Assembly: GCA_025602905.1 (NCBI GenBank)
Contig: JAHLKI010000017.1
Span: forward strand, 186,001-250,000
Source: Phlyctochytrium arcticum
Lineage: Eukaryota > Chytridiomycota > Chytridiomycetes > Chytridiales > Chytridiaceae
Length of the DNA stretch: 64,000 nucleotides
Reading direction: 5' to 3'
In this document: piece after piece, positions 1 to 64,000 of the stretch
Layout: each line of letters opens with the position of its first letter
Position numbering within the stretch: the first letter of the stretch is position 1
Position numbers and translations under genes: made by a program
The notes under the pieces: generated by a model
What the model was told of the DNA's origin: nothing
The model's input: only the letters and a program-made list of their open reading frames with translations
Databases searched by the model: none

Positions 1-746
1 TGATCGAGAGGATGAGTGAGAACATACTGAAATATCGGCGTAGGGGTATCGCAAAGAACAAGCCGTAGTAGGCGGCTGCCAGTGAAAAGAGCAAGAGTGG
101 GACTACATCACTTGTGACCCGATCACTCATAAGGCCAAGCCGATACATGGCTGGAATAGCGGAAACAAATCCAACAGAGAGTCCGCCGGCGGCGGTTGCA
201 CTACTTTGCACAGTGCAGTTTTCCTTGGGTCCAAAGTAGCCCCCTAGACAACACATACTTTTAGTTCCTCATTCGAGTTTGGTAGGCCCCTCCAGGAAAC
301 TCTTTACCTCCCCATTTCGGTGACACTGCTTTCGAAAAGGGTTTCAGGATAGCAAATCCCACAATACTGCCAAACAAACTTGCGCCAAATGTCCATCCCA
401 CCGTCAGACCCAGGTACATATTCGATGCCCCGATGATGGCCCCCAAGAGGGTACCGACAAACACGGCTCGAAAGGTGAACGCTTGTTCCTCCACACCCCC
501 GCCGTGGCCGCTCAACGGCGTGTCGGGGGGATGGGACGCGTAGGGATCTTCGGAGTCGACTCCATTCTTTCCATCTAGAGACGGTCGCGGATCACTCAAG
601 TCAATTGGTCGGAGGTCTGTCGAGGTCCTTGGTTGGTCAAACTAGGTGCAAAGTATAGGTCGTTAGTTTTGCTTATACTGGTGGAGTGAATGTCGCGGCA
701 TACATACCTCTTTGTACGGGTGATAGTCAGCCGGTAAAGGCGGCAT
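1..746 (-). CDS. OPT-family oligopeptide/metal-chelate transporter, N-terminal part (cut by window edge)
   Basis: Membrane transporter of the OPT superfamily, which imports small peptides or metal chelates; closest in feel to the fungal YGL114W/YSL-like branch. Exons read on the minus strand are 708-746, 308-641 and 243 down to the edge, with introns of 66 and 64 nt; phases agree. The start at 746 gives MPPLPADYHPYKE before the first intron. A polar tail of about 60 residues is followed by a hydrophobic segment with the motif SNMYLGLTVGW. Exon 3 opens with GGYFGPKENCTVQ and AATAAGGLS-like residues typical of the family, followed by further membrane segments. The rest of the gene lies outside the window. 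Family assignment is firm; the substrate cannot be told. Confidence 0.85.
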
Positions 747-1158
747 TTTCCAGTCCTGGCGACGGCAATGAATATGCCTTGGAGGACCACTTCCAACTGA
801 GTCTTGGTGAAAGTATTTAAGTCCAAACCCGCAGCCTTCCTTGCCATTTCGGCAAGCCAAAGCAAAGGCTGACGGCGGCGCGGCGCTGACGCTCCAGGCG
901 GCTGTGCAAACAATGGGCAGATGGGCTGTGCATGTCAAAACTTGAGTCGGAATTTGGATTTGGAACAGGACGCATACAAGGAGGAATCATAAGATGCCAA
1001 GGACAGGATACACAGAAATACATACATACAAACAACTGGAAAATATGGATGAGAATGTGTGATTCATTTGGGTGCGTAAAACGAAATAAAGACAAAATGA
1101 GTGTAAAAGGCCTTAGATAAACGTCGATATGAGCGATGAGTAGGGAAATGTTTTAAAC
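747..1158. other. Intergenic, no gene seen
   Basis: Holds the promoter of the OPT gene and the 3' end of the eRF3 gene, both on the minus strand. I see no RNA gene or repeat in it. Confidence 0.6.
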
Positions 1159-3721
1159 TTAAGCCTCGTGGATGATCTTGGTGACTTTTCCAATAGCAAT
1201 CGTCTTGCCTTCATCACGAAGAGTGAACCGGCCCAGTTGAGGATAGTCGGCGTACGTCTCGATACAAACAGGCTGCGACGTTTCGACGCGAACAATGGCT
1301 ACATCGCCTTGCTTCAGGAATTGTGGTGGACGCTTGGTCTTTTTGCCTGTCTTTTTATCTACCGAGTGCAAGAGCGCCTGTCATATCAACCATTTAGTAT
1401 ATGTGCAGTGTTTTTGGGATGAATGAATGTGCCATACCGAAAGTGTTATTTCCTCGACGGCAGTGTGCAAGTGCATGACAGCATTGTATCCGGCGCAGAT
1501 AATGTTCTTGTATTCAATAATGGCCAACTGCGCATCAAAAACGGTCGTGTAGTGGACCGGGTTTTTGTTGGTGCAAAGAACAAATCCAGGCATGATTTCC
1601 TGCAAAAAAAGGGAGAGATGAGCAATCTGTTTCCCTTTGCTACCAATGAGAATGAAGACATACCTCTTCTTCAACGCCTCGGAGACGTATACGGACATTG
1701 TCCCCACTTCGAGCAATAGTGATTTCATCAGACTCTTGCATGATTGCAGATACTTCACATTTTTGCTGATTATAGCATGAGTAAGGGCATCGACAGAGAT
1801 AGATGACACAAGTGAGGACATACCTTATTGGGCATCAGCAGAAGCTTTTGACCCTTGCGGATTTTACCCGACTCAATCTTTCCAGTGACGACACATCCCA
1901 TATCCTACAGAACACATGATATAAACAAAACCAAAATTGTTGCAAAATTGTCTAACACGAGACAAACCTTGAACTTGTCAGATACAGGCATCATGAATGG
2001 ACGGTTGAAACCTCGATCAGGAATGACCATGTTGTCGAGCAACTCAATGAGAGATGGGCCATCGTACCAAGGGCATAGCTCTTTACTAACGCGGTCCTTC
2101 AAGTTGGCACCAGTGAATCCAGAAACAGGAACAATGTCCAGGTCTGTACACAAAGTGATGTCAGGACAAACCTCGAAGAGACAAAAAAATGAAGGCTACC
2201 CACCAGTTTTCGGGTTGAATCCGACTTGTTTCAAGAAAGGCATGATTTTACCGACACATTCATCGTATCTAATGTTTCCTCATGCCAATCAGAATGCGCC
2301 TCACAAACAAAAGGCTATTGACCTACCGCTCCGTGGACCAGTTGACAGTTGAGTCGTCCATCTTGTTGACAACAAGAATGAGACGTTTAACACCAGCCGT
2401 CTTGGCCAACATGGCGTGCTCCCGCGTCTGACCTCCGCGCTCGAAACCAGTTTCAAACTCACCCTTACGGGCCGAGATGACGAGCACACCCACATCGGCC
2501 TGGGAAGCACCACCAATCATACTAGGTACAAAACTCTTGTGTCCGGGGGCATCCAAAATCGTGAAACGTCGCTTCTCCGTCTCAAAGTATCCGCGACCGT
2601 ACTCGGTGGTTTTACCCTTGTTACGTTCCTCTGCGTTCAAATCCAACGCCCATGACAAGTACCATGACTCTCGGCCCAATTCTTTGGCTTCCTTTTCGTA
2701 CTTGTCCATTGTTCGCTTATCAACCATGCCAGTCAAATACAGCAAATGGCCACCCATGGTCGACTTTCCAGCATCGACGTGTCCAATGAAGACAATGTTG
2801 ATATGTTCTTTACCAATATCCATATCTTCCTCATCAACCTTGTCCTCCTCTTCATCATCCTCTGCCTCGTCGGTTTCGGCCGCAGCTGTTTCGGCCGGTG
2901 TCTCCTCTGCTACCTTCTTCTCGGTTTGTTCTACTTTAGGCTCAGCCTTCTCCTCAGCCTTTGACGGCTCTTCCTCTTTCTTTTCAACCACAGGTGCCTC
3001 CTTTGCAGCAGCTGGCGCTTCTGAAGATGATCGTGAGCATCCGGATAGACTGTGACTTGTTCATCCCAAATCACTTACCCTTAGGCTTGCTGGCACCACC
3101 GATGGAAATAGACACGGCCTTTGCGGGAGCTGGGGCAGCAGCAGCTTTAGGTGCTTCAGCAGCAGGCTTGGTTCCTCCAATGGAGATAGAGACAGCCTTG
3201 GCCGGAGCAGGTGCAGGTGCAGCTGGTTTGCTTCCACCAATGGAAATCGTGGCCGCCTTTGCGGGAGGAGCAGCCGCACGGGGAGCATTGTTTGTAGGAG
3301 CCCGGTACGCCTGTTGCTGTGGGTCATACGCTTGCTGCGATGATTGCTGTTGACGGTAGTCCTGGAATTGCTGCTGTTGCGAGTATCCACTGTATCCTTG
3401 TTGTTGCTGGTACCCTCGTTGCTGCGGTTGTCGTTGCTGATATCCACCCTGCTGATACTGTTGCTGAGAGTAGCCCTGTTGCTGATACCCTCCCTGCTGG
3501 TAATACTGCTGCTGGTAGTAAGGATCAGACTGTTGCTGATAGGTGTCCTGCCCGCCAAAGGACGGCACAAACTCTGCGGCACCGAGGTTGAAGCTGGGAC
3601 CTCCTCCACCGCCGCCCGAACCGCCCAAATTCATGCGTCCAAATTGCTGCGGCAGACCGCTCTGTTGCTGCTGCTGCTGTTGCTGTTGCTCGTCCTCCCA
3701 TGATTCCGGTGGGTTTGACAT
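1159..3721 (-). CDS. SUP35: Translation termination factor eRF3 (Sup35-type GTPase)
   Basis: GTPase that works with eRF1 to release finished proteins from the ribosome. Eight exons (3079-3721, 2327-3020, 2204-2268, 1968-2143, 1824-1904, 1664-1765, 1438-1599, 1159-1377) join in phase to 713 residues; introns are 58-64 nt. Residues 1-110 are rich in Q, Y and G, with YQQGG-type repeats like the yeast prion domain. A PAM2-like motif (LGAAEFVPSF, about 46-55) suggests poly(A)-binding-protein contact. Three SISIGG repeats follow, then a highly acidic linker. The GTPase shows GHVDAGKS (294-301), DAPGH (about 371) and NKMD (433-436), and the EF1A-like beta-barrels end at HEA. The start ATG is the only one before the Q-rich tract. 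Confidence 0.97.
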
Positions 3722-3996
3722 ATTTGCGGTTTATTTGCTGGTGAAAAGTTGCAATTCACACCCTTGCTGTTGCGAGATCAGTCCAAATTCGCTGGAATGT
3801 TTCAATACAGTGAGATCATTCCATAGCAACAGACTGTAACTGTGCCACAGAATTATGTGCACCAGGCCGTGCATCAGCCGGAATCAGCAGTGGAAAAGCT
3901 TTGAGGGGAAGCACAAAATTCATATGTTGCAATGGGATTTAAACAAAAATTAAAAGAAAAGTTGGTGGGTGCAATGCGTAAGTAGGAGATGAGAGT

Positions 3997-5062
3997 CTAG
4001 TCCTCGCGGCGACGGTCGCCGCCACGGTCCTCACGTTCGTAACGAGATCCAGAGCGGCCTCCTTCACGGTCGTCACGACGTTCACGGCGGTCACCTCCGC
4101 GGTCATCGCGGCGGTCTCCACTGCGCTCGTAGCGGCCACCTCGGTCGCCTCCACGTTCACCACCTCGTTCTCCACCCCGGTAACTGTCACGGTCACCACC
4201 ACGGTCACCTCCGTAACCACGGTCTCCACCAAAGCCACGGCTTCCACCGCGACCTCCTCCACCGAATCCACCACGACCACCACCGCCACCACGGTCCTCA
4301 CGAGGGGGACGATCGTTGGCAATGTCTACGCGGATAGGGCTAATTTACAACAAAAAAAGGGTTAGATCTCAAAGGTCACGCATAAAAAGTCTTGCATCAG
4401 CTCCTTACCGGCCATCGAGTTCCTGGTCCTTCATGCCATCACAGGCATCCTCGGCGTTCTTGCTGTCGGCAAAGGTAACGAATCCAAATCCTCGGGATCG
4501 ACCTGATCGTGTTCGAAGTGACGTGATTCGTGATTTGCGATAGGCAAAGGTTGATCGTACATAAGAGGAACAAGGAAAGGTATGCGAAGCGACGTGTCAG
4601 GAAAATCAATCAGGTCAGGAAAGGAGAATCTTTTTGGGGCTCGAGACATGAAACGGGAGGAAGGAAGAATACGGAGATACCCGGAATATGCACTTGCAGA
4701 GCCATCGTCATAAACGATCATGTAGGATTCACGGAGGATCAATCCTTGCAACGAAACAAATAGGCACGCGCGGGTCAAGGCAAGCGGCTTTCTCTTTGGA
4801 TACAGAGCGTCAAGACAATCCATTTTCCCATCTCTCTAACAACCTCCCCTTCACGGCGAACGGGGGCATATAATCACGAGCAAAGACGAAGCAAACAAAG
4901 AACAAACGGAGTGCGGAATCATCAAAATCGATCTGAACCTGTGTCGCGATCCGAGATAATGTAGGCGTCGGTAACTTCTCCGTACTTTTCGAAAGCAGCG
5001 CGGAGGGAGTCGTTGGTGGTTTCCCAGGCGAGGCCGCCGACGAAAACTTTGCTGCTGGCCAT
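3997..5062 (-). CDS. Glycine-rich RRM/RGG RNA-binding protein
   Basis: Small RNA-binding protein of the CIRBP/GRP type, probably acting in mRNA processing or stability. Exons 4939-5062, 4409-4502 and 3997-4339 give 186 residues. One RRM (about 5-80) carries RNP2 (KVFVGGLAW) and RNP1 (RSRGFGFVTF); RNP1 is rebuilt exactly across the first intron, which confirms that splice. From about residue 90 to the end the protein is RGG, GGDR and RYER repeats. The first intron (4503-4938, 436 nt) is six to eight times longer than most introns here and holds no obvious repeat. Members of this family often control their own splicing through such an intron, but nothing here proves it. Confidence 0.92.
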
Positions 5063-5306
5063 GGTGATTGTGGGGATTGGTAGGAAAGTGTGACGGGGAA
5101 AGGGAAGCTGAGGATTGCGGAGAAAGGTCGCGGCAGTTTTCTTTGTTTTGCGGGCTCCCCCCCTGGCAGACGCTGCGCCATGCCCATCAGATGGCACAGC
5201 CATACTACTGCAGATCCCTTGCTGCGCACTTCGCATTTGAATAAGGATGGGATATATAGGATATACAAGGTCCGGCATAAAATAAAACAAAAATGACATA
5301 GAGAAT

Positions 5307-7870
5307 CTACAGTTCAGTATAAGGTGGAGGCGGCAGTCCGTTCAGTGTGGGGAACCGGCGGCCCAGATCATCTGACGGTCGTTCCGGATGAGATGAGAGC
5401 ACACCCGCGTTGGACGGATGAGCCTGCTCAAGGCTTTGCGCGAGACGCAGCTTTTCCTTATAAAAGTCAGAAGCGAGTGGGAAAGATGGGTCGGATGTAT
5501 GGGTAGCGGGCGGTGTCGAATGGGACGCTTGCTGCGCTAAAGGTGACGCGTTGATCCACCGGGATTGCTCTTCAAAAGTAAACGTACTCGCGGACGTTGG
5601 CGACTCGTCTTCAGCTGGTGGCGAGTGTACGACGCGTGATTGTTCCAAGATTGGGGATGTCGCATTCATCGGCCGATTTATCCATTCACGTTGCTCTGCA
5701 AAAGAGAATCCCTCGCTCGGCGTACCGGAGCCAGACTGCTGAGCACCCTCCTCGTTATACGATTCGGCAATGTCAAAATCATAGTACTCTGCCGCATTCG
5801 CCGCATGATTGTCGAGCGGCGTACCAACGTCAATTGGACTGACAGGGACCAGACTATCCTGATGAGGCGTCAACGGTAATGGTTTCCCACGAATGTCCGG
5901 ATTGATGTAGTCGATGGGCAGAGGTGTCACAGACATGGTGACGGGTGCCCATGGCGGTGGGCGCGGCCCACTTAGAGGCGCACTAGGAGTCACATTTGAA
6001 CTTGCCCAAGTCGCAGGTGGTGCAGATCGAGGAATGCACGGTGGTGCGACGATCTGACCGGTTTTGTCTAGTTCCTCCGAATCCAAAATGGGAGCGCTAG
6101 CAGGAGCGGGTGTACGGGGGGTGAGAGTGGACCCTGTGTCAGACTTTTCCTTGTGCACTGTGGGAGGCTGGACGCGAATTTGAGGCGGTCGCTGATGCTG
6201 TGAATGTGATGGCTGACCAGGCGAGTCCGGCTCCATTCCTGCTTTCAAATACTCTTCAGCTGCACGTACATCAAATGTTGAACTGCCCGCCACAGACGAA
6301 AAATCTGGGGGCAATTCGTGATTACTGTCTATAGCTTGCGATTGGAATGTTGTAGGTTGCTGGTGGGCAACCGGGGGAGAGGCCACAGGCATGGCTGGCG
6401 GAGATGATGCGACGGGCGGCGGCGTAGCGGGTGCAGTAGATACGGTGCCAACTGTAATCGGGAGTGAAAGGGTCATAAACTGCGTGCCACCACTCAAAAT
6501 GCCATCAGTAAAGGACTGGAGCACATCTGACACGATGGTAGATCGCTTGTCAATATCCGAAATGTCTTGGTCGGCGATGGCCAAACTTTGGACGACCTCC
6601 TTTTCTTTACCGATACCAAAGGACTTGGATTGGCCCAAAATTAATTGAATCTCCAACTCGTGCGAGATGGTGACGGGCTCATCATTCGCTCGATTGGTGC
6701 TCCACCTCATACGATCCGAGTGCTCGAGCGCCTGTGATCGGTTGGAACGCAAGAGCGTTGCTGCCCCTTCTTTCTTGGGGAGAGGGATTCCGTGTGGACA
6801 TATGTAGTAGTTAACCGTCAAGTCCACATCGGTTTGTCCCGGCGCGATATTTAGGGGTTCGAGGACCTCTCGTATTCTGCGAGTTTTCACTCTACTGCCC
6901 GGAATCACCACCTCGTTGGGGTCACTTGATTTCAAGGGGCGGTTCACCCGTGTGTTTTGTATGAGCGTGATTTGCATCCCAGAAATATGTTTGATCGAGC
7001 CGGCATGGTGCAATTGCAAGCGAATCGGGACATGATCACCTAACGCAAACATCTGAGTGTCCCGAAAAACACACATAAAACAGTGTCACTGCAAACCTTT
7101 GCAAAAGCCGGTGTAGGGTATACTCGTGGTCGCTTCGATGTTGCCCCGTTGAAAGAAGCCCATGATGCCAACCTTGGTACTGGCCGTGACTGATTTTGGC
7201 TGCCGGTAGAGGGGAGCACCCACATCTATCCGAGCAGCTACATTGAATCGATGCAACCCACCGCAGTTTTTTTGCGGCCATGCTCGGATAACTTCCACCT
7301 GCACAAAATAAACAATGGACAAATGCCTGCTCTGCACGTTCCGATTGATGGGCATTAGTCAAAGGTCAGGATGACCAGATAGGTATACTTGACTACCTGG
7401 AACGTTGACGGTAAAGCCAGTTCCGGAAACCCACCCTGCCGCTTCAAGTCAAATTCGAAGGGAAATGCCACCGTTCCTTTAGGCATCGGCTGACTTGATG
7501 TGTCCCCGTCTTTGGATCCCTTTCCCCATACCACAATCTCGCGATGGAATAACAAATTCGGAACAGATACTTGTGAAGGGTTTCTTGCCGCTCTAGCTCT
7601 GTTTACGTGGTGTGAATACATGACCCTTTTCCAAACTAGGCGCAAAACCTACAAATTTATGACAGAGCTGTTTGTCGTCACCAGTCCAACGCAGCGTAAT
7701 TGGATACTCTTGGTCTTTCCGCTCTTCTTTACAGATACAATTGCTTCTCCTATCCTTCTACTTTAGGTAACTATCCTGCCAAAGTAGTAGCAATAGCGCA
7801 ACATACCAGTGACACGCTGGCCAGCTAAGAACGTCTTGTCCTTCTGGTCGAGCTCAACCGAGACCTCCAT
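5307..7870 (-). CDS. Alpha-arrestin (ART-type ubiquitin-ligase adaptor)
   Basis: Arrestin-fold adaptor that links membrane transporters to Nedd4/Rsp5-type ubiquitin ligases for endocytosis. Exons 7807-7870, 7653-7749, 7397-7598, 7097-7298 and 5307-7039 join in phase to 765 residues. The arrestin N domain starts with MEVSVELDQKDK, then AGQRVTGEAIVSV and LRCVGLV. The C domain contains GDHVPIRLQLHH and an HISGMQITLIQ strand. The long tail is rich in P and S and ends with LPPPPYTEL, giving a PPxY motif (759-762) that WW domains bind. Two acceptors (7750 and 7040) were chosen over nearer AGs because only they keep the frame. Confidence 0.9.
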
Positions 7871-8562
7871 AGTAGCTGTCCTACTTTTCTCTCTAGGCAT
7901 ATATGATGTCCTAGCCTATTCCTTGATGCCTTGCTGCCTTGCTTGCTCTCCGAACCGTCAAATGACAAAAGTTCACACTTTTTGGAGCGACATTCTGACC
8001 GCACGCAAGTTTGTGCACAGCCGCAACTTGGCGGAGCTTCGCTCATTCGCGTCGGCATTTCCAAGATTGCGACTTTTACCACTGTCCTTTTTTGATGCAT
8101 GAGACTCGCTCAGCTAATACTTTACTACGATCCCAGCGGGAAGTTTGTTGCGACCATCTCAGGCAACCATGGGTGGGGACCGGGAGCCACTTGACGTCCG
8201 CGCTTGCAGAGACATATTGGTTTGACTTGTACAGGTTTGGGGTAAAAAAGCTTGATGCCCTCCAAGAATCCCAGGATTCGCTGCACCACACAAAAGCCAG
8301 GTTCAAGAATGTCGATGCACGGCAGTTGCGCAAGTCTGAAACCTAAAAAAACAGGTGCAACTGAGGTGTCCCTAGGGGTGCCTGGGTCTCCTGACGTGAG
8401 ATTGTGAGGACGATAACAAACAATTGCGCTCAAACTTCAAAGGCGCTGTTTTACCCGATTTTACGCTTTTCCGATACTTGGTAGACGGGGCGGCATGGCA
8501 GTAATATCGTACATGCAACATTTGCCTTCTTCACGCTCTTTTCGCACACCGATCCTTCAATC
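7871..8562. other. Divergent promoter region
   Basis: Lies between the start codons of the alpha-arrestin (minus) and the small membrane protein (plus). Open frames here lack family resemblance and splice logic. No RNA gene or repeat seen. Confidence 0.5.
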
Positions 8563-8913
8563 ATGAGCAGCAGCGCAGAACCAACCACTATAGTAGAGAT
8601 CGTGGTGGTCGGCCAGCCATCAGCTGACCGAAATGAGCCCAAAGCCCCTTCGTCCCACTTCCCCGAACCCAACATTATACCCACTCCACCACTCCCACCT
8701 CCACAGCGAAGAACTGTACACCACCATCGCAAGGCTCCTCCCGAATCCCTATTCAGTCGCTGCACGGCCGCAAGTTTGGCAGGTACAGTAACAGCTATAC
8801 CGATCTGCTTTGCTAAGCTGTCACTGACCTACGTCTCTTCTATAGCTGTGGCATTCACTTTGATGGCATTATCAGCGACAGTGTGGATCTTCCTCCGGCC
8901 TGGCGGAGATTAG
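8563..8913 (+). CDS. Small single-pass membrane protein of unknown function
   Basis: I do not recognise a family. The ATG at 8563 opens a frame of 116 codons. A consensus intron (8783-8845, GTACAG to CTATAG) lies inside it and is exactly 63 nt, so spliced (95 residues) and unspliced products share the frame. The first 60 residues are polar and proline-rich, with a PTPPLPPPQRR stretch. The last 25 form a hydrophobic helix (AFTLMALSATVWIFL) ending RPGGD, which suggests a tail-anchored protein. The unspliced form would have a longer hydrophobic region. It could also be a chance frame; support is the start context, the TM segment and the good intron. Confidence 0.5.
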   Translation: MSSSAEPTTIVEIVVVGQPSADRNEPKAPSSHFPEPNIIPTPPLPPPQRRTVHHHRKAPPESLFSRCTAASLAGTVTAIPICFAKLSLTYVSSIAVAFTLMALSATVWIFLRPGGD

Positions 8914-9155
8914 GTTCCCCCTCATCAAACAGATACATGACAAGACAAGACAATATGGTTATACCCTTCAACAGAGACAAATCATTACAAGCAAGATTGG
9001 TGTTTTAAGAGAGTGTGTAATTAGCGACATATACAGATAGACAGATGGTCAACGATTTTGACGCGTCGCGCGCGGGGTGGGAATGTACTCGAGTATACAC
9101 AAATCATATATATGAATCACAAAAAAAAGGAGAAGGGCTGTCGTTGGAATCATGC

Positions 9156-10181
9156 TCAGGCAAGCGGGGTAACAACCGGAACACCAATATTGCGAATTTC
9201 ACGGATGCAGGTGGCAAGCGTACCGTCGGCGGTTTCCCAACTGCAGGCATTTCGGGTAGTGTTCAACGAACAGACTGCCGCATTGTAGCAAGAGAATTCG
9301 GGGCGCCAGACGCAAGGACTCAGAACCGCATTTTGGCTATTGGATACGCACAGCTCGCCGCTGCATCCGGCGCGGCGACATGAGGGTGGGGCAGCATTGG
9401 TGGGCTGCTGGGTGGGTTGGTTGACGGGGGGCGGACCTCCTGTAGGCTGACTGGGTGGAGGTGCACCACCATTGGTGGGGGACGGCCGGGGAGTGGGCTG
9501 GTTGGCGGGACGAGTACCTGGGGCAGGCTGGCCAGGTTGGCCGGGTGGAGGTGGACTTCCTGAAGGCGGTGGAGGTGGACCTCCTGGAGGCGGTGGAGGT
9601 GGGGGTGGACCTCCATTGGTGGGGGTGGGCCTGGGGGTGGGCTGGTTTACGGGGGGTGGACCTGCGGTGGGCTGACTGGGTGCACTGACGGGAGCTGGAA
9701 TCAATGTAGCGGGTTGCAAAGTGGGCGCTGCGACAATGGTAGCTGTCTGGCTGATGATAGGGTCGAGACTGGCAGGGGCAATAAAGAATGTACCCGTAGC
9801 TTCAGCACTTGCTGTGACGGTGACTGGAACAGTGAGTGTTTCGACAATCACTGTCGCAATGATGGGCAGGTCAGACGCGGGCGTAAGTGTGTTGGGTGCA
9901 TCGATGGTCAACGGCGTTTCGAATTGAGGGGGCAACAATGTCAAGATATCTTCTGGCTCTGGGATTTCTGTGAGAATGCTTGGGACCTGAGTGACTTGAG
10001 CGGGCGCTGCTGTTGCATTGAAATCGGACCAGGTGAATGCAGTAGGAATAAAGTCGGCTGCACTGGCTGTGGCCGGTGCGGTAGGGATGGGTGTTGGTTG
10101 CACTTCTTGCGGGGCAGGAAGGGCAGAGACCATACTGGCGGCCAATGATGCCAATGCGAGAATCGTTGTAGCGGTCTTCAT
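9156..10181 (-). CDS. Secreted proline-rich protein with C-terminal eight-cysteine cluster
   Basis: Uninterrupted 341-residue frame. Residues 1-20 form a clear signal peptide (MKTATTILALASLAASMVSA) followed by LPAPQ. A Thr/Ala/Pro-rich stretch likely to be O-glycosylated covers about 25-180. Then come collagen-like or extensin-like proline tracts with a repeated PPxNQPTPRPxPTNGG unit. The last 65 residues contain eight cysteines with GCSGELC, a CVWRPEFSCY core and a C-terminal ATC. This spacing resembles the 'eight-cysteine-cluster' domain seen in other secreted proteins. Likely a cell-wall or extracellular protein; the function is unknown. Of the in-frame starts, the ATG at 10181 is preferred because it begins the signal peptide. 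Confidence 0.85.
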   Translation of the reverse strand: MKTATTILALASLAASMVSALPAPQEVQPTPIPTAPATASAADFIPTAFTWSDFNATAAPAQVTQVPSILTEIPEPEDILTLLPPQFETPLTIDAPNTLTPASDLPIIATVIVETLTVPVTVTASAEATGTFFIAPASLDPIISQTATIVAAPTLQPATLIPAPVSAPSQPTAGPPPVNQPTPRPTPTNGGPPPPPPPPGGPPPPPSGSPPPPGQPGQPAPGTRPANQPTPRPSPTNGGAPPPSQPTGGPPPVNQPTQQPTNAAPPSCRRAGCSGELCVSNSQNAVLSPCVWRPEFSCYNAAVCSLNTTRNACSWETADGTLATCIREIRNIGVPVVTPLA

Positions 10182-10243
10182 GGTTGGATGTTTGGCGAGA
10201 GAGAGCAATGGATGGAGAGAGAGCTTGCCTTTGATGCTTCTGG

Positions 10244-10251
10244 TATTTATA
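10244..10251 (-). promoter_or_regulatory. TATA box of the secreted-protein gene
   Basis: TATAAATA on the minus strand, about 63 nt upstream of the ATG at 10181. Position and sequence suit a TATA-driven, strongly regulated gene. Confidence 0.5.
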
Positions 10252-11566
10252 CTCCTGCCAAGCTTTTCCAGCCAGCTCAAGCTGGGCCAACTTTGAAGCT
10301 TCCCTCGCAAAAATATGAGGATCTACCCATATTTTTTACGTGCCTTTTGGCCCATCCGGTAGCCCCGCGCGCCTAGACCAAACATTGAACTTTCGACAGA
10401 GAAACATTTTGCCAAGACAATCACCTCACAGCGCTCAAAAGTCTCGGAAGATGGCTATGCTGAGATCCTGGCCTCTCCCGGAAGACCCCCGTACCCGCGA
10501 CGGATCTCGCCGATTATTGGGCCCCCAACCATTGAAATAAACAAGGATTCTCGGTCATCTCGCGAGACTTTTCAGCGGAACGGACCAGCTTGTGCCCCGC
10601 GCCAATCATGCACCTACCATCCACCACAATGTGATGAGGATTCAATCTTTTCCCATAGCTTTGTATCGATATCATGTTTGGTCGGTCGAGACTGAGTCAA
10701 GCGGGCGAGTGGGCGAGCTGGATTACATAAGCTGAAACTCCGCTCGTCGCTTCACACGCAGTGCATCTTCCCCGATACTTTTTTTACATGGAGGAGGGCA
10801 GATTTGCTGTCGGGAGGAAAGGAGTAGGCAGGTACATGACCTCCTCGGTGTTCCCGACGGAATGAGTCGGAGGATATGTGTCGAGAGCGTAGTTTTCATC
10901 CAATATAGACATCCCAAAATTTCAAGTCACGTTCATCTGTTCATTCACGTTTTGCAACGACCATCCGACATTGAAACTAGCATCAGGACACGCAGATCAA
11001 CAGTCTGGAAAACTTATCCTGGCAGTTCCGTCCTAGCCGTCAGTTCATTTCTTTCACTGTCAGTGATCCAATCCACAGAGGGGAAACAAGACAACCCCAA
11101 AGCCAGCACCCATGATGGGTTGGACTTTGAGATGTTAAGAATAAAGCCAGAGTCTCGTTGCAACTCTATATTCTAAATCTGTACATGTGGGCGAATGGCA
11201 ATCATGATGTGTTTGACAGCGTTCAGTCTGCAGCCCTTGAGGGTAGCAGATCTAGTAAAATAGCAATACATCAAGTACTCTGCCAACTCGGGACTACTGG
11301 TTTTGGGTCAAAGTTGTTTCACACCCGAGGGGGCTCAAGCTCTACCTTCCACAGTATACCTCAACCACATATTCACGTTAACTTTCCGTACTCAGTTATC
11401 AGTCAAAGTATGCAAAATGGCGTTTTTATAGTTGTTGATTCGCGTTACGTAATCCACAGAACGCGACGCGTAAACAAAACAAACACTGTCAAATGCCTCT
11501 TGCCATTGAGACTTTTGGAGAGAACTCTCACCAACTCGGGGTGGAAAATAGAAAATTCAACTCATT
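10252..11566. other. Long intergenic region upstream of the NDR kinase
   Basis: About 1.3 kb with no supported gene or repeat. Near the kinase start there is an MCB-like ACGCGT (11466-11471) overlapping a forkhead-like GTAAACAAA (11470-11478), a pairing seen in fungal cell-cycle promoters. Function here is inferred only from motif match. Confidence 0.4.
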
Positions 11567-14027
11567 ATGACGGATCTCCTGCCTTGTAAGTAAGGAAGTT
11601 GACCAAGACATCATCCACCCGCTCATCTTGTTTCTCGTACGTAGCAAAAAAGGAAGGAAAACGGAGTTCGTTAAAGAAGACGACGACAGCACCCCCGCCG
11701 AGTATCGAGTGAGTATTTCCCGAACTGGTTAGACTTCTGTTTGTGCCATCAGAGAGCCCAAATATGTGTAGTAAAGCATATCTGGTTATTAGGCGAATAC
11801 TCACCCCAGTTTTTGTTTTGTTACTTTTTCCACCAAGTCCAGGTCCCGAGCGACGCCAGATGAGTTACGTGCATTGGAGGATAGCAATAGTCGGCGGGGA
11901 TCACAAGTCAATCGGCCCGGGTCCGGGAAAGCAGGAGGTGGGGGAAATTATACTGCGACGAGTCCGAGTTCCAGTCGAGGTGGAGGAGGAGGGGGTGGAG
12001 AAGGAGTGAGAGCGTTTAAAGCTCTGATACAACCATGGCAGAAGAAGACGATTGTTAAGAGCGTAGACCCATCACCGGCCAATACTCTTGATCGACCACA
12101 GAGTACCGTGACGCCCACGCTGGTCCCCGGGATCGTGATTCAAACCGACAGTTTTGTCTCAGTCAACAATGACAACACTCATAACGGTGCAACGACGCAT
12201 AGTGCACGCTCGTCGTCCGTGTCCCGGGCAACAGTTGAGCGTTCCGTCGCGGCCAAAATCTACTTTGAACAGTACTTTGATCGCGTCTACAAGGCGGGCC
12301 CCACAGCTCGGGCCAAACGTCGAATGCAAGTCGAGTCGGAGCTGGCCACCATGACCTTAACCGAAGCCGAAAAGCGGGCTGTAAGACAAGATTGGCTCCA
12401 CCGCGAAACGGAACGAATGCGCCGGATGCGCGAAAAGATTGCCGTGGGGGATTTCGAAACGATTCGGACAATTGGACATGGTGCGTTCGGGGTCGTCCGG
12501 CTCGTCCGCCAAAAAGCCACGGGCGAAGTGTTTGCCATGAAAGTATTGAAGAAATCCGAAGCCATTAAACGAAACCAGGAATCGCATGTGCGGGCCGAAC
12601 GGGATTTATTGTCGGATGCCGCTGAATGCGCCAATTGGGTGGTCCGTTTGATCTATACATTTCAGGATCCGGATTATTTGTATTTTGTCATGGAGTTTAT
12701 GCCCGGGGGGGATTTGTTGAGTCTGCTCATCAAGCTGGATATCTTTGACGAAGATTTTGCCAAACATTATGCAGCCGAAATGGTCTTGGCCATCGAGGAG
12801 GTGCATAAACTCGGGTAACATACACATTTCTTCTCATGTTTCCATTTTTTCTCAATAGCTTACCCTTGAACATATAGAGTCATTCACCGCGACATTAAAC
12901 CCGACAATTTCCTGTTTGACGTAGACGGACACATCAAAGTAACCGATTTCGGTCTCGCAACCGATTTCCACTGGTCCCACGATTCGACCTACTACGACCT
13001 GCAACGCAAAACAACCATGGCCAAAGCCCTCAGCGGCGACTCCTCAGATCCTCATCATACCCCAGGCAGCACAGGTCCCAGCCCCTCACCCTCCATGGCG
13101 GGTCTCTCCTCGGTCCCCCATTCCAATATCGATCCCATAAACTCCTCAAATCAATGGTCCAGTGAATCCGAAGCCGACATTTTCGCTCCACCCCCGCAAA
13201 CCAAAATCCTGCAATGGCGGGACTCGAACCGAAAACAACAGGCGTATTCAGTAGTCGGCACCAACAACTACATGGCCCCCGAAATCCTGCTCGGGATCGG
13301 GTACGATAAAGCCTGCGATTGGTGGTCTCTGGGCGTCATCATCTACGAAATGTTGTACGGGTTCCCACCGTTTTGCAGTAAGAACCGGCAACATACGAAA
13401 ATGAAGATTGTGAATTGGCGACAGACGCTGAGGTTTCCGGCCGAACCCAAAGTCTCGCGTGAGGCCCAGGATTTGATTATGCGGCTTATTTGTGATAAGG
13501 AGAATCGGATTGGGGATGGGCCGGCTGTTAGCCCACATCAAATGTCGCCGGATATGGGGGGCGGTGGACGGCCTCCTACTGCCGGCGGCGGTGGGCGAGG
13601 CCAATCTTCGTCGGCTAGCGTCACAACCACCAACGAAATAGAATCTTCCATCAAGCATCATCCATGGTTCCGGGGGATCGACTGGGACGAACTGGGACAT
13701 ACCATCCCACCCTTCCGCCCCGAGCTGACCAGCGACACAGATACCGCCTACTTTGACGAAGTCAATGAGGAAGAAGTAATGGCGCAAACCTGGGGTAAAG
13801 GAAGCAAAAAATCCACCAGTCAAGATGCGGAAACGGAAGATATGCTGGATATGCGAAAAAAATTGGCCTTTGTTGGGTTTACCTATAAGGCGCCCAAACG
13901 CGGGGACCGAGTCAACTACTCTGGTGGTGGTGGTGGTGGGGGGCGGGACAGCAAACAAGGAAGTTTTAGTCAACCGTCCGGTGTACCGCGGGATGCAGCG
14001 GGGGCGGAGCCACCTTGGGGATCATGA
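11567..14027 (+). CDS. NDR-family AGC serine/threonine protein kinase
   Basis: Kinase of the NDR/LATS group (Cbk1/Orb6/Dbf2 relatives), which acts with Mob co-activators in polarity, septation or mitotic exit. Exons 11567-11585, 11645-11708, 11843-12814 and 12878-14027 give 734 residues; the 19-nt first exon has a perfect GTAAGTAAG donor. A Mob-binding-like helical region (about 155-225) precedes the kinase. Visible motifs are GHGAFGVV (239), AMK (K261), HRDIKPDN (catalytic D357), DFG (375-377), GTNNYMAPE (485-487) and DWWSLG. The activation-segment insert between DFG and APE is about 108 residues, Ser/Pro-rich. The C-terminal hydrophobic motif FVGFTY has its regulatory Thr at 687. The exact subgroup (Cbk1 or Dbf2/Sid2) is unresolved. 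Confidence 0.93.
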
Positions 14028-14140
14028 TTTTTGGGTCATACAATACTTCGGGGGGGTGGTGAACAATTTATTTTTGGTTGGCGTGCTTGATATGTAAATA
14101 TTACTATTTCGTTTTGAATTATATAAAAATCCACTTTTCA

Positions 14141-15844
14141 CTACCCCTCCCAAGCCCACTTCCGTCTCCCCTCAACAATACACCCCGACAACCGATCCCG
14201 TCTTCGTCTCCGTGCTCGCTCAACCTGCTCCTCCCCAACTCTAAAACTCTCTTCAATAAGCGCCCAGCCCCGTATCCGCCCTCCCACCTTGGCGCAAACC
14301 CCCAACTCCGAGTTCAAATGGGTATATATCTCGTTGAGTACGGCGAGTTGGTCAGAGAGTCTAGTGACCTAATTGAGAAAAATGTAAATGGGGAGGTATC
14401 TGTGTAGAGTTTAGGTGAAAAGGGGAACTTACGAGTTTATATCCTTTGGGTGTATTTCCCACATGTTCACGAAACGCTACTGAAATTTCGTCAATACACG
14501 CACAAATCCCATCCTCCTCTTTATGTCCTCCCTCTCCATCCTCCTTCTCCTCCTCACTACAAACCTCCCCAACCGTCTTCCTAACCTCCCCCAACCCGCC
14601 CACAAACCCCTCCAACAATTTTTGCAACGCCTCCAACGGCTCCAGAACAGCCGACAGGGATTCAACCTGCCGCGCCTCCACTTCCCCCGCTTCAACCTCC
14701 CTCCGTAACCGTTCCAATTCCGCTTCCGCAGCCTCATTTTCCCTCTGCTCTTGCAAATCAATAAATTTCCGCCAACAATCAACAATACAATATTACCTGT
14801 AATTTACGTTGAACACGATGGAATTCGAGTGATTCGAGGTGTTGGATATAAGTCCATTGTAGCAGCCGGGTTTCCAGGCAGAGAATCATTTCGTCTTGGG
14901 TCGTTTTGTCTCTAAACTGTAGTTCATGGCGGTTGGATACCCTCGGTTCTGGAGTTGATAATGTATCGGGGTGAGGTTGTTGTGGTTCTTCTTCCAAGGA
15001 TGGTATGGACGTTGACTGTATCACGGTATTGTCTCCAACCTTGATCGTCGGTACAGGGGGTTTCATACCCCTCGGCAAAGACTCTACAGATACCGCAGGC
15101 GATACCGGCTACCCCCCCAAAAAAAATCAACATCCCCGCACTTTCCAAAACATTCTTAAAAAATGAATATACATACCAAGGGTATCCCCGCAGCTTTCTT
15201 CAACATGGCTTTCCGTTCTGTCGCTGCCACAGTGGGTGGTCGCGCATACACACTCCGTCTGCCTCCATCCGTCCGTCGGGTAGTCGTACCAGAAGAGGGT
15301 CGAGCCAATGGGGTTTTCAGTAATGTGCGGGGTGCCAGGCTTTGACGATGGGTATGAGCTGCAGAAGTCCGATCTGGGCGTGATGATGTATTTGGTTTAA
15401 TGTGTGATGATGGAGGGTTCAATGTTGACTTGGGTTTGGATGTGGTCGTTGTGGTGGTGGTGGGTGCAGAGGATGCCACCATATACCGAGACGAAACATA
15501 TCGAACCGCCTTTTGTTTCTTGACCGGCCCTTCAACAACAACGACTCTATTCGACGAATCAATTAATGGACCTCGCCCATGATGTTCCAAAGATGATGGT
15601 GGTCGTGATACAATCGTATCTCGTCTGCTGGTCATATCCGAATCTCCATTCCTATAAAATCCCACAAATAAGCAAGTCATCCGTGTCATAAAAGTCCAGG
15701 TACATACCGTTTATGCAATTCATTCACCGACAAGTCGCGCACAATGCAGCGGTCAAGCGGTGGTGGTGGTTGTTGTTCATCAGTTGAAGAAGAGTCTTGA
15801 ATGAGGGATGTAGACGGCAGCCGAGGCCGGGGTCGGGCAAACAT
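14141..15844 (-). CDS. HAUS8/AUG8-like augmin subunit
   Basis: Probable microtubule-binding subunit of augmin, which recruits gamma-tubulin to make new microtubules from old ones in the spindle. Exons 15708-15844, 15177-15651, 14797-15108, 14433-14744 and 14141-14368 join in phase to 487 residues. The N half is basic, Ser/Thr/Pro-rich and disordered, with a KKQKAVRYVSSRYM motif (about 90-103) like the SRY(L/M) motif of HAUS8. A conserved-looking helix LLQWTYIQHLESLE (about 283-296) matches the QWRF-type motif of plant AUG8 and HAUS8. Coiled coils follow (heptads rich in E, L and R, about 300-380), ending in a basic helix. The call rests on these two motifs and their order; it has not been checked by a profile search. 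Confidence 0.68.
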
Positions 15845-16081
15845 AATTTTACAAGGAACAAGATTGTAAACTTTCCAAAAATTTGTGTCAAAGATTTTCA
15901 AAAGATGGTTGTCACGAATTTGAGTCCAGACGCGTCGGACGGCGTTCTCGCGCGTTTTTTAAATCTTCATCACAGATTTTTCAACCCAAAGAGTTGCCAA
16001 AAAAGTAAAGCAAAAAAACTAAAGATATAAATTCTCCAAACTTACAAAAAAAAAAACCATCATCGGAAATACATATAGTAG

Positions 16082-19000
16082 TTAACTATCTGCACTATAT
16101 AACAAATTCTCAATTTCCGTTCGTCGACGATGAAGCAAAATCTTTTCATCCACTTCATCAAATGCGGGTCCACAGTGTTCCGCACTCAGTAAATCGCTCA
16201 AGGACGTACACGAGTCGATCGAGTCGTGCCGTGAAGAAGAGAGCGGGGTGAGGAGATCATCTGAGAGGCGACGACGATGGGTGGTGGTTGAAATGCGGGG
16301 AGATTTAAGGTCGTCGTCTGAATCGGGGGAGGGTTCACGGACATAGGCGTGGTTGACTAAATCGTCGGGACGACCATCGTCTCTGAATCGAACGACATTG
16401 GTCAAAGGATGATGTTGACGATTCGTACCGCCCTCAAAAGGATTGTCGTCCACCAGGATATGCGGGGACGGAGCTTGTAGGGGTACACCCCTCGACGGAT
16501 AATAAGGTCCAACCTGCGGCCCACACTCTCGTTCGCCCTCATGGGCATGCAAATCCCGCATCATATATTCCGTCAAATCGTCGCCGTGGTCATCCACTAA
16601 AGGATCCCGAAGGAGTTCTTTGAACCAGTCGGCCGTCATGCGGGTGGCTTGTTTGGCTTCGGGGAGGATGGAGAGCATCTGGAAGAGGCCGTGGGAGACG
16701 CCTTCGAGGATTTTGACGCGGACCATGCTGTCGGGGTCGCGAGAGAAAATGTGGGTTTTGACGTTTTCTGTTGTAGTAGACCCATTGGGCATCGAGTTGG
16801 ATTTATCCTTTTCCAGACGGGCCATCATCCGTTGCCACTCTTTATGTGCCTTTTGTTTATTCTCACGGAGCCGGCCGGCAAACACGACGGTATCATCCAC
16901 CAACGGATCTTTTTCACCACACAACAAATACGTTTTCGGGAACCGGGCCAACAGATCGTCGGGGGCAATCACGGGGCTCAAGTAATAGTCCATGGCCAGG
17001 TCGATCGGTAACGGGGACGTTCCCAGGTACAAGAGTGCCATTGCCCGCATCACTAGGGAAAACTTTTAGTAGAGACCAAACGGTCAATGACCAATCCCAA
17101 AGAAACATACTCTCAGGCGTAATAATCCGATCCGTAAAGTACGACATGCGCGACGTCATCGACAACGCAGACGGAATGCTCGGACCCACGGCCGTAGCCG
17201 GTTTTCGGAAATTATAGTACCAAGATTTAGACCGGTCGACTTCATCTTTGGCAATATTGATTTTGCGGGGTGCTTCTTGCGGGGTTAAAGGGGACTGGGC
17301 CTGGAAACTGTGTTTGGATTCCGAGAGGGGTTTGAGGGAGAGGTTGATGGTTGATTCTGCGCGCATCAGTTTGAGTTGTTCGGATGGCATCCTTTCAGAA
17401 TTATAAGGTGAATCTTTTTTGAAGGGGAACAAGAGAAAAAAAGGGTGACTTACCAGCAAGACATGTCAAAGGATAAGCAGGGGTAGATGAGGACGACGCC
17501 GTTGGGTGGAGGAATATGTTTTTCGTACGTTTCCAAGCATCGCATCACAACGCCCACCACCAGATTTCCGCCCGCAGAATCTCCGACCATGACAATCTTG
17601 AGTGGATCCCTCTTTTTCCGTTCACCAGCCGTCTCAAATCCACCATTGATTCCCAAGACACTGCCACAGGATTCCACAATACTGCGGTAAGCGTCAAAGC
17701 ATTCTTCTAAAGCAAAAGGGTACGGGAATTCAGGCGCCTTGCCGTAATCCAGCGAGACGATGGGGATACGCGTAATATTGGCCCAGTGGGTCACATAGTC
17801 TTCATGGCATTTAGGACCCATGGCGACAAACCCTCCCCCTGGTAAAATCAAGACCATTTCCTTGGCCTTTCTTAATTCGGCTTCACTGCCCTTGAAATAG
17901 AGACGGGCTGGGATGGGGCCCAGCGTCAAGTGCGGGAACGAGGTGATGGAGGGCGGGGTGGGTCGTGGGATCAGTATGTCGCGCTGGATACTCAACCGCG
18001 GTCGATCCATGGCACCCAATAGGCGAATGTAGGGATTGAGCGGCTTGTTCCATGACACTCTCATCATCTCGATCGTCGGGTGTGCTCTGAATCTTCTGAC
18101 CTATATTCGTTTCACTCTATTTAGTCTTTCTGCAGTTTTTCTCATACTCTCTCACTCCCTCTCACTCCCATCCATCACCCTCTCATTCATCCATCCACTC
18201 ACGAAACCAATCGAGTCAACCAAGTAAACGCATGCTCCTCCCCCGAGCGTAGTGTTGCACCATGTGTGAACCCCGCATTTGATTTTGCTGCGCAAAATCC
18301 TGTTCCTCGCTCCTTGCGGAGCTTCGTCAGTCTCTTTTTGAGCTCGCTCCGCTCGCATTCAATTTTGCTCCGCAAAATTGGTCTCCCTCGCTTCGCTCGC
18401 ATTTAATTTTGCTTTGCAAAATCGTTAGCGCCCATCCATTTTTCCTTCAGAAAAATGTCTGGGCCCGACCGCGCTCCCGCTCGCCAATTTCCTTTCAGGA
18501 AATTGTCTCTCTCGCGCGGGCCCTCCTCCCCCTCCCCTTCGCTCGGGGTCGTCATAGTCTCCACTTCACTCGGGGTCGTCATAGTCTCCACTTCACTCGG
18601 GGTCGTCATAGTCATTCCACCCACCTTCTCATCAGCACTCTCAGGAAACGCGAGATAACAAACAGAAAACAAAAAACTCAAGAAATCCCTCAACCAAATA
18701 GGTTTAATCCACATGGCCGAAAAGAACCCGGCATCCAGACTCGTCAAGATGTAGGAAGCGCGGTAAAAGTTTCGGGTATACTAGAAAGTCACATTTTCAG
18801 CTCCGGTGTCCATCCATCAAGAGAATCGGTGGATGAAACAGCAACATACCATGCGAGCCAGCGGTTCGGGGGCTATAAATATATCAAAAGGATGTGGTTA
18901 GAAATCTCTCTCTCTCTCTCTCTGGGGATGACTCTATCCCTCACATCCCTCTGACCCTATCCCTCATCCATCCATCAAAGCTTTTGAGTTTGTTATTTAA

Positions 19001-19643
19001 ACGCATGCTCCACCCTTCGCTTGCGCTCGGGGTCGTCGTATTGTTGCACGAACGTGTGAACCTGTATTGATTTTGCTCCGCAAAATCCTGTTTCCTCGCA
19101 CCTTGCGGAGCTTCGTCAGTCTCTTTTGGAGCTCGCTCCGCTCGCATTCAATTTTGCTCCGCAAAATGGGTCTCCCTCGCTTCGCTCGCACTTGATTTTG
19201 CTCCGCAAAATCGTTGGCGCCCATCTGTTTTTCCTCCGGAAAATTGTCTGGGCCACCCTCGGCCTCGGGACGTACCATTCATGCCGAGAGCCAAGAGGAC
19301 ATTGTTCAAGAACCAAGAGATGGAGAGAGTCCCAAAGATGATTTTCCATGGTGGTAATGTACCTTTACCAAAAAAAATTCAGCCTAACGCGTCGTCGTCG
19401 TCAAAACAAAAGAAACACGGATGGGTTAACGAACCAAATTGACGATCCATCCACTGAAACACGCGTAGATTGGAGCGTTGCGAGGGCGATCGTTGCAAGA
19501 CTCCTAGTCTAAGTTGATGTTACTCGAACTGTATATGCTGAGACGAGAGAGAGAGAGAGAGAGACTCACGCCAGCAGCCCAAAAAGGAGGACTTGGATCC
19601 GTTTGAGGCCGGCCGAGGGACGGCCCAATGCATGGTCCAGCAT
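16082..19643 (-). CDS. Hormone-sensitive-lipase-like alpha/beta hydrolase, membrane-anchored
   Basis: Esterase/lipase of the HSL family, likely acting on neutral lipids or steryl esters at a membrane. Eight exons (19570-19643, 19435-19508, 19276-19362, 18850-18872, 18625-18780, 17454-18100, 17111-17391, 16082-17052) join in phase to 770 residues; exon 4 is only 23 nt. The N-terminus (MLDHALGRPSAGLKR then IQVLLFGLLALGVL) is a signal anchor. More hydrophobic stretches (ISWFLNNVLLAL, LSFLFSVCYLAF) follow. Catalytic features are the oxyanion PGGG (225-228), GDSAGG with nucleophile S313, acid in EKDP (about D496) and GVSHG (about H568). The C-terminal 150 residues are polar. Introns 3 (403 nt) and 5 (524 nt) are swollen by the multi-hairpin repeat described separately; the other five are 58-72 nt. 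Confidence 0.92.
18145..18500 (-). repeat. Multi-hairpin intronic repeat, copy A (lipase intron 5)
   Basis: Fills most of the 524-nt intron 5 of the lipase. Contains stacked short inverted repeats such as GATTTTGCTTTGCAAAATC-type and CTCGCTTCGCTCG-type stems, and a TTTTTC/GAAAAA stem. By eye it is about 95% identical to copy C in the core (18232-18478) and about 85% to copy B. Copies A and C also share a GGATGGATGAATGAGAGGG tail on the transcript-downstream side. It lies in the sense direction of the host gene. Confidence 0.9.
18542..18615. repeat. 27-bp tandem repeat next to copy A
   Basis: About 2.7 copies of a 27-bp unit beginning CTCGGGGTCGTCATAG, between the intron-5 donor and repeat copy A. 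The CTCGGGGTCGTC word also occurs inside copies B and C, so this looks like local expansion of a piece of the element. Confidence 0.85.
18980..19262 (-). repeat. Multi-hairpin intronic repeat, copy B (lipase intron 3)
   Basis: Same family as copies A and C, more diverged. It fills most of the 403-nt intron 3 of the lipase, starting within about 8 nt of the 5' splice site. The ATTTTGC-nnn-GCAAAAT stems, the GAAGCTCCGCAAGG-like arm and the AAACGCATGC boundary word are shared. Sense orientation in the host gene. A pure CT/AG tract (about 18908-18923) lies just outside. Confidence 0.9.
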
Positions 19644-20126
19644 GTTGTTTTATGAACTGTTGGGTGGTGCCGAGACGACGAGCTTGAGGCGAGCCTTTGG
19701 GTAGTTGCCGCGGGCGGGGCAAAGAACTATCACATGCCAGAGCGCGGATTGCTTACGCGAGAATGTCCATGTACTTTACTCTTTTGGGACTGGTCGTGCG
19801 CAGCCATGCCTGTCTGCCCCAGTGTTAGGTAAGCCCTAATGTATGCCCGATATAGCCAAATGAAAGCAAAACGTCACTTCTGCAGAACAAGTTGCGTCAT
19901 GAGGCATCGATCTGGATTCTTTTGTTGCCCTCCCTTTCCTCACACCAACACTGTCACGAATCACACTGCCCTCCCTTTCCTCACACTAGCACTGTCACGA
20001 ATCACACTGCCCCTAAGGTATGGGCTTCAACTCACTCACTCCCTAACTCACTCACTCATTCACACTCATCCAACTAGACACTCACACTCACTCATCCAAC
20101 TAGACACTCACACTCACTCAAACCAA
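19644..20126. other. Divergent promoter region with direct repeats
   Basis: Between the lipase and TreY start codons. Two tandem near-identical 40-bp copies of a CCCTCCCTTTCCTCACAC unit lie at about 19928-20007. A 26-bp unit (CTCATCCAACTAGACACTCA...) is repeated twice at about 20066-20117, next to the TreY start and probably in its 5' leader. An ATG-initiated frame at about 19817 (minus) does not connect in phase to the lipase and was not used. Confidence 0.6.
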
Positions 20127-23125
20127 ATGCCCCCCCGAACCGAAAGCAATCACCGCCCATCCGAAGGCCGCCCCTACCCCGTCTCGCTCTACCGTTTCCA
20201 GCTGCGCCACGACTTTGCTTTCGCAGACGCAGAGGCCCAGATCGACTATCTCAGAGCGTTGGGCAGCACCCACGTCTACCTCTCGCCTTACTTGCAAGCA
20301 TCGCCTGGCTCCGCCCATGGCTACGACGTCGTCAATCATTCTTTGCTTAATCCGGAGCTGGGTGGGACTCAGGTAGGTGTTTGTGTCTTTCTTACATTTG
20401 GATTAGAGGTTGACGGTATTCTCATTAGGGATTCGACGCCCTCATCAAACGCGTTAAAGACAATGGCCTAGCCGCCATTGCTGACATTGTCCCCAATCAC
20501 GTCTCGGTCGCTGATCCTGAGAATCTTAATCCTTACTGGTGGGATACTCTTCGCAGTGGTCGCCAGTCAAAGTTTGCTCATTGGTTCGATATCGATTGGA
20601 ACCACCCGGAACTCAGTGGTGAGTGGGAGTGAAGTGGCGTAGCTCGAGGCCGAGTATCGCGGAGGGGCCCAGACATTTTTCCGGAGGAAAAATGGATGGG
20701 CGCTGACGATTTTGCAAAGCAAAATCAAATGCGAGCGAAGCGAGGGAGACCAATTTTGCGGAGCAAAATTGAATGCGAGCGGAGCGAGCTCAAAAAGAGA
20801 CTGACGAAGCTCCGCAAGGAGCGAGGAACAGGATTTTGCGCAGCAAAATCAAACGCGGGGTTCACACATGGTGCAGCAGTACGACGACCCCGAGCGTAGC
20901 GAGGGGGAGGAGCATGCGTTTACTTAGATGACTCGATTGGTTTCGTGAGTGGATGGATGAATGAGAGGGTGATGGATGGATGGATGGATGGAGTGAGTGA
21001 GAGGGAGTGAGAGGGAGAGGGAGTGAAAAGGAAGGAGGAAGTAAAGAGAAATGAAAAGTGACTAACTATAGAGGTGATGATAGGCAAGGTACTGCTACCG
21101 GTTCTGGGGGATGAACTAGAGAATATCGTAAAGAAAGGAGAACTTCAAGTAGAAGAGCTGAACGGAGAACCTATTTTACGCTACTGGTCCCACGTCTTTC
21201 CTTTAAAGCCGGGCACAGAAGGATTGAAGGATAACATGAAAGAGTTACTCGAAGCGCAAAACTACAAGTTGGCGTTTTGGCGGGTGACACTGGAAGGACT
21301 GTTGAATTACCGTCGGTTCTTTGATGTCACGACACTAGCCGGAATCCGTGTGGAGGATAAGGAAGTGTTTAACGAATCCCACAAGATATTCATTGAGCAA
21401 CTCAAGAGTGGTGCACTGGATGGATTGAGAGTAGATCACCCCGACGGACTAGCTGATCCTCAGCAGTACGTCGAGAATTTAGCACAAGCTACGAATGGAT
21501 CATGGGTCGTGATTGAAAAGATCCTGGAGGAGGGCGAAGAATTGCCTTCGGAGTGGCCGTGTGCGGGAACCAGCGGTTACGATTCCTTGATTCGTTTGAC
21601 TGGACTTTTAATTGACAAAAGTGGTGAAACTCCTCTGACTGAGGCATACCAGTCCTTCACCGGCCTCACCAAAGATTTCCACCAAGTAGTAGACGAATCC
21701 AAACACTTTATTCTCCAAAAATCACTCATTGCCGAAGTCGAGCGTTTAGTTTCGTTGTTATTAGTTATTCAAAAAGAGGACCCCTCAGCCCAGGGACTCT
21801 CACACGACGCCCTCCGTGACTCTCTCATTGAATTCCTGGTCGGATTCAAAGTCTACCGGGCCTACATCCAACCCGGCCAACCCATCCCCAAACAATCTCT
21901 TGTGCATTTATCCGAAGCCACCGAATACGCTAAACGCGCTTTATCTACCAAGCGAGACCACGAAATCGAGTTTATTGCTCGGGCGGCCGCATACAAGTCG
22001 GGAACGTCGGATGCCGCCAAAGAGTTTGTGAGCAGGTTACAACAGACGTGTGGACCGGTTATGGCCAAAGGCATTGAAGATACCGCCTTCTACCGGTATT
22101 TCCGTCTAACAGCTCTCAATGAAGTCGGTGGTGACCCGGCCGAATTTGGCAAAACGATCCAAGAATTCCATGAAGCCTGTCAAGTCATGCAAAAGGATTG
22201 GCCATTGACTATGACGACATTATCCACCCACGACACCAAACGCGCCGAAGACGTTCGGGCTCGCCTTGCCGTCCTCTCTGAATTCCCGCAAGAGTGGTCT
22301 GAGGCCGTCGCTCAATGGTCTTCCCATGTAGACTCTCTGGGACTCCAGAACCGACCCGACAAAAACACGGAATACCTGTTTTGGCAAACGCTAGTAGGAG
22401 CCTACCCCATCTCCACCGACCGGCTCGCGGCATACATGGACAAAGCCATCCACGAATCCAAAGTCTCGACATCCCACACCGACCCCAATCCAGCCTTTGA
22501 CGCCTCTGTCAAACTCCTAGTCGAAACCGTCCTCTCCACTCCCTCCCTGTTATCCCAAATCGAATCCTTTGTAGAGAAAATCAAACTTTACGGCCGTCTC
22601 AACGCCCTGACGCAAAAGGCCATTCAATTGACCATGCCGGGGATCCCTGACGTCTACCAAGGCTGCGAATTGGAAGATTATTCATTGGTTGATCCGGATA
22701 ATCGTCGACCGGTAGATTATACTCTGCGAAGAACGCTCCTGGCGAAATTAGATGGCAAAAATGGGGGGCCTCCTGACATTGATGATCTTGGCACGGCGAA
22801 ATTGTATGTGACTTCACGGCTACTTCGGCTTCGTCGTGACCATGCGGATGTGTTTGTGGGTCCGGATGCGACGTATACACCTATCCATGCAACAGGTCCT
22901 CGCTCGGATAACTTGATCGCCTTTCTCCGCTCCAACAAAATCCTGACCATTGCCCCACGTCTCCACGTCTCCATTCGCGAACGGGGCGGGTGGCAAGGGA
23001 CAACGATTACGGTTCCGGAGGGTCGTTGGAGGGATGTACTGAGTGGGAAGATGGTTGAGGGTGGGCAAGTACCGGTGGAGGAGGTTGTGAGTGGGTTCCC
23101 GGTTGCTGTATTGGTTAAGGAGTAG
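20127..23125 (+). CDS. treY: Maltooligosyl-trehalose synthase (TreY-type)
   Basis: Glycoside hydrolase family 13 enzyme that turns the reducing end of maltooligosaccharides into a trehalosyl unit (EC 5.4.99.15). Exons 20127-20372, 20429-20618 and 21072-23125 give 829 residues, normal for TreY. Visible motifs are SLYRFQLRHDF and YLSPYLQASPGSAHGYDVV at the N-terminus, IVPNHVSV, RVDHPDGL (nucleophile D267), VVIEKIL (acid/base E294), THDTKRAED (D533), and MPGIPDVYQGCE with LVDPDNRRPVDY. The family is known mainly from bacteria and archaea, so presence here suggests transfer. Yet the gene has two spliceosomal introns, the second (453 nt) holding repeat copy C. No TreZ partner is in the window. The enzyme call is firm; the transfer is inferred. 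Confidence 0.95.
20640..21040 (+). repeat. Multi-hairpin intronic repeat, copy C (TreY intron 2)
   Basis: Occupies almost all of the 453-nt intron 2 of TreY, from about 20 nt after the donor to about 30 nt before the acceptor. Core stems are TTTTTCCGGAGGAAAAA, GATTTTGCAAAGCAAAATC, AATTTTGCGGAGCAAAATT and GATTTTGCGCAGCAAAATC, separated by GCGAGCGAAGCGAGG-like arms. A GGATGGATGGA/GAGGGAGTGAGAG low-complexity tail follows. Read on the plus strand it has the same sense, relative to transcription, as copies A and B in the minus-strand lipase. Confidence 0.92.
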
Positions 23126-23420
23126 AGAGTATATACACCACTTTTTTTTTCTCTTTTTGTATTTGGGGTATTATTTTTTTATTTCATCTTTTTTTGTACT
23201 TTCCAACCTTGAAAATCATATTTGGACTTTTCTCTATTTCGCTGGCTTTTTTTTTTCAATTCAAATCTTGGCGCAAGAAGAATCATGAAACCCGAACGGG
23301 TCGGTGAAAAAATGCTCCAAAAATAATAAACAAAAAAAAAATGTTTCCGTTTCTTATATATGTACTTAAACACACACACACACACTAGATATTCATCTCT
23401 CTCAACTTTCAAAAAGCTAT

Positions 23421-24583
23421 TTAGTAATGAGCAAACCCCTCTTCCCGGATTTTGCCCAAGTCCGTGTAGGCCAAATTATCCGACTGTTTGAGTCCGAATG
23501 CGACAATGCTCAGGAAAGCCCGGTGGAGGAGCATGAGGAGACAGGCTACCCCGCCCACTTCGCCCAACCAGTTATTCTATTCCAAAAAAACAAAATGTTA
23601 GAGATGTGATTTAAAATGGGATTGGAAGGGGACAACAAGATTTTTTACCATGTCGAGCACCAAAAAAGCTTTTTCGTAGGTAGCTTCCAGTTTCGGAAAC
23701 CGGAATTCAATGTTGATGGGTGCAGGCACACTCGTCGCATTATTGATTGCATCCATTTTGAGACGCATGGAAGAAGCTTTAATCTCGTAGCCTACGTTCA
23801 CGGATTTATCCAAGCCGATCGTATACAGTTTCCGACCGACGATTTGGGTGGACGTGAACGCGGACGCTGCGAAAAAGTTTTCAAAGGTTAGGGAGGTGAG
23901 GGGTTCCGTGCGGCCAAGTTGGGGGTGGGCTGCCACCAGGACTCCCTCGGGACTCCCCGGTGAGATTCCCGCCACCATGACTCGTAACTCCAACACATGA
24001 TCAGTGGAATCGGCCACGGCTACAGCCTTCAAGTCTTGCGGATCGTTGAGCGTGATGCAATTCAGATTCTGGCCTTCAAAGGGGAGAATCCGGGGGTATC
24101 CCTCCGCACAGGCTAATTTTTCCGCAGCCGCGACATGGTTGGAACTAAAACAGGAGGAAAAAGTGATGCTGACGCCGGTGCGGGGGTCCGGGGGGCAGAT
24201 GGTAAATGCGGGGAATTCGAATGTGGCCGAGGGGACCTTGTTGGGAAACACCGTCGAGAGGAATTTGATGGGCATGTTTTTGGGGGGTTGGGTTGTACGG
24301 TAGGTTGCCGGTAACTAAAAATCATTCCATTCATCAATATCCCACCTTACACAACATCAACATCCCTTTAACCTACCTGAGTCACAACCCGATGCCCCCT
24401 AAACCCCGCATAAAAAATCATAATGACAAAAAACAGCGTCCCGACACCCTGTTTTAGGCCATTATACATGTTGAGGCCCTTGGAGTTGAAGGCTCGTTCG
24501 CCTTCGCCTGCTAATAAAAACGTTTCAGTTTTGGGGTTGTTGTGGAGAAAGTCCTGGTTTTTGGGGGGGCAAACTTTACCCAT
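23421..24583 (-). CDS. Two-TM protein with DEG/ENaC-like FPAFTIC motif, function unknown
   Basis: Exons 24377-24583, 23649-24314 and 23421-23576 give 342 residues. The first hydrophobic helix (GVGTLFFVIMIFYAGF) is near residues 46-61. A large extracellular-type domain of about 220 residues follows, starting with FEFPAFTICPPDP and holding four cysteines. A second hydrophobic helix (VGGVACLLMLLHRAFLSIVAFGL) is near 300, with a short cytosolic tail. Two helices, a big loop and FPAxTIC just after TM1 are the layout of DEG/ENaC/ASIC channel subunits, but the loop is short and has few cysteines. I would call it a possible channel-like protein, not more. It is convergent with TreY. Confidence 0.72.
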
Positions 24584-25021
24584 ACTGAAGACTGCCCCGA
24601 GTTTGGTAAAGAAGGAAATGGTGGGCGAGATGGATTTTCAAATGGGAATAGAGGATAAGGAAACAAAGAAAAAAAAAATGGGTGAGAAAAGTTAGATTTG
24701 ATGCCGTAATGGCATTTTCTAAGGGTTTGTCCCCCATGATTCCAAGGGTCGTCGGGTTTTGTTGTTTTTGTTGATCTGACCAAGATCTGATATTGATTTT
24801 AACAGCTGAATAGGAAGAGAAATGCTTGCTCATTATTGGACCTCGGGCATTTTTTTTTCACACGCAATGTGATAACCGCGCAGTAAACATGCAAGCGTTT
24901 TCCTGTCCCCTGCAACAAACAAAACTGCACAAAAAAAAATCCAGAACAACAAAAACCAATACGTCCCTTATAAAAAATCAAAAGAAAAAAATCAAATAAT
25001 TCTAATCACCAAACACCCCAA
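24584..25021. other. Intergenic, no gene seen
   Basis: Upstream of the two-TM gene and downstream of PDE9. Low-complexity A/T tracts only. Confidence 0.5.
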
Positions 25022-26674
25022 CTACTGCGCCGAAACCAATGTCGTCGTTTTCAAACCAGGTGCAACAAGAGCAGCAGCAGCAGCAGCAGTTTTCTCTTTT
25101 TCCTGTTCTGCTTTATAGTAGGCTAATGCCTGCCGCACGGGTGCCACGATCGGATCCATGTTGGGAATGACCCGCGAGACGAGTTCGTAAAGGGGAATCA
25201 TGACGAACCCGATAAACCTAAATTCACTACTCAGTTTTTTTGTAACGCAAAAACATTCGAGGGGGGGGGGATAACGTACCCAATCTGAGCCCCGGGTTTA
25301 GTCACCTTTTCCCGATCCATAAACGGAGCAAACGGCAACCCGGCCGCTTTTTCCGTATCCACCTGCTCAAAAAACTCTTGCAGGAGACAATCCACCCACG
25401 GATCCGCCACATCCGGTGGTCGGACTTCATTACTCACATCGGCGCATTTAGTGACGAGTTGGAGGAGACAGAGTTTATGTTCGGGGTTGGAAAACGTAAA
25501 CCCTTCATCAGCAAATTTCTTGAATGTCGAGATATGTTCTCCGTGTTTCGCCATATCGGTCGCCAAAATACATTTAATAATACCCTTCCGCGCTTCCTTA
25601 AATGTCGCCTCATCCAAATGAGCCAAAATATTCGTTTCAGGGTCATTCAAAATCGTGAATAAGCAGGCGCAATGGTACATTTCCAACGGACTCGTATCGT
25701 TGTAGATGATGGCGAGGTCGGTGCGGGCATTGATTTGGTAGGCGTTGTTGAAGCCGGGGTGGTCTAGGTCGTGACCGATACAGGCGACAAGGAGGATGAG
25801 TTTGTCGAGGGGGAGGAGGTCGGTGACTAGACCTGTTGTGTGGATCATTCCGTACATCATTTGGGAGACGCAGAAGGAGTGGCGAAAGTTGTGGAATGGC
25901 TAGGCAACAAAAAAAGTTTAGAGTATGCTACCATCGAGGAAACACTAAATATCCCCTTACACTAAATATCCCCTTACATTATTGTTATACCCATCCTTGA
26001 TCGCCTGCAAAAACCTTCGTAAAGTCGGTACCTCAATCCCAAACGCCTCAATCAACCCCAACTCGCCAAACATGAATTCAAATAACGCAAGCATCTCATT
26101 TTCCTGCCACAGCCACGGATCAAAATTCGGGGTTTTGAGTTGGTTGATTGTTTCTTCCGTAAACGTGTATTTGTGGGATGTGAGGTAGCGGGGGTTGATT
26201 TTGGAGACTCTTGTAATGGCGCGGCGGGGGACAAAGGAGGAGGAGGGGTGTTGGGGACGTGGTGGAGGGAGGGAGTCGAGGGTGGAGGCTAGTTGGGTTA
26301 ATGTTGCGTGGAGAGTGGGAAGACTATCTTTACGCTCTTCTTCATGACCGACTTGCTTGACTACCCAACAACATCATCATCAGCTCTCTATCCCCCCAAA
26401 AAACTCAAAAATGACAAAACCAACCTCGACTAAGATAAACATGGACAACCCCCTCCGTTCCCAATTCACTCGCATTCAGTCCCAAAACCACTCCCTCTTT
26501 ATCCGTCACCTTCATCCCAACCGTTTCTGCTGCACCACCGCCCACATCCGCACCAGATAGTAACCCCGCCCGAATCTCATCTGGCGTAGTGGATGCCGTT
26601 AAATGGAGGGTGGCTTTTTGACCGGTTGGAAGGGTGTTGGTGAAGTAGTGGGCTTGGATGGTATATTCTGCCAT
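25022..26674 (-). CDS. PDE9-like 3',5'-cyclic nucleotide phosphodiesterase
   Basis: Class I phosphodiesterase; the nearest relative I recognise is PDE9, which is cGMP-specific. Exons 26425-26674, 25978-26360, 25280-25899 and 25022-25217 give 482 residues. The catalytic domain shows FDPWLWQENEML, PFHNFRHSFCVSQMMYGM (metal-binding His), GHDLDHPGFNN (metal His/Asp), YQINARTDLA, ATDMAKHGE, CADVSNEVRPPDVADPWVD (metal Asp) and FMDREKVTKPGAQIG. The N-terminus has a beta-rich stretch in the same place as in PDE9. The C-terminus carries eight alanines from a GCT/GCC repeat. The donor of intron 2 sits in a 17-bp tandem duplication. A role in zoospore cGMP signalling is inferred. Confidence 0.93.
25944..25977 (-). 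repeat. 17-bp tandem duplication of a 5' splice site
   Basis: Two exact copies of GTAAGGGGATATTTAGT on the minus strand, back to back. The first (donor at 25977) keeps the PDE9 frame. Using the second (25960) would add 17 nt and shift it. Confidence 0.85.
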
Positions 26675-29600
26675 GGTTGGAAAAAAAAAATGTTGCTGGG
26701 GTTTGGACTGAAATGCGAACAAAACGTTTTTATTGGGGCCTTTTTACAATAATTATGATCTCGGAGCCGGAGCCTCAGATCAGAAAAAGGGGTTTATCCC
26801 TGATTTTTTTTGTGGTGGGGGGAGGGATCCTGAGACGAAGAAGAAGGTTGATTTGCTCTAGATCCATTCTACTTCCATTGATGCATTGTCGTATTTTTTC
26901 TGGTCGCTATTCATGCGATCTTATGTAACCCCCAAGCTCGGAAAAACAACTTTTGCTGAGCCTTTTATCGTACTGGTAAAAGAAGGATAAAAGACCCCTG
27001 CAAAATCGTTTTAGGATATACCCAAACGGTCCAAACTTGCATTTTTTACTCTCGAATATGTTTTTTGTATGCAAACGATTCCCAAGTCTTCCGCAAAAAT
27101 ACAGGGAAGAACTGTCAGGTTAGGAAGGAGGGAGCTTTATCTACGAAATCTTGAGAATCGGAATGAACACCACATCTAGAAAGGATAGCTCCTCAAAACA
27201 CCTTGAAAGTTTTTGGTTTCGCTCCTTCCCCTCTCTATGACTTGGCCAAAACGCTACATTTTTTTTCTCCAAACGACCTTTCTTTTAGAAGAGAGAGAAA
27301 ACTCTTACAGGAAAGTACAGTAGTTACTAGTTATGAGAGCCATTTTGTACATCCACTTCCATATGATAAAATTCATAGCTGCGCACGAGTATAAGCAAAT
27401 GCATAGAGAGAGTATACTTGAAAGACCGAAACACGCTCTGTCGGTCCACGTGACCTGTCGTTTTTTATAATTGTTTCCGTCCTGTCCTTCCTTTCAACCT
27501 CTCTCTGTTCTTTCCCTGCTTTCCAACTTTTTTGCTGAATTTCTTACCAGTAACGCCTGCTTCCTGTCTTTCCACCGAGTCCCTTCCCATATTTTTCCTG
27601 TCCTTCTGTCCCAATCTGTGTACAAATTAGTACGCCCTGTTGGTTCAGTTTCAAAATGTAAGACGTACATTTCTTCGTATTTTCATTCTTTCGGCCTTTC
27701 GTTTGGCCAAATCTTCTCATGACTGTAGCTTTATTTTTTCCAGTACGTTCATCTACTTACTCCCCTATATTTCCATTTTCTTTGCCTAGCTCCTGTCTAC
27801 GATCTATTTGGTCCTATAATCCTTTCTTAAAGCCTACCACAATGTCCCAAGACCTTGAACCTGTTTCTGTTCTGGGCTCTCCTGCCTTTCTGCATGATCT
27901 GTCCGTACAACGTAGCTACAGCTTCTTTTTGTCTCGAGATCTGACTTTCTGCAGCCAACCTTTCTTTCTAATCTTCGTCCTATTTACATGCTCCATCTGT
28001 TTTCCGGACGTTGACTTTTTAGGGCTGTTACTCATCTTCAGTTCTCACGCTTCCCTTCCTGTTTTTTGTGCTTATCCGTACTCGGGATGAGGGTGTACGA
28101 TGTATCTGTCTATTGTCTTGCTTCCTACTGCTCCTTTCTTACACATTTGGGTTCTCCTGCCTGGCAGTCCAGCAGTCCTGTATACATTTGATGATCCAAT
28201 ACGAGAGGGTAAACCCTCGCTTCGCTCGGGTACAATGTAGGGAAGAATTTTAATTTTGATCTCCACCAAATGAGGTGAAGCAGGAGGTGAAGAGACAAAA
28301 ATAACAAAATGGAAATGTATCGGAGAAGAAGTGTCCGCTCAGTGAATGACATTCAAGAGATCTGGCAAAAATGTAGGTATGATATACACCGATCCCTTCC
28401 TTGCTTGCCCATACAACTTGTGAATAGTAATTGCATAGGTAATGGATGTGCATGTTGAATATCTTGACCCTGAATACTGCTCATCTTCACAGAGACCGGT
28501 GACAATATCTAAAAGTTGAGTATGGTTCTGAGAATTGTCCTAATTTGCCAATTTGTCCTTGCTGAAGACATGGTAGAATGTAACTGCTAAAATCATTTCA
28601 CTGACAATAATCCCATTGTCTTCTTCGAGGTAAGTATGTCGAGATTTGAATGGAATTCTTTCAAAATTGGCGGTTCATACAAAAGTTTGATTATCTCCCA
28701 GACCATTGAAGGACCCTCAACCTGAACCAACAGTTTAGAACCGATGGTAGTCCAGTCACTTTCAAAAACATTATGATTGTATTCATTATTGGGCGTGGGT
28801 AGATATCCAATGCTCAGCTGAATTAGGCACTTGTGAAATTCCCTCACAAAAACTACATGAGCATTTGCAAATTTGAGCCTATAGTTGTGCGTACTACTCC
28901 GTCAAGTTAATAAGACTAGGGTTGTCTCGCCCAAGTGTGGAAGGCAGCATGTACCAAAAATCACCGCCCAAGATAGCAACAGTGCCACCAACAGGTTCGT
29001 ACATTTATATGCCGCATCATCTCCAATGGTAAAGCATTTCTATTGGAGCAACTCACCAAGCGCATCTCATGGGGTTTTATGGTGCAAATGGAGTTGGCCA
29101 ACATATTAGTTCGGACCTTTGTCTAACGTGTGCACCGGGGCATTGAATCCGCGAAGAAGCTGACTTCGGTAGTTCAAGAAATCTGCCAAGCCAAAATCGC
29201 GCCTTAGTAATTGGATCGTGGGAAATTTTATGTTAGTGACCCAATGCAAGCGTGCAAAGTTTTGTATATTTCTTAGTTTAGCCAGTGTCCCTATTGTGTG
29301 AAATCGTATAAAAAGGCAGTCTGGGTTTGTTTTGAAGAAGAGAATCCAGGAATTGTCACCTACAACATATTGTACGCTTTCAAAAGCATCTAGTCATCCT
29401 GTTGTAGGCCTGTCTGCTCCTGTTTTCCTTTCCTAAAGAGCCAGCACTGGCAAGAGCAAAAAATGTCTTATTTCTGCCACAACATTGTTCATATGAAATG
29501 ACACGGCATTTTGGTGCAATGACTACTGCAAAATTTACGGTATAATACATTTTGTACTGCCAACTTTAGCAGATTGATTGATCCTTCTCAATGATCAGCC

Positions 29601-31025
29601 AATACAGTATTACAGTCGAATGGCAAAGAGGGCCAGACGTTCGCTCCAAGGTAGGAATGGGTTGGCGGCTAAGAAAGGGTCATTCCTGGAAGAGACACAT
29701 TTGGTGCTGTTTCTTCTTTAGGTAGGAAGTAAATGGCATTGGAGTCACACCAATCTAACTGGCACTTTGTGATGCGCGTAAGATGTCCCAATCTTAAAAG
29801 GAATACCCATTGAACCATCTGGTAGGTCTACATGCACGTATACAGTAGCGCGCAGCGTTCAGCCAGGGGCCCCAGTGCCGCAACCGGCTCAAGGGGCCAC
29901 TGTCCACTTCTTATATATATACAGTACAGGCAAGCATTTGTGCTTTAGATAAATTGACTGCTTATTCTATTGTTTTTTCCTCTACTACTGTATATGTGGA
30001 TGAAAGTCATTTAGAACAAAGGAAGGGCATAGTGTCCAAAACCAACTGTGCCACTATAATAAAATAATTCATGACTTTGCCCCCTCTCTTCCAAAACTGT
30101 GCCACTTTCGAGCATTTCTGACTTTGATCGCTTTTATTTATATAATAGATAATAGATTACTGCTTTCTTAGCTATTTCTTCTTTCTCACAGGCTTCTACC
30201 CATTTGCTGACCGCCGATTACTTCGTTTCCTCTTCTTTGCCTTTCCTGTCCTTTTCGCGTCTGCCGCACACTCAACTTCTTTCGTCGTGTTCCATCTTGA
30301 TGCACTCCGTCTGAGCAGTCTGCCAAATCTGGCCATACTTCCTGTGTGGGCTCATACTCCTGTAGCGCCATGCTTTGTTTCCAACTTTGCCCGTTTTATA
30401 CATCTGCTCCTTCTGTCTGGCAGATGAACCCCTGCGTGTTATTTTGTTTCCACCTTTTCTCTTCTGTCCTTTGTTCTATCCCCAAAAAACGCAGCTGTTT
30501 GCAGATTCACAAGACTTTGGTCGCGTATTGTTTTGTTCCCACTCTTACTATGCTATCCTTTGGGCATATTCCTCACCTTATGCGTTTGGATACCCATTCC
30601 TGTACTCAGGATTCGTATGTAGAGTCAGGCAGATCTGTCTAAATGCTTGCTTCCTCTTATCTTTTAATCCCTATTTGAGACTCTTTTATTTTTTTCTTCC
30701 TTTCACGGTATACTTTGACTGTTTTTCTTCACTACCTCTGTTTCTCTTTTCCAATTTACTTTTTCTGGCTCTTTACTTTTACTAGCTGGGATGAAAAAGA
30801 AGCTCCACCATCTGCCACAGCAAGCTTTCCTTCGTATCGTATATCTATTGTTTATTGTCATCACGGAACTCTATTCACTACGACTCCATTGCTTGCGATG
30901 GGCACTCAACGTGGTGCGCGGGTTCTGCGCGAACGGGCGAATGCTTCGCAAGCAACTCAATACCAGCAACAAGGCTTCCCAAACTCAAAATTGATACTAC
31001 GCGACAGTCGTCTAAAGTCCTCAAG
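26675..31025. other. Gene-poor accessory island
   Basis: 4.3 kb without a gene I can support, in a window that otherwise averages about one gene per 2 kb. Two blocks (about 27.4-28.2 kb and 30.1-30.8 kb) are strongly pyrimidine-rich on the plus strand. The complementary strand reads as K/R/E-rich pieces broken by stops and frame changes, for example around 30190-30640, as decayed coding DNA would. A minus-strand frame at 28593-28847 is 84 codons with no recognised motif. The word ACTGTGCCACT occurs twice near 30.05-30.1 kb. Probably old transposon debris. Confidence 0.4.
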
Positions 31026-31448
31026 ATGACCAAAAAGCAAGCCGCCAAGGCCCGTTGGGCATCCACCAAGACCAAAGATATTAAGATAACGCCGTACGGG
31101 AGGAGTCGATGTTGGTCGTTAATGATGAGGATGACAACGCCCGTAATGCTCAAAGAAATCTTCTGCCGGAGCAAGACCATGGAAAACTTGCGGCAAATCA
31201 ACTGGACCGACTTCGATGCTCTTCTCAGCTTGCTACCCACAACATCTCTCACACAAGCCCTCGTTGTCGACCTTATAGATCGGATGTCATGGATGGGGGT
31301 TATACACGAGGACATCTACATCGAACGGATCCCAAGAGGTCGCAAATTCTTGATGAAAGTACACAAAGTGCCAAGTGTCGGGTTGACTGATGAGTTCCCC
31401 ATCATTGAATCGGTACTGAAGATCAAATCTGAACAACTGAGGCCCTGA
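31026..31448 (+). pseudogene. Uncertain ORF, possibly remnant of a mobile-element gene
   Basis: 140-codon frame starting MTKKQAAKARWASTKTK and ending in a plausible globular stretch (INWTDFDALLSLLP, VVDLIDRMSWMGVIHEDIYI). Between about 31085 and 31200 a second frame (VVNDEDDNARNAQRN...) reads at least as well as the first. That suggests a frameshift, a missed intron or decay. I recognise no family. It is the only candidate coding sequence between PDE9 and the Fanzor gene. Confidence 0.25.
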
Positions 31449-32336
31449 GGGTGAGGTTACTTACCAAGAGCTGAGATCGAAATGCTCATACGCTTTCCCA
31501 GACTATTTTCTTACAGCGATAACTTCCCCACAGCGATAACCACAAAGCTACACATATGCAGAACTCTCTTAAGCAATCATGTCAATAGTATATTCACTCT
31601 GTATCAGTGGCATATATAGTAAAGCTAACTTACAGAACTAGCATGGAATTCAGACCAAAACTGCCCATCCTTTGCATGCTTATTTGTAGATCTACAGACA
31701 TATTGAGGCGCTGTCCATGCATTGTTTTGTGTCGCTCATCTCTAGGATTCGAATGTCGTCGCCCTTTTCGGTCTACATCTGGTGAATGAGATGGCGCTCA
31801 TTGAATGCCTGGCCTCCAAACGCAACTTTCGATTTTTGGAATTTCTGCCGACGCACCAGCCATCCCGTTTTTTACTACGGTATAGTAGCGGAATTTAAAA
31901 GTCTATCACATAGCCTGCAATTCTGCATTGCATGTGAAGGACAGCATGTAAATGCCCCCAGGCAATGAATAAGAAAGTTTATTTTCGTACATGCGCACTC
32001 CTGATAATATCCACACAATCCGTCGAGCCAGATCTGTGGGAAAAATGGGGCGGTTTAGAACCCGCACGCACTGCGACATGGCGGCGTGCTGGCGTTTTGC
32101 ATATATAAGCAGCCCGTCGCCAAGTCCCCCCCGCTGCTTTCCCCCATCCTTTTTTTCGACAAAGACTATTCGCGTTGCAACCGATCGTACCCGAATTTAC
32201 TTCTTTGGTCAGTTTCTTCAACATCGCTCATCGGCAACAACAAACGCCTAATCCTCTCTTTTTGATTGGTCTTTTTAGATGTCCTCCTTCCAAATATATT
32301 AATTTCCAATTCTCGCATCGCACATACATACACACA
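31449..32336. other. Upstream region of the Fanzor gene
   Basis: No supported gene. The last 250 nt are less AT-rich and contain the likely promoter and 5' leader of the Fanzor gene. Confidence 0.5.
32102..32109 (+). promoter_or_regulatory. TATA box of the Fanzor gene
   Basis: TATATAAG about 235 nt upstream of the ATG at 32337. It suggests the Fanzor gene has, or had, its own polymerase II promoter. Confidence 0.4.
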
Positions 32337-34534
32337 ATGCCACCAAAAACGAAGCGACAGTGTACTTCTGGGGTCCCCACCGGCCCGAAACGCAAGAAAA
32401 AGCCACCAAACCCTCCTGGAAATCCTACTCCTCTACCTGAATCTTTTGCAAACGCCGGCCCAAACCCCCGCCAATCCGCCCGCAAGATTTCGCTTGCAAG
32501 AATTTTCAACCATCAGCATCCCCTTGCGCCCATCTACTTACAGCGGCTGTTATCTTTCATCAAGACGGTGCACGAGCTAGCTTCTCACACAACACAATTT
32601 CTCCGGTTCTTCTACACTCAGCACCTGCATGACGTGTCTCTGGAACCTCCCAAGGCCGAAGACATGTACGCCATCTTCCAGTTGCTCAACAAAGGCAACG
32701 CATACAAGCCCACAGCACCGGAGATGGTCGCGATCAAGAACCGTTATATTGACACCATTCCCATTTACAGCGCTTTGGCCAATTTCCACCAGCCACAAAT
32801 GAAGGATGACCAGCAGCCTTCCCACTATGTGGGCAAGAGTATTTTCACCAACTTGAGAGTCAACATTCAGCAGAATTACTACAAAATGCTCTTGCGATTC
32901 CTGAATCGGCGTCTTGATGTGAAAGAACGGGTGCAGCATCTCAAAATCACGAATCAACGGGAGTTATTGCCAGCCTTCTATCAACGTGTACGATGGCTTA
33001 AAAGCATTGCTACTTTCGACACTGTTCCGACCGAGGAGGAATTGGATGGGTTGCCCGTTGAAGAAGCAGCCATTCTTGACGAAATCTGGTCGATCCTGCC
33101 TCGAAGAGCGATAGAGAGTGCAGACGGCATTGCTTTAGATGTCGTGGTAGAGCCACTGCACTACCTCCAGTCGTATTGCAAGCTGGCAGAGCTGTACGAA
33201 CAGTACCAATACCCATCATTCACGGCGATTCCCTTGCGAAAGTCTCATATTCAATCATCGATTCGAATTGACACAACGATACTGGCCAAGAGTATATTGT
33301 GTTTGACTCGCAAGCAGACAGGCGTACTAAGGGAGGGCAACCGAAAGTACGACCTATGGAGCAACTGTTTCCGGCTGGAATCAAGAGTCTTCCAGCCCCA
33401 GCAATCGACCGGGCTCGAGTTTGATTTCTCCATCGCCACGGATGGGCATGCAGTCTCGGTCCACCTTCAAACACCTGGATTCAAATACGGTACCTCAGCT
33501 AAGCGCAAGTCAAAGGCAGCAATCAGAGCTGAAATTGCTGCTACCTACTGCGATCAAAATCTTGATACTTTGGGACAAGCGCCGAACATCGTGGTGATAG
33601 ACCCAAACAAAAGGGACATCCTATTTTGTCGCGGTGTTCATGGCGGAGACACGATGCGGTATACTGCCAATCAGCGAAACAAAGAAACCAGGTCCAAGGT
33701 CATACGCAAGACGTCCCAGTCGATGCGGAGGGATGCTGACATAGAATCACTGGAATCTGCAATTCCTACCCACAAGACCATGAATACGAATCAATTCGTC
33801 GAATATCTGGAATATCAGGCCAATCATCGGCAGGAGCTCCAGGCGTTCTACCATCGGCGCTTCCACCGCCGCTCGCGCTTCCGTTGTCATTCATTCACCC
33901 AAAAGTCGGAGGCCGAGCTGATCAATCGGATGCGAGACAAATTCGGCGAGAACTTTGTCGTGGTCTTGGGGGACTGGGACGATGCGGGGCGAACCGCCAG
34001 GTTCCAGATATCAAGCAAGACGGCTGGTTGGAGAAAAACATTTCGCCAGCACCACGTTCAGTGTTTCCTCCTGGACGAATTCAAGACGTCGGCGTTGTGC
34101 TGTCGTTGTCATCAACCAGGTATGCAAGTCTGATTGTTTGTGAGAGATGACCAACAAGTATTAATTCCAAGTTCTAGTCATCAAAAACATCAAGACTAGC
34201 CTGTCATCTCGGCCCTGGCGCCGAGCGCAAGGGCACCATCAGTGATCAGTCTGTCCACGGCGGCCTGCTGGGTTGTACCAACCCAGATTGTATAGAGCAG
34301 GATTGGACAGCGGATGGGAATGTGGGGCAGCGTATGCGATACTACAACCGCGACGGCCTCAGTACTCTCAATATGGCTACCATAGTTCGAGCTCTCTGCA
34401 GACTGGCGTGCGGCCACTTCCATTTCAGAGGGGTAGATAGCTTGAAGTACTCGGGGTATTATATAGACATTTTCCCGGGGGGGTTGACGCCCTCACATAT
34501 ACCCTTGGGGGTTAGGGTTACATCTATCTTGTAG
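32337..34534 (+). CDS. Fanzor (eukaryotic TnpB-like RNA-guided nuclease)
   Basis: Member of the OMEGA/Fanzor family, the eukaryotic relatives of TnpB and Cas12. Known members cut DNA using an omega-RNA made from the 3' end of their own element. Exons 32337-34119 and 34200-34534 give 705 residues. A basic N-terminus (PPKTKRQC, KRKKKP) may be a nuclear localisation signal. The RuvC parts are present: VVIDPNKRD (D422), LLDEFKTSALCCRC (E581) and YYNRDGLSTLN (D646). Zinc-ribbon cysteines are CCRC and GCTNPDC. The 80-nt intron falls inside the zinc ribbon; donor GTATGC with acceptor at 34199 keeps the frame, and a second pairing (GTCTGA donor, acceptor at 34186) also would. The reading frame is open throughout, so the nuclease may be active. 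Confidence 0.9.
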
Positions 34535-34598
34535 AGAGAGATCTGGCGTTGACTTTACGTCACGGAATTCCCGGGGATCCAGAGGAGTCTGAGAGGAC

Positions 34599-34606
34599 TA
34601 TAAAAA
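34599..34606 (+). promoter_or_regulatory. TATA box of the aldo-keto reductase gene
   Basis: TATAAAAA in a GC-rich setting about 100 nt before the ATG at 34705. It lies only 65 nt after the Fanzor stop codon. Confidence 0.6.
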
Positions 34607-34704
34607 GGAGCCGGGCTCTGCTATTCCCCTGCCTTTATTCATCTTTTGCCTAACTGTAACGCATATCACATATCGCACATATCACATATCCAAACGACGA
34701 AAAT

Positions 34705-35820
34705 ATGGCCACGACGACCGTCAAACTGAGCAGCGGATATGACATGCCCCTATTGGGTCTCGGCACTTGTGAGTTCTTGTTTTGGTTCATGCTTTCGTAC
34801 GTATAAAGAGACTGATGTGGATTCATAGGGAAATCGGAAGAGGGAGAGGTCGGCGCCGCCATCAAGGCCGCCATTGAGGCCGGCTACAAGCACATTGACG
34901 GGGCCTGGGCCTGTAAGTAGTTGCATCAACGCAATGACAGCCGACATGGTGTGTGCTGACCTTTTTACCTACATGAACAGACCAAAACGAAAAGGAATGC
35001 GGTCAAGCCCTCAAATCTCTCTTTGAATCCAACAAAATCAGCCGCAAGGATCTGTTCTACACCTCCAAACTCTGGAACCGGTTCCACCACCCTTCCCATG
35101 TCCAAGAGTGTCTAGACGATACTTTGAAGAATTTGCAATTGGAATATCTGGATTTGTGGCTCATGCACTGGCCTGTTGCATTCAAGTATGACTCGAAAGG
35201 CTTGCAGGAGACGGATGCGGATGGCAAAGTCTTGACCGAGGATGTCGATATTGTGGATACTTGGCGAGCCATGGAGGTACGGTCTCATTCTTATGTTATA
35301 TAAGGACCATGAACACTAATGAATGTCAAAACAGAAAATGGTAGAAACGGGCAAAGTCCGCTCAATTGGTGTCTCCAACTTTACCATCAAAAACCTCGAA
35401 AAAATCCTCGCCATCGCTAAAATCAAGCCGGCCGTCAACCAAGTCGAACTCCACCCTTACCTCCCCCAAACCGCCCTCCTCGACTTTTGCGCCAAGCACA
35501 ACATTCACGTCACCGCCTACTCGCCTCTCGGCAGCGGCAACAAGGAACCCAACCTCCTCGAAGACCCCATCATCAAGGAAATTGCCGACAAACACAAGAA
35601 AAATGTCGGGCAGGTCTGTATTTCCTGGGGCGTCAAACGCGGAACGACCGTTATTCCTAAATCCGTCAAGGCCGAACGTATCCGAAGCAACTTTGAAATT
35701 ATCGACTTGACTGAAGAGGAGATGAAGAAGATTAACAGTATCAAGACTCGCAAACGCGTCGTGGACCCCAAAGAGTTTTGGAAGGTCGACGTCTTTGGCG
35801 GCGACTTTGCTGATAAATAG
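34705..35820 (+). CDS. Aldo-keto reductase (NADPH-dependent aldehyde/xylose reductase type)
   Basis: Reduces aldehydes or sugars with NAD(P)H in the cytosol. Exons 34705-34768, 34829-34912, 34981-35276 and 35335-35820 give 309 residues, normal for the AKR fold. The start MATTTVKLSSGYDMPLLGLGT is typical. Catalytic residues are Asp and Tyr in HIDGAWAYQNE, Lys in TSKLW and His in LMHWPVAF. GVSNF, NQVELHPYLPQ, TAYSPLGSG and IPKSVKAERIRSN (cofactor site) follow. DGAWAYQNE differs from the usual DTAxxYxNE but keeps both catalytic residues. The precise substrate is not readable. Confidence 0.95.
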
Positions 35821-36583
35821 GTGTCTTTTCATCTTTCTCATCTTCACATACACGTTCACTTTTTGTACAATATCACACACCCTTTCCTATAGTTGCCCCT
35901 TTTCGGACGTATTGATTTCATCGTTGTTAGAGAGTTCCGGCGGCACTCCCATCGGGGATTACAAGGTCATCCGTTGTTTGCGAGAGATCGATTGCGAGAT
36001 CACTGGCTCATCCAGTCTAAGAGTAATAGCCTCTATGCGTCGGACATTCCAGGTATTCCTTGATAGTCACCTATGCCGATTCGTACTTGAAAGTAATACG
36101 CGTGCGTGCCGTCGCTCCTGGTGTCAGATGGGCAACCAGCCTACACAAAATCCACCCCATCGAGGCTGCCATCGAGGCTCGAGGACGGACCCGGCAATCG
36201 CGAAGCCACAAGCGGAGTTTACCTGCGCCACATCAGAACAACCCTCAGTTATTTTCCCATTTGGTTTGGGTTCATGTCTTCAGTCCCTTCCTCTACCATA
36301 AGCGTATTTTGCTTCATCGGAGAAATATAGTCGTCTGTGGTGGTGACTGCCGGTCATCTTTTTATCCAAAAAGAATCGCAGGACGAGTGTGGATTCGGCG
36401 AGGGCAAACAACAATTACATCCAGCCCCAAGAATAACGATTGAAAATCTTTGCCAGTACTTTTTTGAGGGCATTAGCTCAGCCAAAAGGGCAGGATTTGT
36501 TGAGTAAACACAACCGCAACAAAAAAAAGTGTTTCACTACTACTGGGACCTATAGTCACCCCATTCACCATACAGCAACCACC
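35821..36583. other. Intergenic, no gene seen
   Basis: Downstream of the AKR gene and upstream of PACRG. Several open frames of 70-165 codons overlap here, but none has a recognised motif, and their overlap in all three frames argues for chance. Confidence 0.45.
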
Positions 36584-37645
36584 ATGCGCGACCCAACACT
36601 AACCGCCTCCACCCCCCTCTCCATCCCCAACCACACCTCCCAAGGCATCCCCATCCCCAAATCCTCCGCCGGAGGCTACTTTGCCCCCCGCGGCTCCAGC
36701 CCGCCCAAAGCCGGCGCCTTCAAAGACCGAATACTGGTGGCCCACGGTGTCACATTGGGCAACTCTGGATTGAGCAGTGCGAATGCGAGCGGGAGTGGGA
36801 CGACGGGTGGAACGGTTAAATTGGGGAATGGCGGTCGTGAAATCCGGAAAGGAGATCCATTTGCCAGTGACAAATCTGATAAAAAGGATATAACCAGTTA
36901 CGTTTTCCGCTCTCCCTTTTTTCACCCCACCAAATACTAACATCTTTCGCTCCCAACAGGTTTTCGAAAACTCTACGACAGAGGCGACTTTCCCATCGCC
37001 GTCAACCACGACGCCAAAGGCAACAAAATCAACTGGAAAGTCGATATCGAAAAATTAGATTATCATCATTACTTGCCGTTATTCTTTTCGGGGTTGTGCG
37101 AGACGGAGGAGCCCTATGCGTTCTTGGCCCGGCAGGGAATTCATGATTTGTTGGATAAAGGTGGGAACCGGGTATTGCCGGTTGTGCCCCAGTTGATTAT
37201 TCCCATCAAAAGTACGTTTTCAACTCCAATATGACTTGAAACGTGTGAGCTGATTGGGTGAGTATAGAGGCGCTCAACACCCGTAACATCCATGTTATTA
37301 CCACGACCCTCAAAGTCCTCCAACATCTCGTCGAGTCGGCCGACATGGTGGGTGAAGCTCTAGTCCCCTACTACCGACAAATCCTCCCCGTATTCAACCT
37401 CTTCAAGAACCGCAATGGTAAGAAAGAAAATCTCCCCACCTCCATAAAATTTTCCATCTAACGTTTATGATGATGGTATAGTAAACTTGGGCGATGGAAT
37501 CTACTACTCGCAACAAAAACGCGAGAATATTGGGGATTTGATTCAAGAAACACTCGAGAAATTTGAATTGACGGGGGGTGAAGACGCCTTTATCAATATC
37601 AAGTACATGGTTCCGACGTACGAGAGTGTGTTGTCTCGGGTATAG
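36584..37645 (+). CDS. PACRG: PACRG-like axonemal inner-junction protein
   Basis: Parkin co-regulated gene product, a structural protein that helps join the A and B tubules of flagellar doublet microtubules. Exons 36584-36896, 36960-37211, 37268-37417 and 37482-37645 give 292 residues. The first 100 residues are Ser/Gly/Pro-rich and disordered. The conserved domain follows: [105 protein letters not shown] and [13 protein letters not shown]. The gene is essentially limited to organisms with motile cilia, so it marks this as a zoosporic fungus. Confidence 0.97.
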
Positions 37646-38018
37646 AGCCATGGCATTACACATGCTTTTTTACTTTTTTATCCCCTCTCTGCTTTCAGCA
37701 GTGTAATCTCTGAACAATACATATAACTCACTGGACGATCGGCGACGAAGAATGAACTAATAATCAGCATATATTTCGTTAAAAGGAACAAAAAGCGGGT
37801 ACGAAAATGGCAAAACACACAGAAAGTTTAGAGGGGTAAGAGCAAAACCACAAGGGACTTGACCACAGGGAAAACATCATAGGCATTGATTGAATAGAGA
37901 GAGCGGGACTGTAAAGGTGAATGACGGTTGCGGCATGGGCCATAGAAAATTTCCAAGTAGACAAAGAACGTGTGGTTGCGGGAGAGAGGGTGTAAGAACA
38001 TGGACGGTAGAATCCCGT
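37646..38018. other. Convergent intergenic region
   Basis: Between the stops of PACRG and Rab5. No gene or repeat seen. Confidence 0.5.
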
Positions 38019-38889
38019 CTAGCAAGCGCATGTTCCAGCTTGAGCGTTACGACCGGCTGGACCGGCGTTCAAGTCAACACGACCACCTGATCCACCGGCA
38101 CCCGATCCGCCGGCACCGCCTGCAGCCCGACCCCTCGATGCAAGAAGTTGGTCCAATGGGATTTTCTTGGCTGAAAAAAAAATGTCAATTTACTGACAGA
38201 AAGACAAAAAATTTAGAGGGACTTACCAATTTCTGTAAAGACATCCATGACATTATCGCCAGTTTTGGCAGATGCTTCAGAAAACAGCAGGGAGGATTCA
38301 GTCGCGTATGCTTGGGCTTCTTCGACTGGGACGGCACGACCGGTGGATGCCAGGTCGACTTTGTTGCCAACCAGAGCAATGACAATATTTGGGTTGGCTT
38401 GGCGCTGGAGTTCCTTAACCCACGTCTTTGCCTTGTCCAATGAGGCCTATAGAATTTTTGTCAGGTCTAGCCCTTTCAGAAGAGAGTCGTATCAAAACAT
38501 ACCGGCTTGGTGATATCATAGACAACGACGGCAGCCTGTGCGTTTCGGTAATACATGGGCGCCAAAGAGTGGAATCGCTCCTGACCAGCGGTATCCCAAA
38601 TTTCAAATTTTATAATCTTGTCATCCAATTTACATTTCTGGGTCAGGAAGGCAGCACCAATGGTCGGTTCCTTGTTTTCCTGGAATTCATTGTTGACGAA
38701 TCGGAGGACGAGGGAGGATTTGCCGACGGCGGCTTCACCGAGGAGAACGAGTTTGACTTGGATGGGTTTCATGTTGGCTGTTGCTGCTGCTGCTGCAGTG
38801 GAGGCGGCGGCTGATGCATCGGTGGTGGATGAGTTGGCACCGGGGAGAGTGGTGGTGGAAGGGGCAGGAGAGTCCCGGTTGGAGGACAT
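38019..38889 (-). CDS. RAB5: Rab5-family GTPase (Vps21/Ypt51-like)
   Basis: Early-endosome Rab GTPase controlling endosome fusion. Exons 38503-38889, 38227-38446 and 38019-38170 give 252 residues. The G domain has GEAAVGKSS (51-59), a Rab5-type switch I ([16 protein letters not shown]), [15 protein letters not shown] and SASAK-equivalent EASAK. The C-terminus ends CAC, a double-geranylgeranylation motif, after a Gly/Ala-rich linker. The N-terminal extension of 40 residues, rich in Ala, Ser and Thr, is longer than usual. Confidence 0.96.
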
Positions 38890-39478
38890 GATTGTATGTC
38901 TTTTGGGTTGTTTCGTGCAAGAGTTGCGGAAAAGAGGTTCAGGGATATGTGCTCGTGTCTCTGGGTTCAGTCCGATAGAGAATCTGCATAGAGTAATCGC
39001 CAGTGGTAAATGTTTGACAGTGGGGATAAAAAGGTTGCAGGTGCCAATAGTTAGCCAAATCGCAGTCCGGAACAGGGAGACAATCCGCGCCGCCCCAACA
39101 AAGACCGAAACCGTACCTGTCAATAGTTTCCGTTGTCGTTCTGGCTACGGTTGCGCCAAGTGTATTTGCCGTGAGATTGAGATGTGATGTTGCTGTGGTT
39201 TAGCGGGATGGAGGTGATGCTACTAGGCTGCTGCTGCTCCTGCTCTGATGACGCCAAACCTTCAATAAGGTGATTATGACCGGCGGGCGGTGGCATAGCC
39301 ATGCTACAATCAGCTGACACGGCGCAGTCGGAGGTTTGGGAGGTGAATCATGTTCTGACGGCGGAATCTCAAAAACGGCAAGCGGCAATTAAAACCACTA
39401 GTGCACAAAAGTAGGAGCGACGGGGAATTGAGCGGAGAAAAGGACGACCAGTAGAAGCAAGAGGAGGAGGAGGGCGGC
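38890..39478. other. Divergent promoter region
   Basis: Between the start codons of Rab5 (minus) and ZW10 (plus). No gene, RNA gene or repeat seen. Confidence 0.5.
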
Positions 39479-42400
39479 ATGTCGGCGGCAGACTTGGCTT
39501 CACGGGTCCAACGCGTCCTGTCAAAGTCCCATCAAGATCCCACACCCCCATCCTTCCTCTACAATGTCTACAGGGACGGCGGCGCTTCACATGCCCCACC
39601 AGTGGCCCGCAATGCCTTGCAGCATGTGGCAGATACACTCGAGCGCGGCGTCGCCGACGTCAAGGTTCGTCGCTTTGCGCTCCAATCTTTTGTTTATCTT
39701 GTTTTGTCTAAAACGCAAAAATGTTCGGCCGTAATAGTATCAGCTAGAGGCCCATTTAAAGTCTCATATTGGCGAGTTTCGGGAAATCATTGCAAAGGGT
39801 CTGCATATGCAGCATGAAGTCAAGGATCTGACAGAGGCAACGCGGGCGTTGACACTCCAAATGGACGATCAGGAGGTAAACGGACAACCACCTGGCCGTT
39901 ACGTTAGCCTATACTAAATAGAGATGTTACAGACGGGCATCAATGTGCGGCTGGCGGCGTTGCTGGATGAGCAAAGCCGGTTGGATAGTGAGACAAAAGA
40001 AGTCGAGTTGGTTGTGCAGGTCACTTCCCATATGAGCAGCGTAAGGTGCCTCTGCGATACATGTCGCTGGCCCATGCTGATCTTACAAAGTAGCTTTATC
40101 AATTGGTTGGGAAATATGATGCTCTGATTGAACGCTTTGACTACGATGAAGCGTTCCAGACAGCTCATGAGATTGTGAGTTTTACTCATGCGAGAAAGTA
40201 CCCTTGAAAGATCTAATGCAATTTGTAGAGCATGCTCCTTGTCGAGCTACCAGAATGGAAAGATTTGCCTATTCTGGAGATTATCAGGGTAGGTGAGCAA
40301 TATCCTTTCTTGCTTTCTGGCGCAGAAAACTCTCGGCTAAAGCTCATATGCGCTTGGTATCAGGATCGATGTCAGGTCGTGCAGGATGATCAGCAAAGCC
40401 GGCTAGAATATATAATAGCTCAAGCTTTGACGGTCGATGCGGTAGATGCCAACACTGTTCATGTCACCGTCCACCAAAACATCACTGGTATGGGGTGAAA
40501 CGCTAGTCACTGTTAAATCTGAAATTGTAACATGGGTTGCAACTTTTATAGCTCCCGGATTGGGACCAGAACCTGTGGCGCTATCGCTGGCCCTTTCCTG
40601 TATCTACCAAGCAGGGCGTGAGCAGCAGTATCTGAGGCCTTTTTTGCGCATGTTCAAGAAACTCGTACTGGATTCCATCATTCAAGATCCCGCTTGGGAA
40701 ATTTCATCACCGCCTAGCGATGGGGACCATTATGTCATATTAGTTTTGCACAAAGCTGCCAATGCACCTGGCTGGGATGAACAACAACAAGGTTTGCTGC
40801 AAACAAGTGGTAACCCCATTCCATTGCTAACGATACGCTAGGCTTACTATTCCAGCGAATCCGCCAAATTCTGGATCCGCTGGCCAAACGACTAAGACTG
40901 ATTGGGGTTGACCCTCGAAATATAATGAAAACGATGGGCGGTTTCTGTTGGGACAGTGTCGTCCCTGACATTATTTCAAATTACTTGAGCAAGGTTGTTC
41001 CCGATAGTGTAGCCGAGTTGAAGGCATTCGAGGGGATTGTCCAAGAGACATGCGATTTCGAAGAGTGTATGACTGAGCGAGGTAAGGGTTTCAGTGTTTA
41101 ACGTTTTGTGGGGGTACGCAACTGACATGATACATGTCCGAGCAGGGTTAACAACAGCAACCAATACGGTATTGAGCAAATACGTTTTGCAAGCCGACAA
41201 GCTTTTCGCGCGGAAGCGAGGTCAACGGGTCGCACAGCAAGTCCGCCAAATCCTGCTCCGCAACGATTTCGCCATTACCCACATTGACTCCTCAGCCGTT
41301 ATTCCCATCTCTGAGATTCTTGGCGATGGCAAGGCTGATCAGCTGGTGGAAGCGTCTTCGGTACCCGTCACCGATGAAACATTGATGATGCAGGAAATGT
41401 TTGTGTTTCCGAGATGTGCTATTAGTGTCAAGGCCAAGGAATTGGTTGAATTGGCGGAAAAGACGCTGCTGGAAATTACGACTCTCGACGTGACGCCTGA
41501 GCAATCTAATTGGTATGTTGCACGTGCGGTCTTATAATTCATTTTGGAACTTGCTACTCACATGGACATCATGGGTAACAGCGCTGTGAGTATGCTAATG
41601 GCCGTCCGGGACATTTTTGATCTCTACCGAGCCATCCATCCCTATTTCAACGCTGCCAAACTCGAGTCGGTTCCCCAGCTGGCCATGGTTTTTCACAACG
41701 ACTGCATGTACTTTGCCCATGAGCTGTCGGCCATGGGATGGCGGTACAGTGCTTTACTGGGTCTCCGAGGCATCTTTTTTGGCGATTTGGCTGTGCTGTT
41801 CCGGGATATGGCCAATGAGACATACTTTAAGCAAATTGTGAGTTCCTTATCGAGAATGTTTTAGAGTTGTCGTTAATTTGGTATGTTTTCGCGTACAGCA
41901 TCTGCATTGGAAAGTATTGTCGGAAAGTTTGGATCAGGCCGAAGGGTTTGATGTGCTGGAAATGGACAGATATGAGCAAGTACAGCGATGCCTCAAGCAA
42001 GTTACCCTGCAATTGACGCAAACAGCCAACATTTGGAGGGTAAGTTTCCAGGATGTCATTCATCCAATACCATGGACTGGAACTGAATACTTTGCAGGGC
42101 GTACTGCCTGAAGCGCTCTACTTGCGCTCTATAGCCGAGCTAGTAGACACCGTCATGGCCCGAATTACTCACGACATTCTCTCCCTCGTCGATATTGCCG
42201 AGGACGAATCCCACCGCCTTAATACCCTCATTGTCCGCTTCATCAACACTGTCCGCGTCCTGTTCGATAATTCCTATTCAGCCACCCAATCCCCACCCCT
42301 CCCTACCGACGCCCAGATCCACAACCTTCTCTCCGAGTACGCCAAATTGGAGCAAATTGCGGATATTTTACAGCTGCCGTTTGCGGATATTATGGAGCGG

Positions 42401-42547
42401 TTCCGGAGTGGGGTTTTGATAAGAGTGTTTTCGGAGCGGGAGTTGGTGGGCTTGGTTATGGCCTTGTTTGCTGATACGTGGTTGCGACAACAGAATTTGG
42501 CCGAGATTCGGGAGGGCTATGAGCAGAGGTCGGAGCGTGGGCTGTAA
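39479..42547 (+). CDS. ZW10: ZW10 homologue (RZZ / NRZ tethering complex)
   Basis: Subunit of the Golgi-to-ER tethering complex (NRZ/Dsl1) and, in many eukaryotes, of the kinetochore RZZ complex. Twelve exons (39479-39664, 39744-39875, 39933-40019, 40094-40174, 40229-40288, 40364-40487, 40552-40791, 40842-41081, 41146-41512, 41582-41837, 41899-42039, 42098-42547) join in phase to 787 residues, close to human ZW10 (779). The N half is coiled coil (LEAHLKSHIGEFRE, LDEQSRLDSETKEVE). The C half contains VPQLAMVFHNDCMYFAHELSA, then ANIWRGVLPEALYLRSIAELVD and VDIAEDESHRLNTLI, which match ZW10. Introns are 50-79 nt. Confidence 0.93.
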
Positions 42548-43226
42548 ATGTGCATGTATATTGTGTGTTTGTCAACTACTATTTATCCATATGGCACTTT
42601 TTGTTAGCACGTACTGGAGACCCAGTTCATGGATCCTGTTAATGGGGAATTAATTGAACAAAGCTCGAGGAAATGGAAGCTGCAGCGTGGGAATTTTACG
42701 CGACCTGACAACTCTTACTTCTGGCTGAAACCTAACCATAACAATGTTTGGTAGCTTTTTCGATTCTGTTCACTAGGTGAAACCTCAACATGCCACTGTA
42801 AATGTAATTGGGCTGTCAGCTCCTAGAGTATATGGTAAGAAGCTTTTCCTCTTGTACAGGCCTAAATGGGGCTGCGCAATGCTGCGCAATCGCTTAGTCA
42901 GCTGTGGCTGAGCTGATGGCAGGCCGTTTCATCGCGTCTTGACAAAAACAAATAAAACAAGTTTTCTGGGAGGCCATTTGAGCGACCGCAACCAGGGGAT
43001 TTCAAGCAGAATCTACCCAGGTAAGCTTCTCTTTGTTGGTAAAGGACGACCTCCTAGCGAGAGAGTCTTTCTCCCACTTTTTCTTGTATGTTCCATCACT
43101 CAAACAGCGCCATTTTAAATAGATTTTTGCTGCGAACAAAAAAGTGACAAAGTCTGAGATTGTTTTCTTCAGCTAAACGACATCAAACTTGCCTTGGATT
43201 TCCCTGTGTCTAGTTCGCAAGAAAAC
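42548..43226. other. IMPDH promoter and 5' leader with a possible leader intron
   Basis: Upstream of IMP dehydrogenase. A well-formed intron (donor CCCAG|GTAAGC at 43021, acceptor TTCTTCAG at 43172, 152 nt) may lie in the 5' untranslated region. This would explain the intron-free coding part. No other gene seen. Confidence 0.45.
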
Positions 43227-44879
43227 ATGGTCGATCAAACCGCCTCCTCACCAGCAGCTGCTGCCGCCGTTCCCGACTTCCCCACGGCTCCTTCGGCCTC
43301 TTCATCAGAATCCTCTGAGCAGCGTGCCACCCGTCTTGCTGCTCTGTTAAAGGAGCCGATTGGTTCTGATGGACTCTCTGCTGAATCGCTCATGGATCCC
43401 GTCGTGTCTGGCGGCTTAACCTACAATGATTTCCTCATTCTTCCCGGCTATGTTGACTTTCCAGCCAGCATCTGTTCTCTCGAAAGCCGCATCACAAAGC
43501 GCTTTACCCTCAAAACCCCATTCTTGTCGAGTCCTATGGACACTGTCACAGAAGAACAAATGGCTATTCACATGGCTCTTAACGGTGGACTCGGTGTTAT
43601 TCATCACAATTGCTCTGTAGAAGAGCAGGCTGAAATGGTGCGCAAAGTCAAAAAGTTTGAAAATGGGTTCATCATGGACCCAAAATGCCTTGGCCCGAAC
43701 AACACAGTTGAGGATGTCCTCAAAATCAAGGCTCAGTTTGGATTCTGCGGAATTCCAATCACGGAAGATGGCAAGTTGCGGTCAAAGCTGCTGGGTATCG
43801 TCACCTCGCGCGACGTGGACTTTTTGTTGCAGGACCGATCGGATCGCCAGATGCTCGTCAAGGATATCATGACCAAGGATTTGGTCACTGCTCCCCAGGG
43901 TGTGTCTCTGAGCGAAGCCAACGCAATCTTGAAGGCCTCCAAGAAGGGAAAACTTCCCATCATCGACGACAAAGGATGCCTCAAGGCCCTTTTGGCCCGC
44001 TCCGATTTGGTTAAGGCCCGAGATTACCCATGGGCGTCAAAAGTACCCTCCTCCAAGCAGCTTCTAGTCGCCGCAGCAGTCTCGACCCACGATGAAGATC
44101 GTGTTCGTCTTCAAGCTCTCGTGGACGCCGGTCTGGACATTGTAGTTCTTGACTCATCGCAAGGCAACTCTAAATTCCAAATCGAAATGGTCAAGTACAT
44201 CAAGCGCGCACACCCCCAAATCGACGTTATCGCCGGCAATGTTGTGACTCAAGAACAGGCTCGCAATCTGATTGCCGCCGGTGCGGATGCTCTGCGGGTG
44301 GGTATGGGTTCTGGATCCATCTGCATTACTCAGGAAGTGATGGCTTGTGGACGTCCCCAGGGTACGGCCGTGTACCGAGTTGCCCAATACGCCCGCCAGT
44401 TCGGTGTCCCAGTTATTGCGGACGGTGGAATCGGAAATGTTGGACACATTGTCAAGGCTCTCGCACTTGGTGCCTCTGCCGTCATGATGGGTTCTCTGCT
44501 CGCTGGCACTGCCGAGTCGCCAGGTGAATACTACTACCACGAAGGCCAGCGATTGAAAAAGTATCGTGGTATGGGCTCCATCGATGCCATGGAAAAGGGT
44601 GACGCAGCCGGCAAACGTTACTTTTCTGAAGCCGACAAAATCAAGGTGGCCCAGGGCGTTGCGGGTGCGGTCGTTGACAAGGGATCCGTCAAAACCTTTG
44701 TCGGGTATTTGACAACCGGCGTTCAGCATTCCTTGCAGGACATTGGTGTCCGAAGCCTGGTTGGCTTGCAGAACGGAGTGGTGGAAGGAAAAGTCCGATT
44801 TGAGAAACGTACACCAAGTGCTCAATTGGAAGGGGGAGTGCACGGATTGCACTCTTTTGAGAAGCGTCTTTTCTCTTAG
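43227..44879 (+). CDS. Inosine-5'-monophosphate dehydrogenase
   Basis: Catalyses IMP to XMP, the rate-limiting step of guanine nucleotide synthesis. One exon of 550 residues, start chosen at the ATG giving MVDQTASS. An Ala/Ser/Pro leader of about 50 residues precedes the conserved [15 protein letters not shown]. Two CBS domains sit in the middle (about 150-270, [21 protein letters not shown]). The catalytic loop [10 protein letters not shown] holds Cys366. [18 protein letters not shown], the flap [11 protein letters not shown] and the active-site VDKGSV region follow. The coding region has no intron, unlike most neighbours. Confidence 0.98.
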
Positions 44880-45148
44880 CGTTGTTGTTACTAGTATGTA
44901 GGAGTTTTTTGCTAGGTTAGGGAACGGACATTTGTTGAATATTGCCATTTCTTTCTAGTCTAGTTCGTGCTTGTTTTCTAGTTTGTTTCATTTTGAGTAT
45001 TTAATCGTGGTAATTTTATTTCAAAGCTTGAAATTGTCATCCTTTCCCAGAATGCGAGCCTGATGCCCAAACTGTTCAATATGGTACACAGAAGGAGAAG
45101 TACAAACTTTGGTACAAAAGTGAGTGATGGAGTGTATAAAGCCAGGGA

Positions 45149-46874
45149 TCATGACTTGCTCTTCTTCTTGACGACCTGGACAGGAAAATCAGTCGGCCAT
45201 CCAATAACGAATCGCATGAGAAAGTACAAACCTGAATGACATCCTCATTTTCCATGACATGACTTAGACCCACACGCTGAGGATTATGTTTTGTTGATGT
45301 TCCCCATACAAGTGCATACTAATATCATTTGTCAGTATCGAACTCGCGAGCGAAAAAGCAGCACATACATTGAATTCATTGACCAACGTCTTGTGAATAT
45401 TCTGACAGACGCCTTCAACCGTCACCCCCCGCTTCATAATCAGACCTCCATCCAGATCAGGAAACTCTCCGCGTTTTTTGGTGTAGACGCGTATCAGGTC
45501 GAGGTGATGCCAGATTTGGTCAATCAGGTAGGGGAGATTGAGATCGGATTCACAGGATACCACAACCGTATTGGGTTCTCGGGCTAATTGGTCGACTTCC
45601 TCGATTGAAATCTGCAGCCAGGTTAATATCGCTGCGGATACGACATACAAATGAGGGCGACATACCTCATCAATCTTGTTGTAACAGTACAGGCAGTTGA
45701 TGTATTTGCGGTTTCCGAGGACCACGTCAATGAACTGGTCTACGGTCGCATCTTCACGCACAAGAACTTCGGCATTGTGAATCTGTCAATGATGACGCCA
45801 AAATGTGAGAAACAAAAGTCCAACTTTATTAATCTCTCAATTTGTTTACCTTGTAGTCGTGCAGGATCTAGAACACAAAAAGAAAATGTCAGCATGGCCC
45901 GGGGACAAAGTTACCGTCAAGATTTGCAAAGACGTACCTGATACACCATCCGTTCATTCAACCAAGTCAATTTGCAAGTCGAGTTGAAAGAGATACCGCC
46001 GCCCTTTTTGACTTTGAAATAAATGTTGGGGATATGCGTGTTAACTCTTATTCCAACAGCTTCCAATTCGGCTTCTAAAAGCTCACGTTGCCGCTGCGGC
46101 TTTGTCGCATCCAACATCATGAGAATCAAGTCTGCCGTTTTTGCCACAGCAATGACTATAGAGTGTACATTGGTGAGTTACAACAAAAATGATGGTTCAT
46201 GGGAGTAAAACCAAACCTTGTCGCCCACGACCCTTTCCTTGTGCAGCACCCTCAATAATTCCTGGCAAATCGAGTAACTGGATCTGTGCCCCGTTGTAGT
46301 TGATCTTTCCCGGACTGTCCGAATAAAATCCGTCAGTCCATCTTTGTCCGCCAGTATAAACAAACGAGAGGACTTTGTGAAAACTTTACATGCATGTCAA
46401 GGTCGTAAACTCGTAGTTGGCGGCTTCAGATTTCGTTTCTGTTGTCTTGGAGAGCAATGTTGACTTTCCCACGGATGGGAATCTATACGCCATCATTTTG
46501 TCAGCTTTGGAATGTCCCAGACACTGGGACAGTAACCCACCCTATCATCGCCACCCGGGCATCTCCACTTCTCACGACATCAAATCCGACACCTTTTGCT
46601 CCAGTTTTCCCCTGTGGCTCTAACAACATGGTCCGATACCGCGCTAATTTGGCCTTCAGAAGTCCCAAATGGTACTCTGTCGCCTTATTCTTTTGCGTTC
46701 GAGCAATCTACCACAGATAACTTGTGAATAAAGGGAGCCCTTGTTCCCGGCATGCCTGTGTACACATACTTCCTTCTCGATATCGGCTGTTGAAAGGACA
46801 GGGAGTTAGTGGCCCAGTCTTACTTTTCAGTGGAAGTGCCAACCCAACATACCGATTTTCTCCGTGATACCCAT
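45149..46874 (-). CDS. RBG1: DRG1/Rbg1 GTPase (Obg-HflX superfamily)
   Basis: Developmentally regulated GTP-binding protein, which binds ribosomes with its Dfrp1/Tma46 partner and supports translation. Eleven exons (46853-46874, 46770-46786, 46541-46707, 46390-46482, 46217-46314, 45938-46155, 45850-45867, 45666-45782, 45369-45611, 45232-45318, 45149-45175) join to 368 residues; human DRG1 has 367. Very small exons of 22, 17, 18 and 27 nt are fixed by phase and by family sequence. Motifs are [66 protein letters not shown] and the TGS-type C-terminus [20 protein letters not shown] ending VVKKKSKS. Confidence 0.97.
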
Positions 46875-47134
46875 GATTGCGAGACGTTGGGCCGGTTAAC
46901 AATGGGAAATAATGTTTTATGGGGATGAATCTGTCGATTTGTTGCTGCTAAAAAGCTCGCAAAAGCTGGCCGTCGCAGACTCGCAGGATCTTGCAGTGAA
47001 ATTAACCCTAGCCACAAAAACAATTCTGATGACAATGCGTTGGTTTCTTCCTTCAACTTTTTCCGTCTATCTAAAGATCTTATTTAACGACAAAACTTTC
47101 TCAAGAGTTTCCTATAGCAGTGCCTTCCTCCTTG

Positions 47135-48589
47135 ATGGCGTCTTCTTCAACTTTGCGTCCGCCAGATCTCCAAAGCTTTCCGCTGGCACTTCCCACATAT
47201 GCGTACCTCTCCCTCCTACACTTTGTGCTCCTTTCTCTCGCCTATGTCTCAACTCGCACATTTCTCCTTCTAAAGACAATCTCGGCACGATATCAAGCAA
47301 ATCGCACTCTCTGGGGGCTGCTCAAGGTCACTGAAATGTTGATTTTCGTTGGAACAGTGGTGGGGTTCTTGGTGCTGCCGAACAAAGTCCTGACGGCACA
47401 AGGTCGGATTGTACCCAATATATATGGCAAACTCTTTGCGGTGCTGGTCGCCTCAAGATTTGCTTTGGTTATCGGCGGGGTGGTCAAGGGCAGAGTGCCG
47501 AAGGGATATCGGAAGTTTAGCCGATTTCTGTTCTTTGGGGCGGACGAGACGAATACGGCGATGGAGACACATCAGATGGAAGGTAGAGTGGCTAAAGCTG
47601 CCGAGCCGAGTGGTCTGCAAGCAAAAGAGTCAAGTGGACCCGCCAACGTTACATTGCAGCAGGAAGCATCGAAAATGCTCGCACCGCCTTCAGCTCCTCC
47701 CCAAATGACATCTTGGCGCAGTCCTCTATCCCATATGATGCTGGCCTATCTCGCCGTCAACGGTGTCTACTACTACTTTTCGCTTTATCCACCCTCTCCC
47801 CAAGTAGCACCCTCCCTCGCCCATCTCCTCTTTGATCCCAAATACATGTCACTCACCAACCCAAAGGTGCTCATTGGAATCTACATGTTTGCCTTTGCGC
47901 TGTATTGCGCAATGATTCTACTCTACTGGCCTCTGGCTTGTGGACTGGCCCTTTTGACCGGTATGCCGTTGGGGAGTGTACCGGCATTGCATGATCGCCC
48001 CTGGAAGAGCGCGGGTCTTCGCGAGTTTTGGAGCTGGAGGTGGAATCTGCTTGTGAGGGAAGAACTGAGAAAGTCAGTCTATACACCAGTCATACGGGCC
48101 CTTTCGGGACAAAGATCGGAGCTAAATAGTCAGGCAACAAGCGCTACGGCATCTTCCATCAAAGCGTCATCCCGGTACTCCGAGGTAGTATCCCTCCATA
48201 AGCGATCTACTGGGATCCATGTCCGTCCATTATTACGCGTCGACAAGCCGTACCGACCCCCTGCCTCACATCACATCCTTGCCACTCTCGCCACCTTTCT
48301 CTACTCTGGACTCGGACATGAGTACATTTGCTGGTCCTTTTTCGGATCTCTGACCGGCGAACAACTCTTATTTTTTGTTCTGCAGCCCGTCGGTCTCCTC
48401 CTGGAAACATTATTCGTCAAAGAATATCGCCGGCGAATGCCTCCCCGTGGGCGGGTGGCATGGGCAGAACGATGGTTGGGGCGATTATGGACTTTTACAT
48501 GGCTGTTGTGGTGCGGCGGACTCTTTACCAATCCGTTTGTGAGGGCGGATATTTTGTACGGTTGGAGATTGGTACCAGTGTTCTTTTGA
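47135..48589 (+). CDS. Wax-synthase-like membrane-bound O-acyltransferase
   Basis: Multi-pass ER protein of the MBOAT/wax synthase family, likely moving fatty acyl groups onto alcohols or related lipids. Single exon, 484 residues, start at the ATG giving MASSSTLRPPD; an in-frame GTG lies just upstream. Hydrophobic helices lie at about 20-40, 65-80, 95-115, 205-225, 250-290, 385-440 and 455-475. Family signatures are GLREFWSWRWNLLVREELRKSVYTP (seen here as LREFWSWRWN and LRKSVYTPV) and the catalytic-His region LYSGLGHEYICW. A hydrophilic insert of about 65 residues (140-205) separates the first helices from the core. Confidence 0.85.
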   Translation: MASSSTLRPPDLQSFPLALPTYAYLSLLHFVLLSLAYVSTRTFLLLKTISARYQANRTLWGLLKVTEMLIFVGTVVGFLVLPNKVLTAQGRIVPNIYGKLFAVLVASRFALVIGGVVKGRVPKGYRKFSRFLFFGADETNTAMETHQMEGRVAKAAEPSGLQAKESSGPANVTLQQEASKMLAPPSAPPQMTSWRSPLSHMMLAYLAVNGVYYYFSLYPPSPQVAPSLAHLLFDPKYMSLTNPKVLIGIYMFAFALYCAMILLYWPLACGLALLTGMPLGSVPALHDRPWKSAGLREFWSWRWNLLVREELRKSVYTPVIRALSGQRSELNSQATSATASSIKASSRYSEVVSLHKRSTGIHVRPLLRVDKPYRPPASHHILATLATFLYSGLGHEYICWSFFGSLTGEQLLFFVLQPVGLLLETLFVKEYRRRMPPRGRVAWAERWLGRLWTFTWLLWCGGLFTNPFVRADILYGWRLVPVFF

Positions 48590-48798
48590 TCCATTCTTTT
48601 CTTTGTGGTGCCACCACCACGCCCATTCATGTATATACCCATTACTGCAGTAATTTATGCTTTCACAATTCATTCAAGCCAGTTGAATTTCAGCGGCCAA
48701 AAATGCACTGTTTCTCCTCTCTATTACACTTCGACCTCAACAGCCATACTCGTGACCATGTCCGACCAGACGATACAGATAAAACATACAAATGATAT

Positions 48799-50880
48799 CT
48801 ACATAACCAAACACTTGTCCTTCTTCTTTTTGAGGCCACCCTCGCCTTGGACGCTCTGCGGCCGCGACGATCCACGACTTGAAGAACCACCACCTTGTGA
48901 CTGTAGCCGGGCCTGTTCAAACAGATACTGCTGTTGCTCTTCCTGCATATGTATTGACATGGCCAACTGCCGGTCGAGTTCTGTGGATGTTGGAGGGTTG
49001 GAAGTTTGGGATTGGGTGCGGGGATGGAGGGAGGGGTCGACGTAGGTATTGGGAGGAAGGGCTGGGCCGACAGGTGGGTGGTAGACCTGCGGAAGTGGTG
49101 GGCTGGAATGGAATACATTAGAATTGAGGAAAGTTACTCTCGGAATGCAGGAAAAGAAACATTACCCATATGGTTGTCCCATCATTCCTTGCTGCTGCTG
49201 CCAATTCTGATTTATCGGCATACCATTTCCATCACACATGGTAGAATCTCCTTCTACATTCTCCATTCGCTCCCAGACCACCCCATCAGCATGGACAAAA
49301 CCCTGATCTGTCACAAGCGTATAGAGGGAAATGGTGCCATCCATTTGCACTCTTTTGTACAATGTGTGGAAATGGTTGTTGCGGAACAGGACGGTAAATG
49401 TGTTGGGAGGAAGGGATTCGGAGAGGGCCATGAGGCCGTGGTAGGTGAGTTGAGAAGCGGTAGAATCCAAAAATTGCCGGCAGACCAGTGAATCATGAAG
49501 AATTTGTTCGTCGGCTTCCGACAATCTGGTTGCAGGCTGGCCTTCTGTGGAGGTATCATTTGCTTGTTTCTGGACTGCGGCACTCAACTCTTCCCCTTGA
49601 ATGATTGTTTCCACGGCATGGTTGTAACTACCGCACTTTGTAACTACGACACGATACGTCTCTTCATCCTGGGGATCGACCGTCCAGCCGTGGCATAGCT
49701 TGACTGAAAAGATGTCAAAGACTAACAGACTGGGAGAGAATTCGAAAGAGAAAGGACTGTCAAATCGAACATTGACGTCCAAACCTGTTTGTAAGGTCTA
49801 GAAGCGGTTGTCAAAAGGTCAGCGCCTCTTATCAACGTGTCTGTAGCATAAATAGATACCTACCGGCAGAATTTCTAGCACGTCCGTCAAGTTTTGGTCG
49901 AAATTTGGATTTATTTGATGGCGCACCGATAGCCTTTTGGCAGAATGCGTGCCGTCGTCCAAGTCGGATCTGACATGATTCAAGTGTTTATTCACAGGCT
50001 TGGCCCCTCCCGCAAAGTCAATGTCAAGGTTTTCTGATGAGGCCCTCAAAACTGTCTTTCCCTTCTTTTCTGCCTCGGTAGGTAGGCGATTGGTGAGCCA
50101 CTCTCCCAGGAGCATGATGAGATTCTCATATGAAACTTCCTCCCATTCTTGCGATATAAAAATTTCGCCGCGGAGCAGGAGGACATTGCACAGGGCCAGA
50201 AGCGGACAAGGGCCATTTCGGTTTTGGGTAACAATTTTCAAGTCGCGGGGGTTGTGCGTAACGGGATCGTGAAACGTGATTGGCTTAAGGCGGTAAGACT
50301 TGTCGACTGAGTCTTCCGGTTTTTCTTTGCGGGTAGAAACGGATGCGTTGGTATTGCGGGATTCCGGGCGTGATGTGTTACTCTCGACGATGGTGAGTTC
50401 GTTTCCACTATGATGGTGACTGGCGTGATTGGAGAGAGGGGACATTTGTTGGTGTTGTAAACTGTCTGCCGTGGTCTCTTGAGGGATCTGGAACGCTGGC
50501 TTTGTCGATGGACCCTCCCCGGGCGACATCAACGGTTCGTCGTCGACGGCCTGATGGTCAATGATGGGATTTTGGCTCTGTGAACGAGACGGCTGTCCGC
50601 TGCCTTCCGACCCTCCTGGCATTTTTTCCCAGTCCTGAAGCGTTTCCTTTCCGTTGCCTTTGCCCTTGACATCAGGAAGAGGTTCGACGTCCTGGAGCTG
50701 CTCTTTATTTATGCTCGTCCAACTGGCGTCCACCGACGGCTGTTTATGCAGACTGGTCGTTCCACTTGTCGGCGGAGATTGGCGTTGCTCCTGTTCTTTG
50801 GCGTTGTTGTTGTCGTCGGTTGTGCCCATGAGCTCAGGGAATGCCCGGGCAAGCTCTTCACTCAATGATTCTTCTGCCAT
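48799..50880 (-). CDS. MINDY1/2-type (FAM63) Lys48-specific deubiquitinase
   Basis: Cysteine protease that trims Lys48-linked ubiquitin chains. Exons 49864-50880, 49166-49797 and 48799-49102 give 650 residues. After a disordered, Ser/Gln-rich 190-residue leader comes the catalytic TQNRNGPCPLLALCN with Cys225. The fold continues with VLLLRGEIFI, LLGEWLTNRLP and DVNVRF, KLCHGWTVDPQ, and LFRNNHFHTLYK, where the catalytic His is expected. Near the C-terminus ELDRQLAMSIHMQEE looks like a ubiquitin-interacting MIU helix. The protein ends KKKKDKCLVM, a polybasic stretch plus a CaaX box that predicts prenylation and membrane attachment. Confidence 0.93.
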
Positions 50881-51577
50881 ATTTCCTCAAACTCCGACAC
50901 TTATATCTCTCTTTCCGCTCCTGTTGTTTAAAGAACTCTATCTCCTCCTTCTCCTCCTCCTCGTCGTCTCTTTCGACTATAAACTGCCCAATTTCCTCTC
51001 CACGTTGTCGTTCTCCCCGTCTTCCTTTGCGCTTCAGCACAACAATTTCCGCCAAGATTTGCTAAAACTTCATTTTGAACGGCCGCTGTCACGCCACGCT
51101 CTCGGATGGAAATTTGACAAACTTTCATGACAATCTTCAAATGTATGAAGTGGTCCATCGCAAAGGACTTTTAAGATCAAACATGAGTGATCATTTGTAG
51201 TTGGTAAATAAGTGTCTCTTGACTCTCTTGAGCGAGCATCAAATTCATTATCTTTCGGTGTTGGTCGTCGCCAAGAGCTTGTTGCAACAACAAAATCTTT
51301 TGGCATTTGGAGAATGAAAACATTTCTGTGCTGGGGGCTCGCTTTATGTGGTTGGTAGGAAAACATTGCAAGGTTGAAATGACATGATGGAAATATCATT
51401 GAACGACTCGGAGCTGATTTGTCATGGTTCTTTTGTTCGCGCTTTTTGGACGCTCCATAAATTCAGCTCTCAGATCAATCTTGGATTTAACTTGGAAAAG
51501 ATCGTTTAAAGAGAGAGCAGGACAGGAAGCCGTAAGATTGTAGGACCAGAGCAAGGTCCGCAGGCAGAGCCCCAAAC
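50881..51577. other. Divergent promoter region
   Basis: Between the starts of the MINDY gene (minus) and NAD kinase (plus). Contains pyrimidine-rich TCCTCC tracts just upstream of MINDY. No gene seen. Confidence 0.5.
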
Positions 51578-53937
51578 ATGGCAGATTTGCAACCCCCTTC
51601 CGCATCACCGATCGCCGACGAGACTGTAACGACACCCACTCCAGCAACGACGATAACGACGACGACAACCACAACCACAACCATCCCATCAAAAGCCGCC
51701 CATGCAGTATCCTCTACTCTACCCCCTCTTTCGCTTGCCGGCCTCCGCAGCACCCCTCTTTGTCCCCTTCGTTCCGGAGTGCAAACGTCGCAAACTCAAC
51801 TCGCCGGGTTGGAAGGCTACATGACGACCGGCGAGCTATCCTCCTCTACTACACATCCCCTCATGACGCCGGCACATCGTTTAGCAGAAACCGCTGTCGG
51901 TGTTCGCGAAGCTGCCAAGAACGTTGGTGAGTCGTGCTTGAGATCATAAAATGCACGCGATTAACAACTGTACAGGAAGGGCTCTGGTCAAGCTCGAGCG
52001 ACCACAGACTGTCATGATAGTCGCCAAGGCCTTTGATGCCAAGATTATCAAATTTACGCGGCAGTTAGCATGTCATCTCATTGATACTCCAAGATCAACG
52101 TGTAATGTGGATGGACTGGCAGTGTATGTATTTACTGTCCATCTGCTTAACCAGTATTGCTGACATGTGGTGGGTCTATAGTTATATCGACGCCAAGTTT
52201 CGAACAAGTCCAGTATTTGCTTTTGATCGCCTCTTAGAACGCTATCCTCACTACGCCGGCCGATTGAAATTTTGGACCCCGGAGCTTTGCGCGACCCAAA
52301 CCGACAAGATTGATTTCGTAATTACCTTGGGAGGCGATGGCACCGTCATCTACACATCTTGGTTATTCCAACACGCTCAAGTGCCTCCAGTAGTCGCCTT
52401 TGATTTGGGATCTCTTGGTTTCTTGACCAATTTCAACGTGGCGGATATTCGAAATGTGTTGAGGAGAATCATTGGGTGTGCGGGGGATGGAGTCAGGGTC
52501 AACATGCGTATGAGGCTGAGTTGTACAGTGTGGAGAACGCAGTATAAAGGGAGGAAAGGAGGTTTGGTGGAGGGTCGAGTGGCAGGCAAGACGACAAGCT
52601 CTCTGGAGCAATCCTACGCATTTCCGGGAGAGTTGGGTATGCTAGAAGAGGCCCAGGCCGCATTAGGCCTCTCCAACAATGGATGCCCGCGCAGTGACGA
52701 GGATGAGGATATAGGGTTGGCCGACAATGACCAGTTGTGGCTTCGCCGAACAATGAGCCATGGAAGAAACATTGGCGACGCCGATGGACCCAATAGCCAA
52801 CATACATTTCCTGTGGCTGCGGTTGATGACCTGGACTACACCAATGCAGCTGCTCCCCGATTGAGCAGTCAAGGAAATGCTGAACGTTCCAACATTGGCA
52901 ATTTGCTGGACGAGTTGGCTTCCCAGTTATCCGCAAAAGCACTTCCAGAAATTCATGATGATTTATCAAGCCCTCGACGTTCCTCTTCCTTACGACATCT
53001 GCCTACCTCCGCTTATGCCGACGCAACCCCGGCTGCATCCCCTCTTCCCACTTCAACAGGATCCGTCAACGCAGCATCGCTGAATCCAGCACCAAAACCT
53101 GTTCCTACTGAAACTTTCCAAATCGTAAATGACCTGGTGGTCGACCGCGGTCCTTCCGCGTACATGTCCCAACTTGAACTGTTTGTCGATGACCGTCACC
53201 TCACTACTATTCAAGCTGACGGCCTCGTTCTTGCCACTCCTACCGGCTCCACAGCCTACTCCCTCTCGGCGGGCGGCTCGCTCGTCCATCCAGAAGTCCC
53301 CTCTGTCCTGGTCACTCCCATTTGCCCACATACCCTCTCCTTCCGCCCCATGCTCCTTCCCGACTCGGTAGAAATCCGGATCCAAGTCCCCAAAGGATCA
53401 CGGACGAGCGCATGGGCCAGTTTCGATGGACGACATCGCATCGAACTCAAAAAGGGGGATTTCGTGACAGTCAACATGTCGAGATGGCCCATGCCGACCG
53501 TATGCGAAGACAATCAGGGCAGTGACTGGTTTGAAAGTTTGCGCAGATGTTTGCATTGGAATCTTCGGTATGTTCCATCAACATCTCTCCCTGTCACACA
53601 CAAGACACACCTTACTAAACTCCCAATTATTAGCGCCCGACAAAAGCCTTTCAATGACTCTGCACCAACATCTTACGAAACTATCGGGCAGAATCTCAAC
53701 CCCACTGCACCCACCACCACCACGACTCCCCAACCCTCGCGCCCAACCTCTACTCTCCGCATCCCAACCTCGACTTTCCCAACTTTCCCTCCCAAATCCC
53801 CAGGCCCCTTCTCAGCCCTTTCTGACACAATAGCCAATATCCCCGTCGAGAAACGAAGTCCAATCAGTCATTGTGTCACGCCCGTTACTGCGACGCCGCA
53901 GGAAGGATCACTAGGATCAAATGCTGGTCCAAATTGA
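51578..53937 (+). CDS. NAD(+)/NADH kinase
   Basis: Phosphorylates NAD to NADP. Exons 51578-51926, 51976-52123, 52182-53567 and 53634-53937 give 728 residues. The N-terminal 100 residues are Thr/Pro-rich. The catalytic core has KLERPQTVMIVAKAFD, DFVITLGGDGTVIYTSWLF (D218), VVAFDLGSLGFLTNF, then a long low-complexity insert (about 290-440), then DGLVLATPTGSTAYSLSAGGS and HTLSFRPMLLPDSVEI. The C-terminal 110 residues are Pro/Thr-rich and disordered. The insert between the GGDGT and NE/D-type halves is unusually long for the family (about 150 residues). Confidence 0.96.
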
Positions 53938-54264
53938 TGACCGGCCTTCTCTTTTTTTTTGGCACAAAGTGTTTTTTCCTATAATAGTCTCACTCTTTTG
54001 TTTTACTATATATACCACCTATATTATTACTGTCTTCTTCTGCTTCCTTATTACTGGTTTTTTTTTCAAAACGAAAACTTTTGATGTTTAGATCATGTCA
54101 TCTAGCCCAAACTTTTCGACATAGTAATTTGTTTGTTTCCTGAGATCCTCCTGCTATCCCAAGTTGAAGACAAGTCGCCAGCACTATAATAAACTCCGTC
54201 TAACACTGCTTCTCTCTCGCCAGCCTGTGCTCGAAGTATCTCCCTACACACAATCCCAACCACC
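53938..54264. other. Intergenic, no gene seen
   Basis: NAD kinase 3' end and promoter of the next ORF; T-rich tracts only. Confidence 0.5.
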
Positions 54265-54870
54265 ATGCCTCGAAGATCCATGCAAGGCATAGCCCAACTC
54301 TGTTTTCTCCCCTCACCACCCCCACCAGAACCCTCCTCACCATCATCAGAAGAAACAGCATCTCCATACAGTTGGTTCCAAGGGCACCTCATCCCCAACT
54401 CTCACAAATCATCTTCCTCCATCTCGATATTGGGTGTAGAAGCAGATCAAGACTCCCATCCACCTTTACACCCCTGCTGTCCCAAAACGCCGTTTTGGGC
54501 GCTGACCTTTCGGGATTGGAACGTGGGGACGGTCGGGAAAGTGGTTGTGCAGCAGACGAGGGATGTGGAGACGGGGTGTCGGATGACGACGGAGTGGGAG
54601 GGATGTGAAGATTTGCATAAATGGAGGAGGAGGATTAAGCAAGATGGACAGGATGAGGACAACGATGAGGAAGAGGAAGATGAGGATGTAGAGGAGGAAC
54701 CTATGGACAAGACTAGGAGTAGAGGAGGACCTTCATTGTCATTTATATCTCGGGTCGTGAAAGTTGACCAGGTAATAGCGTTGCCAAGACTGACATCTCA
54801 TGCAGATATGAACAAGTACAATCCTATAGGACGCAAAACAACATATGGAGAAGTTCTTTCCCCAGCTTGA
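54265..54870 (+). CDS. Hypothetical protein with acidic tract
   Basis: 201-codon frame starting MPRRSMQGIAQLCFLPSPPP. I recognise no family. The middle part (TPFWALTFRDWNVGTVGKV) looks folded. Residues about 125-150 are almost all Asp and Glu, and the C-terminus is basic and polar. The ATG has a good CACC context and the frame is free of internal stops. It stands alone between NAD kinase and a minus-strand gene. It could be a chance frame. Confidence 0.45.
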   Translation: MPRRSMQGIAQLCFLPSPPPPEPSSPSSEETASPYSWFQGHLIPNSHKSSSSISILGVEADQDSHPPLHPCCPKTPFWALTFRDWNVGTVGKVVVQQTRDVETGCRMTTEWEGCEDLHKWRRRIKQDGQDEDNDEEEEDEDVEEEPMDKTRSRGGPSLSFISRVVKVDQVIALPRLTSHADMNKYNPIGRKTTYGEVLSPA

Positions 54871-55042
54871 GCCGACCGCGGATGCAGTCATTTGTATAGG
54901 TGAAATGTCGTTTACTCGCGTCGGCTTTACATATGTGCAAAATCAGGCTGCAACAAGTTTGACATGAAACTTAAATACACTGGAAAATTGATGTCCTGTA
55001 CAGCAAGCAATGTATTAAAAAACCATGGAAAGATTATATGAC

Positions 55043-57428
55043 TTAAAATGCAGAAGAGTGTGGGGTCGGCAGGGCAGGGTTGACTCCCATGCCCGACAAG
55101 TTCATGTTCATAGCTACCGTCCAAGTGGGAACTTGAGTCACCTGGCCCATAGTATTGATGCCATAGACCACCCCGGTCAAGGAGGATGCTTGTGGCATGT
55201 CGGGGGAAACAACTTGGACCTTCAGAGATGTGACGTAGGCGTCAAACATCATCACCTTCATTGCGACATCGGCGGGCGGAGGTGCGTGCTTTCCGACCTT
55301 CCTCTCCAAGACCTGACGCAATTCCCGCAAAGAGGGTGCCAAATGGGATTCGTATTCGACAGGGACCGAGTCGAATACTTTACGCCACAGGCGATCGCTG
55401 TCATCAGACATGCCCGCTCGGTCAGGAATAACCTGCGTAGTCAATGGTGCTAGTAGTGACTGGTTTAGAACTCAAACATTGATATAGCAAACAAGTGCAG
55501 AGTCTTACCCGTGCTATAAAATCTGCATTCATGACAAATCAAGGTGCCCAGATCCATCAATGCTTGTGGCATCTTTTCAAGGGGTCGCAAAAGAATCGTA
55601 CGCTCTACTTTCTTGTCCACGGGTTGACTGGCTGGAATTGACTTGGACTTGCTCGCTCCAGATACTACAGGCGATGGCGTATCATCAGAAAGCTGAGTCA
55701 AGTCAATGTCAACCTCAACGGAAGTGGATGGCGCTGCAGCCGGGCCTGCCTTGGCCTCACTAGCCTTGGCCTCACTGGCCATCCTATTGGCGGCCCAATT
55801 GTCAAACTAAGGATAAATGATGATCAGCACCGTCAATCATCATCTTTCAAAGGCCTTGCTTGTACTCACCCCTTCAACCCTCTCCGTCGGTGCTTGAGTT
55901 TGCTTTTCCACATCGCTGATCCTGCGGGCCAATGTAGAAAATTCACCCGAGGGCTGTTTGGTGATAGTTGTCTAAAGTATGCTTGCATTAATGTGGATCC
56001 TTCATATGAAGTAAGTAAAGAAATTTTCTCACAGGTGATTTGGTGCTCGCTTCCTTATCTTCGACGAGTCTCCGGGCGGTCATCCAGTCTGCAAACTAAA
56101 GAGGAGCATTATAAACAATGCAATCTCACGCACAAACTCTAGAGAACTCACCGTCGCGTGAGGTGGACGCAACACCTTGTCAGTCTGTGCCTTTTCAGTC
56201 TGCGCTTCCAGCTGACTTCGCGCAACATATTCTTCGTATGTTTCAAATGCGGGCGCCGCCGACCGTCGGACTTTGAAGACCTCGTCCTTTTGGTCAGATG
56301 TGGAGGCCTCGTCCTTTTGGTCAGATGTGGAGGATGGTGTTACTGGAGCCTGTGATTTTGTGTCTGCGGTAGCTGACGCACCCAATTTAGTCCCTACATC
56401 GGCCTTAAGAGAAGAAACTGAGGGTTTGGGCGGTTCCACGGCTTTTGCAGCGGAAACGTCAGCCTTGGGGGCAGCAGGCTTGGGCACAGCACCTGCATTA
56501 GCAACTGGAGAGGGAAGACTGGTCTCAACCTTGACATTGGGAACAGGGGCGACGGGCTTGGGTCCCGCAGCATCTTTAACCACCGGTGTAGAAACGGGTG
56601 CTGCTATCGGCGCGGTTGCAGCGACGGGCGCTCTACCGTTGGCCAGCGGGGTGGGGGACCTCACCTGGGTGGTAGCAGCGGCAGGTTTGGGTGCGACTAC
56701 ATTGCTGACATTCGACGTAGGAGTGGTTGGAGCTTGCACGGCCGGCTTCGGGGTCTCCTTAACGTTGACAGCAGCTGCAGCGATGGGCACAGGTGCAGCT
56801 GACATAGGTTCCTTTACCACGTTTGTTGCAGCCGCGGTAGCCTTTGGGGCCTCTGCACTATTGCTCACAGCGGCGGGACGAGCAGTTTCTTGCGGTACGA
56901 TAGGCGGCTTGCTGACCGGTTGGCTTGAAGTAGGAACCGCTTGTGCCTTGGATGCGGCCAATGCAGCAGCTGCAGCTGCCTCCTTTTTCTTCTTTTGAGC
57001 GGCGAAAGTTGCCGCCCAATCCGCATACTGTGAAATAATCATATTAGCGACATATTGGATTAGATGCTAAACACTCTGGAGCTAACCGTTCCTCCACTGG
57101 CAGCTGCTGGTGATGTCTGTGAAGCTGGTTGTGGGGTGTTATCGACGAGGATGTTAAGCTCTCCGTCCCGCTTAATTCGAACACCCTTTTCCTTTGCATA
57201 CAGCTCCATATCAAAACCTTCTCCACTTTCTTCAGCAGCACGGCGGATCGCACGGACCCGAGCTATGCTTGGATCCTCTTTGGAAGAAGTGCGCCGGTGT
57301 TGATCGTTGGACGAGGCTCTTTTGGGAGCCGGTACGGCAGCGGAAGCAGTAGTAGTGCTACTACCCCATCCATTGTTTGACGACGAGGATGTGCTGGCAT
57401 TACCCCATCCGTCATTTGCGGAAGGCAT
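55043..57428 (-). CDS. Unrecognised protein with repeated aromatic-D-W motifs at exon starts
   Basis: Exons 57087-57428, 56152-57027, 56033-56095, 55870-55971, 55509-55806 and 55043-55449 join in phase to 695 residues. The N-terminus has DGWG/NGWG repeats, then a short charged region (FDMELYAKEKGVRIKRDGE). Exon 2 is mostly an Ala/Pro/Val-rich disordered stretch of about 230 residues. Exons 2, 3 and 5 each begin with the same kind of motif: YADWAATFAAQK, FADWMTARRLVE and FDNWAANRMASE; FETYEEYVARSQ is a weaker fourth. The last 190 residues look folded (LMDLGTLICHECRFYSTG, DDSDRLWRKVFDSVPVEYE, VAMKVMMFDAYVTSLKV). No family came to mind; a scaffold role would be a guess. Confidence 0.75.
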
Positions 57429-58179
57429 TTTCGGTGAGTGTCTGAGCTGTACAATGTGGTTAGTCAGGACGCTGAGCACAATCCCACAAGCTGTACACAG
57501 TTTCACTTACGGCTAAGTTTTTGGTAGGGAAGGTATATCACTGGCAATCTGCAGTTGATCTGTTTGTTTCTGGCGATCTGAAAGACCCTGGTGGGAAATG
57601 TTATGGGCAAGGGCTCGCTTTATCATTTACCTCCATGTGGTTAAATGAGCTGCGCACTCAGAGTCTGAGCCAGAGTCGCCCTGAGAGTCGCCAGGGGAGT
57701 TGGGCACCAAAACAAAAAAATCAAGTTATGAACAGGGTAGAGATGTAGTGTTCAGTAAAAGAAACGTGTGGATGGAATTCAATGCAAAGAAAAAGAAAGT
57801 CGAACTATAACAGTAGTGGAGACCTGTTGCGAAATAGGGTCTTTTCATAGTTGGCTACCGTAATGAAAGCCTTTCACAGTTTCTCTTATGTACAAACACC
57901 GTAATCTCTCTCCCTATTTTAATCCTGGTTGCATATAGCAAATCGAGCAAAACTTTGTAGTTCACAAAAAAGAACCGAAGAGAAAGTTCGTGTTTTTTGT
58001 TGCAGTCGGTTCAGAAATTTTAATCTATTCCAAAACAATGATGTTAAATACAGTGGGGAAACTACTTTAGAGAATGATGCAGAGGGAGGCGAGACGTGAC
58101 TTGCCGGGGTAATATTGAAAGAATCAGTGGGGGGGCTGTAGAGAAATGTAAACTTGGATCGGAGGGGTGGACATGCCAA
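57429..58179. other. Intergenic, no gene seen
   Basis: Promoter of the unrecognised gene and 3' region of the BLTP2 gene. Short frames of up to 75 codons only. Confidence 0.5.
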
Positions 58180-61100
58180 CTAAGCATCGTCCCCATCGAG
58201 CGAGCCCAGCGAGCCAGCATCAAAGAGGATTTCAGCAGACTCGTCTGGCTGGCCCTTTTTGCCTTTTTTACTCCGATTGCGGAACAGGGACAAGGAGGTT
58301 TTTTTATTGACCGGTTTGGCGGATAATGTTGTGGTGACAGTAGGCACGTTGAGGTGCGAGTTTGCGGGCGGATGCGGCTCGACTTTCGAAAGGGATGACC
58401 TTGGCAGGGATTTAATAGATGCGGACGAGGCCATACTTGGGGCATAAGTGTCCAATTGGTTGGACGATGTGGAGAGCGACTCCACATACGCGTGCTCGCC
58501 GAGCGAGCTGGGTTTCCGTTTTTGCTTCTGAAAGAGCTTTTCACGCACAAGCGCGCCAGTGTTGGCAAGAACAGCTCGGAACGCCTCTGGAATGAGGGAA
58601 AGGTTTAGAACGCAGAGCTTTCGTGCAATTTTTTGTACAGTGCGTCTCACCTTTTTTGACAGCATCCAAAAAATCTAGCCACGTCCACGTCTTGTTTCGA
58701 AATTCAAGAGTGGGCATGCGAAATGCAAACATATAGAGATCCTCGATATTCTTTTCTTTTGATCCCTGCAGAAAAAAATCAATTTCAAAGTCTTTTGTTA
58801 ACGGGATATCCGGGACGTACCCGATAGCTCAAACAATGTTGCCCCCCAGGCATTTTAATGTAAATGAAAGAGCGGTTTTCCGACGCTCGAGCTTGCATTT
58901 GCTTCAACTCATTCATCTTTCCATGGGTGTCCACTGCCGGCGGCGAAGATGTGCTCTGCTGTGGCAAACGATTTCCTGGTGGCAACTCTCGAGATGTTTC
59001 CGGGGGTCGAGCTGAGCTCGTGGAGTTGCGCAGGTTTGGCAAGACAATTCCCTGTCCCCCACGTGCCTTTCGCGCTTTCCGTTCAAAATTCGGAGATGTC
59101 TCCCCTGCTGTTGATGTCGTATCCACAACAGTACTGCCCTTCCGAGACGTGCTCACTGGATCATCCAGGTTGGAACTTGAGAATGCTGGTGGATAGAGAG
59201 ATGCGCTAGCCTCCGATGCCGAGGATCGAAAACTTCGAGCGGATCCTGGCATGTCCATTGATTCTACTCTGGAGAGTCTCTTATTCTCTTTGTCCTTTGG
59301 ATTATCTCCACCGCCTCCTGCCGCGGTGGAAGCCAATGAAAGTTTTGCTTCCGCCCTTGCCTTTCGTTCTGGGAATAAATAAAAGATAATCTGCTTTGCC
59401 ATATCGTAGGTGACCTGAATCAGCAGAGGGTAGATATTGACTTCAAAGTGATCCACGACTTTTATTCCCGCAACAGGTGCCATTTCGCGCCAGTACACGC
59501 GCAACATCTTGTGGCGGGTGTAATCCGGATCCTTGCGGTCAGGATTGTACGGCACCAACACGTCCTTGAAAGCGTTGGGGGTATTCATATGGTTCACCAA
59601 CGTCATGTGGTCTATCAGAACGGTGTTGACGCTAGACTGATCTTCATTCTGCACCCATGTGAACTGCATCGAGTCCATTGTCCACTGACACAGCGGGGCA
59701 TTGTCATCCAGCAGCATCGACCACATTATTTTCCCCACAAGCACATTAGTTTGCCAGGCTACAGCGACCGATTTTCGCTTCTGTTCCAAAATTTGTAAAG
59801 TTTTCAATGCGTTCACAATGACAATCAGTTCATCTTCATATTGTAGGACGTGTCGCTGCAATTCCAGTTTTCGTGAGGGACTATAATGCGAAGACCCGGG
59901 TCCGGTTCCAGAGCGTAGAACTGAGCTTGCAGATTTGATTTTTTGTTGGAGTGTCAGCACTGTTTCTTGAACTTTGCGTAAATCCTCCATCTGCTCCAGC
60001 ACCAAAATTGTCTTTTTTAACCGTTGGGTACGCTCCCCACGGATGGGATCTCTATAAACCAAAAGGTTTTCCACTACGTCGTAGATGCAGACGTACTGAT
60101 CAGCATTGGCAAATATGACAAAGTTGGGAAAATTGACATGCAGCGACTGCGCAGTTTCGGGGCTATTTGCCGCGTGCACACTCTTGAGGTACAGAGGGTT
60201 TGGCGCATCATGATGAATGCTCGCGTTTGTTCGTTCGACAACACGCTGCAATACACCACAATGTGAGGAGTGGTCGATCAAGCACTCCATTGGAACCCAG
60301 AGCGGCCATGTGGATGCTGAAGCAAGCCCTGTCATTTGTGCCAAGCGCTCCGAAAACGTGCGGAAATCTTGACGATGACGTTCTGCTGGAGCCGAGTCTT
60401 CCTGCTCGGGATGATTTTGATCAGTATTGGTCGTGCTTTCTTCCTGCTTAGCGACAAACAACTGCGCATTCTGAATGTTTAGAATAGCGCGTCGCTTGAT
60501 GATTTGCTCATTACGATTGTCGTAGTCATCAGCGGATTTAATCGATGCTGACTGTGCATCCAAAATTAAAATGTTTCGCAGTTGCATACTTTCTGCAGCC
60601 ACCACAACTGTCTCTAGCTGTGAGCTTGAACTTTCTTTGGATTCGGCTTCAAGGTTGACCTGAGGATTAATCAATTGAACAATATAGTTGCTCTCAAAGG
60701 TTTGATCTTCTGCAACGTAATCGGGTGACTGAGGATCTTTTGATGGAGAGTACTTCTTGAGCGCGACTGCCGAAACGCTGCCCGCGAGTGGTGCACCATT
60801 ACCCGGGCCTAGGTCATGGGTGATTCCACCGGTATCATTTGATCCTTCGCATGGTACATTGAAGCTGGTAGCGACTTCTGATACCAATTTCTCCAACAAC
60901 GCCTGGGCCCCTGTGGGTTCCATGGCCATCACAGCCATTTTGGTACTTTTTGGTTGCGCGACCTGCGGATGGTGTTTACCCATGTCTGGAACCGACTCTT
61001 GCTGCGAGGTACTGTTCGATTCGAGAAGCTGTACATAGCTCTCATGTTTGCGCTCAGCAAATGAGGCCACCAGCTGGCTCATCACTCGGGTTGCAGAATT

Positions 61101-64000
61101 TGAAAGGCAGTATTTTACTGCCATCCGCTTTTCCTGAAAGCTCAACATCGCAAAGAGAATATTTCGAACGGATCTTTTCCAAAGAAAGTTGAGATTATGT
61201 ACGATATAGCGGTGCTTGAAAACCTGCGCCTGGGAGCATTTCCTTTCTGTAGGTGGCGCGGACGCAGCATTGTAATCTCCAAGATCATTCGATTCTATCC
61301 GTTTCTCACAGCTTTGAATATATCGCTCGATGACCACCTTCTTTTCGTGCAAAATCAACATCTTTTCAACAATCTCTTGCGACTTTTCACGAAGATTGCT
61401 GTCAAAGGCGGTAATTGCGATTTGGGATTCGATCGTTCTCTGGATATCAAGATAATGCCTAATGGACGACTCGATATCGCGAAGGCGGGCTCGAAATAGC
61501 AATATTTGTACTCCGTAAACGTCTATTCTGTTCGATCAGTTTTAAGTTCTAAAGGATAGAAATTAAGAACGAAATACCTTTTCCGCCATTCGTGGCTTCT
61601 TGCATGGCCAACGACGCTTCGTTCTTCCTTCTGAAATAAATCACCCGAGGCGTCCAAGCGAAAGGAATCATTCGAATCTGTCCCTCTTCTTCACAGTATC
61701 CCATATCTTGCGAAAATAGCCAGTCCTTCAAATCGGCTGCATCACAGCTCATATCCTCAGCGTTGGCGTTTTCATGTTCAGACTTCATTCCGGAGCCCAG
61801 CGATATGGCCCGGGCCTCAATGTCCGTCAGTTCCATGTCTGAGGCGCTGAGATTCCATTTGGTAACGGACTTGCGAGTCAAAAAGTCTTCAGAAGGTGGC
61901 TTCTGTCGTAAAAGATGTTGTTTCCATGTCATATTGACGTACATTTTGGCCGCTCGACAGCGCAGCCCGACGGCACCATTACCCTCTTCAACGTCGGCGA
62001 CAAATCCGATGAGCAGTGGATACAGATTTGTCTTCAACGTCAATGTGCTGATCACTCGACCAAGTTTCTGTTTAGATACAGGAGAGCCATTGTCGCTAAA
62101 ATATCGACCGCGGCGAATAGGGAGACTGGTCAAGACGGATTGGTAAATTTTGGTTACCGTGAAAAAACGATCCAGGGAGTCAACGGAGAGGTTGAGATAG
62201 TTTAGTGGTTCTGATAGATCAGAATAATACGTACGAGGCGAATCAATACTTAGAGTAAAGTGGATTCGTTCCGTTCGAAAGCCTTTAAAGGAATCCCAAG
62301 GCTCTCTGGCATCGGATCGGCAAAATTCTGGTGCCCTCAGAACTATTTCGGAATGCGTCTTCTTCGGGGGGACCGTCTCGGTGGACTTGCCCCTGCTTTT
62401 CTTTTTTGTAGGTACAAACTCGAAGCCCAGTCCAATTTTGACACCACCTGCCAAGTGAGCTATGACATCCGCCTGAGCTTTTCGATCAGTGGGTGAGCTG
62501 GTATCTGCAGTGGCGGTGGCAGGTAATGAAAATTCCAGCGTGCCACATTCGATGCTTATGTCTTCGTTCGGACTATCGGAACCGTTAAAGTCAATCCTCA
62601 CGCCATGACTCAAAGAAATATCGATCCCTTCGGTTCCGACGTGTTTCTTTCGGTTAAAGTAGGGAGAAGTTGAGCCGAGAATCCGTGCACGTATGCCTCC
62701 TCCTCCAGTTATGTGCACGACATTATGCCCATGCATGATAAGTCTCAGCTTGTCCCACCATCCGATGGGTGCACTTGGATCTACGTTCGGTTTTGTGAAT
62801 GAGTCGAATACTGACATCATCTCTGACATGCCAGGTTCTATAGCCGCACCCCAGCAAAGCTGCATAGCTGACGAGGTGGTGATAGTGGTAGCAAGCTGAG
62901 AATAGATTTTGGTGGAATTGACTGCGCGCGTAACAATTAATGGTTCGTCCAGAAGAGGTTCCATGGGAATGGACACAGCTCGTTTTGATTCGATTCCTGA
63001 CAGCGGTTCGGCTATTATTAGCAGTCCTTCGGTGCGCCAACAGTTGTGATGGCCAGCAGGTAGGTGGAGCAAGGGCAAATGATAATCCCGCAATCGCAAC
63101 GACAACCCTCCCATAGTGATTAAGATATTTCTTGCTTTGAGCTCATCATAAATGTTGCGAGCCGGTGTATCTGCATCTAATATATGAAGAGAATCCTCCA
63201 CCGTTTCAGCAGGTAAGGTGGGCGGGGTGAGTTCGACCGAAAATTTTGATATAACTGTCGTCATTAGGGGAGGTGGCCAATCTGGTGCTTCCTTGGAGGC
63301 AGCAATGTTCTCAAGCCACGATCGAGAATTAAATTCTTGCAGCATCCACCATGTATTTTCAATCTCAATCGCGGTGCTGAATATGGAAATTTAGTGTTGC
63401 GGGCATACCTCCGTATATAGTCAATGTACCTTCCGCCCACGATATGCTGAGTATAGTCCCTGACAGCGAGACTGGCCACCTTCTTCTGGAAGGCATTATC
63501 TCTCGCAATTCTGCCTTCTTGTTCTTCGAATCCCAAGATATAATTTCTTGCAAGATGACTTTCGAATGGGTCGTCGATCATAACTATTCGAATTTCCTCG
63601 CTAGCAAATTTGATAGTTCGGATTAAATATTCCTCGATAATGGTATGTCCTCGGGGGGAGCAGGTTGAAGTGGCACGGAAACCGTAATGCTGGGCACAAA
63701 GAACTTTGATTCCTTTCTGAAAATTTAACAGATTCTCAATGACCAGACTCATTTTCATGGTATGCGGGATTGTAATTTGGATGTTTGATATTGTGCAAGA
63801 TATCTGTTTATCCAAATGTGTCGAGTTGTCACGAGATATTCGCTCTAGACGGACACATACACGATGAACAGCTAGCAGCCTTTCGTGGGTAATGCCAGCC
63901 ATCGGATGCACGTCCACTTGTAAAGCTTGCCAGCCTAGTTCCATCTGATGATCTCGAAAGAACTCCAGAGTTGTGTCGTCAATGCGCCCGTGTAGCTTGA
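58180..64000 (-). CDS. FMP27: BLTP2/Fmp27/Hobbit bridge-like lipid-transfer protein, C-terminal part (cut by window edge)
   Basis: Giant rod-shaped protein that carries lipids along a hydrophobic groove at membrane contact sites. Exons visible from the edge are 63430-64000 (partial), 61578-63376, 58821-61522, 58651-58765 and 58180-58586, with introns of 53-64 nt. They encode about 1,860 residues of the C-terminal end. Recognisable parts are IEIENTWWMLQEFNSRSW, GWWDKLRLIMHG, the coiled coil near RARLRDIESSIRHYLDIQ, MLRVYWREMAPVAGIKVVD followed by HFEVNIYPLLIQVTYD, and KEKNIEDLYMFAFRMPTLE with FRNKTWTWLDFLDAVKK. These match the Fmp27/KIAA0100 C-terminal domains. The N-terminus lies outside the window. 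Confidence 0.93.

Follow-up and report, generated by a model that had tools for sequence, protein, structure and literature searches.

Three long introns in two neighboring genes

The window, i.e., the whole 64,000-nt stretch of Phlyctochytrium arcticum DNA analyzed in this study, has an alpha/beta-hydrolase gene on the minus strand and a treY gene, encoding maltooligosyl trehalose synthase, on the plus strand. The hydrolase gene (16087..19643) was modeled with exons 19570-19643, 19276-19362, 18850-18872, 18625-18780, 17454-18100, 17111-17391, and 16087-17052; the region separating the first two exons was left unassigned in this model, and the 3′ end may extend beyond 16087. PF07859 is recorded for its homologs. 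The treY gene (20127..23125; exons 20127-20372, 20429-20618, and 21084-23125) was defined by the gene model and by homologs P0001-P0009. Its protein is a 100% match to P. arcticum DFS34DRAFT_624907, and the next matches are from other chytrids. The deposited treY protein (P0001) has an N-terminal extension of about 55 amino acids which apparently comes from a tandem-repeat region (19926-20120) and is absent in eight aligned homologs. Its start is probably mis-annotated.

Two long introns interrupt the hydrolase gene, namely intron A (18101..18624, minus strand, 524 nt) and intron B (18873..19275, minus strand, 403 nt). Homologous proteins of Spizellomyces, Powellomyces, Geranomyces, and Gaertneriomyces are contiguous over both junctions (five homologs at ...ADEK/VR.FRAH... 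for intron A and four at ...N/APEPLARM... for intron B). Intron C (20619..21083, plus strand, 465 nt) lies in treY. Eight homologous treY proteins are uninterrupted here, and removal of 20619-21083 gives exactly the protein deposited for P. arcticum. The protein evidence at all three junctions fits the excision of these introns by splicing. There is a second, in-frame AG at 21071, which was the choice of the gene finder (the last exon starts from 21072 in that model).

It was originally predicted that one repeat family occupies most of each of these introns and always reads in the direction of transcription. The sequences bear this out. Copy A (18121..18615, minus strand; core 18187-18473) has three 27-nt tandem units in its 5′ part (18532-18613). 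Copy B spans 18906..19272 on the minus strand (core 18998-19254). Copy C (20640..21019, plus strand) ends 3′ with a purine tail (GGATGG/GAGTGA). Copies A and C, which are reciprocal best hits, share 226 nt at 96% identity (20658-20883 in copy C) and another 77 nt at 97%; the match between B and C covers 163 nt (93%). All three are in the sense orientation of the host gene, in introns far longer than the ordinary ones (median 62-63 nt). A BLAST search of the window, with these copies and 35 element introns as queries, returned A, B, and C as the sole copies. As a side observation, ACTGAC and TTTACTnACAG words recur in the sense strand of the element (e.g., 20805-20930); they look like a branch point and a 3′ splice site within the element.

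Make-up and folding of the element

In the sense direction, the 5′ splice site is followed within a few nucleotides by a variable run of palindromic modules. Then comes a common core composed of TGGCCCAGACATTTTTCC..GGAAAAATGGATGGGC, GATTTTGCnnnGCAAAATC, GAGCGAAGCGAG, and CTCCGCAAGGAG. Most copies have a 3′ block (GGTGCAACAATACGACGACCCCGAGCGTAGCGAGGGGGAGGAGCATGCGTTTAC..ACAGACTCGATTGG) with a GGATGG-rich tail, and the intron ends with a mostly unshared stretch bearing the branch point and the 3′ splice site. Copies vary widely in module content and order; the identity to the best hit has a median of 85% (74-93% between the 5% and 95% points).

Folding was predicted for sequences trimmed at 720 nt, with 40 shuffles each. 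The fold z-score has a median of -4.5, and 35 of 53 introns score below -3. Triloops make up 216 of the 501 hairpin loops, and GNA accounts for 143 of them, as compared with 1802 triloops among 18494 loops, 248 of them GNA, in the shuffle control. An H1-like pattern was matched 57 times; 15 of these matches have a loop of more than 8 nt, and nearly all of these 15 loops enclose a second hairpin. The element probably grows in place by insertion of hairpins and tandem duplication of modules.

Covariation was assessed for four hairpins. Compensatory cells exceeded all 300 column shuffles for H1, H2, and H3, and those of H2 and H3 also exceeded the slid controls. Those of H1 were not above the slid control (12 versus 14), and those of H4 were not above the shuffles. 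The number of pairs having any compensatory change was ordinary for H2/H3 (reached by 129 of 300 shuffles; 16 of 300 for H1). No Rfam match at gathering scores was found within the window. The idea that folding aids splicing was rejected, as the folded path from the 5′ splice site to the branch point is no shorter than in dinucleotide shuffles (22 versus 22).

Distribution and orientation in the genome

Is this family confined to the two genes? I examined the genome (31.5 Mb in 91 contigs) and classified 64 copies, of which 54 are intronic, nine lie at gene 3′ ends, and one (L066) is unplaced. The copies lie on contigs of 0.03-3 Mb carrying genes with spliceosomal introns. All 63 placed copies are in the sense orientation. 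The sense-only reading predicted from the window extends to all placed copies, while the claim that no copy lies outside an intron holds in the window and fails for 9 of the 64 classified copies. The figure of 64 is a lower bound: the DNA and pattern searches took the best 40 of 90 and the best 40 of 80 candidates and 50 of 89 sites, the census leaves out 18 stretches with further pattern sites, and the duplicate loci L012, L022, and L033 were removed ahead of counting. Three pairs of contigs (L011/L012, L020/L022, and L025/L033) share the same gene and intron in identical or nearly identical form, and these are assembly duplicates or recent copies. The exact element patterns were absent from viral and bacterial/archaeal sequence collections.

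Placement was based on a custom gene finder, for which this DNA also served as the training set, on splice motifs and reading frames, and on homologs and paralogs. The 54 intronic placements rest on the gene finder in 32 cases, on homologs in two, on paralogs in two, and on splice motifs with a coding score in 18, some of which were also made by the gene finder. The first settings of the gene finder were far too permissive and were dropped. With a looser intron-length setting, L023, L026, and L028 appeared antisense-only, within merged gene models; a stricter run and the reading of junctions placed L023 and L028 in sense introns, and L026 lies downstream of a sense ORF. Weaker intron placements are L013 and L041, which come mainly from splice motifs, and L017b, whose 5′ splice site is weak.

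The nine copies at gene 3′ ends (L026, L030, L032, L036, L038, L049, L050, L080, and L081) are all in sense. In seven of them the element starts 0 to 220 nt past the stop codon; the reading frames of L036 and L049 terminate within the element. A convergent predicted gene or coding signal lies downstream of L030, L032, and L049. Some of these placements are weaker, namely L030 (a short ORF with a weak score), L080 and L081 (ORF ends truncated at the locus edge), and L032 (220 nt past the stop codon of its gene and next to a convergent gene). The copy of L026 (oriented 4790-5085) abuts a TAG stop codon, with an 11-nt direct repeat, GGTGGGTTTTA, on its two sides; the coding tail there consists of glycine repeats. 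The direct repeat may be a target duplication or a local repetition of this tail.

The hosts are mostly unrelated genes. In a Pfam scan of 40 flanking exons, 24 were matched at E 0.001 and 16 had no match. The families found include GH77, photolyase, VID27, a mechanosensitive channel, PLP decarboxylase, glycogen synthase, the diacylglycerol kinase accessory domain, P-type ATPases, a mitochondrial carrier, PP2C, SDR, and rhodanese. The element splits the profile match of glycogen synthase at 134/139 and that of PLP decarboxylase at 162/164; a reticulon profile is likewise split at 107/111, in a match under its curated cut-off. Similar introns in many unrelated genes, a hallmark of introners, are thus present here, with 54 intron copies and differing Pfam families.

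Probable enlargement rather than creation of introns

It was proposed that the element creates or enlarges introns. The borders of homology were measured in 41 introns. Shared sequence begins at a median of 8 nt past the 5′ splice site (range 0-29; a word-based measure gave a median of 13 nt, range 6-96) and stops at a median of 48 nt ahead of the 3′ splice site (range 0-154). The cores of copies A and C are 96-97% identical, while the final ~50 nt of their introns are divergent. Element introns are 167-1002 nt in length (median 450), and without the element a residual intron of 60 nt (median; 0-160) would remain, which is close to the ordinary length.

A gene family marked by YRxxDCAxVL, for which no convincing Pfam match was found, has the same intron with and without the element. 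In this one family, with L054 left out at the intron site, the intron is 515 nt in L021b and 451 nt in L052, both of which have the element, and 75, 61, 63, and 63 nt in L056, L057, L058, and L059, which do not. These paralogs have a common 5′ splice site and branch-point region; every intron begins with GTGA.T, and the intron end of L052, ACTAACTGAGAGCTTGATGATAG, is nearly letter-identical in L058/L059. Since the short introns share the 5′ splice site and the branch-point region, the element most likely enlarged a pre-existing intron in this family, as far as the paralog sequences indicate. Alternatively, the short introns may have lost the element precisely. The introns probably predated the element in other host genes too. 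A distant multi-copy branch, L060-L064, is intronless at this site. The open frames of its members reach ~400 aa, and the family looks mobile. The P-type ATPase genes L025 and L048 have element introns about two codons apart in an alignment made by eye, while their paralog L042 is intronless there; this pattern could reflect de novo insertion or an old intron.

The enlargement half of the proposal fits the residual length and the short paralog introns, while the creation half finds no support in the unmatched 48 nt at the 3′ end or in the same paralogs. The evidence does not bear out the label introner if this is taken strictly as an element which creates introns.

The YRxxDCAxVL family may also hold a trace of the origin of the element. 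At its start, the L058/L059 intron has 27 nt (GTGAGTCTCGTGGAGTGAGACTTTTTT) very similar to the 5′ module found in mobile copies at other loci, and the more distant L056/L057 have a part of this sequence. A subset of copies opens with a sequence like the 5′ part of this intron (GTGAGTATCGCGGAGTGAGACTTTTTT), 5′ splice site included. The YRxxDCAxVL-family intron may thus be a source locus; alternatively, hairpins were lost from L058/L059.

Element introns have stronger splice signals than ordinary ones. GTGAGT was found in 17 of 41 element introns versus 2 of 61 ordinary introns (8 of 125 in a looser ordinary set), and CTAAC in 30 of 41 versus 9 of 61 (20 of 125 in the looser set). Either growth is tolerated only by introns with such signals, or the element brought some of the signal along. 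The former is favored, since the element-free YRxxDCAxVL introns already have the GTGAGT and CTAAC signals.

A hairpin shared with Helitrons

The 17-mer CCCGAGCGAAGCGAGGG has 38 exact sites in the genome, one of which was left unread. Twenty-two lie in element loci (duplicates included) and 15 are 3′ ends of a Helitron family, where CCCGAGCGAAGCGAGGG forms the terminal hairpin; 13 of these ends have ...CCCGAGCGAAGCGAGGGTTTACCCTCTCG^T, and two are variants. PF14214 Rep domains gave 101 matches in the genome, and in the three pairs compared by coordinates the Rep domain lies ~3.3 kb upstream on the same strand. One such end was found in the window (28202-28230, minus strand; hairpin 28214-28230). 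The solitary hairpin at 28214 had been a candidate for an element outside genes, and it is this Helitron end. The Helitron terminus TTTACCCTCTCG^T was absent at the ends of the intron copies read, though the hairpin is present. The hairpin may have been transferred from a Helitron to the intron element or in reverse.

Route of spread

Local spread had been suggested from the two neighboring host genes. On the genome scale, eight neighboring pairs lie within 3 kb, whereas random placement would give 0.37 (all positions but that of L090 were used, 63 in total), and five of the eight are on divergent strands. A search for target-site duplications at intron ends, raised in the original prediction, was negative; in 53 introns neither target-site duplications nor terminal inverted repeats were found, the observed numbers being about those of permuted sequences. 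No reverse transcriptase or other enzyme linked to the family was identified.

Could selection have purged antisense copies via cryptic acceptors? The antisense strand has 18 cryptic acceptors at a score of at least 4, versus 56 in the sense strand, and 7 branch-point words versus 50. It is slightly richer in donor-like words (10 versus 7) and poly(A)-like words (6 versus 2). Because the antisense strand is poorer in acceptors and branch-point words, simple selection of this kind is unsupported and appears less likely. Sense-only placement itself suggests RNA- or transcription-coupled spread. Since all nine 3′-end copies are also in sense and the antisense strand is the poorer one in acceptors and branch points, spread by sense RNA/cDNA or other transcription-coupled copying is favored, with moderate confidence.

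What is the element?

I consider it probable that this is a nuclear, non-coding, mobile family of hairpin mosaics which occurs only in sense in transcribed non-coding DNA, enlarges introns, and spreads in a transcription-coupled manner. The element would mostly settle just 3′ of the 5′ splice site of an intron and sometimes at gene 3′ ends, usually with its GGATGG-rich purine tail, and after its entry the recipient would keep using its own branch point and 3′ splice site. Transfer from intron to intron would proceed as sense RNA or cDNA, or by other transcription-coupled copying. Excised element introns would be structured and hence perhaps long-lived. Local gene-conversion-like exchange among element-bearing introns would also take place, as would growth in place by the gain of hairpins and modules. 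A related and more tentative idea is an intron parasite with no need to make introns: the arrays would have been born in an intron of one family and copied together with its 5′ splice site, and sense RNA/cDNA copies would enter the 5′ end of foreign introns and mRNA tails, enlarging the introns. The birthplace intron would then still be visible in the short, element-free paralogs.

A true introner would enter exons with its own splice sites and thereby generate new introns. Alike long introns in mostly unrelated genes, every one in sense, would fit, as would homology reaching to a median of 8 nt from the 5′ splice site. The enrichment of GTGAGT and CTAAC would be explained by an element with its own signals, the sense strand has branch-point-like words (50 versus 7 in antisense) and acceptor-like words, and L026 has GTGAGG at its 5′ end despite following a stop codon. 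However, copies do not share the final stretch (median ~48 nt) leading up to the 3′ splice site, the residual length is that of an ordinary intron, the paralogs L056-L059 carry this intron in element-free form, and there is no target-site duplication; this reading is unlikely. A miniature DNA transposon, inserted at random and purged by selection of antisense and exonic copies, would account for a dispersed family with internal inverted repeats and with copies in introns and gene 3′ ends, and the small antisense excess of donor-like and poly(A)-like words points the same way. It is nonetheless improbable: terminal inverted repeats and target-site duplications are not beyond chance, cryptic acceptors and branch points are scarcer in the antisense strand, and none of the 63 placed copies is antisense or clearly intergenic, though 3′ UTRs should tolerate both.

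It is similarly doubtful that the hairpins are derived from or moved by Helitrons, with CCCGAGCGAAGCGAGGG as a 3′ terminator that was captured and multiplied. The exact identity of this module to the terminal hairpin of the 15 Helitron ends and the Rep domains upstream of the three matched ends argue for it. On the other side, the comparison covers the CCCGAGCGAAGCGAGGG module alone, the intron copies read have no TTTACCCTCTCG^T terminus, and sense-only insertion is unexpected for Helitrons. The least credible reading is a functional structured RNA of introns, snoRNA-like or regulatory, which would be copied under selection on its fold. The sense-only placement, the strong folds (median z of -4.5), and the compensatory cells of H2 and H3 beyond 300 shuffles and slid controls are consistent with it; the lack of Rfam hits within the window (gathering scores), the large differences between copies in which modules they hold and in what order, and the ordinary number of compensatory pairs speak against it. 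Moreover, template switching is reported to keep hairpins paired as well (PMC8794818).

Comparison with known elements

The family is related in behavior to introners, yet departs from them in one defining property. The features in common with introners (PMC9860276, PMC4457414) are similar sequences which fill introns of mostly unrelated genes in sense. Ascomycete introner families are reported to lack target-site duplications and terminal inverted repeats (PMC9860276), and the chytrid element likewise has neither. In contrast to introners, its homology ends at a median of 48 nt short of the 3′ splice site, the paralogs reveal an older short intron at the tested site, copies occur at gene 3′ ends too, and the copies are mosaics with a median best-hit identity of 85%. 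No chytrid introners were recognized among the matches listed from the open-access literature searched.

The DHEs of Allomyces are mitochondrial double-hairpin elements. Double-hairpin and repetitive hairpin-forming elements reported from mitochondrial DNA (PMC7813641, PMC2800124) share with the chytrid element the nature of mobile palindromic hairpins. Unlike them, the chytrid element is nuclear, is found only in sense, and resides in introns and gene 3′ ends. Its mosaics fill introns of 167-1002 nt, bear a purine tail, and have hairpins nested in hairpin loops. The Helitrons of the same genome have the identical 17-nt hairpin CCCGAGCGAAGCGAGGG, whereas the element copies read have no Helitron 3′ terminus, are bound to introns, and are in sense only. 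The stwintrons and sister stwintrons of Hypoxylaceae (PMC12403724, PMC9024468) are likewise reported as spreading fungal intron families, with sequence at a 5′ donor, but the chytrid element has no demonstrated nested-intron structure, i.e., its own complete set of splice sites.

The lengthening of introns and the spread of intron-borne sequences are open questions. Work on introners seeks new introns, and this chytrid family suggests another route, with sense-only hairpin arrays colonizing short introns just past the 5′ splice site. With an orientation bias of 63 to 0, gene 3′ ends included, RNA- or transcription-coupled copying becomes directly testable in a fungus, and the paralog series provides a before/after pair for one intron.
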